From Halorubrum trapanicum (lineage in GTDB: Archaea; Halobacteriota; Halobacteria; Halobacteriales; Haloferacaceae): DNA of 64,000 bases. A program made the position numbers and the translations under genes. The notes under the pieces were generated by a model. It saw nothing but the letters and a program-made list of their open reading frames with translations, ran no database searches and was not told where the DNA came from. Location of the stretch: contig NZ_JAGGKE010000003.1 of the NCBI RefSeq assembly GCF_017873555.1, positions 1 through 64,000 of the forward strand. The letters are read 5' to 3'. Below are positions 1 through 64,000 of this stretch, in pieces. The first letter of the stretch is position 1. The number at the start of each line of letters is the position of its first letter.

Positions 1-285
1 TCCCGTCCCCCGGGCGGCCACGCCGCCGGCGAGCGCGCGTGCGGGGGAGGCGGGGGCGCCGACGGCGCCAGCGACGAGGCTGGGGAGGAGTGAGGTGCTG
101 TGCGGGGCGGGACTCAAAGGGGCAGCCGTGAGGCGGACGCACGCTCGCTGCGCTCCTCACTCGGTCGCTACCGCTCCCTCGTTGCGGTGCTTGCGTCGCC
201 TGCGTCCGCCTCACGGCTGGGGCTTTGGAGCTGTTCTCCGTCGTTCCGCGGTCAATCACGTACAGCCGCACGGCTGGGGCTTTTG
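1..285 (+). repeat. Structured repeat element, copy A (left end cut by window edge)
   Basis: This is one of three related copies (others at 28741-28998 and 34315-34586). Visible parts in order: a hairpin GGCGCC/GGCGCC at 55-69, the box GAGGCTGGGGAGG at 76-88, the box GGGACTCAAAGGGG ending near 122, then the main hairpin. Its left arm is CAGCCGTGAGGCGGACGCA (123-141), its loop is 59 bases (142-200), and its right arm (201-219) is the exact reverse complement. Outside the arms, CAAAG (115-119) and CTTTG (223-227) can also pair across a GGG/GGG internal loop. The loop lies in the opposite orientation to copies B and C relative to the flanks. A loopless remnant (CAGCCG-CA-CGGCTG-GGG-CTTTTG) follows at 263-285. 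The short ORFs across it are probably not genes. Function unknown. Confidence 0.8.
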
Positions 286-365
286 AGGCACCAAGCACCG
301 CTGACAGCCGATAGTAAACCGCCGCCGCCCAGAACTTCGTATCCGGTCCCCGCCGATCGTCCCCG

Positions 366-374
366 TTTTTATTA
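366..374 (+). promoter_or_regulatory. TATA box of the FMN reductase gene
   Basis: The AT stretch TTTTTATTA lies centred about 25 bases before the ATG at 395 in otherwise GC-rich DNA. This is the spacing of a haloarchaeal promoter producing a leaderless mRNA, and it supports the chosen start codon. Confidence 0.55.
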
Positions 375-394
375 TCTGGTCCCGAACCCGGCGT

Positions 395-949
395 ATGACC
401 CGAATCGTCGCCGTCTCCGGCAGTCGGAGCGCGGACAGCACCACGCGGGCCGCGCTCCGCGTCGCGCTCGACGCCGCGGCCGACGCCGGCGCGGAGACCG
501 ACCTGATCGACTTAGCCGCCGTCGACCTCCCGCTGTACCACCCCGACGAGGGCGCGCAGGGCGACAGCGAGGCCCTGAAGCGCCGCGTCCGCGAGGCCGA
601 CGGCGTCCTCGCGGGCACGCCCGTCTACCGCGGCTCCTACTCGTCGACGTTCAAGAACTTCCACGACTTCTGCGGCTCCGACGAGTACGCGGACACCGCC
701 GTCGGGCTGCTCGCGACCGCGGGCGGCGGCTCCTACGGCGGGACGCTCGAACACCTCCGGTCGACGTTCCGGAACGTCCACGCGTGGACCGTCCCCCACG
801 AGGTCGGGATCCAGGGGGCCTCCTCGAAGGTCGAGACGGGCGCGGCCGCCCCCGGCGGCGAGCCCCGGATCACCGACGAGGACCTCCGGCGCCGCACCGA
901 GCGGCTGGGTCGGGTCGTCGTCGAACACGCCGAACGGATGCGGGAGTGA
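395..949 (+). CDS. NAD(P)H-dependent FMN reductase family protein
   Basis: The 184-residue protein has the flavodoxin-like fold of the NADPH-dependent FMN reductase/azoreductase family. The N-terminal strand leads into a phosphate-binding loop GSRSADSTT (residues 9-17). A second flavin-contact loop, GTPVYRGSYS (74-83), is followed by a conserved Ser-Thr-Phe-Lys-Asn segment. A Gly-rich AGGGSYGG stretch (about 109-116) matches the third FMN loop. The length is typical of the family. Such enzymes pass electrons from NAD(P)H to flavin and on to quinones, metals or other acceptors; the true acceptor cannot be read from sequence. The gene stands alone behind repeat copy A, with its own TATA element at leaderless spacing. 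Confidence 0.85.
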   Translation: MTRIVAVSGSRSADSTTRAALRVALDAAADAGAETDLIDLAAVDLPLYHPDEGAQGDSEALKRRVREADGVLAGTPVYRGSYSSTFKNFHDFCGSDEYADTAVGLLATAGGGSYGGTLEHLRSTFRNVHAWTVPHEVGIQGASSKVETGAAAPGGEPRITDEDLRRRTERLGRVVVEHAERMRE

Positions 950-1090
950 CGGCGCGACGGTCGCGCCCGCGGTCTCGCCATCGACGCTCAGCGCCCTCTC
1001 CCCCGACGCCCCGCGGTCTCGCCACCGACGCCCCGCCGACCCGTCGGGCTTTTGCCCGGCTCGCGTCTACGACCCCTATGACCGAACCGG

Positions 1091-1642
1091 GTGACGACGA
1101 CCGTGTCCGCTAACCGGAAGGGAGACCGCCGCGAGCGGGAGCTGGTGAACGACCTCGACGAGGCGGGGTTCGCCGTGATGCGCGCGCCGGCCAGCGGCTC
1201 GGCGACGGAGCGCGAGCTGCCGGACGTGCTCGCGGGCGACGGCGAGACGTTCTACGCCATCGAGGCGAAGTCGAGCGCGGGCGACCCCATCTACCTCACC
1301 GGCGAGGAGGTGGAGGCGCTGCTGTTCTTCGCGCGGAACTTCGGCGCGAAAGCCCGGATCGCGGTGCGGTTCGACCGCGAGGACTGGTACTTCTTCCACC
1401 CCGGCGACCTCTACACCACCGACGCCGGCTCCTACCGCGTCAAAAAGGAAACAGCGCTCGCGGACGGCACCGACTTCCCCGAGTTCGTCGGCGAGACGGA
1501 GAAGGTGACGCTCGCGGAGGTCGGCGACGGCGGCGGCGACGACCCGGACGCGACCGACCCGGAGACCGAGGAGCGCCGGGCGATCTTAGAGGCCGTCCGC
1601 GACGGCCACATGCCGGTCGCGGACGCGCTCGACGTGCTCTGA
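1091..1642 (+). CDS. hjc: Holliday junction resolvase Hjc
   Basis: Archaeal structure-specific endonuclease that resolves four-way junctions during recombination. The N-terminal region carries the hallmarks: [13 protein letters not shown] (about 8-20) with the conserved early Glu, RAPASGS (31-37), the metal-binding Asp in ELPDV (about 45), and the EAK signature (about 58-60) of the PD-(D/E)XK nuclease core. After the nuclease domain (to about residue 125) there is an acidic tail rich in Gly, Asp and Glu, then a short helix ending DALDVL, which makes it longer than many Hjc proteins (about 120-140 residues). The GTG at 1091 is used here; GTG at 1103, starting at SANRKGD, is equally possible. 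An overlapping ATG at 1078 opens only an 11-codon frame. Confidence 0.9.
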
Positions 1643-1662
1643 CGGTCGGGTGAGCTCGGTTC

Positions 1663-1944
1663 TCAGTCGGACTCGGTCCTCGCGTCCACGGCGTACTCGT
1701 TCAGGTCGTCGGCCAGCGTCTCCGCCTGCTCGGGGGTCAGCCGAACGCGGTCGGCGTGGGGCGGTATCTCGTCGACGCCGACCGTGTCCAGTTCGACGCT
1801 CAACACGACGCGGTCCGGCGAGTCGTCCGCGACCGCGACGTCTACCACCCCGTCGAGCGACAGGGCGGTCTCGTGGGTCTCGACCGCCGCGGCGACGAGG
1901 TCGAGCGTCGTGTACGCGTTCACGGTCGTGATTCGGTTTGACAT
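1663..1944 (-). CDS. Small conserved haloarchaeal protein (possibly DUF6360)
   Basis: This 93-residue acidic protein begins MSNRITTVNAYTTLDLVAAAV and ends in a helix, ADRVRLTPEQAETLADDL. That layout, an N-terminal strand-helix followed by a hydrophobic beta segment and a C-terminal LTPEQA helix, recalls the uncharacterised haloarchaeal DUF6360 family; this match is from memory and was not searched. It has no cysteines, signal peptide or membrane segment, so it is probably cytoplasmic. It lies 28 bases upstream of the TGGGTTGC-containing gap before nasA on the same strand but ends well before any other gene, facing hjc tail to tail with a 20-base gap. Function unknown. Confidence 0.65.
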   Translation of the reverse strand: MSNRITTVNAYTTLDLVAAAVETHETALSLDGVVDVAVADDSPDRVVLSVELDTVGVDEIPPHADRVRLTPEQAETLADDLNEYAVDARTESD

Positions 1945-1971
1945 GGGTTGCGTGGGTGGTCGGGTCGCGTC

Positions 1972-4143
1972 TCAGTCGTCGGCGGTCGGTTTGGTTCGAG
2001 CCTGCTCCTCGGCGGCGACCCCGTCGGTCGTCGGCTCCAGCGCGACCGCGCACTGCTTGTAGTTCGGCTCGTCCGAGCGGGGGTCGGTGACCGGCAACGT
2101 CAGCTCGTTCGTCGCGCCGCGGTGGATCGGCAGCCAGACCGTTCCGGCCGGGACGGCGGTGTCGACCGTCACGCGGACGGGGATCGACCCGCGGCGGGAG
2201 GTGAGGCACGCGGTCTCGTCGGCCGCGATCGCCGCCTTTTCGCCCGTTTCCGCCTCGCCCGCTTCCCCCTCGTCCGCGGGGCTCGCTTCCCCGGCCGATT
2301 CCGCCTCGCCGTTCAGGCGCTCGACGGTGTCCGGGTTCACCCGCGCGACGACGGCGGACGCCGCGTCCCCGTCCCGCGACCGGATCCCGGTGTTGTACCC
2401 GTCGGACTCGCGGCCGGTGGTCAGGGTGAGCGGGTACGACTCGTCGGTCGGTTCGGGAACGCCGGCGTGCGTCCCGGTCGAGAACCGCGCGCGGCCGGAG
2501 GGGGTCCGGAACGACCAGTCGCCGTCGTCGTGGTATCGGTACCCGCCCGCCGACTTCGCGGACGGCGCGGGCCAGCGGACGGCCCGCTCCTCTCGGAGTC
2601 GGTCGTACGAGACGCCGGAGCAGTCGGCGTCCGTCCCGGCGGTGAGCGCGGCGAACTCGTCGAACACGGCTTCCGGCTCCGTCGCGGGGAACAGCCCGGG
2701 AACGAGCGCCTCCCCGATCGACGTGATGATGTCGAGGTCGGTCCGCACGGCCGGCGCGAGGTCGGAGGCGGGGCGGACGCGCGAGATCCGCCGCTCCATG
2801 TTCATCGCCGTGCCGTCGGACTCGCCCCACGTCGCCGCCGGCAGCACCACGTCCGCCAGCTCGGTGGTGTCGGTGTGGAAGGCGTCCTGAACGACGAGGA
2901 ACGTCTCCCGCAGGCGTTCGCGGGCGGCCGAGGCGTCCGGGAGGCCCGCGGCCGGGTTCGTCGCGACGGCCCACAGGGCCTCGACGGGACCGTCGCCGAT
3001 CGCCTCGCAGATCCCCACCGGTCCCGGTCCGGGGTCGTCCGGGAGGCGCTCGACGGGCACGCCCCACGCCTCCGCGATCGTCCGCCGCTCGGCCGGGTCC
3101 TCGAACGAGCGCATCCCCGGCCACGACCCCTTCGACGAGCAGACGCGCGTCCCCATCGAGTTGGCCTGCCCCGTCAGCGAGAAGGGGCCGCTCCCGGGTC
3201 CCATGTTCCCCGTCGCGAGACAGAGGTCGATCAGCGCGCCGGCGGTGTCGGTCCCCTGCGCGCTCTGGTTGACGCCCATCCCCCAGTAGACGAGCGTCGG
3301 ATCGCGGAGCGCGTCGACGAGCGCCTCCACGGTCGCGAGGGAGACGCCCGCAGTCGCCGCGGCCGACTCCGGATCGGGAAGCTCCGCCCGAAGCGCCCCG
3401 AAGCCGGTCGTCGCCTCCTCGACGAACGCCTCGTCGACCTCGCCGCGCTCGATCACCCGCGCGAGCACCGCCCGCGCTAACGCGAGGTCGGTCCCCGGCT
3501 CGGGTGCGACGTGACGGTCGCCCGCCTTCGCGGTCTTCGTCTCGACGGGGTCGACGACGATCAGCCGGCTCTCGCCGTCGGTCGCGCTCTCGACTATCCA
3601 CCGGAACAGCACGGGGTGGGCCACGGCCGGGTTCGCCCCCCAGACGACGTGAGTCGTCGCGTCCTCGACGTCGTCGTACGTCGGCGGGGGCGCGTCGCTG
3701 CCGAACGCGTCGTTATACGCGGTCACCGCGCTCGCCATACACAGCGTCGTGTTCGCGTCGTAGTGTCGCGTCCCGAAGCCGCCCCGGGCCAGTTTCCCCA
3801 GCGCGTACGCCGCCTCGTTCGTCTGCTGCCCGCTCCCGAGGACCGCCAGCCCGTCGCGGTTCCGGTCGAGGGCGTCGCTGAACTCGTCGACGATCCGCGA
3901 GAGCGCCACGTCCCACGTGGTGCGCCGGAGTTCGCCCTCCTGCCGGACGTGCGGCCGCGTCAGCCACTCTCCGTCCGGGTTCTGGGTCTCGTCGATGCCG
4001 CGGGAACACGCGAGACCGCGGTTCGTCGGATGGGCCACGTCGCCGCGGACGCCGTCGATCCCGTACCCGGAGTCGACCCGTCCCGTGAGGTGGCCGCAGC
4101 CGACCGCGCACCGCATACACGTGGTCGGGACGGGGTCGTTCAC
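1972..4143 (-). CDS. nasA: Assimilatory nitrate reductase catalytic subunit (copy 1)
   Basis: A 723-residue molybdopterin (bis-MGD) oxidoreductase that reduces nitrate to nitrite in the cytoplasm. The N-terminus holds a 4Fe-4S site with Cys9, Cys12, Cys16 and Cys46 (TTCMRCAVGC and GLACSRG). The family segments GSGQQTNEAAYALGKLARG, NTTLCMASAV and WGANPAVAHP follow, and the C-terminal molybdopterin-dinucleotide domain ends with the NYKQCAV motif. Compared with the second copy at 6579 it carries an extra acidic Glu/Ala-rich insert of roughly 25-30 residues near residue 620 and a longer tail. Its start overlaps the stop of the 69-residue gene upstream (ATGA), so it is the last gene of a nasD-orf69-nasA operon. 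The electron donor is expected to be ferredoxin, as in Haloferax. Confidence 0.9.
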   Translation of the reverse strand: MNDPVPTTCMRCAVGCGHLTGRVDSGYGIDGVRGDVAHPTNRGLACSRGIDETQNPDGEWLTRPHVRQEGELRRTTWDVALSRIVDEFSDALDRNRDGLAVLGSGQQTNEAAYALGKLARGGFGTRHYDANTTLCMASAVTAYNDAFGSDAPPPTYDDVEDATTHVVWGANPAVAHPVLFRWIVESATDGESRLIVVDPVETKTAKAGDRHVAPEPGTDLALARAVLARVIERGEVDEAFVEEATTGFGALRAELPDPESAAATAGVSLATVEALVDALRDPTLVYWGMGVNQSAQGTDTAGALIDLCLATGNMGPGSGPFSLTGQANSMGTRVCSSKGSWPGMRSFEDPAERRTIAEAWGVPVERLPDDPGPGPVGICEAIGDGPVEALWAVATNPAAGLPDASAARERLRETFLVVQDAFHTDTTELADVVLPAATWGESDGTAMNMERRISRVRPASDLAPAVRTDLDIITSIGEALVPGLFPATEPEAVFDEFAALTAGTDADCSGVSYDRLREERAVRWPAPSAKSAGGYRYHDDGDWSFRTPSGRARFSTGTHAGVPEPTDESYPLTLTTGRESDGYNTGIRSRDGDAASAVVARVNPDTVERLNGEAESAGEASPADEGEAGEAETGEKAAIAADETACLTSRRGSIPVRVTVDTAVPAGTVWLPIHRGATNELTLPVTDPRSDEPNYKQCAVALEPTTDGVAAEEQARTKPTADD

Positions 4144-4349
4144 TCCGCACCCCGCTCCGTCTCGTCGTCCGCCGCGTCCGCCGGGAACAGCTCCGGGGCG
4201 ACGTCCATCGACGCCACCGGGGCGGTCGACTCCCCGTCGGCGCCCGCGCGGATTTCCTCGCCGGCGACCTCTCCGGCACCGACGCGGGCGGCCGCTTCGG
4301 CACGGTCGCCGCCCTGCTCGGGAGCCGCCTCGGCGGTCGGGTCAGTCAT
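4140..4349 (-). CDS. Small acidic protein between nasD and nasA
   Basis: This encodes 69 residues, very rich in Ala, Glu, Asp and Gly, with no cysteine, no membrane segment and no recognisable domain. The case for it being a gene is its position: its ATG overlaps the last 8 bases of nasD and its stop overlaps the nasA start by 4 bases, leaving no untranslated space in the operon. It could be a small partner of nitrate or nitrite reductase, or a linker ORF kept for translational coupling. In GC-rich DNA such frames also stay open by chance, so existence of the protein is not certain. Confidence 0.5.
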   Translation of the reverse strand: MTDPTAEAAPEQGGDRAEAAARVGAGEVAGEEIRAGADGESTAPVASMDVAPELFPADAADDETERGAE

Positions 4350-6117
4350 CGCTCTCGGTCGCCAGCGGCGTCCCGTCCACGTCGGTCGGCGCGGGCCCCT
4401 CGCCGTCGGCGAACGGGTACCACGACCGCTTCGCGTCGGTGAGGCAGGGGTCCTCGTAGTCGGTCTCCTCGGGTTCGGCCAGCTCGACGAGCGCCTCCTC
4501 GCCGGTCGCCTCGACCCACTCCCTGAACGTCTGTCCCTCGGTCCGCCCCGCCGCGAACGCGTTCAGGAGGTTCCGCAGCAGGCCGGGCACCTCGTCGGCC
4601 GGGACGCGCTGTCTGATCCACTCGACGAAGGAGGGGTCGGCGCCGATCCCGCCGCCGACGCCGACGTCTATCGCCTCGACCATCTCGCCGTCCTTCCGCG
4701 CGCGCATCCCTTGAAAGCCGATATCGGCGGTCATCGCCTGCCCGCAGTCGGCCGTGCAGCCGGAGTAGTGGATCTTGATCTGCTCGACGTCGTCCGGGAG
4801 GTCCACGTTCGCGCGCAGCCAGCGGAGCATCGCCGCGGTCCTCGCCTTCGTCTCCGTCAGCGCCAGCGAGCAGAACTCGGTCCCGGTACACGCCATCGCG
4901 CCCCGGGTGAACACGTTCGGCTCGGGGCTGTGCGTGTCGAGCAGGTCGGCGTCGAGCAAGTCGTCCAGCTCCGACTCGGGGACGTCCAGAATCAGCGGGT
5001 TCTGCCGTCGAGTGAGCCGCATCTCTCCCGAGCCGTGCGTCGCCGCGAGGTCGGCCAGTCGGACCGTCTCCTCGGCGGTCAGGCGTCCGATCGGCACCGC
5101 GAGGCCGACGTAGTAGTCGCCGTCGGTCTGCTCGTGGACGCCGACGTGGTCGTGTTTCCCCTCCGAGGGCGCCTCGCCGGCGTTGTACGTGTACTCGTCG
5201 CGGAGGTTCTCCCCCTCGCGCCGGAGGTCGAAGTCGACGTACGACTCCCCGAGGAGTTCGCGAATCTCCTCCGTTCCCCAGTCGTCGACGAAGAAGCGGC
5301 TCCGATTCTTCTGACGATTCTCCCGGTTCCCGTGCTCGTGGTACAGCTCGACGAACCCCCTGACCACGTCGTACGCGTTCTCGGGCGCGACGAACACGTC
5401 GAGGCTCCGGGCCTTCCGGGGTTCGCGCCCGCCGAGGCCGCCGCCGACGCGGACGTTGAACCCGCGCAGTTCGTCGCCGTCGACCGTCTTCGCCGCGGGT
5501 TCGAGACCGATCCCGTTGATCGAGTCCTGCGCGCAGCCCTCGCGGCACCCGGTGACGCTGATGTTGAACTTCCGGGGCATGTTCGCGAGGTCGTCGTCGG
5601 CCCGGAGCTTCGACGTGATCTCGTCGAGCACCGGCTGCGCGTCGACGAACTCGTGTTTGTCCCGGCCGGCCACCGGACAGCCGGAGATGTTCCGCATCGT
5701 GTCGCCGCCCGACGAGCGCGACGAGAGGCCGACGCCTTCGAGCGTCTCCCAGATCGCCGGGATGTCTTCGAGCTTGAGCCAGTGGAGCTGGATCGACTGG
5801 CGGGTGGTCAGGTCGATCCACGCGTCGCCGAACTCGGGGTTCGCGACCGGTCCCCTGGCGTACTCCGCGGCCACCTCGCCGACCGCGCGCAGCTGTTCGG
5901 CCGTGAGGAGGCCGTTCGCGTTCGCCAGCCGCAGCATGAAGTAGCTCTCCTGTCCGGACCGCTGGTGGAAGACGCCCCAGAACTTGAACCGCGAGAACCA
6001 CATGTCGCGCTCGTCTTCCGGGATCGACTCCCATCCCGACTCCGCGAACTCCAGGATCTTCGCTCTGACCTCGTCGCCGTACATCCCCTCCTTCCACGTC
6101 TCCTTCTTGTTCGTCAC
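4342..6117 (-). CDS. nasD: Ferredoxin-dependent assimilatory nitrite reductase
   Basis: Siroheme and 4Fe-4S enzyme reducing nitrite to ammonia with electrons from ferredoxin. The two tandem nitrite/sulfite reductase half-domains are visible. The first contains LTTRQSIQLHW and TGCREGCAQD; the second repeats the pattern with MRLTRRQNPLI. The cluster and siroheme ligands are CTGTEFC (C-x5-C, about residues 408-414) and SGCTADCG (C-x3-C, about 452-456). The GTG at 6117 gives 591 residues and begins close to the family N-terminus (KKETWKEG). An ATG at 6210 would add 31 residues encoded by AT-rich, promoter-like DNA. ATG 6084, preceded by a purine-rich GGAAGGAGGGG stretch, is another option. First gene of the nasD-orf69-nasA operon. 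Confidence 0.9.
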   Translation of the reverse strand: MTNKKETWKEGMYGDEVRAKILEFAESGWESIPEDERDMWFSRFKFWGVFHQRSGQESYFMLRLANANGLLTAEQLRAVGEVAAEYARGPVANPEFGDAWIDLTTRQSIQLHWLKLEDIPAIWETLEGVGLSSRSSGGDTMRNISGCPVAGRDKHEFVDAQPVLDEITSKLRADDDLANMPRKFNISVTGCREGCAQDSINGIGLEPAAKTVDGDELRGFNVRVGGGLGGREPRKARSLDVFVAPENAYDVVRGFVELYHEHGNRENRQKNRSRFFVDDWGTEEIRELLGESYVDFDLRREGENLRDEYTYNAGEAPSEGKHDHVGVHEQTDGDYYVGLAVPIGRLTAEETVRLADLAATHGSGEMRLTRRQNPLILDVPESELDDLLDADLLDTHSPEPNVFTRGAMACTGTEFCSLALTETKARTAAMLRWLRANVDLPDDVEQIKIHYSGCTADCGQAMTADIGFQGMRARKDGEMVEAIDVGVGGGIGADPSFVEWIRQRVPADEVPGLLRNLLNAFAAGRTEGQTFREWVEATGEEALVELAEPEETDYEDPCLTDAKRSWYPFADGEGPAPTDVDGTPLATESDD

Positions 6118-6578
6118 GCGCCCACACCCGAGTTGATAAACCGACGTGTTCTCACCGAATTTTTGATTATTTGGTTCATTCGTCTGGATATCACATGTGT
6201 ATCGCTCCATAAAGTGTTGTTCGTTTAATAAACACAGAAATAACGGGGTTCCGCTCGATGGAACGAAATCCCGTTCGCCCGCCCCGAATAATTACGCCTT
6301 ATCCTGGAGGAATTTATTTTTCACGAAGCGAGAGCGCTCACAGGTTGGATATCGAAACCGAGCGGTCTCAGCGCGATATCGATTAAGGATCCTCTATCGA
6401 TTGATGTTCCTTTCACTGATATCGCGCGAGACGCCCGGAATCCCCGATACACGATGGTTTTTAATTACAAACAACAGTTATCTGCCGCACGGGCCACTGT
6501 GTACTCAGTTAGAATGTTCTTTGATAGCGACGGGCATGGGACCGACGATCGATCAGTTCGACCGCCACCGGTTCGAAC
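6118..6578. promoter_or_regulatory. Divergent control region between nasD and the second nasA
   Basis: These 461 bases are much richer in A and T than the flanking genes and hold no convincing full gene. For nasD (minus strand) there are TATA-like runs at about 6222-6234 (TGTTTATTAAACG read on the minus strand) and 6129-6138. For the second nasA (plus strand) there are TTTTTAATTA at 6458-6467 and a weaker GTTATC near 6477. An ORF of 22 codons (ATG 6514) ends in an ATGA overlap with the nasA start at 6579. Ammonium-repressed nitrate genes are expected to be regulated here, but no operator is recognised. Confidence 0.6.
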
Positions 6579-8666
6579 ATGACGGAACGGCAACCGACCA
6601 CCTGTATGCGGTGCGCGGTCGGCTGCGGGTACCTTCAGGAAGCGGCGGCCGACGACCGGCGCATCGTCGACGTCTCCGGGAACCCAGACCATCCGGCGAC
6701 CGGCGGTCTCAACTGTCAACGCGGGGTCGACGAGACCGAGAACCCGGGTGAAGAGCGGTTGACACAGCCGCTCATTCGCCGCGGCGGATCGCTTCGACCG
6801 ACGGACTGGGACACCGCGCTCGGCGTCGTCGCGACGCGGCTCATCGAGGCGATCCGCGAGAGCTCCGACAACGTCGCGGTGTTGGGAAGCGGACAGCAGA
6901 CGAACGAGGCGGCGTACGCGCTCGGCAAGGTCGCCCGCGGCGCGATCGGAACGCGGCACTACGACGCGAACACGACGCTGTGTATGGCCTCGGCGGTCGC
7001 GGCGTACTCCCAGGCGTTCGGGAGCGACGGGCCGCCGCCGACGTACGACGACGTGCCGACGGCCGACACCCACGTCGTCTGGGGCGCGAACCCGGCCGTG
7101 GCCCACCCCGTGTTGTACTCGTGGATCGCGAACAGCGCCGCCGCGGGCGACGGCGAACTGATCGTCGTCGACCCCGTCGAGACGCGGACGGCGGCCGACG
7201 CCGACGTCCACGTCCGGCCGGACCCCGGCACCGACCTCGCGCTGGCGCGGGCGGTGCTCGCGCGGGTCGTCGACACCGGCGCCGTCGACGAGCGGTTCGT
7301 CGACAACCACACCGACGGCTACGCCGAGACCGTCGCGTCGCTCCCGAGCGTGACCGACGCGGCGGCGACCGCGGGCGTCCCGGTCGAACGCGTCCGCGAC
7401 ATCGCCGACGCGCTGGTCGCGGACAGCCTCGTCTACTGGGGAATGGGCGTCAACCAGAGCATTCAGGGAACCGGGACGGCCCGAGCGATCATCGACCTCT
7501 GTCTCGCGACGGGGAACATGGGTCCGGGGACCGGGCCGTTCTCGCTGACCGGGCAGGCGAACTCGATGGGGAACCGCGTCTGCGCCTCGAAGCGGACGTG
7601 GCCCGGCCACCGCCCGTTCGACGACTCGGCCGCCCGGCGCGCGGTCGCCGACGCGTGGGACGTGCCGCTCGGCAGGCTCCCGGACTCCCCCGGTCCGGGA
7701 TTCGTGCGGATCATCGACGAGCTCGCCCGCGACAACGTCGACGTCTGCTGGACGGTCGCGACGAACCCCGTCGCCGGAATGCCCGACGCCGGCCACGTCG
7801 AGCGCGCGCTCGAGGACGCGTTCCTCATCGTCCAAGACGCGTTCCGGTCGGACACCATCGAGCACGCCGACGTGGTGTTACCGGCGGCGACGTGGGGCGA
7901 GTCCGAGGGGACGACGACGAACATGGAACGCCGCGTCTCGCGGGTCACCGCGGCGGCAGATCCGCCGGAGGGAGTCCGCCAAGACATCGACATCATCGCG
8001 GCGATCGGCAACCGGATCCACCCCGGCCTGTTCGACGACCCGCCGCTGGCTCCGGCCGCGGCCTTCGACGAGATCCGCGAACTCACCGTCGGCTCGACGG
8101 CCGACCTCTCCGGGGTCTCGTACGACCGGCTTGCCGACGAGCTGGCGGTTCGCTGGCCCGCCCCGACCGCAGAGGCGGAAGGCGGCTACCGGTACTACGA
8201 CGACGGCGACTGGTCGTTCGACACGGACTCCGGTCGCGCGCAGTTCTCGACGGTCGCGCACAGCGAAGTCCCGGAACCGGTCGACGGCGAGTATCCGATC
8301 ACGCTGACGACGGGCCGGGCCGACGGCGTTTACAACACCGGCGTTCGGACGCGGGACGACGACGGGGTCGACGTGCCAACGGCGCGGGTCCACCCCGAGA
8401 CGATCGCTCGGCACTTGGCGGCGTTCGACCGGGGCGAGACGGTCATCACCTCCCGCAGGTCCAGCGTTCGCGTCGCGGTCAGCCCGAACGACGACATTCC
8501 GCCCGGGATGATCTGGCTGCCGATTCACAACGGTGCGATCAACGAACTCACGCTGTCCGCGGTCGACCCGGACTCAGCCGAACCGAACCTCAAGCAGTGC
8601 GCGGTGCGGATCTCGGCACCGGACCGACGCCGGACACACGATCGCGAACTTGTCGCTTCGGAGTAA
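6579..8666 (+). CDS. nasA: Assimilatory nitrate reductase catalytic subunit (copy 2)
   Basis: This 695-residue paralogue of the protein at 1972-4143 has the same architecture. The 4Fe-4S ligands are Cys9, Cys12, Cys16 and Cys46; GSGQQTNEAAYALGKVARG, NTTLCMASAV and WGANPAVAHP are nearly identical; and a C-terminal molybdopterin-dinucleotide domain ends NLKQCAV. It lacks the acidic insert of copy 1 before the ITSRRSS segment and is therefore shorter. Both copies keep all visible cofactor residues, so both may be active, perhaps under different nitrogen, oxygen or salt conditions. The gene runs away from nasD and is followed, after a long AT-rich gap, by narK on the same strand, suggesting uptake and reduction are expressed together. 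Confidence 0.88.
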   Translation: MTERQPTTCMRCAVGCGYLQEAAADDRRIVDVSGNPDHPATGGLNCQRGVDETENPGEERLTQPLIRRGGSLRPTDWDTALGVVATRLIEAIRESSDNVAVLGSGQQTNEAAYALGKVARGAIGTRHYDANTTLCMASAVAAYSQAFGSDGPPPTYDDVPTADTHVVWGANPAVAHPVLYSWIANSAAAGDGELIVVDPVETRTAADADVHVRPDPGTDLALARAVLARVVDTGAVDERFVDNHTDGYAETVASLPSVTDAAATAGVPVERVRDIADALVADSLVYWGMGVNQSIQGTGTARAIIDLCLATGNMGPGTGPFSLTGQANSMGNRVCASKRTWPGHRPFDDSAARRAVADAWDVPLGRLPDSPGPGFVRIIDELARDNVDVCWTVATNPVAGMPDAGHVERALEDAFLIVQDAFRSDTIEHADVVLPAATWGESEGTTTNMERRVSRVTAAADPPEGVRQDIDIIAAIGNRIHPGLFDDPPLAPAAAFDEIRELTVGSTADLSGVSYDRLADELAVRWPAPTAEAEGGYRYYDDGDWSFDTDSGRAQFSTVAHSEVPEPVDGEYPITLTTGRADGVYNTGVRTRDDDGVDVPTARVHPETIARHLAAFDRGETVITSRRSSVRVAVSPNDDIPPGMIWLPIHNGAINELTLSAVDPDSAEPNLKQCAVRISAPDRRRTHDRELVASE

Positions 8667-9123
8667 GCCGTCGCCGCTGTGCCGCGGAGCCCTCTCGTCT
8701 CGTCATCAGAGTCCGATCTCCGCAGATCCGGATTTTGACCATATAATGAATAATAGTCCGGTATATTATTTTGATTTGTGAATCCAACCGAGATATTTCA
8801 CCTCACAAATAAATTTCTTCTTTGAAAACACGAAATGAGAGTGTCTCGAAACACCGCTTTTGTTATTACCCGTTCTCTTGCTTATTCTCGTATATATGTC
8901 CACCAGTTATCTTATTAACCCCGCGTTCATGTCTTGTCGACGTGAATAACCGTAAGTTCAGAAGGATCGATGCGGCAGAAGACGAGGAACCGACACTCGG
9001 AGCGAAATACCCGCACGCGCGGTCGACGCTCCGGCTCACGTCGCCGATTTCACCGTCTACCGCGACCGGCCGCCCGGCTGCGAGCGTTTCCGAGGGGTGG
9101 TGTGCGTGAACAGTCCGATCCGG
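8667..9123 (+). promoter_or_regulatory. Long AT-rich leader region before narK
   Basis: About 450 bases without a confident gene. The middle part (roughly 8735-8940) is strikingly AT-rich. TATA-like elements are TATATATG at 8891-8898 and TTATTAA at 8912-8918. The latter sits 27 bases before a GTG at 8942 that opens a 55-codon frame ending TGA at 9107-9109, just before the narK start candidates. Either this is a leaderless upstream ORF or narK has a long untranslated leader. No terminator or operator is certain. Confidence 0.5.
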
Positions 9124-10422
9124 ATGACGAAGTACCGGACGCTGCTGCTCGCGACCGTCGGGTTCAACTTCTCCTTCCTGATCTGGTTCTCGTTTGCGCC
9201 CTTCACCGGGCCGATGGCCGAGGAGTTCGGGCTGTCGCTGGCCGAGATCGGGGTCTTAGCGAGCGCGGCGATCTGGCTCGCGCCGTTCGGACGGATCCTC
9301 ACGGGCTGGCTCTCGGACCGGTTCGGGGCGCCGACGATCTTCGCCATCGTGCTGGCGTACGTCGGCGTCTTCTCGATCTGGAGCGCGTTCGCCGACTCGT
9401 ACGCGACGTTCTTCGTCACGCGCCTGATCGTCGCCACTGCGGGGATCACGTTCGTGATCGGGATCCAGCACGTCTCCGAGTGGTTCGAAGCGGAGGAGCT
9501 CGGCACCGCCGAGGGGATCTACGCCGGGATCGGCAACGCCGGCGCGGCCGGGGGCGCGCTAATTCTTCCCCGGGTGTTCTCCTCGGGGTGGAGCGGGCCG
9601 ATCTTCGATACGAACTGGCGCGCCGCGTTCTTCTACACGGGCGTGGTGTCGATCCTGCTGGCGGGCGTCTACTACGCGTTCGGCGAGGCCGCGAAGAGCA
9701 GCGAGAAGCGCGCGTCGACGAAGGAGAAGGCGGGGCTGCGAGAGTGGGTCTTCACCGCGACCAGGTACGGCACGGTGGTCCTCGCGCTCGCGTACGTGAT
9801 GACGTTCGGGCTGGAGCTGTCGATGAACGGCTGGCTGGCCACCTACTACCGCGAGGGCTTCAACACGCAGAACCTCGTGTTGGCGTCGACGTTCGCCGCG
9901 ACGTTCTCGGTCGCCGCCGGACTGCTGCGCCCGATCGGCGGGTACGTCAGCGACCGGCTGGCCCGGGCCGAGCGGAACATCATCCCGCTTTTCACGGGTC
10001 GCTACCGCGAGCAGTGGACGTTCGTCTCGCTGTGTTTCGTCGTCCTCGCGATGTTCGGGATGACGCTCGCGGGCCTGTCCGGCCGGGTGCTCCTCGCCGT
10101 GGGCGCCGGGTTCCTCGTCGGCATGGGCTGTGCGTTCTCCGAGGGGGCCATCTTCGCGCAGGTGCCCGCGATGTTCCCGGACAGCTCCGGCGCCGTGGCC
10201 GGCGTCGTCGGCGGCGTCGGCACGGTCGGCGGGATCGTCTACCCGCTGGTGTACGCAGCCCCGTTCCTGCCGAACCTCCACACTGGCTACGCGATCGTCG
10301 GGGTTTCGATGATCCCGATCGTGTTGCTGGCGGCGTGGGTGTTCCAACCCCGGATCGCCGAGCGGGCGACCGACGACGGGTTCGTGGGCGAGAGCGACGG
10401 GGCGCCGGTCGCTGACGACTGA
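9124..10422 (+). CDS. narK: NarK-type nitrate/nitrite transporter (MFS)
   Basis: Twelve-helix major facilitator protein of the nitrate/nitrite porter family in the cell membrane, 432 residues from ATG 9124. The two nitrate-signature motifs are present: a Gly-rich [15 protein letters not shown] segment in helix 5 and [16 protein letters not shown] in helix 11. The A-motif-like loop [10 protein letters not shown] follows helix 2. The start is ambiguous: GTG codons at 9097, 9100 and 9106 lie in frame, but [19 protein letters not shown] fits the family N-terminus best. It follows the second nasA on the same strand and would supply nitrate to the two reductases, or export nitrite. Confidence 0.9.
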
Positions 10423-10468
10423 GGGTTCGCCGGTCGCAGCCGACTGAGGGTTCGCCGGTCGCAGCCGA
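10419..10468 (+). repeat. Two tandem 25-bp units after narK
   Basis: CTGAGGGTTCGCCGGTCGCA plus CCGA occurs twice in direct succession (10419-10443 and 10444-10468), and the end of narK (GCGCCGGTCGCTGACGA) resembles a third, degenerate unit. Each unit carries the narK stop triplet TGA, so the array looks like a slippage duplication of the gene end. Confidence 0.75.
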
Positions 10469-10558
10469 CTGAGGGGCGGGTCTTTTTCGGTCGGAGCTGC
10501 CCGCCGCCGGGCCGCGGACCCCCTCGCTTATCCCTCGCGGCGCCGAACCCGGTCACGA

Positions 10559-11566
10559 ATGAGCGAGGACTTCGGCCTGCTCGAACCCGCGGACCAGCCC
10601 GGCGACGAGTGGGAGCAGCTCGACGTCTCCGACACCGAGTCCGACCGGATCGCCCGGCGGCAGGACCGCGAGTTCGACGAGTTCCGCAAGCGGATCAAGG
10701 ACACGGAGCAGTTCAAGCTGCAGGAGTCGGTGTTCGACGACGCCACGCTGGCCGCGGTGTACAAGCTCGTGCAGGACGGCTACGTCGACGCCTTCGGCGG
10801 GCCGGTGTCCACCGGGAAGGAGGCGAGCGTCTTCGAGGCGCTCGGCGGGCAGGCGGGCGAGCGGCCGGAACCCGGTTCCGAGGCCGCGGGCGGCGGACCG
10901 GAGGGCGTCACGCCCGAGCGCGAGGTCGCGGTGAAGGTGTACCGGATCAACTCCTCGAACTTCCGGCAGATGCGCGACTACTTGGAGGGCGACCCGCGCT
11001 TCGAGGGGATCGCGAGCGACAAGAAGGCGGTCGTGCTGGCGTGGACGCGCAAGGAGTTCGCGAACCTCGAACGCGCGCGGAAGGCCGGCGTGCGCGTGCC
11101 CGAACCGATCGCGGTCCAGCGGAACGTCCTCGTGATGGAGCTGGTCGGCCACGCCGAGGAGCGCGCCCGTCGGCTCTCGGAGGTCGACGTGGAGAACCCC
11201 GAGACCGCCTACGAGGTCGTCCGCGAGTACATGCGCCGGCTGTACGGCGCCGGGCTGATCCACGGCGACCTCTCGGAGTACAACATGATCATCCACGAGG
11301 GCGAGCTGGTGATCATCGACCTCGGGCAGGCCGTGACGGTCCACCACCCGAACGCCGGGGAGTTCTTAGCGCGCGACTGCGAGAACGTGGCGACCTTCTT
11401 CACGCGGCAGGGGATCGACGTCGACCCCGACGACCTCCGCGCGTACGTGACGGAACCGGAGCCGGACCCGAGCGCGGAGCCGGGTGCGGAGCCGGAGTCG
11501 GGTGCGGAGCCGGAGTCTGGCGGGGAGGCTGAGGGAGAGTCGGGGGCGGGAGCGGACGGGACGTAA
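10559..11566 (+). CDS. rio1: RIO-type atypical protein kinase Rio1
   Basis: Rio1 kinases act as ATPase/kinase factors in maturation of the small ribosomal subunit. The 335-residue protein shows a helical N-terminal part, the glycine-loop equivalent STGKEASVFEAL (about 83-94), the lysine segment VAVKVYR, the catalytic loop HGDLSEYNM (Asp at about 237) and the metal-binding IIDLGQAV (about 252-259). A short Gly/Ala/Glu-rich insertion separates the glycine loop from the lysine strand. The last 45 residues are a low-complexity acidic tail of repeated AEPESG-type units, probably dispensable. Start ATG at 10559 follows the usual leaderless layout. In Haloferax-type genomes rio1 is close to a KH-domain gene and a thermosome gene, as it is here with insertions. 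Confidence 0.92.
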   Translation: MSEDFGLLEPADQPGDEWEQLDVSDTESDRIARRQDREFDEFRKRIKDTEQFKLQESVFDDATLAAVYKLVQDGYVDAFGGPVSTGKEASVFEALGGQAGERPEPGSEAAGGGPEGVTPEREVAVKVYRINSSNFRQMRDYLEGDPRFEGIASDKKAVVLAWTRKEFANLERARKAGVRVPEPIAVQRNVLVMELVGHAEERARRLSEVDVENPETAYEVVREYMRRLYGAGLIHGDLSEYNMIIHEGELVIIDLGQAVTVHHPNAGEFLARDCENVATFFTRQGIDVDPDDLRAYVTEPEPDPSAEPGAEPESGAEPESGGEAEGESGAGADGT

Positions 11567-11595
11567 CCGGTCGACGCTCCGGCCCGCTCTCGGAC

Positions 11596-12114
11596 TCAGC
11601 GGTCGCGGGCGTAGATCGCGGTCGGATACGTTTCGCCGGCAATCTCGGTCTCGCCCGTCTCCACCTGCTCGAACCCCCGCGCCTCGTAAAATCGCGCACC
11701 GATGTCGTTGTCGGCGAAGGCTTCGAGTCGAACCGTCTCGACGCGGTCCGGCAGCGCGTCGAGGCCGCGCTGGAGCAGCGCCGTCCCGATCCCCTCGCCC
11801 CACCGGTCCGGGTGGACGTAGATCGCCTTCACGCCGGCTTCCCCGGGATCGACGAACGGCTTCGTGTTCTCCGCGCCCCAGCGCACGTCGACGAATCCTC
11901 TGACCGTTCCGTCGACGACGGCGACGAAGACGGCGCTGTCGTCGTCGCTGAATCCATCGGCCCACCTCTCGACCTCCTCCGGCGTCGGGTCGACCGTCAT
12001 CGCGTCGAGCACCGCGTCGGGGAGGGTCCCGTCGTACGCCTCCCGCCACGACAGCCCGTGCGCCCGGATCAGTTCCCGCATCTCCGCGTCGGTCTCGGGA
12101 GGGCGGATCTCCAT
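11596..12114 (-). CDS. GNAT family N-acetyltransferase
   Basis: A 172-residue acetyl-CoA-dependent acetyltransferase of the GNAT superfamily. The fold markers are in order: an N-terminal strand-helix (MEIRPPETDAEMREL), the central beta strand SAVFVAVVDGTVRGFVDV, the acetyl-CoA motif A IYVHPDRWGEGIGTALLQ (about 113-130, with the R/Q-x-x-G-x-G/A pyrophosphate loop) and the motif B region ADNDIGARFYEARGFE. The substrate cannot be deduced. The ATG at 12114 is chosen because a TATA-like GTTTTAC lies about 25 bases upstream on the minus strand; the longer open frame upstream is a shadow of the exporter gene on the same strand. It is tail to tail with rio1 (29 bases apart). Confidence 0.85.
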   Translation of the reverse strand: MEIRPPETDAEMRELIRAHGLSWREAYDGTLPDAVLDAMTVDPTPEEVERWADGFSDDDSAVFVAVVDGTVRGFVDVRWGAENTKPFVDPGEAGVKAIYVHPDRWGEGIGTALLQRGLDALPDRVETVRLEAFADNDIGARFYEARGFEQVETGETEIAGETYPTAIYARDR

Positions 12115-12219
12115 GGACGCGAGTCGGCGGGCTGCGGTAAAACGACTGGGCCGGTGTGACCGAGCGTGTCGCCCCCGATGAACGCTTATCCGGTTCGGCC
12201 GGCTACTGGGAACGAACCG

Positions 12220-12399
12220 ATGGGATTCTTCGAAACGGTCGGCCGACGGGTCGAGAAGTTCAAACAGACCGCGATGGAAGCGGCCGACGAAACCGCAGCG
12301 TACCGGTGTCGGTCGTGTGACGCGCGGTTCGACGCCGACGCCGACCGGTGCCCGGAGTGCGGTTCGGCGGAGATCACCCCGACGGAGGCGGGAGAGTGA
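12220..12399 (+). CDS. Small zinc-ribbon protein
   Basis: Encodes 59 residues: an amphipathic helix (FFETVGRRVEKFKQTAMEAA) followed by a rubredoxin-like zinc ribbon made by CRSC and CPEC knuckles (CxxC-x12-CxxC). Such minimal ribbons are common in haloarchaea and often take part in protein or nucleic-acid contacts, but no function is assignable. An in-frame ATG at 12166 would add 18 residues; the start at 12220 is preferred because GCTTATCC about 30 bases upstream (12184-12191) fits a leaderless promoter. Transcribed alone between two minus-strand genes. Confidence 0.7.
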   Translation: MGFFETVGRRVEKFKQTAMEAADETAAYRCRSCDARFDADADRCPECGSAEITPTEAGE

Positions 12400-12416
12400 C
12401 TCCGCTGCGTGCCGGC

Positions 12417-12935
12417 TCAGGCGATTCCGAGCAGTGAGACCCCGAACGCGGACGCTGCGACGAGCGCGACCGTCCACGCGGCGATTCCCGCCGTCATCCA
12501 GCCGCCGACCGTCCGGCGACGGCTTCCGACGGCGAGCGCGAGGAGCGCCGCGAGGTGGACGCCGGTCAGCACGGGCGCCGCGAGCGAGAGGCCGGGGAGT
12601 CCGTACCGGTCCCACACCCTGCGTGCCCACTCGCGACGGCGGTTCGTCGCGTCGTCGTCGGCCGCCGGTTCCGGTCGTCGCCGCTTGCGCCACCGAGCGA
12701 TCCGGCGGTGAGAGAGCAGCAGCGCGTAGACGGACCCGGCGTTGCCGGCGAACGCGACGACCCCGGTGGTGACGGGGTTTAGCCCGACGCCGATCCCGAC
12801 CGGGATCACCACGAGGATTTCTACCCACGGCAACGCGGCGAACAGGAACACGAGACCGTACTGGACCACGCCGCCAGCGTCCGCGATGTCGGCGCCGACG
12901 TCGACGAGGAGGGGGATCTGGTGAAGGGGGACCAT
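12417..12935 (-). CDS. Small multidrug export family membrane protein
   Basis: This 172-residue integral membrane protein matches the Sm_multidrug_ex type of sequence. A first hydrophobic helix pair begins near residue 25 (VQYGLVFLFAALPWVEILVVIPVGIGVGLNP), with the acidic PWVE motif inside the membrane, then a second pair (GVVAFAGNAGSVYALLL). An Arg-rich cytoplasmic loop (about 78-110) leads to the RYGLPGLSLAAPVLTGVHLAALLAL segment and a last helix. The paired layout resembles an inverted-repeat small transporter. Despite the family name the substrate is unknown. GGTATTTGA about 30 bases upstream on the minus strand suggests a leaderless transcript starting near the ATG. Confidence 0.78.
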   Translation of the reverse strand: MVPLHQIPLLVDVGADIADAGGVVQYGLVFLFAALPWVEILVVIPVGIGVGLNPVTTGVVAFAGNAGSVYALLLSHRRIARWRKRRRPEPAADDDATNRRREWARRVWDRYGLPGLSLAAPVLTGVHLAALLALAVGSRRRTVGGWMTAGIAAWTVALVAASAFGVSLLGIA

Positions 12936-13081
12936 CGGTTGCCGCGACGCCTCGAGCGGTCAAATACCTTCTGTCACCGAAAGAGACGGAATTTTCGCGC
13001 GTCCCGATTCGACGAACGAAATACAGTTTTCAGGAGGTAGCTGCCCAACATTTTTGTTCTCACGGCTGGACACGCGCAGTG

Positions 13082-15037
13082 ATGCGACGTTCGCCCTCCC
13101 GGCGCCGGTTCCTCGCTGGAACCGGTGCTGCCTGTACCGCCGCACTCGCCGGTCCGCCCGTCTCACCGTCGGACGCGTCCCCGTCCACGGCGACGAACGA
13201 GCAACTCGGGTCCGACGTCGAACGACGCCTCGACGAGGCGGTCGAGGCGAGCCTGGCCGAACACGACGTTCCCGGTGCCAGCGTCGCCGTCGTCTCGGAC
13301 GGTTCCCCGCCCCTGGCCAAGGGGTACGGCGTCGCCGACCGAGAGACCGAAGCGCCGGTCGACCCGGAGGAGACGGCGTTCCGGATCGGGTCCGTTTCCA
13401 AACCGGTCGTCGCGACCGCGCTGATGGACCGCATCGAACGAGACGAGATCGACCCCGACGCCGACGTCAGCCGCCGTCTCGACGTCCCGATTGACGCGTC
13501 CGAGGACGAACCAGTCACGCTGACGGATCTCGTCACGCACCGCGGCGGATTCGAGTCGACGAACCGCGGGATGTGGATCCCGGACGAAGACGACCTCCGA
13601 CCGCTGGAGTCGTATCTCCGGAACGATCCCCAGAAGCGCGTTCGAGCGCCGGGGCGGATCGGGTCGTACGCCAACTTCGGCTACGCGCTCGCGGGACAGG
13701 TGCTGGCGGCACACGCGGACGAACCGTTCCACCGGGCGATCGACGAGTCCCTCCTCCGGCCGGCCGGGATGGCCGACAGCAGTTTCAGACAGCCCCTTCC
13801 GGATTCGATGGCGGAGGCGCACGCGACCGGGTACGGCTCCACGGGCACGTATCGAGACGGCGAGTTCCCGCTCCTCGGGCTGCGGCCGGCCGGATCGATG
13901 TCGGCGACGGCGAGCGATATGGGACGGTTCCTCGAACTGCAGCTGAACGGCGGCGAGCTGGACGGCGAGCAGGTCCTCGAACCCGGAGCGATCGACGCGA
14001 TGCACGAGCGGTGGGCGACCCACCACGACCGGCTCCCCGGCATGGCGTTCGGGCTGATCGAGAAGTCCCACGGCGACGTCCGAACGCTCTGGCACAACGG
14101 CGCGACGCTCTCGTTTTACAGTCACCTCGTGCTCGTCCCGGAGTACGACTTCGGGCTGTTCGTCTCGTTTAACGCGCCGGCCGGGAGCGCCGCGGCGACC
14201 GACGTGGTCGACGAACTCCTCGACGAGGTACTCCCCGCGCCCGAGACGGCGTCACTTACGCCCGACGGACCGCCGGCCCGCGCCGACGAGATCGCGGGCA
14301 CGTACCGATCGGTACAGCGCTCGCACACGTGGCACGACCGGGCGACGTCCGCGCTGAACGCGGCCACTATCGACGTTCGCTTCGACGAGGACGGCGCGCT
14401 CGTCACCGAGCAGGGCGCCGCGACGGAGCGATGGGTCGAGATCGAACCGCTCGTCTTCGAGCGAACTGACGGAAGCCGGCGGATCGCGTTCGGCGAGGAG
14501 GGCGGCGAGGTGCGATACCTGTTCCACGGGGGCAGTCCGACGGCGCTGGCCCGAGTAGACGGACTCGATCGGCTCTCAGTTCACGGCGTTCTGGCCGTCG
14601 GAACCGTTCTCGGAGCGATGTTGGCTCTCGTCGGCTGGCCGGCCGCTGCGCTGTATCGGTGGCTTCGGAGGGACGGCGACAGCGGGTTCCCCGGTTGGCG
14701 GACCGCAGTTACAGGCGATGTCGTGAGAGCGAAACTCCTCGCGGCGGGTTCGTTCAGCGTCCTGTTCGCTTCGGTGGTCTCGATCGTCGTCCACTTCCTC
14801 GCAACGCCGCTTATGGTGCTTTCGGACCCGCCAGCCACGTTCCAGCTCTTGTTCGTCGGAACGGGTCTCGGTGCGGCCGGGACCATCGCGACTACCGGCG
14901 TCGCCGGGTACAGCTGGACGAGCGAGCGGTGGGACCCGTTCGAGCGGATCCAGTACGCGCTCGTCGCCGGCTCGCTGCTCGCGGGCTGCTGGCTTCTCTG
15001 GTACTGGAACCTCCTGCTCCCGCCGGGAGTGACCTGA
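13082..15037 (+). CDS. Secreted/membrane-anchored serine hydrolase (beta-lactamase family)
   Basis: About 651 residues. A Tat signal (SRRRFLAGTGAAC) leads to an extracellular class C beta-lactamase/D-alanyl-peptidase-like domain. The catalytic residues are visible: SVSK (Ser about 104 and Lys about 107), YAN in GRIGSYANFGYA (about 196-198), and HNG in LWHNGATLSFYSH (about 338), which stands in for the HxG/KTG motif. A domain resembling the extension seen in many serine hydrolases follows, and four hydrophobic helices from about residue 505 to the end anchor the protein. Archaea lack murein, so a peptidase, esterase or lactonase role is more likely than beta-lactam turnover. A GTG three bases upstream (13079) is an alternative start. 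AT-rich ACATTTTTGTTC about 30 bases upstream suits a promoter. Confidence 0.85.
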   Translation: MRRSPSRRRFLAGTGAACTAALAGPPVSPSDASPSTATNEQLGSDVERRLDEAVEASLAEHDVPGASVAVVSDGSPPLAKGYGVADRETEAPVDPEETAFRIGSVSKPVVATALMDRIERDEIDPDADVSRRLDVPIDASEDEPVTLTDLVTHRGGFESTNRGMWIPDEDDLRPLESYLRNDPQKRVRAPGRIGSYANFGYALAGQVLAAHADEPFHRAIDESLLRPAGMADSSFRQPLPDSMAEAHATGYGSTGTYRDGEFPLLGLRPAGSMSATASDMGRFLELQLNGGELDGEQVLEPGAIDAMHERWATHHDRLPGMAFGLIEKSHGDVRTLWHNGATLSFYSHLVLVPEYDFGLFVSFNAPAGSAAATDVVDELLDEVLPAPETASLTPDGPPARADEIAGTYRSVQRSHTWHDRATSALNAATIDVRFDEDGALVTEQGAATERWVEIEPLVFERTDGSRRIAFGEEGGEVRYLFHGGSPTALARVDGLDRLSVHGVLAVGTVLGAMLALVGWPAAALYRWLRRDGDSGFPGWRTAVTGDVVRAKLLAAGSFSVLFASVVSIVVHFLATPLMVLSDPPATFQLLFVGTGLGAAGTIATTGVAGYSWTSERWDPFERIQYALVAGSLLAGCWLLWYWNLLLPPGVT

Positions 15038-15204
15038 TTCCGAGGAGGCGGTCTACTCGGTCCGTTCGTCCTCGCGATACTGACGCAGGAACCGTGCCCG
15101 GCGGTGTTCGAATCGAGAGCTAAATCGCCGGCGAGAACCGTTATACCGGCACACACCGCCCGCGGCGGAACACGCTTAAAAGGCTCGGCCGGGTAACTCG
15201 TGGT

Positions 15205-15747
15205 ATGCAACACGTGACGGTTCCGCAGGACCGTATCGGCGTCGTCATCGGCGCCGGCGGCGAGACGATGCGGGAGATCGAAGAGCGGGCGAACGTGCGG
15301 CTCGACATCGACTCGGAGTCGGGGAGCGTCGCCATCGAGGAGCGCGACGACCCCGTGGCGGCGATGGTGGCGCCGGACGTGATCAAGGCGATCGGTCGCG
15401 GCTTCAAGCCGGAGACCGCGCTGTCGATCCTCGATCACGACCTCCGGACGCTCGATCTGATCGACCTGTCGGAGCACACCCGCAACGACAACGACCTCCA
15501 GCGCAAGAAGGGCCGGATCATCGGCGAGAACGGTCGGACGCGGGAGCTTATGGAGGAGCTGTCGGGCGCGAACGTCGTGGTTTACGGGTCGACGGTGGGC
15601 GCCGTGGGCCAGCCCGAGGAGCTCGAAGTGGTCCGGCGGGCGGTCGGGATGCTGCTCGACGGGGCACCCCACGGCGCGGTGTACTCCTACTTAGAGCGCA
15701 TGTCGAACGAGCTCGACGACGACGTAAGCTTCAACGCGCCGCAGTAG
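15205..15747 (+). CDS. Dim2/Pno1-like KH-domain RNA-binding protein
   Basis: This 180-residue protein carries two KH domains, with GXXG loops at IGAGGETMREI (about 14-24) and IIGENGRTRELMEE (about 98-111). Its size and order match archaeal homologues of Dim2/Pno1, which binds the 3' end region of 16S rRNA during small-subunit assembly. The Rio1 gene 3.6 kb upstream belongs to the same process, and the two are often near neighbours in haloarchaea; four unrelated genes lie between them here. CTTAAAAG at 15175-15182, about 27 bases before the ATG, is a good leaderless promoter. Confidence 0.88.
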   Translation: MQHVTVPQDRIGVVIGAGGETMREIEERANVRLDIDSESGSVAIEERDDPVAAMVAPDVIKAIGRGFKPETALSILDHDLRTLDLIDLSEHTRNDNDLQRKKGRIIGENGRTRELMEELSGANVVVYGSTVGAVGQPEELEVVRRAVGMLLDGAPHGAVYSYLERMSNELDDDVSFNAPQ

Positions 15748-15810
15748 TCCTCCCGTTCGACGGCTGAGGGGCGCCGTCCACGGTCAGCCCCACGGACCGT
15801 CACTCCGCGG

Positions 15811-17124
15811 TCAAGCCCACGGGCTGTCTCCTCCGGTGTGGCCGAGCCCGTCCCCCTGAGGGACCGCCGAGGAACAGGACGCGCCGGGGTCGCCCGTACT
15901 CTCTCCGTCGTACTCGTTGCCGCAGACGCGTCGCTGGTCCCTCTCTGTCTGCGAGTCGACGGGATACGCGATGGCGGCATCGTCGAACCCAGCGATCCGG
16001 TTTCCGTACACCGCGTTGTCGGTCCCGCCGCGGCGTTGGATCTCCGAGGGCTCGGACCGGTCCTTCTGCGCGTCTCGCGCCTTGAAGCTCGCGATCTCGA
16101 CGCCGTATCCCAGACCGTTCCGGAGGTCGCACCACCTGAGGGTCGCGTCGAAGCTCTGGAACCGAACTGAGGCGGCCGGGGAGTCCTCGGTGTTCCGCGA
16201 CCCCCCGCCGTCCGTACAGTACTCGACGGTAACGTCGTGCGTTCCGAGCTTCGTGTTCACCAGCTCCGAGTGGCCGTACCCCTCGCTGTTGTCGATGTGG
16301 TGGATCAGCACGTCGCTCGACTGATCGTACTCCGACCACGGGTGCCAATCGGTCTCTAGGTTGCTCGGCGAGGTCCCCACGTACACGATCTCTCCGTTGT
16401 GGCCCGCCCGGTCGGCGAACAGGTACTTCGCTCCGGCGGGCCCGATAACGCGGAACGGCCCGACCTCGACGTTCCGGGTTCGCTCCAGGCTCACTATCGA
16501 TTTCTGCGTGTTGCCGATGCGGTGCGGCGAGACGACGATATCGGTGAGGTACTCGTCGGTGTCGGTCGGGGGGCGGGTCTGAACCAGCTGGGCCCGACTG
16601 TACGAGTCGGCCTCCTCGGGCGCGTCCGGGTTTTCCAGTCCGTCGATCGTGAGTCCGGTGATGTGGACGTGGCTGTGCCGGATCAACACCACGTTGTACT
16701 GCCGCGGATCGCTTTTCAGGACCGCGTCCGGCGGACCGGTGATAGTGATCGGGTCGCCCGGCCGGCCGCCTCGAGGTGGCGCGACCCGTTCCTCGTACAC
16801 GCCCGGGCGAACCCGGATCGTATCGCCCGGCTCCACCCGGGACAGCGCGTCCTGAATCGAACTGAGCGGATCGTCAGTCGTCCCCGAAGCGCTCAACGCG
16901 CCGTCTTCGGCCACGAAAATCGTGTTCGGGTTCTCACGCCGCGCCTCCTCACCGCCGGAACCGCTCCCGGCCGACGATTCCTCTGTCGTACCCGATCCGG
17001 TATCCGTCCCCGTCTCGCCGTCGGACCCCTCCGTGGAGCCGCTCCCGGTACAGCCGGCGATTCCCGCAGCGGCGACGACACCGCCTCGCCGGAGGAGCTG
17101 ACGCCGATCCAAGCGCCTCGGCAT
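15811..17124 (-). CDS. Tat-exported lipoprotein with right-handed parallel beta-helix
   Basis: The 437 residues begin with a Tat signal (RRQLLRRGG) and a lipobox IAGC, so Cys25 is the likely lipid-anchored residue after export. A Ser/Gly/Thr/Glu linker of about 40 residues follows. From about residue 68, ISVAEDG-like and LSSIQDALSRVEPGDTIRV segments match the start of pectate-lyase-like parallel beta-helix proteins (DUF1565 type), with VYEERV, ITITGP, VHITGLTIDG, VEVGPFRVIG and VTVEYCTDGG forming successive rungs. Such proteins bind or cleave polysaccharide, but no catalytic set can be assigned. It is on the minus strand between the KH gene and the thermosome gene, which it opposes. TTAATATT at about 17144-17151 marks a leaderless promoter. 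Confidence 0.8.
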   Translation of the reverse strand: MPRRLDRRQLLRRGGVVAAAGIAGCTGSGSTEGSDGETGTDTGSGTTEESSAGSGSGGEEARRENPNTIFVAEDGALSASGTTDDPLSSIQDALSRVEPGDTIRVRPGVYEERVAPPRGGRPGDPITITGPPDAVLKSDPRQYNVVLIRHSHVHITGLTIDGLENPDAPEEADSYSRAQLVQTRPPTDTDEYLTDIVVSPHRIGNTQKSIVSLERTRNVEVGPFRVIGPAGAKYLFADRAGHNGEIVYVGTSPSNLETDWHPWSEYDQSSDVLIHHIDNSEGYGHSELVNTKLGTHDVTVEYCTDGGGSRNTEDSPAASVRFQSFDATLRWCDLRNGLGYGVEIASFKARDAQKDRSEPSEIQRRGGTDNAVYGNRIAGFDDAAIAYPVDSQTERDQRRVCGNEYDGESTGDPGASCSSAVPQGDGLGHTGGDSPWA

Positions 17125-17360
17125 GGTTCTCCGTCTACCCTGTGGAATATTAACAGTTGCCTCGGACCCCGCAGGAGCCGCTCTCGATGACGCGGTTCGG
17201 ATCTCGGATACCCCCGGCGGACGATACCGCTGTCCCGTCCCGCAGCCGACAGCGTCGTTCGTCCCAACGCTCGATCTGGGGTTCTATAAAAAGGAACGTG
17301 TGAACGCACCGCACACCGACCGATACTCCCCCACTGTGTTGCGGTTACGCACACACCGAG

Positions 17361-17375
17361 CGAAGGGTTTATATA
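17361..17375 (+). promoter_or_regulatory. Thermosome promoter (BRE plus TATA box)
   Basis: CGAAGGGTTTATATA combines a purine-rich BRE-like stretch with a strong TATA box (17368-17375). The box centre is about 29 bases before the ATG at 17401, so transcription should start at or next to that ATG rather than the in-frame ATG at 17392. The layout resembles heat-responsive cct promoters described in Haloferax. Confidence 0.75.
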
Positions 17376-17400
17376 GAATCACAAACAATCAATGGTTGTA

Positions 17401-19086
<1,686 letters not shown>

Positions 19087-19396
19087 GCTTCGCGTAGGCC
19101 ACACCACACACCCACGCCGACCGCAGCCGCTCCACCGAACCGTCCGCATACCGACCGTCGCGCGCCCCTTCGGGCCTCGACGACACGCGATTTTTATCGA
19201 CGACTCCGCCGCCGAGCGTCCCGCTCGTCGCTCGATCGCGTTACCCTTTCGCCTCACACCGAACCGCGCTACCAACCCTCACATTCGGCTCGCCCGACAC
19301 GAGGATAACACTCGCGTAACCACGGGACGGCGGTGTCCGCGAGCCGTTAAGTGACTCCCGCCCCTCCGATCTATCGACGAGGTTCTCACGTTCACC
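19087..19396. other. Gene-free gap after the thermosome gene
   Basis: These 310 bases hold no convincing ORF. A small hairpin GCCC-CTTC-GGGC (near 19168-19179) followed by the T-rich ATTTTTAT (about 19191-19198) could act as a terminator for the thermosome transcript. A GTTAAG element at about 19346-19351 may belong to the LUD-protein promoter, although its distance to the next ATG implies a leader of roughly 20-25 bases. Confidence 0.4.
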
Positions 19397-20053
19397 ATGC
19401 CACAGCAGAAAGCCGACTACGCAGACGACACGGAAATCGACGCGGAACTGGACCAGCTCCCCGACGACGAGACAGTCGAGGAGACGGTCGCGAACCTCGA
19501 AGAGCGCGGCTTCGATGTGATCGTCGTCGACGACGCCGACGAGGCGCTGGAGACCGTGAAATCGCAGATCCCCGATGGGGTCTCGGTGATGAACGGCCAC
19601 TCGACGACGCTCGAAGAGATCGGGTTCGACGAGTTCCTGAGCGGGGGCGACCACGAGTGGGAGAGCCTGCCGGACCAGATCTGGAGCATCGACGACGACG
19701 CGGAGCGACAGACGGCGCGACGCGAGTCGCAGACGGCCGACTACTTCCTCGGCGGAATTAACGCGGTCGCGCAGACGGGCGAGCTGGTCGCCGCCGACCT
19801 CTCCGGCAGCCGAATCGGCGCATACCCGTTCGCCGCGGGCAACGTCGTCATCGTCACCGGGATCAACAAGATCGTCCCGACGCTCTCGGACGCCTTCGAC
19901 CGGCTGGAGTCGGTCGCGTACCCGCTGGAGAACGAGCGCGCACAGGAGGCGTACGGCGTCGAGTCCGCTGTCGCCAAGCAGCTCGTCTACCGCCGCGAGA
20001 CCGAGGAGGGCCGGACGACGGTCGTCCTCGTGCGCGAGCAGCTCGGCTACTGA
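19397..20053 (+). CDS. LUD-domain protein (LutC/YkgG-like)
   Basis: The 218-residue protein matches the LUD (DUF162) family found in lactate-utilisation protein C and related factors. The conserved landmarks are the NGHSTTLEEIGF segment (about 65-76), the ADYFLGGINAVAQTGELVAAD core (about 114-134), the SGSRIGAYPFAAGNVVIVTG stretch and the C-terminal INKIVPTLSDAFDRL helix. In bacteria LutC works with the iron-sulfur proteins LutA and LutB; neither is encoded nearby, so this stand-alone member may have another role. No iron-sulfur cysteines are present. It is a single gene between the thermosome and an alpha/beta hydrolase on the same strand. Confidence 0.82.
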   Translation: MPQQKADYADDTEIDAELDQLPDDETVEETVANLEERGFDVIVVDDADEALETVKSQIPDGVSVMNGHSTTLEEIGFDEFLSGGDHEWESLPDQIWSIDDDAERQTARRESQTADYFLGGINAVAQTGELVAADLSGSRIGAYPFAAGNVVIVTGINKIVPTLSDAFDRLESVAYPLENERAQEAYGVESAVAKQLVYRRETEEGRTTVVLVREQLGY

Positions 20054-20223
20054 GCGGTTCGCGGTTACACGCAGGCGCGTCACACGCTGACGCTCCACAC
20101 GGTAACGCGCCACACGCTTCTCTCCCCCTTTCGACGGCCGCTAGCGACGCCGGCGTCGACGCCGGGAACGCGAGTCCGCAACCCGTTTTCCCCTCCTCCG
20201 AGAACCGCCGCGTAGGTCCCATC

Positions 20224-21045
20224 ATGTCGCCCGACTCAGCGGCTCTCTCGACTGACGCGTGTACCCTCCCCGACGGACGCACCCTCGCGTACGCGACCGG
20301 CGGCGACCCCGACGGCCGGCCGGTGGTCGTCCACCACGGCACGCCGGGATCGCGGCTGTTCGGGGCGCTGCTGTCGGGCACCGCGGCCGAGGTCGGCGTT
20401 CGGATCCTCGTCCCGGACCGCCCGGGATACGGTCGCTCGTCGCCGCCCTCGGAGGAGTGGTCGTGGGAGGAATGGGGAGACGATGTCGGCGAACTCCTCG
20501 ACGCGGAGTCGGTCGAGCAGGCCGGATCCTTGGGGTTCTCCGGCGGCGGCCCGTTCGCGCTCGCCGCCGCGAGCGACGACCGAGTGGCTCGGGTCGGACT
20601 GGTGAGCGCCGTCGTCCCCCCGGCCGAGAACGCGCTCGCGACGCTCGCGTCGGTCCCGTTCGCGCTGCGCGCGGTGTTCCGGGTCTCGAAGACGGTCGCG
20701 TCGGTCTCCGGGCCGAGCGCGGTCGTCTCGCAGTACACCGACCGGTCCGTCTCAGACGCGGTCGCCGACGCGGTGGCGGCCGACTTCCACGAGGCGCTCG
20801 CCCCCGGCGCGGCGGCGGTCGAACGCGAGAATCGGGCCTTCGCGAGCGCGTCGCTCGACCCGGATCTGCCGGACACCCCGATCTGCGCCTGGCACGGCAC
20901 GACCGACGAGAACACGCCGCTTCCCCCCGTTCGGGCGCTCGTTCGGGAGCGCGGCGGGACCCTGGAGACCGTCGAAGCGGATCATCTCGGCACACTGCTC
21001 GACTGCCAGCGGGCGGCCTTGGAGTGGGCCGGCGGGGCGGAGTGA
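20224..21045 (+). CDS. Alpha/beta-fold hydrolase
   Basis: A 273-residue member of the alpha/beta hydrolase superfamily. The oxyanion segment HHGTPGSR (about 38-45) follows the second core strand, PDRPGYGRSS is the usual loop after strand 4, and GFSGGGPFAL (about 104-113) is the nucleophile elbow with Ser at about 106. The C-terminal strand-turn AWHGTTDENTP supplies the acid residue, and EADHLGTLL (about 250-258) the catalytic His. A cap region lies between residues 140 and 215. The substrate (ester, epoxide or haloalkane) is undetermined. It is a single gene ending 56 bases before tRNA-Lys on the opposite strand. Confidence 0.85.
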   Translation: MSPDSAALSTDACTLPDGRTLAYATGGDPDGRPVVVHHGTPGSRLFGALLSGTAAEVGVRILVPDRPGYGRSSPPSEEWSWEEWGDDVGELLDAESVEQAGSLGFSGGGPFALAAASDDRVARVGLVSAVVPPAENALATLASVPFALRAVFRVSKTVASVSGPSAVVSQYTDRSVSDAVADAVAADFHEALAPGAAAVERENRAFASASLDPDLPDTPICAWHGTTDENTPLPPVRALVRERGGTLETVEADHLGTLLDCQRAALEWAGGAE

Positions 21046-21100
21046 CCGGTCTCTTCGAATCCCTCTGGCGTTTTCACTGCTCTCGTTGGTCGCAGGAAAA

Positions 21101-21174
21101 CGGGCCGGGAGGGATTCGAACCCCCGACCGTCCGGTTAAAAGCCGGACGCTCTCCCTAACTGAGCTACCGGCCC
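21101..21174 (-). tRNA. tRNA-Lys (anticodon UUU)
   Basis: Read on the minus strand, the 74-base gene folds into a full cloverleaf. The acceptor stem is GGGCCGG paired with CCGGCCC and discriminator G. The D-arm GCTC..GAGC encloses AGTTAGGGA. The anticodon stem TCCGG/CCGGA encloses CTTTTAA, giving anticodon UUU. The T-arm GGGGG/CCCTC has one G-U pair and the loop TTCGAAT. CCA is not encoded. No intron or extra arm is present. Confidence 0.95.
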
Positions 21175-21283
21175 AGGCGAATCGCCGTAGGGTCAGCCGA
21201 CGGATAAACGTTTAGAACCGCGGTAGGGGTCGGTCGTCCGACTCGAACGCGTCACGGCCGCTCGCCGTCGCCCCTCGGCGGAG

Positions 21284-21946
21284 CTACTCGTCGTCCGCGA
21301 GGTACTCGTCGACCGCGTCGGCGACGATCGCTCCCGGCTCGACGGTCTCCATCGAGGCGCGACGGCGCAGTTCGACGTAGGTGTCCGCCGGGAGCCGGAG
21401 CTGAAGCCGGCCGAGTTCGACGCCCGCGTCGCGGACCGCGGTCTCGATGTCGGTCCCGTCGTTGACCGCCGAGGCGATCGCGCGCACCTCTCGGACCGTG
21501 AGGTCGCCGTCGATCGCCGCCCACGCGAGCAGGTAGCGGTCCCGACCGCCGAGCCGCGCGACGTGCTTCGCGGCGCTCGGCGCGATCCACCCGTTAGCGA
21601 CCTGTCTGCGGATCGCCTGCGGGAGGTCGTGGACCCGCGCCCACTTGCGGATGAACGCGACGGAGACGCCCCCGCCCGCGCGCTCGGCCGCCTCCTTGTA
21701 CGATCCGACCCCGCGGACGAGCGCCGCGCAGGCCGCGGCGCCGCGCAACATTAGGACGTTGTCGTCGTCGCCCACGTCGCCGGCCGCGAACCGGGCCACC
21801 GTCTCCGCGGCCTCAGCGACGCTGTCGGGGTCGTTCGGGTCGAACCCCACCGCGTCCGCGGCCCGGTCGCCCGTCACCGCCGGGTCCGACCGGACTACCG
21901 GTTCGCCGACCGGCGACCGCCGGTCCGCGCGTGACTCCTCGGTCAT
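21284..21946 (-). CDS. Conserved haloarchaeal protein (DUF7119-like) with HTH-like helices
   Basis: The 220-residue protein has no membrane segment or signal. After an Arg/Pro/Glu-rich start (RRSPVGEPVVRSDPAVTGD), residues about 40-150 are mostly helical (SVAEAAETVARFA, MLRGAAACAALVRGVGSYKEAAERAG, SVAFIRKWARVHDLPQAIRRQVANGWI, SAAKHVARLGG). This resembles a ParB-like helix-turn-helix region. The C-terminus (LGRLQLRLPADTYVELRRRA to the end) looks like a short ribbon-helix-helix module. DNA binding is therefore plausible but inferred. The overall pattern recalls the uncharacterised haloarchaeal DUF7119 family; this was not searched. ATG 21946 is used; ATG 21952 would add two residues. Confidence 0.7.
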   Translation of the reverse strand: MTEESRADRRSPVGEPVVRSDPAVTGDRAADAVGFDPNDPDSVAEAAETVARFAAGDVGDDDNVLMLRGAAACAALVRGVGSYKEAAERAGGGVSVAFIRKWARVHDLPQAIRRQVANGWIAPSAAKHVARLGGRDRYLLAWAAIDGDLTVREVRAIASAVNDGTDIETAVRDAGVELGRLQLRLPADTYVELRRRASMETVEPGAIVADAVDEYLADDE

Positions 21947-22035
21947 ACCCATCCCTTCGGGGCCGCGGGTATAAACGCCGGGCACCGGGGCGGAACTCGC
22001 CAGAACGAGGGACGCTCGGCGACGGTCGTCTGATC

Positions 22036-22731
22036 CTACTTCGCGGTCCGGGCCGCGGCGTCGCCCTCGTCTCCCCCGTTCGCCCCTCGCGCGTACAGGA
22101 CGTACGAGTATACCACGGTGACCGCGGCGGTCGCGAGCACCGGCCCGACGAGGAAGTAGACCGCGTACCTCCCGAAGAGGAGACCGACGACCGCGACCGC
22201 GGCCGAGAGCTTGAACAGCCGGGCGCCGAGCGCGTGGGTCCGGTCCCACACGGCGTCGTCGCTGAGCGTCCACGGCGTGCGGATCCCGAGGAACCAGTTC
22301 GGCTCGACGTGGGGCAACACGGTTCCGACGTAGTAGAACAGCGCGGCCCCACCGGCCACGGCGAGCGTCGTCACGTCGACCGCGTAGCCGAGGTTGACGG
22401 CGAGCACGGCGAGGTGGACGGCGACGAGGAACGCGGTGAACACGACGACGAACCGGTCGTAGTGGACCCGGAACGCGGCGACGTTCTCTCGGAGGGGATC
22501 GATCCGCGGGAGCAGCGCGAACAGGCCGATCAGCCCGGCCGCGAGCCCCGGGACGAGCCACATCCCGACCGTTCGGGAGAGCGTTCCGGTCGGCTCGCCG
22601 GCGCCGTTCCACCGCGTCACCATCTGTTCGGGGAGGTTCGGTGCGACCGCGAGGCTGGCGGCGCCGGCGACGGCGACGAGGAGGGCCGCGACGCCGAAGC
22701 GGAGCCGCGTGGAGAGTCGGGGACCAGTCAT
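22036..22731 (-). CDS. SdpI/DUF1648-like membrane protein
   Basis: A 231-residue integral membrane protein with about six to seven hydrophobic helices. The N-terminal APNLPEQMVTRWNGAGEPTG segment after helix 1 is the DUF1648 signature, and the C-terminal half (FLGIRTPWTLSDDAVWDRTHALGARLFK) carries the SdpI motif, in which a Gly-Ile-Arg-Thr-Pro-Trp-Thr stretch precedes the last helices. In Bacillus SdpI is an immunity and signal-transduction protein for a killing factor; archaeal relatives are uncharacterised and no toxin partner is nearby. ATG 22731 is used; the longer frame upstream reads through the promoter region. Confidence 0.82.
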   Translation of the reverse strand: MTGPRLSTRLRFGVAALLVAVAGAASLAVAPNLPEQMVTRWNGAGEPTGTLSRTVGMWLVPGLAAGLIGLFALLPRIDPLRENVAAFRVHYDRFVVVFTAFLVAVHLAVLAVNLGYAVDVTTLAVAGGAALFYYVGTVLPHVEPNWFLGIRTPWTLSDDAVWDRTHALGARLFKLSAAVAVVGLLFGRYAVYFLVGPVLATAAVTVVYSYVLYARGANGGDEGDAAARTAK

Positions 22732-22890
22732 CGACCGAATATCAACGCGCCGAACTGATAAAACTACGTCCGCGATCCGTCGCGTCGGAGGCTGAGTCCC
22801 GCCCTCGCTTTCCGAACGCGCCCGTGAGAACCCTCCCCGAAGGACCCGTGCGACGCAACCCTTACGCGTCGTGACCGCCAATCACGGGGT

Positions 22891-23850
22891 ATGACCGACG
22901 AACGCGACGACGACGGCCACGAGTTCTCCTCGGGGCAGGGCGTCGACGCCGACTACGACGCGTTCACGCTGGACCCGCCGGAGCTGGGCGAGGACCCGAG
23001 CCGCGTCGATCCGGTCGACTCCCGGGCGCTGACCGACGAGCTGGACCGCCGGAACATCGGCAGCGAGGACGTCGACGTCGAACAGCTGATCGACGTGGGT
23101 CTCTCGTACATGGGGATCAACCGCTTCGAGGAGGCGACGGAGACGTTCGAGCGCGCCGCTCGCTTCGCCGAGGAGGACTCGCTGGAGGCCCAGGAGGCGC
23201 GGGTGAACAAAGGCGCCGCCCACGCCCAACTGGAGGAGTTCGATCAGGCCGTCGGCGCCTATCAGGAGGCGCTGCGCATCGACGAGGAGTCCGAGCACGC
23301 CGCGACCGCCGAGACCAACCTCGCGTACGCGCTCTGGGAGTCCGGCCGGGGCGAGCAGGCGCTCGAACACGCCGAGCGCGCCGTCGAGACCGACCCGCGC
23401 TTCGCCGAAGCGTGGTACAACCGCGGGTTCCTCCTGGTCGAGCGCGGACTCGCCGAGGACGCGGTCAAGTGCTTTGACAACGCGATCCGGCTGGGATACC
23501 GCGACGCGGGCGTCCTCGAGGAGAAGGCGCGGGCCCTCGAAGAGGCCGGCGAGCACGAGCAGGCCGAGGAGGTCGCCGATCAGGCCGAGGAGCTCCGCCG
23601 CGAGACCGAGGAACAGCTGATCGAAGAGCAGACCGGTCAGGCACCCGGTCCCGGCGGGCAGCCGCCACAGGGCGGTCGCGGCGGCCAGCCCGGCGCCGGC
23701 GGACAGGGTCGCGGCGGGCAACCCGGCGCCGGCGGTCGCGGCGGGCAGGGCGGTGGACTCGGCGGACAGAGCGGCGGCCGGAGCGGGCAGGACGGCGAAG
23801 CGGAGGGTCCGGAGCGAGAGCTTGAAGGCGAGGGTCCCGAGGGCTTCTGA
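22891..23850 (+). CDS. Tetratricopeptide-repeat protein with Gly-rich tail
   Basis: The 319-residue soluble protein starts with an acidic 60-residue segment, then carries about five TPR units between residues 65 and 240. They include LIDVGLSYMGINRFEEATETFERA, NKGAAHAQLEEFDQAVGAYQEAL, TNLAYALWESGRGEQALEHAERA and WYNRGFLLVERGLAEDAVKCFDNA, with the usual Gly/Ala/Tyr/Ala/Pro spacing. The last 70 residues are a low-complexity Gly/Gln/Pro tail (GGQPGAGGQGRGG-type units). TPRs mediate protein contacts; the partner is unknown. Its stop codon abuts the ATG of the DUF424 gene, so the two form an operon and may act together. Confidence 0.85.
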   Translation: MTDERDDDGHEFSSGQGVDADYDAFTLDPPELGEDPSRVDPVDSRALTDELDRRNIGSEDVDVEQLIDVGLSYMGINRFEEATETFERAARFAEEDSLEAQEARVNKGAAHAQLEEFDQAVGAYQEALRIDEESEHAATAETNLAYALWESGRGEQALEHAERAVETDPRFAEAWYNRGFLLVERGLAEDAVKCFDNAIRLGYRDAGVLEEKARALEEAGEHEQAEEVADQAEELRRETEEQLIEEQTGQAPGPGGQPPQGGRGGQPGAGGQGRGGQPGAGGRGGQGGGLGGQSGGRSGQDGEAEGPERELEGEGPEGF

Positions 23851-24150
23851 ATGCTGCTGCGCGAGCGCGAGACCGCCGAGGGACGGCTCGTCTCCGTCTG
23901 TGACCCAGACTGCCTCGGCGAGACGTACGAGGACGGTCCGGTCACGCTCACCGTGAGCGAGGAGTTCTACGGCGGCGACGACGCCGTCGAGGCGACCGCC
24001 GAGGAGGTTATCGCGGGGCTTCAGCGCGCGCAGGTGGCGAACATCGTCGGCACCGAGTCGGTCGGCGTCGCCGTCGAGGCCGGTCTCGTCGACGAGGAGA
24101 CCGTCTTGGAGTTCGAGGAGACGCGGCACGCGCAGCTGCTCTGGCTGTGA
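23851..24150 (+). CDS. DUF424 family protein
   Basis: This 99-residue protein matches the archaeal DUF424 family: an N-terminal beta strand with a Cys-Asp-Pro-Asp-Cys pair, a VTLTVSEEFYGG segment, then a helix (TAEEVIAGLQRAQVANIVG) and a closing SVGVAVEAGLVDEE motif. It starts immediately after the stop of the TPR gene with no spacer, which implies translational coupling. DUF424 proteins are widespread in archaea and sometimes sit near translation or RNA-processing genes; their biochemistry is unknown. Confidence 0.85.
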   Translation: MLLRERETAEGRLVSVCDPDCLGETYEDGPVTLTVSEEFYGGDDAVEATAEEVIAGLQRAQVANIVGTESVGVAVEAGLVDEETVLEFEETRHAQLLWL

Positions 24151-24223
24151 GGGCGGTACGGCGTCGGGTCGGGTATCGCCCGGATCCGAACCGGCTAAGG
24201 GCGCGCGCGACGAGGCGAATCCG

Positions 24224-24508
24224 ATGAGACGACTCACGCGGAGCGAACTGGCGTCACGGGTGGGACCGCGGCCGCCCTCGGACGCCTTCTGGCGGCGCGC
24301 GATCGACCGAGGCGAGGCCGCGCTCGGCGTCGGCGCGGACGCCGTCGCCGACGCAAACGAGACCGGTGAGGGACCGGCGGAACCGCTCGACACGGGCGAC
24401 ATCGTCGACGTCGACGACCACGCCTTCGTCGTCGCCGACGTCGACCGGACCGACGCGGGGGGTCGGATCTACCGGATCGAACTGGTCGCCGACCGCGACG
24501 AGGACTGA
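24224..24508 (+). CDS. Hypothetical acidic protein
   Basis: These 94 residues are probably a small soluble haloarchaeal protein. It starts with a basic helix (MRRLTRSELASRVGPRPPS), continues with an amphipathic segment and ends in strands DTGDIVDVDDHAFVVADVDRTDAGGRIYRIELVADRDED, which look like a small beta-barrel. No motif identifies a function. It lies 73 bases downstream of the DUF424 gene on the same strand and converges with the aminotransferase gene, from which it is separated by 39 bases. Confidence 0.6.
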   Translation: MRRLTRSELASRVGPRPPSDAFWRRAIDRGEAALGVGADAVADANETGEGPAEPLDTGDIVDVDDHAFVVADVDRTDAGGRIYRIELVADRDED

Positions 24509-24547
24509 GGCGTTGGAAGAGCGGCCGGTTCGGGGGCGGTCTCCGAA

Positions 24548-25666
24548 TTAGAGACCAGCCACGTCCTCGATGGCGTCGGTGAGTTCCGTCACACTCTTGA
24601 CGGTGTGCTCGCCCATGTGGCCGATTCGGAACGTCTCCTCGCCGATGTCGCCGTAGCCGTTCGAGAAGGCCATGTCGTACTCCTCGCTGACTTCCTCGAT
24701 GGTCGCGGCCACGTCGATGTCTCGGGTGTTCTCGATGCAGGCGACCGTCTGCGACTCGTACCCCTCCTCGGGGAACATCGCGAAGTGTTCGTCCGCCCAG
24801 TCGTGGACGTATTCCATCATCTCGCGGTGGCGCTCGTCGCGGGCGCGGTGCCCCTCGTCGAGCATGTGTTTCATCTGTTTGCGATACGCTAACATGATCG
24901 GGATCGCGGGCGTCGAGTGGGTCTGCCCCTTCCGGTCGTAGTAGTCGATGGTGCGGCGGAAGCCGCCGTACCACGAGGAGTCGCCCTTCTCGACCTCACG
25001 GTCGTAGGCGTCGTCGCTGACGACGCAGACTGCGAGTCCGGGGGGCATCGCGAACGCCTTCTGGGTGGACGCGAAGATGGCGTCGATGCCGTGCTCGTCG
25101 ATGTCGACGTAGTCGCCGCCGAGTGACGAGACGGCGTCGACGGCGAAGTAGGTGTCCGGGTACTCCTTGAGGACGTCGCCGATCTCCTCGATCGGGTTCC
25201 GGACCCCGGTCGAGGACTCGTTCAGCACGCCCGCGACCATGTCGTACGCCGCGTCGGCGGACTCGATCGCCTCGCGGACGTCCTCGGGCTTGACGGCCTC
25301 ACCCCACTCGTACTCCAGTCGGTCGACGTCCTTGCCGAGGCGCTCGGCGACGTTGGCGTAGCGCTCGCTGAACGCGCCACAGGTCGGGACGAGGACGCGC
25401 TCGTCGACGAGGTTGAGCGTCGTCGCCTCCCAGAACTCCGTGCCGGAGCCGGTGAGGATCACGACCTCGTGGTCGGTGCCGAGGAACTCCTTCGTGTCCT
25501 CGACGATGGTGGTGTACAGGTCCGTCATCCGGTCCATCCGGTGGCCGAACGTCGACTCTGTCATCGCCTCGATGACGTCGTCGCGGACCTCCGTCGGGCC
25601 GGGGATGTACAGCGTCTTCTCGTCGTAGTCGTCGCGGTATTCTCGTTTCTTCGTCACGGGATCCAC
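24548..25666 (-). CDS. Class V aminotransferase (serine-pyruvate/alanine-glyoxylate type)
   Basis: A 372-residue PLP enzyme of the alanine-glyoxylate/serine-pyruvate aminotransferase group. Family segments are YIPGPTEVRDDVIEAM (about 20-35), FGHRM (40-44), TGSGTEFWEA (72-81, phosphate contact), NESSTGVRNPIEEIG, VDAVSSLGGDYVDID (PLP-binding Asp at about 177) and the Schiff-base lysine in STQKAF (Lys203). The predicted start is GTG 25666; GTG 25657 (giving MTKKREY) would fit relatives at least as well. Likely roles are glyoxylate/serine or alanine interconversion, and the physiological amino donor is not determinable. It is divergent from the APC permease gene. Confidence 0.88.
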   Translation of the reverse strand: MDPVTKKREYRDDYDEKTLYIPGPTEVRDDVIEAMTESTFGHRMDRMTDLYTTIVEDTKEFLGTDHEVVILTGSGTEFWEATTLNLVDERVLVPTCGAFSERYANVAERLGKDVDRLEYEWGEAVKPEDVREAIESADAAYDMVAGVLNESSTGVRNPIEEIGDVLKEYPDTYFAVDAVSSLGGDYVDIDEHGIDAIFASTQKAFAMPPGLAVCVVSDDAYDREVEKGDSSWYGGFRRTIDYYDRKGQTHSTPAIPIMLAYRKQMKHMLDEGHRARDERHREMMEYVHDWADEHFAMFPEEGYESQTVACIENTRDIDVAATIEEVSEEYDMAFSNGYGDIGEETFRIGHMGEHTVKSVTELTDAIEDVAGL

Positions 25667-25796
25667 CTGTTGGATCGTACCGCGTCGCGCTGGGGTATGG
25701 ACCTTGTGATAGATTCAAAAGGCGCGGAGGTTGCCGCGTTGACGCCCGAGAGCGGACCGGCTTCCGGAAACGGCGCTCTCGCCCGGATCAACCGGG

Positions 25797-25873
25797 TTTA
25801 TGAGAACGCAGGAGAGAAAGAGCGTATGATACACGCCCGAGGAGTCACAACCGCCCGAGGTGGTCCTCCGTGA
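25797..25873 (+). promoter_or_regulatory. Promoter plus 15-codon upstream ORF coupled to the permease
   Basis: A TATA element (GTTTATG, 25796-25802) lies about 27 bases before an ATG at 25826. That ATG opens a 15-codon frame ([15 protein letters not shown]) whose TGA (25871-25873) overlaps the GTG start of the permease at 25870 as GTGA. The predicted transcript would begin at the short ORF without a leader, so ribosomes would reach the permease start by termination-reinitiation. The spacing is suggestive, but translation is unproven. Confidence 0.5.
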
Positions 25874-28311
25874 GCGGCGACGAGGAGCTGGCCAAGGACC
25901 TCGGCCCGCTCGCGGCGCTCACGATCGGGATCGGGACGATGATCGGCGCGGGGATCTTCGTCCTGCCCGGCACCGCGGTCGCGCTCGCCGGGCCGCTCGC
26001 GGCGTTCACGTTCGTCCTCGGCGGCGTGATCGCCTTATTCACCGCGCTGTCGGCCTCCGAACTCGGCACCGCGATGCCGAAGTCCGGCGGGGCGTACTTC
26101 TACGTCAACCGCGCGCTCGGTCCCATGTTCGGCTCCGTCGCGGGGTGGGCGAACTGGCTCGGACTCGCCTTCGCGTCCGCTTTCTACATGTACGGTTTCG
26201 GCGAGTACGTCAACGCGCTCGTCGGACTCGGCCCGGTCGGTATCGGCTTCGTGACGCTCGAGGCGGCGCAGGTGATCGGACTCGCGGGCGCGCTGCTTTT
26301 CATCGCGGTCAACTACTTCGGCGCGAAGGAGACGGGTGGTCTCCAGATCGTCATCGTGATGTCGCTTCTGGGTATCCTCGCCGTCTTCACCGTCGTCGGC
26401 CTGCTGAACGCCAACATGGAGTCGCTGCGACCGCTCGCGCCGCCGGGGACGACGAGTCAGGTGCTCCCGGTCACGGGGATCATCTTCGTCTCGTACTTGG
26501 GATTCGTCCAGATCACCTCGGTCGCCGAGGAGATCAAGAATCCCGGGCGGAACCTCCCGCTCGCGGTCCTCGGCTCGGTCGTCATCGTCACGGTCGTGTA
26601 CGCGCTGTTCCTGCTGGTGCTGCTCGCGGCGGTGCCGAACGAGCTGGTCGCGAACAACGACACTGCGGTCGTCGACGCCGCCAGGATCCTGTTCGGCAAC
26701 TACGAGGTGTTCGGCTACTCGCTCGGCGCCGTCGGCGCCGGCATGCTCCTGATCGGCGGGCTGCTCGCGACCGCCTCCTCGGCGAACGCGTCGATCCTCT
26801 CCTCTTCACGGATCAACTTCGCGATGGGCCGCGAGAAGATCGTCACCCCGAAGCTCAACGAGATCCACGAGCGGTTCGGCACCCCGTACAAGTCGATCGC
26901 GCTCACCGGCGCGCTCATCCTCGTGTTCCTCGTCGCCGGGGGCGTCGAGTCGCTGTCGACGATGGGGTCCGTCCTCCACCTCATCGTCTACGGCCTGCTC
27001 AACATCGCGCTCATCGTGATGCGCGAGTCGGAGGTCGAGGGGTACGATCCCGACTTCGAGGTCCCCTTCTACCCGTTCGTTCCGGTCATCGGCGCGGTGT
27101 CGTCGTTCGCGCTGATCGTCTATATCCGACCGCAGATCATCGCGATCTCGGCCGGACTCGTCGGGTTCGCCGTGCTGTGGTACCTGCTGTACGCCCGCGG
27201 GAAGGTCGAGTCGCGCGGCGTGTTGGGGACGTGGATCCTCGACCGGTCCGACGAACTCCCCAAGCCCGCAGTGTCGGCCGCGACCTCGGTCCAGCCGAGC
27301 GGTGGCGACTACCGCGTGATGGTACCGCTCGCGAACCCCAAGACCGAGGAGCACCTGATCACGCTCGCGTCCGCCATCGCCAAGCAGCGGAACGGGACCG
27401 TCGTCGCGGTCAACATCGCGAACGTCCCCGACCAGACCTCGCTCGAGGCGGCCCGCGACCGCGGCGCCCACGAGGCGGCACACGACCTGTTGGACCGGGC
27501 CCGCGACGACGCCGAGACGTTCGGCGTCGACGTGGAGACGCACGTCGTCCTCTCGCACCGCGTGTTCGAGGAGGTGTTCGACGCCGCGCGCACCTACGGC
27601 GCCGACATGACCGTGATGGGCTGGGGCGAGGACTCCCACGGGGCGCCGGGGCGCGCCGAGTCCGCCGTCGACGAGCTGGCGTACTCGCTCCCCTCGGACT
27701 TCCTCGTGTTCCGCGACCGCGGCTTCGACCCCTCGCGGATCCTCGTGCCGACCGCGGGCGGTCCGGCATCGGACCTCTCGGGCGCCGTCGCGAAGATGCT
27801 CCAGGCCGAGTTCGACGGCGAGGTGACGCTGCTCCACGTCGCCGAGGACGACGAGGAGGCGGGGCGCGCGTTCCTCTCCGAGTGGGCCGACGCGCACGAC
27901 CTCTCGGACGCGACGCTGCGGATCGAGACCGGCGACGTCGAGACCAGCATCGAGCGCGCCGCCCGCGACGCGACGATGCTGATCATCGGCGCGACCCAGA
28001 AGGGGCTGCTCTCGCGGCTGGTCCGCGGCTCCCTCGTCTTGGACGTGCTCACCGACGTGGAGTGTTCCGTGCTGCTCGCCGAGCCGCGCAGCGACCGAGG
28101 GCTCCTCGACCGGCTGTTCGGGAGCGGCTCGCGGTCGAACGACGTCACCGACGCGACCGAGACGCCCGCCGAGACCGGCGTCGAGCCGGAGCCCTCGACA
28201 CCCGAAATCGACGAGGAGTCGGACGCGGGCGAAGGGTCGGATGCGAGTGAGAAGTCGGATGCGAGTGAGAAGTCGGATGCGAGTGAGGAGTCCGACGCGG
28301 GCGAGAAGTAG
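25870..28311 (+). CDS. APC-superfamily amino acid permease fused to two UspA domains
   Basis: The 813-residue protein has an N-terminal APC permease of about 12 helices (residues 10-455). It opens with the family [15 protein letters not shown] segment and the [22 protein letters not shown] loop, and [20 protein letters not shown] marks helix 8. Two cytoplasmic universal-stress-protein domains follow, from [19 protein letters not shown] (about 480) and from [20 protein letters not shown] (about 622); the second ends in the nucleotide-loop-like [17 protein letters not shown]. The last 50 residues are acidic 6-residue repeats. UspA domains probably sense ATP or cAMP and adjust transport; the substrate is likely an amino acid. 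A split version of the same module is at 35467-37654. Confidence 0.9.
28219..28308 (+). repeat. Five 18-bp tandem units in the permease tail
   Basis: Units of the type TCGGATGCGAGTGAGAAG encode [24 protein letters not shown] and SDAGEK. The middle three are almost identical at DNA level, while the outer two use GC-rich codons, so the inner copies probably arose by recent slippage. Confidence 0.8.
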
Positions 28312-28376
28312 CGCGCGAACTGACGTCGTAGGTCTTTTCGGGGCCGTTGCGGGCGGAAGTCAGGGACCGACCCGCG

Positions 28377-28634
28377 TCACCCCCAGTGCCAGAAGTGGTT
28401 GCCGTCCTCTTCGACCGGCTCGGTGCGCTCCCGGAGGTCGGCGACGTCCTCGGCGGTCGGTTCGTGGTCGTCGGGCAGTTTCTCCATACAGTCGAAACAG
28501 AGGAAGAACTCCGAGCCGTCGGTGAGTTCGAGCGTGAGTCCCTGCGTCGACTCGAACGCGAAGTTCCACAGGTCGCCGATCCCGCCGGCGATCCGGACGG
28601 ACCGCTCGCAGACGTCGCACGCCTCGGAGGCCAT
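28377..28634 (-). CDS. Small zinc-finger-like haloarchaeal protein
   Basis: The 85-residue acidic protein has two CxxC pairs, CDVCERS near the N-terminus (residues 6-9) and CFDCMEK (about 46-49), which probably bind one zinc ion as a split ribbon. Between them are LWNFAFESTQGLTLELTDGSEFFLC strands; the C-terminus (LRERTEPVEEDGNHFWHWG) ends in a conserved-looking aromatic/His cluster. Similar small proteins of unknown function are common in haloarchaea. It converges with the permease gene (65-base gap), and its upstream side faces repeat copy B. Confidence 0.7.
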   Translation of the reverse strand: MASEACDVCERSVRIAGGIGDLWNFAFESTQGLTLELTDGSEFFLCFDCMEKLPDDHEPTAEDVADLRERTEPVEEDGNHFWHWG

Positions 28635-28740
28635 ATGTGCGTCTTACTGGGTCCGCGGGGTAAGGCGTGTCGCCTCGATACGTTTACGACAGGGTTGGTT
28701 TCGGCGGGGTGGTTCGATAGCTCGCCGTAGCGGACAGATC

Positions 28741-28998
28741 GGTGAACACCTCCAAAGCCCCAGCCGCGAGGCCGACGTACGCTCGCTGCGTTCCTCGGTC
28801 GGTCGCTGCCGCTCCCTCCCTGCGGTACTTGCGTCGCCGACGTCGGCCTCGCGGCTGCCCCTTTGAGTCCCGCCCCGCACGGCAACCGCAGCCTCACGCC
28901 TCCCCAGCCTCGTCGCTGGCGGCGCTGCCGCCAGCGACTCCCTCGCGCGTGCTGCTCGCGGCCGCCGCAGGCGGCCACTCGCAGGCACGCGCCACCGC
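28741..28998 (-). repeat. Structured repeat element, copy B
   Basis: Second copy of the family, read on the minus strand, starting 6 bases after the stop codon of the ABC ATPase gene. Hairpin I pairs GCGCGTGC with GCACGCGC (28945-28992) around an inner GGCCGCC/GGCGGCC stem that includes a G-T pair next to it. Hairpin II is a perfect 12-base palindrome arm pair with a 3-base loop (28912-28938). The GAGGCTGGGGAGG box is at 28899-28911. The main hairpin has arms at 28761-28779 and 28839-28857 (18 of 19 pairs) and a 59-base loop; CAAAG/CTTTG can pair outside it. The loop orientation matches copy C. No transposase or confident ORF; a spurious frame on the plus strand starts MNTSKAPAARP. Confidence 0.85.
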
Positions 28999-29004
28999 GG
29001 ATGG

Positions 29005-30219
29005 TTACTGCTTTTCGACCTCGATCACGTGCGCGTCTGCTGGGTCGAACCCGACTGTTACCGCGCCGTCGAGGGGGTCGACCGCGCGGACGAGCAGTTC
29101 GCGGTCGCCCCAGTCGAGCGTGACGCGCGTCGTCTCGCCGAGGAACTCCGCGCTGGCGACGGTCGCCCGGAGAGTGTTCTCCCCCGCGGGGACGGCGGTC
29201 TCGTCGGCCACCTCGTCCGCGCTCGCGACGCGGAGGTGTTCCGGCCGGACGCAGAAGTCGATCCGGTCGCCGACATCGGGGGAGCGCGTCGCGGTCGCGT
29301 CTTGCCCCTCCTCGTCGCTCCCGACCGCGACGCGGAGCGTCTCGTCGCCGCCGTCGACGTCGACCGCGAGTTCCCCGTCGGCGGTCGCGTCGACGACCCG
29401 ACCCGCGAAGGTGTTGTTGTCGCCGACGAATTTGGCGACGAACCGCGTGGCGGGTTCGCGGTAGACGGTCCGCGGGGGAGCCACCTGCTCGGGGGTCCCG
29501 TCGTTCATCACAGCGACGCGGTCCGAGACGGCGAGCGCCTCCTCCTGATCGTGGGTGACGTATATCGTCGTGATCCCCAGCTCCGACTGGATCCGCTTCA
29601 CCTGCGCGCGGAGCCGCTCGCGGAGCCGCGCGTCGAGCGCGCTCATCGGCTCGTCGAGGAGGAGCACGTCGGGACCGGGCGCGAGCGCCCGCGCCATCGC
29701 GATCCGCTGCTGTTGCCCGCCGGAGAGGCTCTCCGGGTCGCGGTCGGCCGCGTCGGGGAGGTCGACCAGTTCGAGCAGTTCAGCGACGCGCTCGTCGCGC
29801 GTCGTCCCTTCGGGCGGGTCGGCGAAGTTCAGCCCGTACGCGACGTTCTCGCCGACGGTCATGTGCGGGAACAGCGCGTAGCTCTGGAACACGACGCCCA
29901 CGTCGCGGTCCTCGGGGGGAACGCCCGCGACCGACTCGCCGCCGAACCTGACCGCCCCGGTGGTCGGCTCCTCGAACCCCGCGATCAGCCGGAGCGTCGT
30001 CGTCTTCCCGCAGCCGGAGGGACCGACGAGCGTGAAGAACTCCCCCTCGCGCACCCGGAGGCTCACGTCGTCGACCGCGGCCGTCTCCCCGTAGCGCTTC
30101 GTCACGCCGTCGAGTTCGACCGCGACGGGGGCGTCGGTCCCGTCGCCGCCGCCCTCCGCGTCGCCGCGGTCGTCGCCGTCGACTCCGCCGCCCGCCGGCT
30201 CAGAGTCCACGGTGCTCAC
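29005..30219 (-). CDS. thiQ: ABC transporter ATP-binding protein (thiamine/iron/polyamine type)
   Basis: The 404-residue ATPase energises the importer encoded by the two genes upstream. After an acidic, low-complexity N-terminus of about 30 residues come the Walker A GPSGCGKTT (about 66-74), the Q-loop VVFQSYALFP, the signature LSGGQQQRIAMARAL, Walker B DVLLLDEPMSALD and the switch His in YVTHDQEEA. The C-terminal 150 residues form a TOBE-type regulatory domain (NNTFAGRVVDA to the end), as in the CysA/PotA/FbpC group. Its start overlaps the end of the permease gene by 20 bases. Thiamine is proposed as the substrate because of the binding protein; iron or another small ligand remains possible. 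Confidence 0.85.
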   Translation of the reverse strand: MSTVDSEPAGGGVDGDDRGDAEGGGDGTDAPVAVELDGVTKRYGETAAVDDVSLRVREGEFFTLVGPSGCGKTTTLRLIAGFEEPTTGAVRFGGESVAGVPPEDRDVGVVFQSYALFPHMTVGENVAYGLNFADPPEGTTRDERVAELLELVDLPDAADRDPESLSGGQQQRIAMARALAPGPDVLLLDEPMSALDARLRERLRAQVKRIQSELGITTIYVTHDQEEALAVSDRVAVMNDGTPEQVAPPRTVYREPATRFVAKFVGDNNTFAGRVVDATADGELAVDVDGGDETLRVAVGSDEEGQDATATRSPDVGDRIDFCVRPEHLRVASADEVADETAVPAGENTLRATVASAEFLGETTRVTLDWGDRELLVRAVDPLDGAVTVGFDPADAHVIEVEKQ

Positions 30220-32008
30220 CTCCGAGCCGCTCGATGACGACGAAGCTGAGACCGGTGACGACGAGGAGGACGACGCCCATGGCGGTCGCCGGTCCGAGCC
30301 GCCGCCCGATGAACCGTTCGATCGCGACGGGCATCGTGTACGCGTCGGCGCCGGTCGCCAACACGACCGTCGAGGTGAACTCGCCGATCGAGACCGCGAA
30401 CGCGAACGCCGCGCCCGCGACGACCGCGGGCCAGACGAGGGGCAGCTCCACGTCGCGGATCACCCGCGCCCGCGACGCGCCCAGCGCCCGCGCCGACTCG
30501 ACGAGCGAGCGGTCCAGTCCGGAGAGTCCGGGCGAGACGGTGCGCACGACGAACGGGTAGCCCGCGACCGCGTGCGCGACGACGATCGCGACCGCCCCGC
30601 TCGCGGCGATCCGCCACCCCGCGATCTCGACGCCGAAGACGAGTCCCCGGAGGAGACCGAGTCCGACGATTATCCCGGACACCGCCAGCGGGGCCATCGC
30701 GGCCGCGTCGACCAGCGTCCGCCCGCGGTACCGTCGCGTGGTCAGGACCGCGACGACGACGCCCATCGGGAGCGCGAGCAGCGTCGCGGCCGTCGCGAAC
30801 GCCAGCGAGTTGCGGATGGCGGGCCACGGCCGCACCTGAAACGCCGCCCCCGTCTGCTGGCGGTCGATCAGGAACCGGTAGTGGTCAAGCGTGAGCGCGC
30901 CGTCACCGCCCGTGACGCTCGCGAGGACCATCGACGCGATCGGCGCGAGGAAGACGACTCCGGCGACGACGACGTAGGCGACCAGCCCCGCCCGCGGCAG
31001 CAGTTCGCGGAGCGTCGGGGCGGACGGGACCAGCGAGCGTCGCGGCAGGGGACGCGCCCCGCGGGTGCTCGTCGCGTTCCGGGCCTCGTACCGGAGGTAC
31101 GCGAGCAGCACCCCGAGCGAGATCGCCAGTTCGACGACCGCCAGCGCGGCGGCCTCGGCGTAGCTCAGGTCGCGCACGAGCCGGTAGACGAACACCTCGA
31201 TCGTCGCCAGCTGGAACCCGCCGAGCGCGAGGACGATGGGGAAGGTCCCGAAGGTGAACACGAAGGTGAGCGCCGCGCCCGTCAGCACGGCGGGGTACAC
31301 CTGCGGCGCGACCACGTCGACGAACGCCCGGACCGGCCCGGCACCGAGGCTCCGAGCGGTCTCGACCGCGCTCGCATCCACCGACTCCCAGGCCGCGGTC
31401 GTCACGCGCGCCACGAGGGGCGCGTTGTAGAACGCGTGGGCGATCACCACCGCTTCGAGGGTGAACATGAGATCGACCAGGGGCAGGCCGATTCCCGTCA
31501 GCGCGGCGTTCAGCGTGCCGTTCTCGCCGAACGTGGCGACGAACCCGACCGCGACCATGATCGACGGGAGGACGAACGGGACGATTGTGAGCGAGCGCAG
31601 CGTCTTCCGGCCGGGGAACTCGAAGCGTGCGAGCAGGTAGGCGGCCGGGAGGCCGAGCGCGACGCTCGCAACCGTCGAGAGGACCGCCTGATACGCGGTG
31701 AACCCGACGATCCCCAGCCGGCGGTCCGGCGAGAGGAGCGCCCGCGCGACCGCGATCGGGGAGTCGCCGGCGAACAGCCGGGCAATCTCGCCGAAGTAGA
31801 AGGGATCGGTGAGGAGCTCGGCGAAGACACCGAGGGTAACCGCGCCGTCGACGACGACCGCCTCCACCAGGACGGTCGCGGTCGGGTAGTAGAAGGCGAC
31901 GACGAGCGCGGCGCTGGTGAGGACCGCGAGCGCGGTCAGCGCGCGGGACTCGACGCCCTCGCGGAGGCGGCTCACCCGACCCGCGCGATCGCCGTCGGCT
32001 TCCGTCAC
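30200..32008 (-). CDS. thiP: ABC transporter permease, two fused membrane domains (ThiP/FbpB-like)
   Basis: This 602-residue membrane protein contains two copies of the binding-protein-dependent permease domain in one chain, as in ThiP and FbpB, giving about 12 helices. Each half has the EAA-type cytoplasmic loop that docks on the ATPase: ETARSLGAGPVRAFVDVVAP (about 218-237) and ESARALGASRARVIRDVELP (about 515-534). It lies between the binding protein and ATPase genes, 28 bases after the former and overlapping the latter, in one operon. The fused form means one permease chain and two ATPases would make the transporter. Confidence 0.88.
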   Translation of the reverse strand: MTEADGDRAGRVSRLREGVESRALTALAVLTSAALVVAFYYPTATVLVEAVVVDGAVTLGVFAELLTDPFYFGEIARLFAGDSPIAVARALLSPDRRLGIVGFTAYQAVLSTVASVALGLPAAYLLARFEFPGRKTLRSLTIVPFVLPSIMVAVGFVATFGENGTLNAALTGIGLPLVDLMFTLEAVVIAHAFYNAPLVARVTTAAWESVDASAVETARSLGAGPVRAFVDVVAPQVYPAVLTGAALTFVFTFGTFPIVLALGGFQLATIEVFVYRLVRDLSYAEAAALAVVELAISLGVLLAYLRYEARNATSTRGARPLPRRSLVPSAPTLRELLPRAGLVAYVVVAGVVFLAPIASMVLASVTGGDGALTLDHYRFLIDRQQTGAAFQVRPWPAIRNSLAFATAATLLALPMGVVVAVLTTRRYRGRTLVDAAAMAPLAVSGIIVGLGLLRGLVFGVEIAGWRIAASGAVAIVVAHAVAGYPFVVRTVSPGLSGLDRSLVESARALGASRARVIRDVELPLVWPAVVAGAAFAFAVSIGEFTSTVVLATGADAYTMPVAIERFIGRRLGPATAMGVVLLVVTGLSFVVIERLGGEHRGL

Positions 32009-32036
32009 GTGCTCTCCCCCTCGTCGCGCACGCGGC

Positions 32037-33281
32037 TTAGTTCCCGGCGAACTGCCGCTCCCAGGCCTCGACCCACGCGTCGACGGAGCCTTGGAGCTCG
32101 TCGTAGGTGAACGTCACCGGGTCGGCCGGCTCCTGTGCCAGCTCGGCGTAGTCGCTCGGCAGCTCGGCCCCCTCGGTCGCCGGGAACGCGACGTTGCGCT
32201 GGGCGATCTCCCCCTGAACGTCCGGCTCCAGCATGAACGACATGAACCGCCGGGCGAGGTCCGGCTCGTCGGCGTCGGCGAAGACGGCCATCCCCTCGGG
32301 GTTCGCGTACGCCTGGTCGTTCAGGAAGCGGATCTGGTGTTTCTCGAGGTCCTGGCCCTCCATGTCCGCGAACACCTGGTCGGTGGAGTAGGAGACGACC
32401 ATCGGCGCCTCCCCCTCGCTCCAGGCCGCGTACGCGTCGTCCCACGTCCCCAGCACGCGCACGTCGTTCTCCTGGAGGTCGGCCCAGTAGTCGAGGTAGT
32501 CGTAGTCGGGGTCGCCGTCCTCGCCCGAAACGGTCTCGCCGTCGCCGTCGCTCGCGACCCCGCCGTCGCCGAAGCGGCTGATCGTGTGGAGGAGGAACGC
32601 GCGACCCGTCGCGGAGCCGCCGGGGTTCTGCGCGATGAGCGCGCCCGCGTGCTCGTCGTCGAGCAGGCCGTCGAACGTCTCCGGGGCCTCCATCGTCGTC
32701 CCGTCGTACACGAGGCTCACGTAGCCGGTGTCGAACGGGACTGCCCGGTCGAACGGGTCGAACTGGAGTCCCTCCCTGACCGCGCCGCTCCCCTCGATTT
32801 CGCCCGCCTCGGCGAAGAGGTCGTCGTCGAGTTCCTCGTCGACGCGCACGAGGTCCTCCGTCGTGAGTCCGACGTAGAGGTCGGCGTCGACGCCCGCGCC
32901 CGAGGCGGCGCGCTCGACGTAGTAGTTCACCTCGTTGTCGGGCGTCGCCCACTCCAGTTCGGCGTCGTACCGGCTCTCGAACTCCTCTTTGAGCCACTCG
33001 CCGGGACTCACGGAGGGCGCGTCGATGAAGTTGGTGTAGGTCGCCACCGTCAGCGTCGGGGTCTCGTCGTCGCCATCGTCTCCGTCGCTGCCGTCGGCGT
33101 CGTCGCCGTCGCCCGTCTCGTTCCCGGTGCCGTCTCCGCCGTCGCCTCCGTCGTCGACCCGCTCGGCGCTACAGCCGGCGAGCGCGGCGGCCCCCGCCGC
33201 CCCGGCCGCCGTGAGGAACCGCCGTCGGGTGTGTGGCCGGGCGCGTCGCCGCCGCGTCTCGCTCTCGTCGGTGGTCATCAC
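32037..33281 (-). CDS. thiB: Tat-exported substrate-binding lipoprotein (thiamine-type)
   Basis: The 414-residue precursor has a Tat motif (HTRRRFLTAAG) and lipobox LAGC with Cys37, then an acidic Asp/Gly linker, so the mature protein is tethered to the outer face of the membrane. The body resembles TbpA/ThiB: LTVATYTNFIDAP, ADLYVGLTTEDLVRV, a PFDTGYVSLVYDG segment typical of thiamine-binding proteins, WDDAYAAWSEGEAPMVVSYSTDQVF, and EPDLARRFMSFMLEPDVQG. The ligand assignment rests on this resemblance only. No TPP riboswitch is recognised upstream; CTTATGTAA at about 33302-33310 (minus strand) is a likely TATA box. Second ATG 33278 is an alternative start. Confidence 0.83.
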   Translation of the reverse strand: MMTTDESETRRRRARPHTRRRFLTAAGAAGAAALAGCSAERVDDGGDGGDGTGNETGDGDDADGSDGDDGDDETPTLTVATYTNFIDAPSVSPGEWLKEEFESRYDAELEWATPDNEVNYYVERAASGAGVDADLYVGLTTEDLVRVDEELDDDLFAEAGEIEGSGAVREGLQFDPFDRAVPFDTGYVSLVYDGTTMEAPETFDGLLDDEHAGALIAQNPGGSATGRAFLLHTISRFGDGGVASDGDGETVSGEDGDPDYDYLDYWADLQENDVRVLGTWDDAYAAWSEGEAPMVVSYSTDQVFADMEGQDLEKHQIRFLNDQAYANPEGMAVFADADEPDLARRFMSFMLEPDVQGEIAQRNVAFPATEGAELPSDYAELAQEPADPVTFTYDELQGSVDAWVEAWERQFAGN

Positions 33282-33437
33282 TCGGTTGTTGTACTCGGTG
33301 GTTACATAAGGGATCCGTCCGCGGTCTCGGCTCCGTCCCCGAGTTCGGCACGGTCATGTCTCGAAATTGTCGTCTCGGCCGCCAGATACTCCCGATTTCG
33401 GCGACATCTCTTTACTTCGGGACGGCCACCGTCGCCT

Positions 33438-34256
33438 ATGGAGAAGAATCACGGAGGGCGGTCGACGCGGACCACGCGGCGGCGACTGCTCGCCGGCGGC
33501 GCGGCGCTCGGAGCCGTCGGTCTCGCCGGCTGTCTCGGCGGTCGCGACGGCCCGGTGCCGGAACCCGACGTGACGAGCGACCGGATCGACGACTGGCGGC
33601 GGATCGATGAGTCAGAGAGCACGGTGTTCGAGGGGTCGTACGGTCCCGTCACCGTTCGGGCGCTCGAACGCACCCGGATCTTCGAGTACGCGCCCGTCGC
33701 GGACGCGCTCGCCGAGACGGTCGACGCGTCGGGGTCGCCGGTTGTCTTCTTCGCGACCCGGATCGACCTCCGGCCCGCGCTGGATCAGCTCCCGGCCGGC
33801 GTCGGCCGAGAGCGGGTGATGGGCGAGGTGGAGTCGGCGGCGACCGACGCCTTCCGCGCGCAGCTTCAGAACGCCGGCATCGAGAACGTCGAGGTCGCCG
33901 AGGAGGGGACCACCACGGTCCGGTCCGGCCACACCGCGACCACGTGGCGACTGACCGGCGAGTACGCGCTCGACGGCGGGATCCCGCTCCCGACCGGGTC
34001 GACGGCGGACGTGGGACAGACCATCGACATCGAGGCGCGACTCGGCGTCTGGCACGACGGGACCGACGTGCTCGTCGCCGGCGGCGCGTACCCGACCGAC
34101 CCGCTCATCGAGGTCTTCGACGAGGCGCTTCCCGACTCGGTCGACGCCGAGACCACCGTGACGGAGCTCGCCGACGCGGAGACCGCCGAGGCGCTCGCGA
34201 CCGACCCCGCCGCCTACGACGAGGACGTCTCGCAGCTGCTCATTTCCGTGGAGTGA
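33438..34256 (+). CDS. Tat lipoprotein of the DUF6517-like haloarchaeal family
   Basis: The 272-residue protein has a Tat signal (TTRRRLLAGGAALG) and lipobox LAGC with Cys32, so it is exported folded and lipid-anchored. The mature part is a single all-beta/alpha domain with no cysteine or known catalytic motif. It contains a YGPVTVRALERTRIFEYAPVADAL stretch, VVFFATRID, an alternating GHTATTWRLTGEYAL strand and a C-terminal ADVLVAGGAYP region. The layout recalls DUF6517, a family of unknown function (from memory, not searched). It is divergent from the binding-protein gene; repeat copy C begins 58 bases after its stop. The open frame extending upstream to 31917 is a shadow of the ABC genes. 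Confidence 0.75.
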   Translation: MEKNHGGRSTRTTRRRLLAGGAALGAVGLAGCLGGRDGPVPEPDVTSDRIDDWRRIDESESTVFEGSYGPVTVRALERTRIFEYAPVADALAETVDASGSPVVFFATRIDLRPALDQLPAGVGRERVMGEVESAATDAFRAQLQNAGIENVEVAEEGTTTVRSGHTATTWRLTGEYALDGGIPLPTGSTADVGQTIDIEARLGVWHDGTDVLVAGGAYPTDPLIEVFDEALPDSVDAETTVTELADAETAEALATDPAAYDEDVSQLLISVE

Positions 34257-34314
34257 GGGAGTCGGGGTTCCGGAATCTTCGGCTTCGTTGAAATTCTCTC
34301 TTCACAAACGCAAT

Positions 34315-34586
34315 GCGGTGGCGCGTGCCTGCGAGCGGCCGCCACCGGCGGCCGCGAGACAGCACGCGCGAGGGAGTCGGGCGGCCGGAGCGAAGCGGAG
34401 GCCGGCCGACGAGGCTGGGGAGGCGTGAGGTGCCGCGCGGTCGCGGTCGGGTGGGACTCAAAGGGGCAGCCGGGAGGCCACGGTAGGCGACGTAAGCACC
34501 GCAGCGAAGGAGCGTTAGCGACTGAGCGAGGAGCGCAACGAGCGTACCGTGGCCTCCCGGCTGGGGCTTTGGCGGTGTTCACCGCC
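34315..34586 (+). repeat. Structured repeat element, copy C
   Basis: Third copy, on the plus strand behind a plus-strand gene. Hairpin I: GCGCGTGC (34321-34328) with GCACGCGC (34362-34369), enclosing GCGGCCGCC/GGCGGCCGC (34335-34355). Hairpin II: 34376-34386 with 34400-34410, 10 of 11 pairs. Box GAGGCTGGGGAGG at 34411-34423. Main hairpin: left arm CAGCCGGGAGGCCACGGTA (34467-34485), 59-base loop, right arm (34545-34563) fully complementary. Outer CAAAG (34459-34463) pairs with CTTTG (34567-34571). A final hairpin GGCGGTG-TT-CACCGCC closes the element (34571-34586). The minus-strand frame MNTAKAPAGRP is probably spurious. Confidence 0.85.
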
Positions 34587-34703
34587 GACCTACAGCTGAT
34601 TGTTTATAAGTAAGTGACTGCGCCTTCGGAGGCGTTCTCCGCTCAGCCCCCTATTTCATCTCGAACCGACCCGTTTAATCGCCGGCCGCGACTGTGTCTC
34701 GGT
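34587..34703 (+). promoter_or_regulatory. hisA promoter region
   Basis: Two TATA-like elements are visible: TTGTTTATAAG at about 34600-34610, directly behind repeat copy C, and CGTTTAATCG at about 34670-34679. The second lies about 29 bases before the hisA ATG and fits a leaderless start; the first would give a leader of roughly 65 bases. Confidence 0.55.
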
Positions 34704-35444
34704 ATGAACCAGTTCCCCGAGTTCGAGGTGATCCCCGCCGTCGACGTACAGGACGGCGAGGTCGTCCAGCTGGTCGGCGGCGAGCGCGGCACGGGCAAAC
34801 GCTACGGCGACCCCGTCGCGGCCGCCGAGCGCTGGATCGACGCGGGCGCGGAGACGCTCCACCTCGTCGACCTCGACGGCGCGTTCGAGGGCGAGCGCGT
34901 CAACGCCGACGCGATCGAGTCGGTCGTCGAGAGCGTTCCGAACGAGGTCGGCCTTCAGCTCGGCGGCGGTATCCGGACCGCCGAGGGCGCGCGCGACCTG
35001 CTCGATCTGGGACTCGACCGCGTCATCCTCGGCACGGCGGCCGTCGAAACCCCGGAGATCGTCGCGGCGATCGACGAGACCCATCCCGGCAGCGTCGTCG
35101 TCAGCCTCGACGCGAAGGGGGGCGAGGTCGTGGTGTCGGGCTGGACCGAGGGCACCGGACTGGACCCCGCGGAGGCCGCGGCGCGCTACGAGGAACTGGG
35201 CGCGGGCGCGGTCCTGTTCACCGACGTCGACGTGGAGGGGCAACTGGACGGGGTCGACCGCGAGGCGGTGGTGCGGGTGGCCGACGCGGTCGACGTGCCC
35301 GTGATCGCCTCCGGCGGCGTGGCGACGACCGACGACGTGGTCGCGCTGAAGGAGGCCGGCGCGGCCGCGGTCGTGGTCGGGACCGCGCTGTACGAGGGGC
35401 AGTTCACGCTGCGGGAGGCGCAGGCGGCCGCGGACGCGGTCTGA
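34704..35444 (+). CDS. hisA: Phosphoribosylformimino-5-aminoimidazole carboxamide ribotide isomerase (HisA)
   Basis: The 246-residue TIM-barrel isomerase of step 4 of histidine synthesis, opening the ProFAR ring to PRFAR. The first catalytic Asp lies in IPAVDVQDGEVVQLV (about 9-23). LQLGGGIRTAEGARDLLDLG (about 78-97) and VIASGGVATTDDVVAL (about 197-212) are the two phosphate-binding loops expected from the internal half-barrel duplication, and VLFTDVDVEGQLDGVD is the equivalent of the second catalytic region. ATG 34704 is chosen over the upstream in-frame ATG (34614) because of promoter spacing and family length. hisB lies 2.3 kb further on the same strand, with an opposing permease module between. 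Confidence 0.95.
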   Translation: MNQFPEFEVIPAVDVQDGEVVQLVGGERGTGKRYGDPVAAAERWIDAGAETLHLVDLDGAFEGERVNADAIESVVESVPNEVGLQLGGGIRTAEGARDLLDLGLDRVILGTAAVETPEIVAAIDETHPGSVVVSLDAKGGEVVVSGWTEGTGLDPAEAAARYEELGAGAVLFTDVDVEGQLDGVDREAVVRVADAVDVPVIASGGVATTDDVVALKEAGAAAVVVGTALYEGQFTLREAQAAADAV

Positions 35445-35466
35445 ACGCCGAACACCGATAGCCCGG

Positions 35467-36237
35467 TCACTCGTCCGGGCGCTCGCGCTGAACGACCAAC
35501 ACCGGGCCGAGGAAGCGCTCGGCCACCTGCTCCGACGGCATGCCGAAGACGAACGTCGTGACCGACGGGTCCGTCTCGCCCATCACGACCGCGTCGTGCG
35601 ACTCGGCCCGTCCCGCGATGGCGTCGATCGGCACGTCCGCGTCCTCGACGACCGTCTCGATCCGGTCGGCCGCGATCCCCCGCTCGACGAGGTCGGCTTT
35701 CACCCCGTTCAGGAACGACGCGCCGTCGTCCGGCGACTCGCCCTCGCCGACGGTGTGATACAGCGTCACGTCGACGTCCGAGTCGGCGAACAGCCCGGCG
35801 ACGAGGCGGGTGTTCCGCCCGACGCCGATCGTCCCGCGGAGCGCGACGAGGACCGAATCCACGCGCTCCGCGCTGTTCGGGACCAACACCGCGAGGCTGT
35901 CGTACTCGTAGATGAGGCGGTCGATCGTGGTTTCCTTGTCGTGTGTGAACACGAGCCGCGTCTCGACGTCGGCGCCGGCCGCGGTGAGCCGGTCGGCGAA
36001 CTCCGTCAGCTTCGACATCGCCGTCTCGCCGAACTGCTCGCGCGCCTGCTCGGTGGCGGTCTGCTCCGGGAGCACGTGGTACCCGAGCAGCACGACGCGG
36101 GCGTTCGCGAGCAGTTCGGGGCCGCCGGGCGGGAGCGACTCGCCCTCCAGCACCGCCAGCGGGACCAGCACCGTGGGTCGGTCGGTCCCGTCGGTCTCCG
36201 GCTGTTCTCCGCCGTCCGCCGTGGGTGTCTCGGTCAT
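35467..36237 (-). CDS. Universal stress protein-type regulator paired with an APC permease
   Basis: The 256-residue protein has an acidic N-terminus and one or two UspA-like halves. The first spans about residues 20-140 (TVLVPLAVLEG, ARVVLLGYHVLPEQ, VETRLVFTHDKETTIDRLIYEYDSLAVLVP). The second starts near 145 (VALRGTIGVGRNTRLVAGLF, VTLYHTVGEGES, VPIDAIAGRAESHDAVVMGETDPS) and ends FLGPVLVVQRERPDE. It begins one base after the stop of the APC permease gene and so is co-translated with it. By analogy with the fused protein at 25870 it should act as the cytoplasmic nucleotide-responsive regulator of that permease. Ligand unknown. Confidence 0.8.
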   Translation of the reverse strand: MTETPTADGGEQPETDGTDRPTVLVPLAVLEGESLPPGGPELLANARVVLLGYHVLPEQTATEQAREQFGETAMSKLTEFADRLTAAGADVETRLVFTHDKETTIDRLIYEYDSLAVLVPNSAERVDSVLVALRGTIGVGRNTRLVAGLFADSDVDVTLYHTVGEGESPDDGASFLNGVKADLVERGIAADRIETVVEDADVPIDAIAGRAESHDAVVMGETDPSVTTFVFGMPSEQVAERFLGPVLVVQRERPDE

Positions 36238-36238
36238 C

Positions 36239-37654
36239 TCAGAAGTCACCTTTGAGGTCGACGTCGGTCGCGTAGTACCGGTACCAGCCGTAGGATACGA
36301 CCATGACGGCGATGCCGACGCCGATCGACGCCGGCTGCATGAACGCGATGAGCGCGAAGCTCGCCACCCCGCCGACACCGGCGACCGCGAACCCGGCCGG
36401 ACAGCGGAACGACGGGTCGTACCAGTCGGGGTCCTCTCGGCGAAGCCGGACCAGCGCGACGCAGATCAGCCCGTACATCACGAGGTGGAGGAAGGAGGCG
36501 ACCTCCGCGAGCAGCTCCACCTGCCCCGTCGCGGACAGCACGACGATTGGACCGCCGGCCAGTCCGAGCGCGACGTGGGGGGTGCCGTACGCGAGGTTGA
36601 GCCGGCTCGCCGCCTCCGGGATGATCCCGTCGCGGCTCACCGCGTACACCGCCCGGGAGGCGCTGAGGATCGAGGCGTTCGCGCTGGAGAACGTCGCCAA
36701 CAGCCCGGCGACGACGATCGCCAGCGCCCCGGGAAGCCCGACGAACGACCGCGCGACCTCGACCATCGCGGTCTCGCCGAACTCGCCGAGGCGGGCGCTC
36801 CCGAACGCGCTCGTCGCGACGAAGATGGTGACGACGTAGAAGATCCCGACGAGGATCACGGAGCCGACCATCGCCAGCGGGAGGTTCCGGCTCGGCTCCT
36901 TGATGTCGCCCGCGACCGTCGCGACCTGGGCGAACCCCAGGTAGGAGGTGAACACGAGCGCGGCGGTCTGGAGCACCGGCAGCGCCCCGCCGGGCGGGAA
37001 GAACCGCTCCGGCGTGCTCTCGGCGCCGAACACGCCGAGCGCGTCGAGCGAGCCGTAGCTCAAGAAGAGCGTGAGGATGACTAAGAGGACGATCACGATC
37101 CCGTTCTGGAGCGCGGCGGTGTTCTCCGTCCCGAACAGGCTGAGGACCGTGAGTCCGACGCCGAACGCGACGCCGAGCGGGACCGCGGGGTCGATCGGGA
37201 GCGCGACGCCCACTTCGAGGAACACCTGCCCCGCGTAGCTGCCCAGTCCGACGAGGTAGAACGCGGCCGCGAACACCAGCCCGAGCCAGAGTCCGATACC
37301 GACGATCGCGCCGGCAGCGGTGCCGAGACCGCGCGAGATGAAGAAGTAGCCGCCGCCGCTGCGCGGCATCGCGGTGGCGAGCTCCGAGGCCGGCAGGGCG
37401 ACGAGCAGCGCGACGACCGCGCCGATCGCGAACGAGAGCGCCGCCGCCGGGCCGGCGTTCTCGGCCGCCAGCCCCGGGAACACGAAGATCCCCGCCCCGA
37501 TCATCGTCCCGACGCCGATCGCGAGACCGCCGACGAGTCCGATCGTCCGTTCGAGCTCCCCCTCGCCGGTGTCCGCGTCGACCACGGCGGCGAGCGCGTC
37601 GGGGACCTCGACGTCGGGAGGCCCGGGTGCGTCGGAAGGCTCGGATCCGTCCAT
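36239..37654 (-). CDS. APC-superfamily amino acid permease
   Basis: A 471-residue membrane transporter of about 12 helices. After a 40-residue acidic cytoplasmic start it shows the APC hallmark [23 protein letters not shown] (helix 1) and [24 protein letters not shown] (helices 2-3). [23 protein letters not shown] sits at the conserved acidic loop, and [21 protein letters not shown] is in helix 8. Overall it is closely similar to the permease half of the 813-residue fusion at 25870, without the UspA domains, which are encoded by the next gene. It occurs between hisA and hisB in reverse orientation. Likely substrate is an amino acid. GGATATTTG at about 37684-37692 (minus strand) is a plausible TATA box. 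Confidence 0.88.
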
Positions 37655-37769
37655 TTCGTGCGAAGTCGACTCACTGACGCGGCAAATATCCACCGCCGGG
37701 CGCGGACCGATCGGGGGACGCCGCCGGTTCACCCGCAACCCACTTACGAATCCCCCGCGACGGGCCGGT

Positions 37770-38366
37770 ATGAGCGAGCACGACCGGACCGCGGCCGTCA
37801 CCCGCGAGACGACCGAGACGACGATCGAACTCACTCTCGCGGTCGACGGCGACGGGGACAGCGAGATCGACACGGGGATCGGCTTCTACGACCACATGCT
37901 GGCGGCGTTCGCCAAGCACGGCCTGTTCGACCTCACGGTCCGCTGTGACGGCGACCTCGGGATCGACGACCACCACACCGTCGAGGACGTGGCGATCTGC
38001 CTCGGCGAGGCGTTCGACGAGGCGCTCGGCGACAAGCGCGGCATCCGGCGGTACGCCGACCGGCGGGTCCCCCTCGACGAGGCGGTCGCGAGCGTCGTTG
38101 TCGACGTCGCCGGGCGCCCGTACTACGAGTTCTCCGGCGAGTTCTCCCAGGAGTCGGTCGGGGAGTTCACGAGCGTCATGGCCGACCACTTCGCGCTCTC
38201 GCTGGCGCACAACGCCGGACTGACGCTCCACGCGACGGTCGAGAAGGGAGACAACGCCCACCACGAGGTCGAGGCGCTGTTCAAGGCGCTGGCGCGCGCG
38301 CTCGACGACGCCACCCGCCTCGACGAGCGCCGGAGCGACACGCCCAGCACGAAGGGCGAACTGTAG
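37770..38366 (+). CDS. hisB: Imidazoleglycerol-phosphate dehydratase (HisB)
   Basis: The 198-residue monofunctional dehydratase of step 6 of histidine synthesis, a manganese enzyme. Metal-binding histidine motifs are present in both halves of the duplicated fold: [13 protein letters not shown] (about 44-56), [14 protein letters not shown] (about 71-84), and later [18 protein letters not shown] (about 167-184). [31 protein letters not shown] is the family core. The length matches stand-alone HisB. Start ATG 37770 follows a CACTTACGAA element about 25 bases upstream. Forms the histidine pathway with hisA at 34704. Confidence 0.96.
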
Positions 38367-38444
38367 CCCGGCGCCCCGCGGTCCGGCGCCGCCCGCCGCC
38401 GCCCGCCGATCGCTTATCCCCTCGCGAACCGTTAACACGGTCGT

Positions 38445-39374
38445 ATGGAACTCCGCTGTGAGGGCTGCGCCGGCTGCTGCGTCGACTGGCGCCCGCTCGA
38501 TCCGGGCGCCGCCGGCTCCGACCGAACCGGCCCGCGCCCCCCGCTCGACGACGTCTACGACCTCGCGCCGCTCACCCGCGACGAGATCGCCGGCTTCGTC
38601 GCCGACGGCCTCGCCGACGCCCTCGCCCCGCGGCTGTTCGAACCGGCCGAGCGCGACGACAGCGTCCGGATCGACGGGGTCGACCTCGCCGCCGTCGACG
38701 ACCGCCCCGTCTTCGTCGTCGGCCTCCGGAAGCCCCCCAAGCCGGTCGCGCCGATCGGGACCGACGAACCGCGCTGGCTCGACGCCTGCGTCTTCCTCGA
38801 CCCGACGACGCTCCAGTGCCGGATCCACGGCTCCGACCGCTACCCCGACACCTGTTCGAGCTACCCGGGACACAACCTCGAACTCGGCGCCGAGACCGAG
38901 TGCGAGCGCGTCGAGACCGCCGGCGGCGGCGACCGCCTCCTCGACGACGAGCCGCCGGACGACCTCCCCGCGCCGGCGTTCGGCCCGCAGGCGCTCGGCG
39001 CGACCGTGTTCGCGTACCCCGACCCCGACGACCTCGACGGGGTCGTCGCCCGCCTCCGCGACGGAGACACCACCGCCGACGACCGCGCCCGCTTCGCCGG
39101 CGCCGCCGTCGGCTCCCGCCCGGGGTCGCTGTCGGTCGCTCGCGACCGCATGGCCGAGGCCCGAGAGCGCGTCAGGGAGGCGGACTCGTGGGTCGGGGCG
39201 GCGGTCCGCGAGTGGACCGACCGGGCCGGCGAAGACGGCGACCGCGTCGCGCTCGACGCGACCGCCCCCGACTCGCACGATCCCGACACGAGCAGCCCCG
39301 ACGCCCGCGACCGACTCGTCCGCGAGGTCGAGGACGACGCGGGCGCGCCCGGGACGCCGGGCTGGGGCGAGTGA
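38445..39374 (+). CDS. YkgJ-type cysteine-cluster protein
   Basis: This 309-residue protein belongs to the YkgJ/Fe-S-or-zinc-binding CxxCxxCC family. The N-terminus is CEGCAGCC (about 5-12), a central CVFLDPTTLQCRIHG supplies two more cysteines, and YPDTCSSYPGHNLELGAETEC supplies the last pair; the cluster probably coordinates zinc or an iron-sulfur centre. The C-terminal third is acidic and low in structure. The biochemical role is unknown. The gene has its own GCTTATCC element about 30 bases before the ATG and converges with the GNAT gene (9-base gap). Confidence 0.83.
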   Translation: MELRCEGCAGCCVDWRPLDPGAAGSDRTGPRPPLDDVYDLAPLTRDEIAGFVADGLADALAPRLFEPAERDDSVRIDGVDLAAVDDRPVFVVGLRKPPKPVAPIGTDEPRWLDACVFLDPTTLQCRIHGSDRYPDTCSSYPGHNLELGAETECERVETAGGGDRLLDDEPPDDLPAPAFGPQALGATVFAYPDPDDLDGVVARLRDGDTTADDRARFAGAAVGSRPGSLSVARDRMAEARERVREADSWVGAAVREWTDRAGEDGDRVALDATAPDSHDPDTSSPDARDRLVREVEDDAGAPGTPGWGE

Positions 39375-39383
39375 CCCGCCTCG

Positions 39384-39986
39384 CTACGCGACGTCTCCTT
39401 CGACGCGCCGCACCGCCAGCGCCCCCTCACAGACGCACTCGCCCTCGCACTTCGGGCACTCGTCGACCGGTCGCTCGATCGGGTCGCGGTGGACCGTCTC
39501 GTAGCCGTGCGCGTCGAACAGCTTCTCCGGCGAGTCGTCGCCGCCGTGGTACCACGAGTCCGCGAGGAACAGGTCGACGCCGCGCTCCGCGCCGACCGCG
39601 TGGAGCCGTTCGAGCAGCCGGCTCCCGATCCCCCGGCCGGTCGCCGCCTCGCTGACGTACCCCATCTCGAGGTGGCCGTACAGCTCCGCGGCGGGGAGCA
39701 GGCCGGGGTCGTCGAAGAAGTACATCTCGTCGGCGACGGCGGCCGGCTCCGCGAACTCGCGGAGCGCCATCACGCCGCAGATTGCGTCGTCGGGGTCGCT
39801 CTCGCCACCGGCCTCCTCCCCATCTTCGGCGCCGCCCTCGACCGCGACCAGCACGTGGTACGTCCGGTCGTCGAGACCGAGGTCGACGCCGTAGGTGCTC
39901 CCCTCGCTGAAATGCGAGGTGATGAGCGCCTCCAACGCCTCGGCGTCGCCCGGCTCCGGGTCGCGGATCGCGATATCGTCCATCAC
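39384..39986 (-). CDS. GNAT acetyltransferase with C-terminal cysteine cluster
   Basis: The 200-residue protein has a GNAT domain: an N-terminal strand IAIRDPEPGDAEALEALI, YHVLVAVEGG, the acetyl-CoA loop YVSEAATGRGIGSRLLERL (about 107-125) and a later DAHGYETVHRDP segment typical of motif B. A GEEAGGESDPDD insert sits in the first loop. Unusually, the C-terminus carries four cysteines in ECPKCEGECVCEGALAV (C-x2-C-x3-C-x-C), which may bind zinc or an iron-sulfur cluster and could target a protein or tRNA substrate. The gene faces blh across a 67-base gap; ATG 39983 is an alternative start. Substrate unknown. Confidence 0.82.
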   Translation of the reverse strand: MMDDIAIRDPEPGDAEALEALITSHFSEGSTYGVDLGLDDRTYHVLVAVEGGAEDGEEAGGESDPDDAICGVMALREFAEPAAVADEMYFFDDPGLLPAAELYGHLEMGYVSEAATGRGIGSRLLERLHAVGAERGVDLFLADSWYHGGDDSPEKLFDAHGYETVHRDPIERPVDECPKCEGECVCEGALAVRRVEGDVA

Positions 39987-40053
39987 CGGAGGGACGCAGT
40001 CCTCGACTAAGAGCGGTGTGGTGTCGGAATCGGTCGCCTCCGGTCGGAGCCGG

Positions 40054-41172
40054 TCAGGACCCGCCGATTCCCGGCCGCCAGACCCCCTGTCGCCGGTCGA
40101 GCCACGCGACGACGACGACGTGCGGGAGCGTCAATGCGGCGATGGCGACCAGCGACACGGCCAGCAGGTCGCCGGGCGCCGCCACGCCCGCGGGCACGCT
40201 CGCGCCGACCGCGGCGACCACCAGGAACCCGCCGAGCGTGAGCGGCGCCGCGTCGCGGCCGAAGCGCGCGAGCGCGCCGAGGGCGTCCCCGGCCGACGCC
40301 GCGCTCGCGGCCTCGGGATCGACGAGGACGAGTCGCCCGACGTGCCGGAGCGCGTGCCACAGCGCGAAGTACACGCCGATCGCGAACACCGGCGCCGCGA
40401 GCAGGAACCACGCCCAAAGCACCGCGAGTTCGCCGACGTCGCGGCGCCAGCCCCTCGGATTCCTCCCTGCCTGGACCCGGCGGTAGCCGAGACCGACCGA
40501 CGCCAGCGTCGCGGCCGCCATCCCGGCGCCGACCGCGATCCGGACCGCGGGCGCGAACAGCGGGCCGACCGCGGTCGCGGCCGCGCCCGGACCGACGAGG
40601 AACAGCCCGACGATCCACTCGGCCACCAGCCGGTACTCCTCGGGGTGCGCGACCAGCGGGACGCCCATCGGGAGGCCGCCGCGGACGACGAGCGCCAGCC
40701 ACCGCTCCGCCGACGAGGGGAGGTGGTCGACCTCGGCGATCGCGAGCGTCGCCACGTCGCCCTGTCCCCAGTGGAGCCACGTGAGCGCGATGAACCCGAC
40801 GAACGCCGCGACGGGCGCGAGGAAGAACGCGGCGACGACCGCGCCGCCGAGGACCGCGTAGACGACCGAGACGACCGCGATCGACCGCCCGAGCGACACG
40901 CCCGGAGCCGCGCGCAGCGGGACGAGGTGGTCGACCGCGCCGTGCGCCATCCCGACCGCGAGGGTGCCGAGCGCGAACGTCGCGACGCCGACTTCGACCG
41001 GAAACAGGGGGGTCACGGCGCCGATCGGCAACAGCGCGGCCAGCGCCAGCGCCGGGCGGCGTGCGAACCAGCGGTCGACCCGCTCCTCGGCGGACTCACC
41101 CTCCGAGTCGAGGTCGCGCACCTCTGCGGGCCGGGACTCGGTCGCGCCCGTCGCCGGCGACGATTCAGTCAT
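40054..41172 (-). CDS. blh: Beta-carotene 15,15'-dioxygenase, Brp/Blh family
   Basis: A 372-residue multi-pass membrane enzyme that cleaves beta-carotene into two retinal molecules for rhodopsins. After an acidic 35-residue cytoplasmic start there are about nine hydrophobic helices. The iron-coordinating histidines of this family fit GMAHGAVDHLVPL (about 92-105), LTWLHWGQGDVATL (about 131-144) and FALWHALRHVGRL (about 275-288). It overlaps the end of crtY by 8 bases, so lycopene cyclase and retinal synthesis are translationally linked. No opsin gene lies in the window, but a light-driven pump or sensor elsewhere is implied. Confidence 0.92.
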   Translation of the reverse strand: MTESSPATGATESRPAEVRDLDSEGESAEERVDRWFARRPALALAALLPIGAVTPLFPVEVGVATFALGTLAVGMAHGAVDHLVPLRAAPGVSLGRSIAVVSVVYAVLGGAVVAAFFLAPVAAFVGFIALTWLHWGQGDVATLAIAEVDHLPSSAERWLALVVRGGLPMGVPLVAHPEEYRLVAEWIVGLFLVGPGAAATAVGPLFAPAVRIAVGAGMAAATLASVGLGYRRVQAGRNPRGWRRDVGELAVLWAWFLLAAPVFAIGVYFALWHALRHVGRLVLVDPEAASAASAGDALGALARFGRDAAPLTLGGFLVVAAVGASVPAGVAAPGDLLAVSLVAIAALTLPHVVVVAWLDRRQGVWRPGIGGS

Positions 41173-41998
41173 CTACCACGTCGGGGTCCGGGTCGGCCGG
41201 CGACTCGGGACCGAGCACGTCGTGCTCGGACTCCCCCGGTGCGGCTGCCGTCTCGGTAACGTCTCCCCGCCCGTCGTTCCAGTCGAGCACCCACTCGAAC
41301 AGCACGAGGCCGTTGACGGTCATGATTCCGGCCGAGGCGAAAAACAGCATCTCCTCGATCGGCAGGCCGAGCACGGCGATCCCCGTCGTGTACTCGGTGG
41401 AGAGCTCCCACGTCCCCATCGCGATCGCGATCCGGTCGGCGGCCCAGAAGTACGCGGCCGGGAGCAGCGTCGCCGCGAGCCACATCCTCGGGGTCCGGGC
41501 GAGGTAGCCGCCGCCGACCGCCCACTGGAGCGCGACGACGGGACCGACCCACGCGACCAGCCCGCCGAGGTAGAGGTACGAGGCGTCCAGCGTCACGAGC
41601 CAGACCCCGCCCGCGACCATCGCAGTTCCCGCGACGACCCCGGCGATCCGCGGTTTCCGGTCGAAGTCGCCCTCGCGGAACGTCGGGTCGAACCCGATCA
41701 GGTGGAGCGCGAACGCGGTGACGACGGTCTGGACCGCGAAGAAGAGGTACTCGCCGAGGGGGATCGACAGCGCCCGGACGAGCACCGCGCCGTCGGCGTA
41801 CCACCACGCCCCCCGTCGGATCATGTAGCTGATCCACGGCGTCGTGTAGAGGTACGCGATGGCGACGAGGATCGCGATCCCGACCGTCGCGCGTCGCCGC
41901 CGCGTCGGCTCGTACCGGGGCGCGAGGTACCACAGCAGCCCCAGCACGGGGAGACTGAAGACGAGGTGGAACTGGAGATACGTCAGCGTCGGCAGCAT
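41165..41998 (-). CDS. crtY: Lycopene beta-cyclase, CrtYc/CrtYd type
   Basis: The 277-residue membrane protein comprises two homologous three-helix halves fused as in haloarchaeal CrtY, converting lycopene to beta-carotene. Family motifs: PWISYMIRRGAWWY (about 53-67), IPLGEYLFFAVQTVVTAF (about 79-96), LGLPIEEMLFFASAGIM (about 206-222, with the PxE(E/Q) motif of each half) and MGTWELS. The C-terminal 40 residues are acidic and cytoplasmic. It precedes and overlaps blh in an operon making retinal. A 13-codon upstream ORF (ATG 42024) overlaps its start at the position expected for a leaderless transcript; ATG 41998 is supported by the family N-terminus. Confidence 0.92.
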   Translation of the reverse strand: MLPTLTYLQFHLVFSLPVLGLLWYLAPRYEPTRRRRATVGIAILVAIAYLYTTPWISYMIRRGAWWYADGAVLVRALSIPLGEYLFFAVQTVVTAFALHLIGFDPTFREGDFDRKPRIAGVVAGTAMVAGGVWLVTLDASYLYLGGLVAWVGPVVALQWAVGGGYLARTPRMWLAATLLPAAYFWAADRIAIAMGTWELSTEYTTGIAVLGLPIEEMLFFASAGIMTVNGLVLFEWVLDWNDGRGDVTETAAAPGESEHDVLGPESPADPDPDVVDD

Positions 41999-42056
41999 CG
42001 GATCACCCCGGCGAGGACGCTCATAGCGACTCGTTCGCCTCGCCGTCGATTAACCC
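41983..42056 (-). promoter_or_regulatory. crtY promoter with overlapping 13-codon upstream ORF
   Basis: On the minus strand GGGTTAATC (42048-42056) lies about 27 bases before an ATG at 42024, the spacing of a leaderless start. That ATG opens MSVLAGVIRCCRR, whose TGA (41985-41983) lies inside crtY, overlapping its first 16 bases. Translation of the short ORF would therefore interfere or be coupled with crtY initiation at 41998. Confidence 0.45.
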
Positions 42057-42172
42057 TTGAGCCGAACATTGTCAGGTATCGGCCGCGGTCCGCGACCGCG
42101 AGGTCGACGCCGTCGTCCGCCCCCCGGGACCGGTTCTCACTCCGCGTCCGGCCCGGTCTCCGCGTCCGCCCC

Positions 42173-42823
42173 TCACTCCGCGTCCGCGAGCACGCCGTGC
42201 GCCTCCAGCACCTTCCCGAGCCGGTACATGGAGGCGACGACGCTGTCGCAGACGGGCCGCACCGCCGACTTGGGGACGAACCCGACCGCCAGTCCCGCGA
42301 CCTCCAGCATCGGCAGGTCGTTCGCGCCGTCGCCGACCGCGACCGTCTCGCGCATCGGCACGCCCACCTCGGCCGCGAGGTCGGCGAGCGCGTCGTCCTT
42401 CGTCCCCTCGATGAGCGGTCCCTCCGCCTCGCCGGTGAGCGCGCCGTCCGGCCCGGTCGGTAGCCGGTTGGCGACGATCGTGTCGACCGCGACGCCCTCC
42501 CGGGCGAGCGCGGCCTCGACGCCGCGCTCGAACCCGCCCGTGAGCACGGCGACGTGGTGGCCCTCCTCGCGCAAGTGCTCGATGAGGCGCGCGGCGCCGG
42601 GCCGGATCCGGACCGCGTCGAACGCGTCGGCGGCGTCCGCCGCCGAGAGGCCCTCCAGCAGTTCCGCGCGCCGGTAGAGGCTCTCGGCGTAGCTGAGCTC
42701 GTCGTTCATCGCCCGCTCGGTGATCTCGGCGACCTCGTCGGCGACGCCCGCCCGCTCGGCGAGGAGGACCGTCATCTCGGAGTCGGAGAGCGTCCCGTCG
42801 AAGTCGAACGCGATGAGACTCAT
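42173..42823 (-). CDS. serB: Phosphoserine phosphatase (SerB)
   Basis: A 216-residue HAD-superfamily phosphatase, last step of serine synthesis. Motif I FDFDGTLSD (about 5-13) has the nucleophile and acid Asp pair, motif II is VLTGGF (Thr at about 95), motif III provides the Lys in GTKDDALADLA, and motif IV is GDGANDLPML (about 163-172). The alpha-helical cap between residues 16 and 80 fits SerB rather than other HAD enzymes. Upstream, about 60 bases separate it from a small membrane-protein gene on the same strand. The gap to crtY downstream (174 bases) is a variable region with no gene seen. Confidence 0.92.
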   Translation of the reverse strand: MSLIAFDFDGTLSDSEMTVLLAERAGVADEVAEITERAMNDELSYAESLYRRAELLEGLSAADAADAFDAVRIRPGAARLIEHLREEGHHVAVLTGGFERGVEAALAREGVAVDTIVANRLPTGPDGALTGEAEGPLIEGTKDDALADLAAEVGVPMRETVAVGDGANDLPMLEVAGLAVGFVPKSAVRPVCDSVVASMYRLGKVLEAHGVLADAE

Positions 42824-42883
42824 GGCACTCGCTCGTCGCGGCGGGACCTTGAAGCGCGCGGTCGGACGCGAGTTTGACCGGAG

Positions 42884-43087
42884 TCACTCGCCGTCCGCGT
42901 CGGCGAGGAACTCCACGTCGCCGGCGATGACCGCGCTCGCGATCACCCCGACGCCGACGAGCACCGCGACCCCGAGGGTGGTCACCGTCACCGAGATCGC
43001 GGACCCGCCGACCGCGACGCCGACGAACGCCCCGACGGCGCCGCCGACGCCGCCGGCGATCACCGCAAGCGTCTGCGCCTCTCGCAT
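42884..43087 (-). CDS. Small two-helix membrane protein
   Basis: These 67 residues form two hydrophobic helices, TLAVIAGGVGGAVGAFVGVAVGG and ISVTVTTLGVAVLVGVGVIASAVIAG, with a short acidic tail (VEFLADADGE). Glycine-rich packing (GGxxGAxxG) suggests close helix contact or oligomers. CTTATAAG at about 43112-43119, 27 bases before the ATG, is a strong leaderless promoter and the main support for this being a gene. Function unknown. Confidence 0.6.
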   Translation of the reverse strand: MREAQTLAVIAGGVGGAVGAFVGVAVGGSAISVTVTTLGVAVLVGVGVIASAVIAGDVEFLADADGE

Positions 43088-43199
43088 AGGTGTCGCTTCA
43101 GTAACACGGCTTATAAGCGTTCGTGCCGGGTTCTCTCCGGTGATAACGCCGGGTGCGCTCTCCGAACCCGTTCGGGTCCCGTCTCGGCGCGGTCCCGTC

Positions 43200-44138
43200 T
43201 CAACGCGGGTATCGTCGGCCGAGATCGACGCCGTCGTCTGCCGATTCGCTCGTTTCTGTGTCGTCGTCCGCCTCGTCCGACCCGTCCGCCTCGCCGCCCG
43301 GACTCACGCTCCCCGTCCGGTAGCCGGCCATGTCGAGCGTGACGTACTCGAAGCCGAGGTCGGTGAGGTGTTCGTGGACGGCGTCGGCGAAGGCGGAGTC
43401 GAGCGCGCGCTCCAGCTCGTCAGGGGCGATCTCGACGCGTGCGAGGCCGTCGTGGTCGCGCACGCGGAACCCCTCGAACCCCCACTCGCGGAGCACCCGC
43501 TCGGCCTTCTCGACGCGGGTCAGCCGCTCCTCGGTCACCTCCAGCCCGGTCGGGATCCGCGAGGAGAGACACGCCATCGAGGGTTTGTCGGCCACGGAGA
43601 GGTCGTAGGACTCGGCGATTTCGCGGACTTCCGCCTTCGAAATCCCGGCGTCGAGCAGCGGCGAGCACACGTCAAGCTCCTCGACCGCGCGCAGGCCGGG
43701 GCGGTGCCCCTCTCCGGGGTCGTCGGCGTTCGTCCCGTCGCAGACGACCTCGATCCCCAGCTCTTTGGCGGTCTCGTACATCCGGCCGAGCCGCATCGTC
43801 CGGCAGTGGTAACACCGGTCGCCGTCGTTTGCGACGAAGTTCGGGTCGTCCAGTTCGGAGAACGTCACCGTCTCGTGGCGGATGCCGATCTCCTCGGCGA
43901 CGCGCGTCGCGTCGTCCAGCTCCGCCGCGGGGAGCGTCTCGCTGCGGGCGGTACACGCCACGGCGCCGTCGCCGAGCGCGTCCGCCGCGAGCGCCGCGAC
44001 CACCGCGGAGTCGACTCCGCCCGAGAACGCGACGAGGACCCCGTCGCGCTCGGCGAGCGCGTCGCGGGCGCCCGCTGCCTTCTCCGCCGTCTCGGGGGCG
44101 AGCGACCCGTCGCCGACGGCTCGCGCCTTCTGGCTCAT
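43200..44138 (-). CDS. larE: LarE-like ATP-dependent sacrificial sulfur transferase
   Basis: The 312-residue protein is a PP-loop ATPase of the LarE family, which adenylates the pyridinium-dicarboxylate precursor and transfers sulfur in making the nickel-pincer cofactor of lactate racemase. The PP-loop SGGVDS is at 39-44. Three cysteines that could hold a 4Fe-4S cluster are at Cys109 and Cys112 (CYHC) and Cys190 (ACLSSR), like LarE forms thought to use a cluster instead of a single sacrificial Cys. TNADD and KPSMAC are family-typical. The tail is an acidic low-complexity segment. ATG 44138 is chosen over an upstream frame. No larA, larB or larC is nearby, so its target in this organism is open. 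Confidence 0.85.
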   Translation of the reverse strand: MSQKARAVGDGSLAPETAEKAAGARDALAERDGVLVAFSGGVDSAVVAALAADALGDGAVACTARSETLPAAELDDATRVAEEIGIRHETVTFSELDDPNFVANDGDRCYHCRTMRLGRMYETAKELGIEVVCDGTNADDPGEGHRPGLRAVEELDVCSPLLDAGISKAEVREIAESYDLSVADKPSMACLSSRIPTGLEVTEERLTRVEKAERVLREWGFEGFRVRDHDGLARVEIAPDELERALDSAFADAVHEHLTDLGFEYVTLDMAGYRTGSVSPGGEADGSDEADDDTETSESADDGVDLGRRYPR

Positions 44139-44270
44139 GGCCGGCGTTGGCGGTGAGCGCGAAAAAGGGCGTCGCACGCGGAACTGGTGACGCCGGCTCG
44201 CGGTCACGCACCGCCGGACCCCGGGAGCGACCCGCACGCTTTACACCGTTGCCGCGATACCGGCGAGTAG

Positions 44271-46307
44271 ATGGAGCTGGAGGCGATCCCCGGCGTCGGC
44301 GCCAAAACGGCCGCGGCGCTGCGCGAACTGGACGACCCGGCCGCGACCGTCGAGTCCGGCGACGTGGCCGCGATCGCCCGCGCGCCGGGCGTCAACGAGG
44401 CCCGCGCGGCCCGCATCGCCCGCGGAGCGATCCGCCGCCGGCACGACGACGACGGGCGCGTGCTGGCTACCGACCGCGCCCGCGAGCTGTACCGCGAGGC
44501 GATCGACCTGCTGCGCGAGCGCACCGTCACCGACTACGCGGCGAAGCGGCTGGAGACGTTCTACCCGAGCGCGTCGGCCTCGCGCATCGCGGAGGCGCAG
44601 GCGTTCTCGGCCGACGCGACGGAGCGAGAGCCGGACCCCGCCGTCCGCGAGGCGCTCGCGGACTGCGCACCCCTCTCGGACCCGCCCACGGTCCGCGTCC
44701 GCGACCGCTGCCTCGCGACCGCCGACGCCGAGACGCTCGCGCGCGCCGAGGCCGAGATGCCCGAACTCTCCGTCGAGACCGTCGAGGACGCCCGCGACGT
44801 CTCCGAGCTCGGCCGCTCGTACGCCTCCGTGATCGTCTTAGACGAGACGTTCGCCGGGCTGGACGTGGAGGGCGACGTGGTCGTCCGCCCGGACGCCCTC
44901 GAAACCCCGTCGGAAACGGTCCCGGAGCGACTGCTCGCCTTCTTCGCGGAGAACCGCGAGCGGCTGGAGGCGGCCGCGACGGTCCACGAGGCGGCCGCGG
45001 CCGCCGGCGACCCCGTCTCGGGAGGTGATCCGGACAGCGGCATCGACGCCGACGCCCCGGTCGACCTCGACCGGCTCCGCGACGCGCTCTCGCGGCTCGA
45101 CGACGACGGTACCATCGCGGGCGACGCGGAGCTGGACCGGCTGACAGCCGCCGTCGACGACCTCGACGCCGCGGTGTCGACGGCGGCCTCGGTGGCCGAC
45201 GACCGGCTGCGCGAGGCGATCCGCGAGCGCGACGTCACCATCGAGGGGACCGACTTCCTCTCACTCGTCGAGCAGGGCGCCCGCGTCGACTCCCTGCTGG
45301 ACCGCGAGCTGGCCGACGAGTACGACGAGGCGGTCGACGCCGCCCGCGACCACCTCGCGGACGCGCTCCGCCTCGAACCCGAGGAGGCGGAGCTGGCGGA
45401 GCGCGTCTTCGGCGGCGACCCCTCCTTCCCGGTCGACCACGACGAGAGCGCCGTCTCGCGGCTCCGCACGGAACTGTCCGCGGCCCGGGACCGCCGGGCT
45501 GCGAAGCTGAAGGCCGACCTCGCGAGCGACCTCGGCGACCTCCGCGAGCCGGTCGAGGAGCTGGTCCGGAACGCGCTCGAACTCGACGTGGAGCTGGCGA
45601 TATCGCGGTTCGCCCGCGACTTCGACTGTACGCTTCCCGACGTGGTGAGTCCGGAGGAAGACGGTGCGGGAGGATTTCGCATCGAGGGCGGCCGCTCCCC
45701 GCTGCTCGACGTCGACTTCGCGGACGTCGAACCCGTCGACTACGTCGTCTCGGGCGCGACGCTCCTGTCGGGAGTCAACTCCGGTGGGAAGACCTCCACG
45801 CTCGACCTGGTCGCCTTGGTCGTCGTGCTCGCGCAGATGGGGCTACCCGTGCCCGCCGAGTCGGCCACGGTCGAGCGGTTCGAGGAGATCCACTACTACG
45901 CGAAGTCGCAGGGCACCCTCGACGCGGGCGCGTTCGAGGCGACGCTGCGGGACTTCGGCGACCTCGTCGACGGCGCGGACGGCCGGCTCGTCTTGGTCGA
46001 CGAGCTGGAGTCGATCACCGAACCCGGCGCCTCCGCGAAGATTATCGCCGGTATCCTGGAGGCGCTCGACGACCAGGACGCGACCGCCGTCTTCGTTTCC
46101 CACCTCGCCCGCGAGATCCGGGACGCCGCCGACTTCGAAGTCGCGGTCGACGGCATCGAGGCCGCGGGGCTGGTCGACGGCGAGCTCCGGGTGAACCGCT
46201 CGCCGAAGAAGGGGCACCTCGCGCGCTCGACCCCGGAGCTCATCGTCGAGAAGCTCGCGGACGACCGCGGCGGCGAGTTCTACGGGGACCTGTTAGAGAA
46301 GTTCTGA
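44271..46307 (+). CDS. MutS-family DNA-binding ATPase with N-terminal helix-hairpin-helix
   Basis: The 678-residue protein starts with a helix-hairpin-helix region (LEAIPGVGAKTAAALREL, about 3-20, and IARAPGVNEARAARIARG). It continues with a long helical clamp/lever part, and ends in the MutS ATPase: Walker A GVNSGGKTS (about 504-512), the signature-region EIHYYAKSQGTLDAGAFEATL, Walker B RLVLVDELESITEP (about 571-584) and SHLAREIRDAADF. It lacks the N-terminal mismatch-recognition domain of MutS1, so it belongs to the MutS4/MutS5-like archaeal group, with junction or repair-intermediate binding more likely than mismatch repair. It is divergent from larE, 132 bases apart. Confidence 0.85.
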   Translation: MELEAIPGVGAKTAAALRELDDPAATVESGDVAAIARAPGVNEARAARIARGAIRRRHDDDGRVLATDRARELYREAIDLLRERTVTDYAAKRLETFYPSASASRIAEAQAFSADATEREPDPAVREALADCAPLSDPPTVRVRDRCLATADAETLARAEAEMPELSVETVEDARDVSELGRSYASVIVLDETFAGLDVEGDVVVRPDALETPSETVPERLLAFFAENRERLEAAATVHEAAAAAGDPVSGGDPDSGIDADAPVDLDRLRDALSRLDDDGTIAGDAELDRLTAAVDDLDAAVSTAASVADDRLREAIRERDVTIEGTDFLSLVEQGARVDSLLDRELADEYDEAVDAARDHLADALRLEPEEAELAERVFGGDPSFPVDHDESAVSRLRTELSAARDRRAAKLKADLASDLGDLREPVEELVRNALELDVELAISRFARDFDCTLPDVVSPEEDGAGGFRIEGGRSPLLDVDFADVEPVDYVVSGATLLSGVNSGGKTSTLDLVALVVVLAQMGLPVPAESATVERFEEIHYYAKSQGTLDAGAFEATLRDFGDLVDGADGRLVLVDELESITEPGASAKIIAGILEALDDQDATAVFVSHLAREIRDAADFEVAVDGIEAAGLVDGELRVNRSPKKGHLARSTPELIVEKLADDRGGEFYGDLLEKF

Positions 46308-46343
46308 GGGGACGAGGAATCGCTGCGGTTCGGCCGCGCGGCG

Positions 46344-46763
46344 CTACCGCTTCGGGTCGGGCGATCGGTAGTTCTCGACCTCGACCACCTTTCGCGTCTC
46401 GTCGTGCGTGAGGTCGCCGTCGGCGGACACCACCGGCGAATCGAGTTCGCGTCCGACGGCCGCGACGGTCGCGTCGACGCCGTCGAGGAACGGTCCCTCG
46501 GCGCCGACCTCGTCGGCGACGTATCCCGCCTCCTCGGACACCGCTTCGTCGACCGCATAGACCTCCGTCCAAGCGAGCGCGCCGATCGCGTCGTCGACCG
46601 ACGCGTCGGGGAGGTTTCCGACGCCGACCAGCGCCTCGGCGTAGGCCGGTGCCGGTGCGATCCACACCTCTCGGTCGCCGTCGTTCGCCTCGTAATACCG
46701 CTCGACGGCCGGTTCTCCGTTCAGGTAATCGATGAGAAAGTTCGCGTCGAGGACCTTCATCAA
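46344..46763 (-). CDS. vapC: PIN-domain ribonuclease, VapC-like toxin
   Basis: The 139-residue PIN protein is probably the toxin of a VapBC pair. The acidic metal-binding set is recognisable: Asp6 in VLDANFLIDYL, Glu43 in PAYAEALVGV, Asp94/Asp97 in FLDGVDATVAAVG and Asp115/Asp117 in VSADGDLTHDET. The length fits the family. Its ATG overlaps the antitoxin stop by 4 bases (ATGA), ensuring coupled synthesis. Target RNA unknown; initiator tRNA or rRNA are typical for the family. It may act as a dormancy or plasmid/region-stability module. Confidence 0.85.
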   Translation of the reverse strand: MMKVLDANFLIDYLNGEPAVERYYEANDGDREVWIAPAPAYAEALVGVGNLPDASVDDAIGALAWTEVYAVDEAVSEEAGYVADEVGAEGPFLDGVDATVAAVGRELDSPVVSADGDLTHDETRKVVEVENYRSPDPKR

Positions 46764-47002
46764 CCCTCGCTGAGTCGACGCATCCGTTCTCTCCGCTCGG
46801 CCTTTGCCTCTTCACGTCTCTCGCGAAGCCGATCGGCCTGCTCGTCCGACAACAGCCCGAACCCGTCCTGGAAGTCGCTCTCGTTCCCCTCCGACAGCAA
46901 CCGTTCGAGCACGTCGTTGTAACTCTCTCCGCTCTGCCGACGGCGATCGAGGTGTCGTTTCACCCGGTCGCTCACTCGGATCTGCTCGTCCGCCGTTGCC
47001 AT
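46760..47002 (-). CDS. vapB: VapB-like antitoxin
   Basis: The 80-residue basic/acidic protein precedes the PIN toxin. It starts MATADEQIRVSDRVKRHLDRRRQSGESYNDVLERLL, which is the strand-helix-helix pattern of a ribbon-helix-helix DNA-binding domain (about residues 6-44). The C-terminal 35 residues (DEQADRLRERREEAKAERRERM) form a charged helix that would wrap the toxin active site. A perfect palindrome lies six bases before the start codon, so autorepression by this protein is likely. Confidence 0.82.
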   Translation of the reverse strand: MATADEQIRVSDRVKRHLDRRRQSGESYNDVLERLLSEGNESDFQDGFGLLSDEQADRLRERREEAKAERRERMRRLSEG

Positions 47003-47007
47003 CTCGC

Positions 47008-47040
47008 GTCAACGTTGGCGTTGACACTGCTTGAATATTG
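47008..47040 (-). promoter_or_regulatory. vapBC promoter and palindromic operator
   Basis: GTCAACG (47008-47014), spacer TTGG and CGTTGAC (47019-47025) form a perfect 7-base inverted repeat. The AT-rich CAATATTCAA box is at about 47031-47040 on the minus strand. The palindrome covers the likely start of transcription, so a bound RHH antitoxin would block initiation. Confidence 0.7.
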
Positions 47041-47068
47041 GGCCGCGAGGAGGAGCGTGTCGTGAGGG

Positions 47069-47323
47069 CTACAACAGCACCGCCCCGGCCAGCCCGAGGA
47101 AGACGAAGAAGCCGAGCACGTCGGTGATCTCGTCCGGATCGAGCCGGTCGACGAACGCCTCCAGCCGCGAGCGACTCATGTCCGCCGCGACCGCCGCCCG
47201 AACGTCTTCCGCGAGTGTGAGGAACACGTCCCGCCACTCCTGCTCCGGGAGCGCCGCGAACGGTTCGGACGGGTCCGGAGACATCGCTATCGTCTCCCGC
47301 ACGTCCTCCGACTGACTGTCCAT
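47069..47323 (-). CDS. Small protein with a C-terminal membrane helix
   Basis: The 84 residues have a soluble N-terminal part (FAALPEQEWRDVFLTLAEDVRAAVAADMSRSRLEAFVDRLDPDEITDVLG) and one C-terminal hydrophobic helix (FFVFLGLAGAVLL) with no residues after it, so it could be tail-anchored. Sequence suggests a conserved haloarchaeal hypothetical rather than a random frame (regular helix heptads, acid-rich). It lies 66 bases upstream of the antitoxin gene on the same strand but has its own start region. Function unknown. Confidence 0.55.
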   Translation of the reverse strand: MDSQSEDVRETIAMSPDPSEPFAALPEQEWRDVFLTLAEDVRAAVAADMSRSRLEAFVDRLDPDEITDVLGFFVFLGLAGAVLL

Positions 47324-47479
47324 ACGTGGTGCGCGGGTGCCGCACTAAACGATACCGGCGCCGGGATCGGCGCGGCCGCTTCGCCGCCGCCGCGAGACGG
47401 GCGACCCGGACGACGGTCCGGTCCGACCGCCGTTCACCTCGACGACAGATTCATACTGGCGCCGTCGAAATCGGGCGAT

Positions 47480-47728
47480 ATGCCAGCCGTGTCCCCGTTC
47501 GGCGTCCTCCTCTTCGCGGCCCAGGTCGGCGTCGGCGTTCAGGTGTCCCGCTCGCTCTCGACCCGCGACCGCGGTCGTCGCGCCGCGGTCGGCCTCGCGG
47601 TCGCGACGCTCGGTCTCTTGGTCCTGTTCCGATTCGGCGTCCTCGCGACGGTCGCCGTCGACCTGCTCGCGATCCTCGTCGCGGCGAGGATCTCCGAGCC
47701 GTCCGGTAACAGGCCGACGACAGGGTAA
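47480..47728 (+). CDS. Small two-helix membrane protein
   Basis: The 82-residue protein has hydrophobic segments SPFGVLLFAAQVGVGVQVSRSL and AAVGLAVATLGLLVLFRFGVLATVAVDLLAILVAARI joined by a basic loop (STRDRGRR), consistent with two or three membrane passes and the positive loop in the cytoplasm. It converges with uvrA (28 bases apart). TTCATACTGG about 30 bases before the ATG may be the promoter. Nothing identifies a function. Confidence 0.55.
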   Translation: MPAVSPFGVLLFAAQVGVGVQVSRSLSTRDRGRRAAVGLAVATLGLLVLFRFGVLATVAVDLLAILVAARISEPSGNRPTTG

Positions 47729-47756
47729 AATCGGGATCGGTCGCTTTCCCTCTCTC

Positions 47757-50708
47757 TCAGTCGTCGTCGGCCACCGCCGGCTTCCGACGGTCGTCGCGCG
47801 GGCCTTCGAGGTCGACCTTCGGCAGCATGTCCCGGAGGTAGCGCCCGGTGTGCGAGGCGTCCTCGCGGGCGATCTCCTCCGGCGTCCCGCTCGCGACCAG
47901 CTCGCCGCCGCCGTCGCCGCCCTCGGGTCCGAGGTCGATCACGTGGTCGGCGTTCTTCACGAGGTCCAGCTCGTGTTCGATGACGACGACGGTGTTGCCG
48001 GCGTCGACGAGGCGGTGGAGCACGTCGATCAGCTTGCGCTCGTCCTCCTTGTGGAGGCCCGTCGTCGGCTCGTCGAGCAGGTAGAGCGTGTCGCCGGCCG
48101 CGCGCTTGCCCAGCTCCTCGGCGAGCTTCACGCGCTGCGCCTCGCCGCCCGAGAGGGTGGTGGAGGGCTGGCCCAGCTCCATGTAGCCCAGCCCGACGTC
48201 CCTCAGGAGCTTGAGGCGGCGTTCGAGACCGCGGTGGCTCTCGAAGAACTCGTGGGCCTCCGCGACGCTCATGTCGAGCACGTCGGCGATCGTCTTCCCC
48301 TTGTACTCCACGTCGAGCGTCTCGTCGTTGTAGCGCGAGCCGCCGCACTCCTCGCAGGGGACGTACACGTCCGAGAGGAAGTTCATCTCGATCTTCACGG
48401 TGCCCTGCCCGCCGCACTCCTCGCAGCGCCCGCCCTTCACGTTGAAGGAGAACCGGCCCTTCTCGTAGCCGCGACGCTTCGAGAGCTTCGTCTCCGCGAA
48501 CAGCTCGCGGACGTGGTCGAACACGTCCGTGTACGTGGCGGGGTTCGATCGCGGCGTCCGCCCGATCGGCGACTGGTCGATCAGCCGCACCGTCTCCACG
48601 TCGTCGAGTCCATCGATCGCGTCGTGCGCGCCGGGGTCGACCGAGGTGTTGTCGTTCATCTCGCGGGCGAGTCCCTTGTAGAGGATGTCGTTGACGAGCG
48701 TCGACTTCCCGGAGCCCGAGACGCCGGTGACCGTCGTCAGCGTGCCGAGCGGGACCGGCACGTCAAGGTCCTTCAGGTTGTGCTGTCGGGCGCCGCGCAC
48801 GACGAGCTCGCCGTCGGCGTCGCGTCGCTCCTCGGGCACCGGGATCTCCTTGCGGCCCGCGAGGTAGTCGGCCGTCACCGACTCGTCGGCGTCGACCACG
48901 TCGTCGAAGTCGCCCTGCGCGACGATCTGCCCGCCGCGCTTCCCCGGGCCGGGACCCATGTCGATGATCTCGTCGGCGCGCCGCATCGTCTCCTCGTCGT
49001 GCTCGACGACGATGAGCGTATTTCCGAGGTCCCGAAGCCCTTCGAGGGTGTCGAGCAGCCGGTCGTTGTCGCGCTGGTGGAGTCCGATGGACGGCTCGTC
49101 GAGGACGTACAGCACGCCCACCAGCCCGGAGCCGACCTGCGTGGCGAGCCGGATGCGCTGGCTCTCGCCGCCGGAGAGCGTCGACGCCTCGCGGTCGAGC
49201 GTGAGGTACTCCAGGCCGACCTCCTCCATGAAGCCGAGCCGCGCGCGGATCTCCTTTAAGATCTCCTCGGCGATCGTCGTCTCGCGCTCGTTCAGCTCGT
49301 CTTCCATCCCCTCGAAGTGCGCCCGGGCGTCGGCGATCGACAGCTCGTTCACGTCGGTGATCGAGGTGCCGGCGACGAGGACGTGCCGCGACTGCTCTTT
49401 GAGGCGCGTCCCCTCGCACTCGGGACAGGTCGTCACGGCCATGTACTCCTCGATGTGGTCGCGGGCGCGCTCGGAGTCGGTCTCGACGTGACGGCGCTCC
49501 AGGTTCGGGATGACGCCCTCGAACCGCTCGGTCTTCTCGCGGGTGCCGTTCTTCGTGGTCCACTCGAAGTGGACGGCGTCGTCGGTGCCGTAGAGGAACT
49601 GCCGCTGAATCTCCTCGTCCAGTTCCTCGAAGGGCGCGTCGAGGTCGACGCCGAAGTGGTCGGCGACGTTGTCGAGCTGGCGCGAGTAGTAGGTGCGGTC
49701 GTAGCTCCACGGCTCGAACACGTGTTTGAGGGGCTTCGAGGGGTCCTCGATAACGAGGTCCTCGTCGACCTCCTTCGTCGAGCCGATCCCCTCGCACTCG
49801 GGACAGGCCCCGTACGGGCTGTTGAAGGAGAACGACCGTGTCTCGATCGCGGAGAACTGCACGTCGGAGTTGGGGTTGCCCAGCTCCTCGGAGAACTCCA
49901 CCACGAGCCGGTCGTCGCCCTCGGCGTCGGCCGCGAGCGACCCCGTCGAGCGCGCGTTCGACGCGAACGGCACGTCCTCGGGCGGGTCGGGGACGATCAG
50001 CTTGAGGGCGCCGCCCGCCTCCTCCAGCGCGGTCTCCACGGAGTCCGTGATCCGCGAGCGGGAATCCGGCGCCACCCGGACGCGGTCGACGATCACGTCG
50101 ATCGTGTGGTCGTAGTTCTCGTCGAGGTCGGGTTCGTCGAGGGTCAGGTCGACCGGTTCGCCGTCGACCTCGACGCGGCTGTACCCGTCGCTCACAAGCT
50201 CTTCGAAGCGGTCCTCGAAGGCGCCCTTCTGGTCGCGGACGACCGGCGCCGCGACCTTCGCGCGGGTGCCCTCGGGGAGTTCGAGGATCTGGTTCACCAT
50301 GTCCTGTGCGGACTGCTCGCCCACCTCCTCGCCGGTGACGGGGTCGTACTGGGTGCCGATCCGGGCGTACAGCAGGCGGAGGTAGTCGTGGAGTTCGGTG
50401 ACGGTACCCACCGTCGACCGGGGGTTGTTCGCGGCGTTCTTCTGGTCGATCGATATCGCCGGCGACAGTCCCTCGACGGACTCCACCTGCGGTTTGTCCA
50501 TCTGTCCGAGGAAGTTGCGGGCGTACGCGGACAGCGACTCGATGTAGCGGCGCTGCCCCTCCGCGTAGACGGTGTCGAACGCGAGCGACGACTTCCCCGA
50601 CCCGGAGAGCCCGGTGACGACGGTGAACTCCTCGCGCGGGATCCGGACGTCGAGGTCCTTGAGGTTGTGCTCCTCGGCGCCGCGGACCTCGATGTAGTCC
50701 TTGCTCAT
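47757..50708 (-). CDS. uvrA: Excinuclease ABC subunit A (UvrA)
   Basis: The 983-residue damage-recognition ATPase of nucleotide excision repair. Two ABC modules are visible: Walker [10 protein letters not shown] (33-41) with [34 protein letters not shown], and a second GVSGSGKST (near 662) with [15 protein letters not shown] and [12 protein letters not shown]. Zinc-binding knuckles CPECEG (twice in the first half) and [29 protein letters not shown] in the second half match UvrA zinc modules. Length is normal for the family. uvrB and uvrC are not in the window. Its start lies in a short gap before the gene for the fused TatC on the same strand; a TATA element is not obvious. Confidence 0.97.
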
Positions 50709-50815
50709 TTCTACTCATCCGTTGCGGGCGCGCGCGGGAATACCCGTCGGTCGCAGGGGGTGGTCCGTCGGTCGCCGTGGGGACTCCCGAGAGCCGACCC
50801 CGCCCGCCGGACGGC

Positions 50816-53044
50816 TCAGCGTCCGACGAACTCCGAGGGCGGCGAGAGGTTCCGCCGGCCCCCGAAGGTGACGAGGAAGAGGACCGCGATGCCGAGTCCG
50901 TACGCGGCCATCAGCGGGACCGTCGCGAGGAACATCGTGATCACGTCGGCGGGGGTGAACACCGCCGCGATCACCATGATCCCGATCGTCACCTCGCGCC
51001 AGCGCTCCCGGAACGCGCGGTACGGGACGCCCGCCTTGTTCAGGAGGACCATCCCGATCGGGATGTCCGCGAGGAAGCCGATCCCGAGCGTCGTGTAGAT
51101 GACGAGCCAGAAGAAGTCGCCCACCTGGTAGGTGATGATCATGTCGGCGAGGCGCGCGTCGGTGACGAGCCAGCCGATGAGCACCGGCGCGATGTACGCG
51201 TAGCCGAGCGCGAAGCCGCCGACCATTCCGGCGCCGAGCGCGCCGGCCCACAGGTACACCTGGTGGACACGCCCGGCGACGAAGCCGCGTTCGCGGAGCG
51301 CGGGCCACGCGTAGTAGAGGACGACGGGCAACGCGGCGAAGATCCCGAGGATCACCGAGAACTTCACCATGAACACCAGCGCCTCGACCGGGTGGAGCGT
51401 GATGATCTCGATCCCGCCTTCGACCTCCGCGGGCACGCGCCGTTCGAGGTCGCGCCGGACCGTCCCGAGTCCGCCGAGGTACAGCCACATGAACGCGGCC
51501 GCCATCACGGCGCCGAAGACGCCGACGATCCGGAACGACCGCGTGCGCAGCGAGTCGAAGATGAACCTGAGGTCTTTGTAGTAGCCGCCGATGTCGTCTT
51601 CCGCCTGCTCCCCGTCGCCGTCGGTGAGTTCGGCGAGGAACGTCGAACTCGCCCGCGACCCGCGGTTCCGGACGGATCCCATCAGTCCGCCGCTGCCGTC
51701 GTCCCCGCCGTCTCCGCCTCCGACGGCGCTCGCGTCGTCGCCCTCCGCGGCGTCGCCGCCCTCGCCGTCTCCCCCGTTCACCTCGTCGAACCGGTCGAGG
51801 ATCGCCTGCGCCTTCTCCGGGTCGTCGTCCTCCATCGCGGCCTGCGCGAGCGCGAGCGACTCCTCCTCCTCCATCTCGGCGAAGGCCTCGTCGGGAGCCG
51901 CCCGCACGCCCGCGGCGTCGAGTTCGCTCACGTCGACGGCCGTCGGGTCTCCGTACTGGTAGCCCGCGCTCGTGGTGTCGAGGTCGGTGTACACCGCCCA
52001 CAGCGTCGCGACGACCGCGAACGCAAGCGCCCACGCGACGGCGTAGATCGCGAGGGCGGTCCCGGGATCGACGCCGAGTCCCTCGCCCGCGGCGAGGAAC
52101 CGCCGACTGCTCCCCGCGAGCCGGAGGAGGTCGTTGACCGCGGTCCGGCCGCCGTACTCGTAGAAGCCGTACACGAGCGCGCCGCCGAGGACGGTCACGC
52201 CGCCGACGACGTTCCAGTGGTTCCGGACCGCGCCGAGCACGTCGATCCGGTCGGAGCTCCGCTTGGCCGTGACGACGAGCTTCGCGAGGTAGAGGCTGAA
52301 GCCGTACAGCGCCGTCAGCGGGAACGCCCACAGCAGCTGTGTGAACGGGTCTGGCGGCGAGAAGAACGCGCCGAAGACGAAGATTGCGACGACCGCGTAG
52401 CGCCACTTGTCGCGGAACGTCTCGTACTGGACGATCTCCGAGTACGATAGCCCGGTGACGAGGAGCGGCATCTGTCCCGCGAGACCGAAGGAAAGGGAGA
52501 GGAAGACGATAAATTCCGTCCACATCACGATCCCGTAGGTCGGCTGGATGTCGGCCTCCAGTCCGAACTCCGCGAGGAAGCCGAACATCAGCGGGAAGAA
52601 CGCGAAGACGCCGTAGGCGACGCCGGCGGTGAACAGCCCGGCGCCGAGCAGCGCGAGACCCGCGAGCTTCCACCGGGCGACGGGCGACTGCGGCCACATC
52701 CCCCGGGCGCGGAGCTCGTCGCGGGTGACGTAGATCAGCGGCGGAATCGCGGTGATCGCGCCCACGATTAGTCCGATCTTCGCTTGGAGGAGGATCACCT
52801 CGAACGGCGTCGTCGCGATGATGTCCGCCTCCGCGGCGACCGCAGGGCTCATGTTCGACTCCGTGACGTCGCGGAGCCAGTCCCAGATGTACACGCGGAG
52901 CGCCCAGAACGTCAGGATAAAGCCGGCCAAGAAGACGAGGAACACCTTCTGGAGGTCCTTCTGAATCGACCGAAGGAACGCCTTCGCCGTGTCGCGGCCC
53001 TCCGCGATCGACCGCTGGGTGTCATCGTCGAGGGCGCTCGCCAT
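50816..53044 (-). CDS. tatC2: Twin-arginine translocase TatCt (two fused TatC domains)
   Basis: This 742-residue protein is the unusual haloarchaeal TatC with two TatC domains in one chain, about 14 membrane helices in total. The first TatC unit begins after LDDDTQRSIAEGRDTAKAFLRSIQKDL (about 30-260), with PLIYVTRDELRARG and the FMFGFLAEFG segment. A long linker with an acidic Gly/Ser/Asp patch (GDGEGGDAAEGDDASAVGGGDGG) separates it from the second unit (about 505-740), which ends with FGGRRNLSPPSEFVGR. ATG 53044 lies 23 bases from the promoter-like repeat, giving a leaderless mRNA. In Haloferax volcanii the two Tat C proteins are both important; this gene and tatC1 are divergent. Confidence 0.92.
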   Translation of the reverse strand: MASALDDDTQRSIAEGRDTAKAFLRSIQKDLQKVFLVFLAGFILTFWALRVYIWDWLRDVTESNMSPAVAAEADIIATTPFEVILLQAKIGLIVGAITAIPPLIYVTRDELRARGMWPQSPVARWKLAGLALLGAGLFTAGVAYGVFAFFPLMFGFLAEFGLEADIQPTYGIVMWTEFIVFLSLSFGLAGQMPLLVTGLSYSEIVQYETFRDKWRYAVVAIFVFGAFFSPPDPFTQLLWAFPLTALYGFSLYLAKLVVTAKRSSDRIDVLGAVRNHWNVVGGVTVLGGALVYGFYEYGGRTAVNDLLRLAGSSRRFLAAGEGLGVDPGTALAIYAVAWALAFAVVATLWAVYTDLDTTSAGYQYGDPTAVDVSELDAAGVRAAPDEAFAEMEEEESLALAQAAMEDDDPEKAQAILDRFDEVNGGDGEGGDAAEGDDASAVGGGDGGDDGSGGLMGSVRNRGSRASSTFLAELTDGDGEQAEDDIGGYYKDLRFIFDSLRTRSFRIVGVFGAVMAAAFMWLYLGGLGTVRRDLERRVPAEVEGGIEIITLHPVEALVFMVKFSVILGIFAALPVVLYYAWPALRERGFVAGRVHQVYLWAGALGAGMVGGFALGYAYIAPVLIGWLVTDARLADMIITYQVGDFFWLVIYTTLGIGFLADIPIGMVLLNKAGVPYRAFRERWREVTIGIMVIAAVFTPADVITMFLATVPLMAAYGLGIAVLFLVTFGGRRNLSPPSEFVGR

Positions 53045-53066
53045 ACGGAGGGCGAAGGCCGTCGCC

Positions 53067-53182
53067 GTTATCAACCTTTTCGACCGCGGGCAATTCCCGC
53101 GGACGGTTCGCCGGTCGCCACTTCGAACTCCACGACTCCCCATCGGTCGCGCGGGACGCCGCCATCCGAAAAGGTTGATAAC
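53067..53182. promoter_or_regulatory. Mirror-image promoters of the two tatC genes
   Basis: GTTATCAACCTTTTCG at 53067-53082 and its exact reverse complement CGAAAAGGTTGATAAC at 53167-53182 face outward. They end 22 bases from the tatCt ATG and 24 bases from the tatCo ATG, so each acts as a TATA/BRE promoter for a leaderless transcript. Between them lies a second palindrome, CCGCGGG-CAATT-CCCGCGG (53084-53102), possibly an operator. Confidence 0.7.
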
Positions 53183-53206
53183 CGCCCGGTCGCGTAGGGA
53201 AACTGA

Positions 53207-54412
53207 ATGGACGACTCGGACCGGTCGCGCGACGACGACTCGGCCGCCGCTGACGGGTCGGCCGACGAGGGCAAACCCGAAAGCGACGGCGCCGTCGGGG
53301 GGTCCGAGAGCGTCGAGTCCGAAGTCGAGTCCGAGGTCGAATCCGAGGTCGAGACATCGGGGAGCGACACCGAGTCATCCGACGACGATGCGGCGGACGC
53401 GTTTTCGGGCTCGGAAGCGGTCGTCGAAGCCGAGGACGCGGAGCGGTCCGACGCCCTCAGTGACGCCGACTCCGCCGACTCCGCGGACGCGGACGCCGAC
53501 TCCGCCGAGACCACGGACGACGCCGAGACCACGGACGACGCCGAGACCACGGACGACGCCGAGACCACGGACGACGCCGAGACCACGGACGACGCCGAGA
53601 GTCTCGGCGACGGCGGCACGCCGGCGACGGCCGCAGACACACCGGCCGCCGCCGAGACGGCCGTCGAGGACGAGCCGTTCGAGGGCATCGAGGGACCGGA
53701 GACGGACGAGGAGATGCCGTTGGCGGCCCACATCGAGGAGATGATGCGCCGGCTCGCCGTCGTCTTCCTCGTCGGCGGGCTGGCGACGCTCGTCGTCGTC
53801 ACCGAGTCGACGGAGCTCATCAACTACTTCTGGAGCTATCACATCCCGGCGCCGATGGAGAACCGGCCGCGGCTGTACGGCCCGCTCGAACTCCCGCTCA
53901 CCCGGTTGAAGGTGGCCGGACTCGCGGGCGTCGTGGTCGGACTCCCGGCGTTCGTCTACGAGACGTATCGGTTCATGCGGCCGGGGCTGTACCAGACGGA
54001 GCGGCGCTACTACCTCGCGGCGGTGCCGACCAGTCTGGTCCTCGGCGGGGTCGGAATCGCGTTCGCGCACTTCCTCGTGTTGCCCGCGATGTTCTCGTAC
54101 TTCACCACCTACACCTCCGACGCGGCGACCATCGCATTCGGGCTCGCGGAGACGTTCAGCCTGATCGTCGTGATGCTCGCGCTGATGGCGTTCGTCTTCC
54201 AGATCCCGCTTTTCATCATGCTCGCGATCATGATGAACCTCGTCACCCGGGAGTGGCTGGAGGCGAAGCGGCTGATCTTCTGGGGGTCGTTCCTCGGGAT
54301 CGCCTTCCTGTTCAACCCCGACCTCACCGGGATGGCACCGATCATCGTGACGCTCACCATGATCGCCCTCTTCGAGGGGACGCTCGCGATACTGCGCTGG
54401 ACCGGGAACTAG
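53207..54412 (+). CDS. tatC1: Twin-arginine translocase TatCo
   Basis: The 401-residue protein is a normal TatC core (about 175-400) with six membrane helices. MPLAAHIEEMMRRLAVVFLVGG begins helix 1, FVYETYRFMRPGLYQTERRYY is the conserved cytoplasmic/first-loop stretch, and FGLAETFSLIVVMLALMAFVFQIPLF and LIFWGSFLGIAFLFNPDLTGMAPIIVT are the later helices with the FNPD motif. The N-terminal 170 residues are a highly acidic, low-complexity cytoplasmic extension with 5 perfect ETTDDA repeats. It recognises RR signal peptides together with TatA-type pores, which are not in this window. Expression is likely linked to tatCt through mirrored promoters. Confidence 0.93.
   Translation: MDDSDRSRDDDSAAADGSADEGKPESDGAVGGSESVESEVESEVESEVETSGSDTESSDDDAADAFSGSEAVVEAEDAERSDALSDADSADSADADADSAETTDDAETTDDAETTDDAETTDDAETTDDAESLGDGGTPATAADTPAAAETAVEDEPFEGIEGPETDEEMPLAAHIEEMMRRLAVVFLVGGLATLVVVTESTELINYFWSYHIPAPMENRPRLYGPLELPLTRLKVAGLAGVVVGLPAFVYETYRFMRPGLYQTERRYYLAAVPTSLVLGGVGIAFAHFLVLPAMFSYFTTYTSDAATIAFGLAETFSLIVVMLALMAFVFQIPLFIMLAIMMNLVTREWLEAKRLIFWGSFLGIAFLFNPDLTGMAPIIVTLTMIALFEGTLAILRWTGN
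53507..53596 (+). repeat. Five 18-bp tandem units in tatCo
   Basis: GAGACCACGGACGACGCC occurs five times without mismatch (53507-53596), coding ETTDDA in the acidic extension. Perfect identity over synonymous positions indicates recent expansion. The array is prone to length variation in multiples of six residues without frameshift. Confidence 0.9.
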
Positions 54413-54459
54413 CCCCCGGTACTCGCTCCTTCGAACGAGGCGGACCGAGTTACGACTCT

Positions 54460-57375
54460 CTACCCGTCCTGATTGAGCGGTTCGCGGTGGAGTACCTCGC
54501 CCTCGCTGAAGACGACGGCGGCCAGTCTCGGCTCCGTGTCGACAGCGACGCTCGTCTCGTCGCCGGCGGTCACCTCGTCGGTGTCGGAATCCCACGGGCG
54601 CAGTCCCTCGGTCGCGGGTTCCACGACCACGTCGACGCGGTCGGCGTCAAGCGCGTCACCGCCGACGTGGGAGAACGTCACGACGCCCCCCTCATCGTCG
54701 TCAGCCGGTTCATACGCGACCTCGAACGTCGCCTGCGGGGGGATCACGTGCTCCGTCACGGTTCGGGTCTCGTCGCCGGCAGTCCACTCGACGGCGACCG
54801 TCGTGCCGGCGGACAGATCGCCGAGCGACAGCGTCTCCCCGCCAGTCAGTCGGTCCGTCTCATCGGCGGGCTGGGCCGGTGCTGGCTCGCCGTCGATCAG
54901 AACCTCGAAGGCATCGGCGCTGCGGCGTACCTCGCCGACGTAGCGGAGCGTCGTCCCCGACCCGTCGCTGTCGCCCCCATTTCCGTCATCGACGACGAAT
55001 CCGCGGCGGGGTGCCGCCGAGAAGTGACCGACGGAACTGGTCGCCGACCCGTTCTCGAACTCGGTGTGGACGCTGACGACCACGGTGTCGTCGAGTCCGA
55101 CGTCGTCGACCGTGATCGCGTCCCCCGCCGTCAGTTCGTCGTGCTCGGCCGCGAACGCCGACTCCTGATCGCGTTCCCGTCCCCCCAGTTCGCCGGCACC
55201 GTTCACCGACACGCGCAGCCGCTCGGGATCGGCGGGCTGCTCGCCGACGTACTCGATCGTCATGGCCTCGGCGTCGACGTCGTAGGTCGCCGCGACCGCG
55301 TCGCGCGCCGTGGTCGTGCCGCCGAGGTGGTGTTCGCGGTCGCCGCCGGTCCACACGAGTCGGATCCGCGAGAGCGGCGGCACCGGAGCGGTGAACGAGT
55401 CGTCGGGACCGAACTCGTCGAGTTCGTCCGCGGGCTGGACGTCGGCCGGGGTGCGACCGACCTGAAGCTCCAACTCCGACGCGGGAAGCGCCCGGCCGGC
55501 CCGGTGTCGGACCGTGATCTCGCCGGCGTCCGGGTCGTACTCGATGGACGCACGCGTGTTCGGAACGACCTCTTCTTCGGCGATGACGACCGGCTCGTCC
55601 GGCTCGCGCCACTCGACTGCGACCGTACTCCCCAGCGGGAGTTCGCCGAGAACCAGCTCCTCGTCGCCAGAGAGGGTGTCGTGTTCGTCGGCGAACTGCT
55701 CGTCGGTAGGCTCGCCGTCGTTCAGCGTCACGAACGCGTCGGCAGGCCGAGACTCCTCTCCGTCGTACCTGACGGTGGTTCCTTCTTCGCCGTGCGAGTG
55801 GATCCAAACTCGCGGGGGGCGGGCGCGGTAATGGACGAGCGAGCCGCCGCCCACCGGTTGCTCGACGTCGAACTCCAACTGCACGCTGTCGCCGATCGAC
55901 ACGTCCGTGACGGTGACTGCGTCGCCGGGTTCGAGCGTGCCGTCGGTGAATTCGTCGCCGACCGTTTGGACGCCGTCCTCACTCCGGTGGACTAGCCGGA
56001 GATCGCTCGCGTCGGCGGGGCGGTCAGCTTCGTAGACGAGTTCCACCGTCTCGGCGTTCATATCGTAGTCAAAGGCGAACGCCTCGCGGTCGACCCGTTC
56101 GCTGGCGTACGTGTCGTAGACGTTCGCGTCCGGGTCGAACCACCGCAGCGTGACGGTCGCGATCAGTCCGGTCTCGACGGTGACCTCGTCGCCCGCCGTG
56201 AATTCCTCGCCGTCGAAGACCGCGCCGCTCACCTCCTCGCCGTCGTGCCACACCTCCAGCTCGTCGACCGGTACCGCCTCGCCCTCGACGTGCTCGAAGG
56301 TCACCGTTCCCGCAGCGCGGTCGAACCGCGACCGGACGCGGGCGTCCGGCGACGCCTCGCGGTCGAGTTCCGGCGGGGCCTCGACGACGGCGTCGACGAG
56401 CACGACCCCGTCGGTTCGGGTGATCTCCGTCTCGACCGGAACGGCGGGATCGACGGTCCGCACGAGTTTCTCGACGGACCCGTCGTCCAGCCCGTCGGCA
56501 TCGGCGGCCGGGCGGATCACGTACGCGTTCTCCGCCGTTCCGTCGAGGTCCCTGAGGTCTTCAGGGGCGGTCTCGAAGCCGGCGGCGAACGCGTCGACGT
56601 CGCCGGAGACCGCGAGCGGAAACGGACCGCCGGCGGCGTCCGGGACCAAAAGCACCGTTTCGAACCCGCCCAGCTGCGGGAGGGCGGCCGCGCCCAGCGG
56701 CGATTCGGCGAGGCGGTCGGCCTCGTCGGCGGCCGCGCGGCCGGCGGCGCGAGCGGCTTCGATCCGCCGGTCGCTCGCGTCGCCTTCCGACGAGTCCGAA
56801 CGACCGCGGGGAGTCGGGGAATACCCACCGCCGGTCGCGACGGCCGCCACGCCGTCGCCGGTGACGAACGCGGTCTCATCGTCGTCGGCGAGCCGCCAGC
56901 CGGCCGGGAGTTCGTCCGTCGTCTCGACGTCCGCGGGGGCGTCGTCGCCCGACTCCCCGCCGGTCTCACCGCCTCCCTCGCCGACGGCGACCGTCTCACC
57001 GCGGTCGAGTCGGTCGAAGCCGCCGGCCGCCGTCAGCAACTGGATCCCACGGTCGGACGCATTGACCACGACCGTCGCGGACAGCTCGGCGGCGTCGACG
57101 TCGAGCCGCTCGGTCGCGGGGCGGGCGCGGTAGCTCAGTTCCTCCGCCGCGTCGGCGTCGACGCGGTCCGCGATGACCGTCGCGTACGTCGTCGACAGCG
57201 CGTCGCCCGCCGGAACGGGGCGGAACGCGTCGGCGAACGGGGCCGAAATGTCGATGTCGAGGTCGGTCGGTCGGCCGGACACGCGCGCGTCGGTCTCGGG
57301 GGTGAGAACACCTGTCAGCGCTGCGAGCGTCAGGGCGCTTCCTCCGAGGAAGCGCCGCCGGGAGGGACGTACCAT
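54460..57375 (-). CDS. Large Tat-exported protein with seven pilin-like beta repeats
   Basis: The 971-residue protein begins MVRPSRRRFLGGSALTLAAL, a Tat signal without lipobox. A unique N-terminal part (about 30-350) is followed by about seven divergent beta domains of 80-95 residues up to the C-terminus. Each has a pattern like VTFEHVEGEAVPVDELEV, then GEEFTAGDEVTV, then ATVTLRWFDP; the last is VVTFSHVGGDALDADRVDV, DEVTAGDETSV. This resembles the C-terminal beta-sandwich of archaeal type IV pilins and archaellins, here repeated without a pilin signal. It has no cysteine. A surface adhesion or S-layer-linked role is inferred. It is tail to tail with tatCo (47-base gap). The TATA-like TTTTTTTATG about 20 bases upstream of ATG 57375 supports a leaderless start. 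Confidence 0.75.
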   Translation of the reverse strand: MVRPSRRRFLGGSALTLAALTGVLTPETDARVSGRPTDLDIDISAPFADAFRPVPAGDALSTTYATVIADRVDADAAEELSYRARPATERLDVDAAELSATVVVNASDRGIQLLTAAGGFDRLDRGETVAVGEGGGETGGESGDDAPADVETTDELPAGWRLADDDETAFVTGDGVAAVATGGGYSPTPRGRSDSSEGDASDRRIEAARAAGRAAADEADRLAESPLGAAALPQLGGFETVLLVPDAAGGPFPLAVSGDVDAFAAGFETAPEDLRDLDGTAENAYVIRPAADADGLDDGSVEKLVRTVDPAVPVETEITRTDGVVLVDAVVEAPPELDREASPDARVRSRFDRAAGTVTFEHVEGEAVPVDELEVWHDGEEVSGAVFDGEEFTAGDEVTVETGLIATVTLRWFDPDANVYDTYASERVDREAFAFDYDMNAETVELVYEADRPADASDLRLVHRSEDGVQTVGDEFTDGTLEPGDAVTVTDVSIGDSVQLEFDVEQPVGGGSLVHYRARPPRVWIHSHGEEGTTVRYDGEESRPADAFVTLNDGEPTDEQFADEHDTLSGDEELVLGELPLGSTVAVEWREPDEPVVIAEEEVVPNTRASIEYDPDAGEITVRHRAGRALPASELELQVGRTPADVQPADELDEFGPDDSFTAPVPPLSRIRLVWTGGDREHHLGGTTTARDAVAATYDVDAEAMTIEYVGEQPADPERLRVSVNGAGELGGRERDQESAFAAEHDELTAGDAITVDDVGLDDTVVVSVHTEFENGSATSSVGHFSAAPRRGFVVDDGNGGDSDGSGTTLRYVGEVRRSADAFEVLIDGEPAPAQPADETDRLTGGETLSLGDLSAGTTVAVEWTAGDETRTVTEHVIPPQATFEVAYEPADDDEGGVVTFSHVGGDALDADRVDVVVEPATEGLRPWDSDTDEVTAGDETSVAVDTEPRLAAVVFSEGEVLHREPLNQDG

Positions 57376-57533
57376 ACGCGGACGTTTCAACGCCGCATAA
57401 AAAAACGGTCGATGGTACAAGTCGTCCTTGTAGTCTCGGAGTGTCGGCCGCTCCCGCTGTGTCACCGCTGGCCGTCGGCACGCGCCGCCGCTCGTCGATA
57501 CGCATTTGTCCGCGGCGAAGCGATCGGTCCGGT

Positions 57534-57689
57534 ATGGTCCTCACTGTCGTCGTTCCGGCCGCGGTCGCGTTCGTGTTCGTCGCGATCGCGGCGTACGTGG
57601 GCGCCCTCCGCGCGCTGGAGGTCTACTTCGATCCGAACCAGGACAGCGTCTTCCTCACGGACGACCGCGACCCGCCGCAACGCCCGTGA
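57534..57689 (+). CDS. Hypothetical 51-residue membrane protein
   Basis: A single hydrophobic helix VVVPAAVAFVFVAIAAYVGALRAL followed by an acidic tail EVYFDPNQDSVFLTDDRDPPQRP. The ATG at 57534 is preferred over a longer upstream frame because the extra 31 residues are basic and lack haloarchaeal character. It lies between a Tat-exported protein and argF, divergent from the first and converging with the second. It could be a real small membrane protein or chance. Confidence 0.4.
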   Translation: MVLTVVVPAAVAFVFVAIAAYVGALRALEVYFDPNQDSVFLTDDRDPPQRP

Positions 57690-57754
57690 CGCCGCGGTAG
57701 CTGCGGGCGCCACGACCGCGCCCGGCGGATCGCCCCTCCGGGCCGCACCGGACC

Positions 57755-58654
57755 TCACGCCCCGCCGAGCAGTTCGACGAGCAGCGCGTTCTGGGCGTGC
57801 ATCCGGTTCTCCGCCTGGTCCCAGACGAGGGCGCGGTCGGATTCGAGCACGTCGTCGGTGACCTCCTCGCCGCGGTGTGCCGGGAGGCAGTGCATCACCT
57901 TCGCGTCGGTGCCGGCGAGCAGGTCGGCGTTCACCTGGAACCCGTCGAAGGCGGCGAGCTTCTCCTCGCGTTGGTCCTCCTGGCCCATCGAGATCCACAC
58001 GTCGGTGTAGACGGCGTCGGCGCCCTCGATCGCCGCCTCGGGGTCGGTCGTCGGCTCCACATCCAGCCCGAACGCGGCGGCGCGGTCGAAGACTGCGGGG
58101 TCCATCCCGTAGTCGGCGGGCGTGGCGACGGAGACGTCGATCCCGGCCATCGCCGCGCCGACGACGAACGACTGCCCGACGTTGTTGCCGTCGCCGACCC
58201 ACGCGACGGTCGCGTCCTCGCCGACCCTCTCCCGGATCGTCAGGAGGTCCGCGAGCGTCTGGCAGGGGTGCGCCTCGTCGGTGAGTCCGTTGATCACGGG
58301 GCAGTCGGCGTACTCGGCGAGCACTTCGACGTCCTCGTGGTCGAACAGTCTCGCCATCACGCCGTCGACGTACCGCCCGAGCACGCGCGCGGTGTCCTTC
58401 AGCGGCTCGCCGTGGCCCAGCTGGATGTCGTCGGGACCGAGGAACATCGCGTGACCGCCGAGGCGGGTCATCCCCGTCTCGAAGGAGACGCGGGTGCGCG
58501 TCGAGGGCTTCTCGAAGATCATCCCGAGCGTCGCGTCCGCCAGTCGCGGGTCGGTCTCGCCCGCCTTCATCGCGGCGGCGCGGTCGAGCAGGGCGTCCAG
58601 TTCGGCTGGCGTCACGTCGTCGATGTCGAGGAAGTCGTCGGTGGCGAGTGGCAT
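57755..58654 (-). CDS. argF: Ornithine carbamoyltransferase
   Basis: The 299-residue enzyme joins carbamoyl phosphate and ornithine to give citrulline. The carbamoyl-phosphate loop STRTR is at 51-55, HPCQ at 129-132, DVWISMG at 218-224 provides the ornithine-binding SMG loop, and HCLPAHRG at 255-262 holds the conserved Cys. This SMG loop rather than a TxxxR pattern separates it from aspartate and N-acetylornithine transcarbamoylases. It is the last gene of the arginine cluster, 67 bases after lysK, and the only one not overlapping its neighbour. Confidence 0.96.
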   Translation of the reverse strand: MPLATDDFLDIDDVTPAELDALLDRAAAMKAGETDPRLADATLGMIFEKPSTRTRVSFETGMTRLGGHAMFLGPDDIQLGHGEPLKDTARVLGRYVDGVMARLFDHEDVEVLAEYADCPVINGLTDEAHPCQTLADLLTIRERVGEDATVAWVGDGNNVGQSFVVGAAMAGIDVSVATPADYGMDPAVFDRAAAFGLDVEPTTDPEAAIEGADAVYTDVWISMGQEDQREEKLAAFDGFQVNADLLAGTDAKVMHCLPAHRGEEVTDDVLESDRALVWDQAENRMHAQNALLVELLGGA

Positions 58655-58721
58655 CGTTGGTGTGGTGTGGGTCGTGGCGTGGTGTCGTTCGAAAACGGTC
58701 GGTTTCGGAGGCTGCGGCGGG

Positions 58722-59894
58722 TTACAGTCGCTCGCGACAGACCTCGGTCAGCACGCGCACGGCGCGGTCGAGGTCCGGGAGCGGCAGCCGCTCGTCCGGC
58801 GCGTGGTCCAGGTCGGAGTTGCCCGGGCCGTACGTGACCATCGGGCAGTCCCACGCGGCCGCGAAGAGGTTCATGTCGCTCGTGCCGGTCTTCCGGAGCA
58901 GGCGCACGTCGCCGCCCGTCGACCGGATCGCGACGCGGAACGCCCGCGCGAGGTCGGTCCGCGGGCTCTCCATCACGGGCGGCATCGGCTCGCCCCACTG
59001 GACCGACCCGGTCGACAGCTCCGCCTCCGCCAGCTCGTGGATCTCGTCGACCGGGCGCGAGGGCGGGATCCGCAGCTGAACCTCCATCGTCGTCTCCACG
59101 GCGAGTCCGTCGTCGCTCAGCCCGCCGTCGATCGAGATGGGTTTGGTCGTCACCTGGTCGAAGACGGCGGTCTCGGAGTCCTCCGGCGTGAACGTCTCCT
59201 CGACGCCGTGCCACCAGTCGATCGCGTGCTGGATCGCGTTCGGCTCCGGCCGCGAGGAGTGGCCCGACTCGCTGGTGTTCACGTACGTCCCCTCCAGCAG
59301 GCCGCGGTAGCCGAGGGTGATCCCCTGCCAGCCCGACGGCTCGCCGTTGATTACCGCCTCCGGGGCGTCGCGATCCTCGATGAGGGCGCGCGCGCCGCCG
59401 GAGTCGACCTCCTCGCGGACGACGCCGACGAAGGAGACCCCGGTCTTCACCGCCGCGACCGCCATCGCGACCAGCGGTCCCGTCGCGTCGACCGCGCCGC
59501 GGCCCCACAGCACGGGATCGCCCGGCTCGCCGGCGCGGACGTCGGACGGCTCCGGCAGTTCGCCCTCCGGCGGCGCCGGCCGCACCTCGACCGGGATGTC
59601 GCCGGGAACGGTGTCGACGTGCGAGGTGAGGAGGACGGCGTCGTCCGCCGGCGCGCGGACGTTGCCGACCTCGTCGATCCACGCCTCCCGGCCGTTCGCC
59701 TCGAAGAAGTCGACGAGGCGCTCGGCCGCCCGCTCCTCCTCGCCCGACGGCGAGGGGATCGAGACCATGTCGTACAGCAGCTTCCGGGCCGCCGTGTCGC
59801 AGGCCGCGGGGTAGCCGCCGCCCGCGACGACGTCGGTGCCGGCGGCCGCGGCCGACTCCTCGCTCTCCGCGTCGCGCTCCTTGCCGGCCGCCAT
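58722..59894 (-). CDS. lysK: [LysW]-ornithine hydrolase (LysK/ArgE-like M20 deacylase)
   Basis: The 390-residue M20-family metallopeptidase releases ornithine (or lysine) from the LysW carrier protein. Zinc ligands are in LTSHVDTVPGD (about 90-100), WGRGAVDATGPLVAM (Asp about 133), VREEVDSGGARAL (catalytic/ligand Glu about 158) and the C-terminal GTSDMNLFAAAWDCP region. An acidic Ala/Glu-rich N-terminus of about 30 residues precedes the domain. ATG 59894 overlaps the argD stop by one base (TGATG), so the genes are coupled. In organisms with the LysW system the same enzyme can serve both arginine and lysine synthesis. Confidence 0.9.
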   Translation of the reverse strand: MAAGKERDAESEESAAAAGTDVVAGGGYPAACDTAARKLLYDMVSIPSPSGEEERAAERLVDFFEANGREAWIDEVGNVRAPADDAVLLTSHVDTVPGDIPVEVRPAPPEGELPEPSDVRAGEPGDPVLWGRGAVDATGPLVAMAVAAVKTGVSFVGVVREEVDSGGARALIEDRDAPEAVINGEPSGWQGITLGYRGLLEGTYVNTSESGHSSRPEPNAIQHAIDWWHGVEETFTPEDSETAVFDQVTTKPISIDGGLSDDGLAVETTMEVQLRIPPSRPVDEIHELAEAELSTGSVQWGEPMPPVMESPRTDLARAFRVAIRSTGGDVRLLRKTGTSDMNLFAAAWDCPMVTYGPGNSDLDHAPDERLPLPDLDRAVRVLTEVCRERL

Positions 59895-61021
59895 CAGCCG
59901 ATCACCTCGGCTATCGCGTCGACGACGGCGTCGGCGTGTTCGCGCTCTATCGTCAGCGGCGGCAGCAGCCGCAACACGGTCCGTCCCGCGGGAAGCGCGA
60001 GGACCTGGTGCTCGATGGCAAGGTCGCGCAGCAGGCGGTTCGACCCGCGGCGAACCTCGACGCCGATCATCAGTCCGTCGCCGCGCACGTCGCGGATGTC
60101 GTCGCCGAGGCGGTCGCGGAGCTCGCCGCGGAGGTAGCTCCCCATCTCGTCGGCGTGCGCGGGCAGCTCCTCGCGCTCGATCACGTCGAGGGTGGCGCCC
60201 GCCGCGGCCGACACCACCGGGCCGCCGGAGAACGTCGAGCCGTGGTCGCCCGAGTCCGCGGCGATCCAGTCGCGACACAGCGTCGCGCCGACCGGCAGCC
60301 CGCTGCCGAGTCCCTTCGCGGTCGTGAGGATATCGGGGACCACGTCGTGTCGCTCCGCCGCCCACATCGAGCCGGTCCGGCCGAGTCCGGTCTGGATCTC
60401 GTCGAGGATCATCGCGGCGCCCGCCGTTGCGGTCGCGTCCCGAACGGCCCGGAGGTACTCGGTCGAGGCGGGGTTGATCCCGCCCTCGCCTTGGAGCGGC
60501 TCTAAGATCACCGCCGCGGTGTCCTCGTCGACGGCCTCGCGCATCGCGTCGGCGTCGCCGTACTCGACGAACTCCACGCCGCCCGCGAGCGGGCCGAACC
60601 CCTCCTTGTACTTCTCTTTCCACGTCGTCGCGAGCGTCCCCATCGTCCGGCCGTGGAACCCCTGTGTGGTCGCGAGTATCTTCTCGCGGCCCGTCGCGTG
60701 CCGGGCGAACTTCAGCGCGGCCTCGTTCGCCTCGGTCCCGGAGTTACAGAGCCAGACGTCGTCCACGTCGCCGGGCGCGACCTCGGCCAGCCGCTCGTAC
60801 AGCGCCGTCCGCGCCGCGTGCGGGTACGACGCCTGGACGTACATCAGGTCCTCCAGCTGGCTCGTCGCGGCGTCGACGACCTCGGGGTGACAGTGGCCGA
60901 CCGGCGTACAGGCGTAGCTGGCGCCGAAATCGAGGTACTCGGTCCCGCTCGTGTCGGTGAGATACACCCCGTCGCCCGAGGCGATCTCGATCGGCTTCTC
61001 GGAGAAGACGAAACCGCTCAC
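59894..61021 (-). CDS. argD: [LysW]-aminoadipate/acetylornithine-type aminotransferase (ArgD)
   Basis: The 375-residue class III PLP aminotransferase converts the carrier-bound glutamate semialdehyde to ornithine. Family landmarks: CTPVGHCHPEVVDAA (about 38-52), NSGTEANEAALKFAR (about 93-107), the PLP Asp in MILDEIQTGLGRTG (about 199-212) and the Schiff-base Lys in ILTTAKGLGSGLPVG (about 229). It starts with GTG at 61021, overlapping the argB stop as GTGA. The LysW- versus acetyl-type substrate is inferred from the neighbouring argX and lysK. Confidence 0.94.
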   Translation of the reverse strand: MSGFVFSEKPIEIASGDGVYLTDTSGTEYLDFGASYACTPVGHCHPEVVDAATSQLEDLMYVQASYPHAARTALYERLAEVAPGDVDDVWLCNSGTEANEAALKFARHATGREKILATTQGFHGRTMGTLATTWKEKYKEGFGPLAGGVEFVEYGDADAMREAVDEDTAAVILEPLQGEGGINPASTEYLRAVRDATATAGAAMILDEIQTGLGRTGSMWAAERHDVVPDILTTAKGLGSGLPVGATLCRDWIAADSGDHGSTFSGGPVVSAAAGATLDVIEREELPAHADEMGSYLRGELRDRLGDDIRDVRGDGLMIGVEVRRGSNRLLRDLAIEHQVLALPAGRTVLRLLPPLTIEREHADAVVDAIAEVIG

Positions 61022-61995
61022 GCGGTCTCACCTCCTTCGGTTTCGGCGTCGTCCCCCTCGGCGTCGCCTTCGTCCGCGGCGTCCCCCTCGGCGTCGCCTT
61101 CGTCCGCGGCGTCGCCGTCGGTGTCGCCGCCGCCGAGCGCCGACCGCTCGATGACCGTTCCCTCGCCGCCGAGCGCGGCGACAACCGGGTCGCGGACGTT
61201 GGCGTCCGCGATCACGACGCGGCCGGAGCCGCCTTCGAGCGCCTCCGTCGCGGCCATCACCTTCTTGCCCATGAACCCCTCGGCGGCCTCCTCGACCGCC
61301 GCCAGTTCGTCGGGCGTCGCGGCCGCGTCGATGCGCGTCTCGGGGTCGTCCGGGTCGGCGTACACGCCGGAGACGTCGGTCAGCAGGACGAGGTCGGCGC
61401 CGAGCGCGCCCGCGACCGCCGCGGCCGCGCGGTCGGCGTCGGCGTTGACCGGGGTCACCTCGCCGTCCCCCTCGTCGCCCGCCATCGGCGGCGAGACGAC
61501 CGGCGTGTAGCCGTCCGCGAGGAGGTCATCGAGGAGGTCGGCGTTCACCGACTCGATCGTCCCCGAGTGGTCGCCGCGCCGGATCTTCCGCGTCCCGTCC
61601 TCGACGACGCGGACGGCCGACTTGCGCGGGCCCGCGAGGAGCCCGCCGTCGACGCCGGAGAGACCGACCGCGTCGACCCCGGCCGAGCGGAACTCCGCCG
61701 TCAGCTCGGTGTTGAGCTTGCCCGCCATCGCCATCGCGAACGCCTCCATCGTCTCCGCGTCGGTGAACCGCCCCGTGACGCCGGAGGCGGACTCGACGTA
61801 CTCCGGCTCGATGCCGAGCCGTTCGAGCGTCTCGTCGACCACCGTCGAGCCGCCGTGGACGACGACGACCGCGCGCCCGTTGGCGGCGAGGTGGGCGACG
61901 TCGCCGACCGCGCCGGCGGGGTCGACCGCCTTCGCGCCGCCGACCTTGACAACGACCGGCGGCTCGTCGACCGTCTCGTTCTCTCCACCGCTCAT
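61018..61995 (-). CDS. argB: [LysW]-glutamate/aminoadipate kinase (ArgB) with acidic tail
   Basis: The 325-residue amino-acid kinase phosphorylates the carrier-bound glutamate. VVVKVGGAKAVDPAG (about 14-28), VVVVHGGSTVVDETLERLG (about 43-61), GLSGVDGGLLAGPRKSAV and LVLLTDVSGVYADPDDPETRI are typical of the family. The catalytic domain ends near residue 285; a tail of about 40 acidic residues follows, with two direct 10-residue units ADEGDAEGDA encoded by a perfect 30-bp duplication. ATG 61995 overlaps the argC stop (ATGA). Other haloarchaeal ArgB proteins usually lack such a tail, so it probably is not essential. Confidence 0.93.
   Translation of the reverse strand: MSGGENETVDEPPVVVKVGGAKAVDPAGAVGDVAHLAANGRAVVVVHGGSTVVDETLERLGIEPEYVESASGVTGRFTDAETMEAFAMAMAGKLNTELTAEFRSAGVDAVGLSGVDGGLLAGPRKSAVRVVEDGTRKIRRGDHSGTIESVNADLLDDLLADGYTPVVSPPMAGDEGDGEVTPVNADADRAAAAVAGALGADLVLLTDVSGVYADPDDPETRIDAAATPDELAAVEEAAEGFMGKKVMAATEALEGGSGRVVIADANVRDPVVAALGGEGTVIERSALGGGDTDGDAADEGDAEGDAADEGDAEGDDAETEGGETA
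61051..61110 (-). repeat. Perfect 30-bp tandem duplication in argB tail
   Basis: Two identical 30-base units (61051-61080 and 61081-61110, beginning GTCCCCCTCGGCGTCGCCTT on the plus strand) encode consecutive copies of a 10-residue acidic block. The absence of any difference indicates a recent duplication. Confidence 0.9.
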
Positions 61996-63068
61996 GGCGA
62001 TCCCACCGGGTGAAGCCCGTCGAACTCCAGGCCGGCGGTCTCGGGCAGCCCGAGCGCGACGTTCGCCGCGTGGACCGCCTGCCCCGCCGACCCCTTGGTC
62101 ATGTTGTCGATCGCCGAGAAGACGACGACGCGCCGGTTGCCGGGGTCGAGTTCGAAGCCGACCTCGCCGTGGTTCGTCCCCGCGACCGACTTCGGCTCGG
62201 GGTAGCGGTAGACGCCGCCCCCGCCCGAGACGATCCGCATGAACGGCTCGTCGGCGTAGGCGTCGCGGTACGCGCCCCACAGGTCCCCCTTCGAGACCGG
62301 CCCGTCGGGGAAGACGTGACAGGTCGCGCTCGCGCCGCGGACCATGTCGACCGCGTGGACGGTGAAGGAGACGGAGAGGCCGAGGTACGCCTCGATCTCC
62401 GCCTCGTGGCGGTGGCCCGTCGGCGCGTACGGGCGCACGACGCCCGAGCGCTCCGGGTGCGAGGAGGCCGCGCCGCCGCCGGCACCCCCCTCCGAGGACC
62501 CGACCTTCACGTCGACGACGACCTCGCCGGTCTCCGGGCCGAGCGCGCCCGCGTCGACGAGCGGCTTCAGCCCGAGGATCGTCGCGGTCGCGTTGCAGCC
62601 GCCGCCGGCGATCAGGTCGGCGCCGGGGAGGTTCTCGCGGTTGATCTCGGGGAGCGCGTACTCGGCGCGCTCCAGGTACTCGGGCGACTCGTGGCCGTCG
62701 TACCACTCGTCGTAGGCGTCGGCCTCCGGCAGCCGGAAGTCCGCCGAGAGGTCGACGACGGTGTCGGCCGCGTCGAAGAACTCGTCGATCCGGCCCATCG
62801 AGACGCCGTGGGGCGTCGCCGCGAACAGCACGTCGACCGACTCTAAGTCGTCGGGGTCCGAGAAGCGCAGGTCCAGCCCGCGCAGGTTCGGGTGCGAGCG
62901 CCCGACGGTCATGTTGTCGGCCGACCGCGAGGTGGCCTGAACGACCTCGAAGTTCGGGTGGCCGGCGAGGAGCCGCAGCAGCTCGCCGCCGGTGAATCCC
63001 GTCCCGCCGACGACGCTCGCGGTGTACGTCTCCGCGGCCGCTTCGTCGGTCTCGGCGTCCGCGGTCAC
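61992..63068 (-). CDS. argC: [LysW]-glutamyl-phosphate reductase (ArgC)
   Basis: The 358-residue NADPH-dependent reductase makes carrier-bound glutamate semialdehyde. The dinucleotide loop GGTGFTGGELLRLL is at 21-34, and the catalytic Cys lies in AGGGCNATATILGL (about 157). AATPHGVS, VVDLSADFRLP, LPEINRE and VDVKVGSSEGGAGG are all conserved in ArgC/LysY. The start is GTG at 63068, overlapping the argX stop as GTGA. The extra 15 acidic residues at the N-terminus are a common haloarchaeal addition. Confidence 0.95.
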   Translation of the reverse strand: MTADAETDEAAAETYTASVVGGTGFTGGELLRLLAGHPNFEVVQATSRSADNMTVGRSHPNLRGLDLRFSDPDDLESVDVLFAATPHGVSMGRIDEFFDAADTVVDLSADFRLPEADAYDEWYDGHESPEYLERAEYALPEINRENLPGADLIAGGGCNATATILGLKPLVDAGALGPETGEVVVDVKVGSSEGGAGGGAASSHPERSGVVRPYAPTGHRHEAEIEAYLGLSVSFTVHAVDMVRGASATCHVFPDGPVSKGDLWGAYRDAYADEPFMRIVSGGGGVYRYPEPKSVAGTNHGEVGFELDPGNRRVVVFSAIDNMTKGSAGQAVHAANVALGLPETAGLEFDGLHPVGSP

Positions 63069-63985
63069 GCGTCCACCTCCGAAACCCCTCCGTCGGCCAG
63101 CTCGACCGCCTTCGCCTCCAGCCAGTCGACGACCCGCGCGGGGACGTCGACCTCGGTGGCCGAATCGAGCGCCTTGAACTCGACGGTGTGGTTCACCTCG
63201 TGGACGGTGTACTCGCCGGGGCCGCCGATCTCGGCGGGGTCCGCGTCCGCCTCGACTCCCACCTCCATCAGGTCGACGCCGAGCATCCCGCCGCCGACCG
63301 CCTCGGAGGCGCGCTCGACAAGTTCGGTCGCGCGCTCGTCGAGGTCGAACGACTTCGTCTCACCGCCCTTCGCGGCGTTCGTGAGCCAGTGGTCCGACGA
63401 GCGCGTCATCGCGGCGATCGGCTCGCCGTCGACCGCCAGCACGCGGACGTCGCGGCCGGGCTTGTCGACGAACTCCTGGACGTAGAACACCTTGTGCTCG
63501 TAGTGGCCGAGCGTCTCCTTGTGTTCGAGGATGGCCTCGGCGGCGTTGCGCGAGTCGATCTTCGCCATCAGCCGCCCCCACGAGCCGGTGACCGGCTTGA
63601 GGACGCAGGGGTAGCCGAACGACTCGATCGCCTCCAGCGCGGCGTCCTTCGTGAACGCGACCTCCGTCGCCGGGGTCGGAATATCGGCCGCCGCGAGCGC
63701 GAGCGAGTTCTTCGCCTTGTCGGCGCAGACGTCGCCCGTCTCCGGGGAGTTGATCACGGGAACGCCGTAGCTGTCGAGGAACTTGGTCGCGTACAGCGAC
63801 CGGCTCGTCGACAGGCACCGGTCGACGACGATATCGAGGTCGTCGACGTCGGCCGTGGTCGACTCCAGCCCGAACCGCTCCTTGCGGACGTCGATCTTCT
63901 CGACCTCGTGGCCGCGGTCGCGGAGCTCGCCGAGCAGGAGCTTCTCGTCCTTCCGGATCCGCGAGTAGAGGATCCCTATACGCAT
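63065..63985 (-). CDS. argX: Glutamate-[LysW] ligase (ArgX/LysX, ATP-grasp)
   Basis: An ATP-grasp ligase of 306 residues that attaches glutamate (or aminoadipate) to the C-terminus of the carrier protein LysW/ArgW, the committing step. The N-terminal pre-ATP domain starts MRIGILYSRIRKDEKLLLGEL. SLYATKFLDSYGVPVINSPE, a lysine strand YPCVLKPVTGSWGRLMAKI, YYVQEFVD-like VFYVQEFVDKPGRDVRVLAV and VDLMEV...YTVHEVNHTVEFK with the metal-binding Glu/Asn follow. ATG 63985 begins the family sequence; GTG 63994 would add three residues. Substrate-discriminating motifs are not settled here, so LysX function is possible. The carrier gene would lie just beyond the window end. Confidence 0.92.
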   Translation of the reverse strand: MRIGILYSRIRKDEKLLLGELRDRGHEVEKIDVRKERFGLESTTADVDDLDIVVDRCLSTSRSLYATKFLDSYGVPVINSPETGDVCADKAKNSLALAAADIPTPATEVAFTKDAALEAIESFGYPCVLKPVTGSWGRLMAKIDSRNAAEAILEHKETLGHYEHKVFYVQEFVDKPGRDVRVLAVDGEPIAAMTRSSDHWLTNAAKGGETKSFDLDERATELVERASEAVGGGMLGVDLMEVGVEADADPAEIGGPGEYTVHEVNHTVEFKALDSATEVDVPARVVDWLEAKAVELADGGVSEVDA

Positions 63986-64000
63986 ATCGACCACTCGCGT

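Follow-up and report, generated by a model that had tools for sequence, protein, structure and literature searches.

The window analysed here (a stretch of 64,000 nucleotides on contig C3 of a 3.08-Mb Halorubrum genome) contains three look-alike stretches, at 1-285, 28741-28998 and 34315-34586, which we call copies A, B and C. An earlier note, made from the sequence alone, described them as a structured family whose hairpin arms differ between copies while their pairing is kept. The locus thus raises the questions of what these elements are, how they are inherited, and what maintains their pairing.

The three stretches belong to one large family

The three stretches are members of one large family, with about 270 bp in each element. 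A BLAST search with copy B found at least 40 homologous copies in its own genome at 78-87% identity, in agreement with the family proposed in the earlier note, and a covariance model built from 39 own-genome copies gave 105 matches at E<=1e-30 among the retrieved loci of that genome. At E<=1e-3, at least 149 model matches were found genome-wide, about nine of which are second matches to inverted rods. All three copies are present as described, whereas the total of three given with them is wrong in view of the 105 strong matches. The limits of copy B (about 28740/28998) and copy C (about 34315/34584) nearly match those proposed, which placed the end of copy C at 34586.

The claimed 19-base arms, with exactly 59 bases between them, were recovered in each copy, without mismatch in copy A (123-141/201-219) and copy C (34467-34485/34545-34563) and with one mismatch in copy B (28761-28779/28839-28857). 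The word GACTCAAAGGGGCAGCC occurs three times in the window against 0.11 expected, indicating that this shared word is no chance match. The parts of the copies are as follows.

1..228, plus strand: copy A, whose 5' part is degenerate, at the contig start (cmsearch 84.1 bits at 29-240)
123..219, minus strand: rod hairpin of copy A, in the opposite orientation to the remainder of that copy (105 bits, model positions 152-247)
229..285, plus strand: single 3' unit of copy A (57 bp), with a second CGGCTGGGGCTTTTG at its end
28740..28998, minus strand: copy B, whole element (model positions 1-268; cmsearch 233 bits)
28945..28993, minus strand: copy B 5' domain, containing tandem GA/GA, with hairpin 1 inside the outer stem GCGCGUGC/GCACGCGC
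28912..28938, minus strand: copy B hairpin 2, an exchangeable module
28892..28911, minus strand: copy B box 1, GAGGCTGGGGAGGCGTGAGG, near-invariant in 39 copies
28858..28869, minus strand: copy B box 2, GACTCAAAGGGG
28761..28857, minus strand: copy B rod hairpin, arms and GA/GA rod (helices 7-12 of the covariation count)
28752..28766, minus strand: copy B 3' box, CGGCTGGGGCTTTGG
34315..34584, plus strand: copy C, whole element (cmsearch 237.4 bits)
34320..34369, plus strand: copy C outer stem and hairpin 1
34376..34410, plus strand: copy C hairpin 2, with GAA triloop
34411..34430, plus strand: copy C box 1
34455..34466, plus strand: copy C box 2, GACTCAAAGGGG
34467..34563, plus strand: copy C rod hairpin
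34558..34572, plus strand: copy C 3' box, CGGCTGGGGCTTTGG
34603..34610, plus strand: right-hand TTTATAAG of copy C, where the 57-bp unit repeat begins (degenerate here)

Copy A abuts the contig start, and its 5' side is cut or degenerate. Ends of contigs C1, C2, C3, C5 and C10 of this genome fall within or near copies, and the family probably breaks short-read haloarchaeal assemblies.

The BLASTN comparison with haloarchaeal genomes that the earlier note had proposed found further copies in abundance, with all 22 of the 22 congeners searched being positive. A second Halorubrum species, assembled as a single 3.06-Mb contig, carries about 145 evenly spread copies. Multiplying 120 copies by 270 bp puts the element at roughly 1% of a 3-Mb chromosome. 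Beyond Halorubrum, where the range rests on BLAST (16 other genomes), on the model (one genus, genome G024) and on single plasmid loci, divergent relatives occur in other haloarchaeal genera, in which the helices differ completely and the boxes are the same. G024, from another family of Halobacteria, gave 38 model matches, a Halobaculum plasmid carries two copies, and partial copies were found in Halorussus, DL31 and a Halobacteriales bin. Several non-Halorubrum genera gave no match by BLAST among the 16 other genomes. The plasmid search returned five weak matches, and the phage sequences searched contained no match to the family. No Rfam family matched above its gathering score, and a search confined to open-access literature yielded no description of the family. 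It thus adds a large structured element that is present in every Halorubrum examined and missing from Rfam. The family is best read as an old, dispersed, non-autonomous element of haloarchaea.

Covariation points to selection on one folded strand

Read along the sense strand, the element begins with GCGGU, followed by the outer stem GGCGCGUGCC/GCACGCGC around hairpin 1, GAGGGA and hairpin 2. Box 1 (GAGGCUGGGGAGGCGUGAGG) comes next and is separated by a variable, G-rich segment from box 2 (GGGACUCAAAGGGG), after which come the rod and the 3' box (GGGGCUUUGGAGG). Box 1 is near-invariant over 39 copies, as had been claimed for the boxes. The interval described as a loop of 59 bases has exactly that length; it is, however, not a free loop, as it folds into a rod in which an arm of 12-14 bp is followed by short covarying helices of 2 bp alternating with tandem 5'-GA/5'-GA mismatches. 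The GA columns of the rod are about 90% or more conserved while the neighbouring pairs vary. In copy B, CUCAAAG of box 2 pairs with the 3'-end CUUUGGAG, leaving a GGG/GGG internal loop. Helices 3-4 of the RNAalifold structure, which paired CUUU with box 1, were replaced by this closing helix on the basis of covariation: within Halorubrum, CUC(A/G)AAG and CUU(U/C)GGAG show 30 double changes (A-T to G-C) against 3 one-sided ones, and the adjacent pair is C:G in Halorubrum and G:C in other genera. That the G-tracts of box 1, box 2 and the 3' box form a G-quadruplex is speculation.

The folding energies of copies B and C lie 5.5 and 6.1 sd, respectively, below those of dinucleotide shuffles. In the 105 copies of this genome, 97.7% of cells are paired and double changes occur in 37 of 57 pairs, with 589 double-change cells against 155 in column shuffles and 18-93 with slid partners, in statistics that ignore the copies' kinship. 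Covariation therefore exceeds both the column shuffles and the slid structures, and the modules are unlinked among copies. The upstream hairpins vary and still pair, as the earlier note held: in helix 1 of the 5' domain, 97.4% of cells are paired and 7 of 11 pairs have changed doubly. Its suggested covariance-model check, run with cmsearch, likewise yielded many copies with covariation in the helices.

In the well-supported helices, G-U cells outnumber A-C cells by 115 to 19 on one strand, whereas a cruciform would treat both strands alike, suggesting that one strand, as RNA or single-stranded DNA, is selected. The covariation, the conserved GA/GA mismatches and the G-U bias thus bear out the selection on structure that had been proposed, and they indicate that a single strand (RNA or single-stranded DNA) is what folds, under selection.

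Sites are inherited and bodies are exchanged

About 16 of 28 species have site B, after an ABC ATPase gene, occupied at the same place and in the same orientation; in the others it is degenerate or empty. Seven of the sampled species carry an element at the site before hisA, which is empty in the remainder; this pattern looks like one gain. For the in-depth comparison of sites, which covered two genomes, the 42 top-scoring copies of the second species were used, two of them preselected; 23 of these 42 have a flank-matched partner here, every one in the same orientation.

In contrast to the sites, the bodies retain little of this inheritance. Body identity was 0.705 for orthologous and 0.685 for non-orthologous copies, and orthologous bodies ranked anywhere from 2nd to 96th of 102 by similarity. 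The flanks remain orthologous right up to the element, the adjoining 10 nt giving 0.66 for orthologous versus 0.43 for non-orthologous copies, whereas the rod identities (orthologous/non-orthologous) were 0.77/0.77, 0.71/0.70 and 0.71/0.70, so that the orthology signal is gone inside the element. The similarities of hairpin 1, hairpin 2, spacer, rod and unit were uncorrelated with one another (pairwise r from -0.13 to +0.09). Identical hairpin-2 sequences are shared by unrelated sites and across species, and, of 28 hairpin-2 sequences in the second species, 10 have an exact counterpart at a site in this genome. Unrelated sites share exact tracts as long as 87 bp, within and between species alike, compared with a median of 25 bp for orthologues. 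These comparisons show, at the level of sequence, that element bodies have been exchanged between inherited sites.

The exchange tracts seem no more genome-specific than species-mixed. Simple within-genome gene conversion does not predict such species-mixed tracts, so that transfer between species must be added, and ectopic exchange together with transfer between species is the simplest account of the shuffling. In Haloferax, polyploidy and very efficient gene conversion have been described, though with long tracts (PMC8223754).

The differences between arms, interpreted in the earlier note as compensated drift, are accounted for by covariation in part and, for another part, by whole hairpin modules swapped between sites. 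Conversion between arms, offered there as an alternative cause, is not needed. Nevertheless, the rod is inverted relative to its own element in about nine copies, including copy A (123-219), indicating that arms must sometimes recombine or be copied across. The other eight lie at C1:49910, C1:86504, C4:55675, C4:102302, C4:128910, C6:74038, C9:7688 and C9:53458.

Gene context and flanking repeats

None of the 102 copies examined for context lies inside a gene (genes called by our own codon score); all are intergenic. Convergent gene pairs flank 42 copies and divergent pairs 10, and between tandem genes 20 copies are sense and 29 antisense. Sites B and C, both in sense orientation just 3' of a stop codon, had prompted the rule of a sense 3' UTR, which the orientation counts over the 102 copies rule out; the tandem-gene counts imply no general cis role on the upstream mRNA. 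Orientation polarised by replication was also rejected, as 64 plus-strand and 79 minus-strand copies on a complete chromosome showed no such pattern.

The motif TTTATAAA stands beside about half of the copies, most often 12-13 nt before GGCGCG, and also after GGGGCTTT, most often at exactly 32 nt; its background is 0.35% of windows, and the element-linked occurrences are found in all gene contexts. As the element's own promoter it was rejected by reasoning, since its spacing would start the transcript inside the outer stem. In many copies the 3' box is followed by 57-bp units, from one to several, that contain TTTATAAA and repeat the 3' end of the element. The tandem units are often exact within a site and different between sites (window 229-285; loci L029, L033, L035 and L191), and a 32-bp analogue occurs at locus L327 of another genus.

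Short double-hairpin repeats (for example GTCGCCGGCGCTATGCGCCGGCTGCCAGAGAATCTTCGATTCTCGCTGGA, or TCGAGACGCC followed by GGCGTCTCGTCATCACGA) are inserted in copies at L194, L203 and L206 (site B) and at L176 (the hisA site). They resemble the small mobile repeats that target the PATEs of Haloquadratum, and similar repeats lie beside the tnpA/tnpB loci L337 and L347. At site B of one species (L198), an apparent insertion sequence interrupts the element after about 75 bases.

Candidate mobilising enzymes

The reverse transcriptase domain RVT_1 was found in none of 39 genomes, with positive controls. This argues against retroposition and rules against a SINE-like retroelement, and a reverse transcriptase is unlikely as the mobilising enzyme. 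The Y1 transposase (PF01797) had no match in six of the 22 family-bearing congeners, one of them assembled in two contigs; mobilisation of the REP/RAYT type was rejected on the absence of this HUH transposase. The 4 tnpA and 13 tnpB loci of the genome lack element-like ends, the matches being double-hairpin repeats or short GA-rich words, so that an IS605/PATE origin by shared ends was discarded; none of the 13 tnpB loci carries a copy of the element. The aligned element ends showed no terminal inverted repeats. The empty hisA sites, compared for target duplication, are too diverged to be read. Gain was examined at one or two sites, and the analysis came upon no insertion confined to a strain that had a clean junction or a duplicated target.

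Weighing the explanations

With moderate confidence, we regard the family as an old, non-autonomous, single-strand-folding mobile repeat whose body is reshuffled by ectopic recombination. Sequence comparison establishes the inheritance of sites, the exchange, and selection on one folded strand. The sense strand, as RNA or single-stranded DNA, would be kept foldable into one fixed architecture, in which a closed 5' stem containing hairpin 1 is followed by hairpin 2, the conserved GGCUGGGGAGG box and a long rod on the 3' side; CUCAAAG/CUUUGGAG closes this rod around the GGG/GGG loop. Occasionally, the element would enter a new intergenic site and then be inherited there for long. Homologous exchange among the 100-150 copies per chromosome would replace all or part of the body with the site unmoved, incoming Halorubrum DNA very likely joining in, and every copy would become a mosaic of interchangeable hairpin modules. 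Gene conversion is the presumed mechanism of exchange, and the fold presumably serves the element's own spread. It may serve mobilisation by some enzyme, or a host RNA function; the unpaired boxes conserved across genera exceed the needs of a hitch-hiking repeat and could reflect a function for the host.

That such a function is exerted in trans by a multicopy non-coding RNA, encoded by 100-150 interchangeable genes with the fold selected and the copies recombined, seems to us rather unlikely. The family would then be an undescribed, ancient class of large structured Halobacteria RNA with freely recombining copies, possibly with four conserved G-tracts suited to a potassium-rich cytoplasm, a proposal to which we give the same limited credence. 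It would explain the deep covariation, the invariant unpaired boxes and the tandem GA/GA motifs, the presence of the same boxes, despite completely different helices, in other families of Halobacteria, the even chromosome-wide spread over both strands, and the element-borne TTTATAAA found 12-13 nt upstream in about half of the copies. However, the TATA spacing would begin transcripts within the outer stem, about nine intact copies have an inverted rod, close relatives are missing from many genomes of the order, and a mobile repeat would account for the copy number and for the clade-specific sites. A derivative of IS200/IS605 resembling the PATEs, with single-stranded DNA hairpins recognised in trans by a HUH (Y1) transposase, is more doubtful still. 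Haloquadratum PATEs are likewise numerous and transposase-free, with near-terminal palindromes and neither terminal inverted repeats nor target duplications (PMC3119063); strand-specific folding suits single-stranded DNA, and small mobile repeats enter those PATEs just as double-hairpin repeats sit inside copies here. Nevertheless, the ends of the tnpA and tnpB loci are unlike the element, six congeners bear the family and have no Y1 transposase, and the conserved internal architecture far exceeds two end hairpins.

That the element acts in cis, as a 3' UTR or terminator of the upstream gene, is very improbable: the sense orientation of sites B and C just past a stop codon, the conservation of site B across the genus and the enrichment of convergent gene pairs would fit it, whereas copies between tandem genes run antisense as often as sense. 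As a general role it is largely refuted, and individual copies could have been co-opted. The least credible reading, which we practically discount, is that the palindromes arise by template switching with the structure unselected. Perfect arms with 3-nt loops, inverted rods and the palindrome richness of haloarchaea are consistent with it; template switching would, however, erase both mismatches and strand bias, and thus the six-to-one excess of G-U over A-C on one strand and the conservation of GA/GA between covarying pairs count against it.

Read as an old mobile repeat with a reshuffled body, the family separates the inheritance of sites from that of their content: the sites persist, and the bodies are reshuffled across copies and species. 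It makes haloarchaeal ectopic recombination directly measurable and raises the question of what preserves the fold of one strand.

Comparison with known systems

The REP/BIME/REPIN (for REPINs, PMC3116915) and ERIC elements of enterobacteria and pseudomonads are simple hairpins of 35-130 bp, and REP and REPIN are tied to RAYT HUH transposases. They share with the present family an intergenic location away from promoters, high copy number, palindromes and single-strand folding. In contrast, the family described here has about 270 bp and lacks homology to them. The BOX elements of Streptococcus pneumoniae are modular bacterial repeats in over 100 copies. The family resembles them in being modular and intergenic, in exceeding 100 copies and in the varying number of internal units arrayed in tandem, whereas here the tandem unit of 57 bp is a repeat of the 3' end that contains TTTATAAA; no relation in sequence is claimed. 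The HEARO or omega RNAs of IS605-type elements (archaeal examples: PMC12558985) are likewise structured, RNA-like, present in many copies and linked to mobile DNA. Unlike them, the family has no Rfam match, and the genome's 13 tnpB loci are without an element copy.

The nearest described haloarchaeal elements are the PATEs of Haloquadratum walsbyi, palindrome-associated transposable elements with near-terminal palindromes shared with IS605 transposons (PMC3119063). Both are haloarchaeal, short, transposase-free and heterogeneous in sequence, with strong palindromes and inserted small mobile repeats. As with the PATEs, which have hundreds of copies, the copy number is high. PATEs lack target duplications; none was seen here, where the empty sites are too diverged to read one. 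Like the PATEs, the present element, which has about 270 bp and is intergenic, is too short for a transposase and encodes none. In contrast to the PATEs, its ends differ from those of the IS605/TnpB loci in this genome, and a single conserved fold with invariant internal boxes spans all 270 nt.
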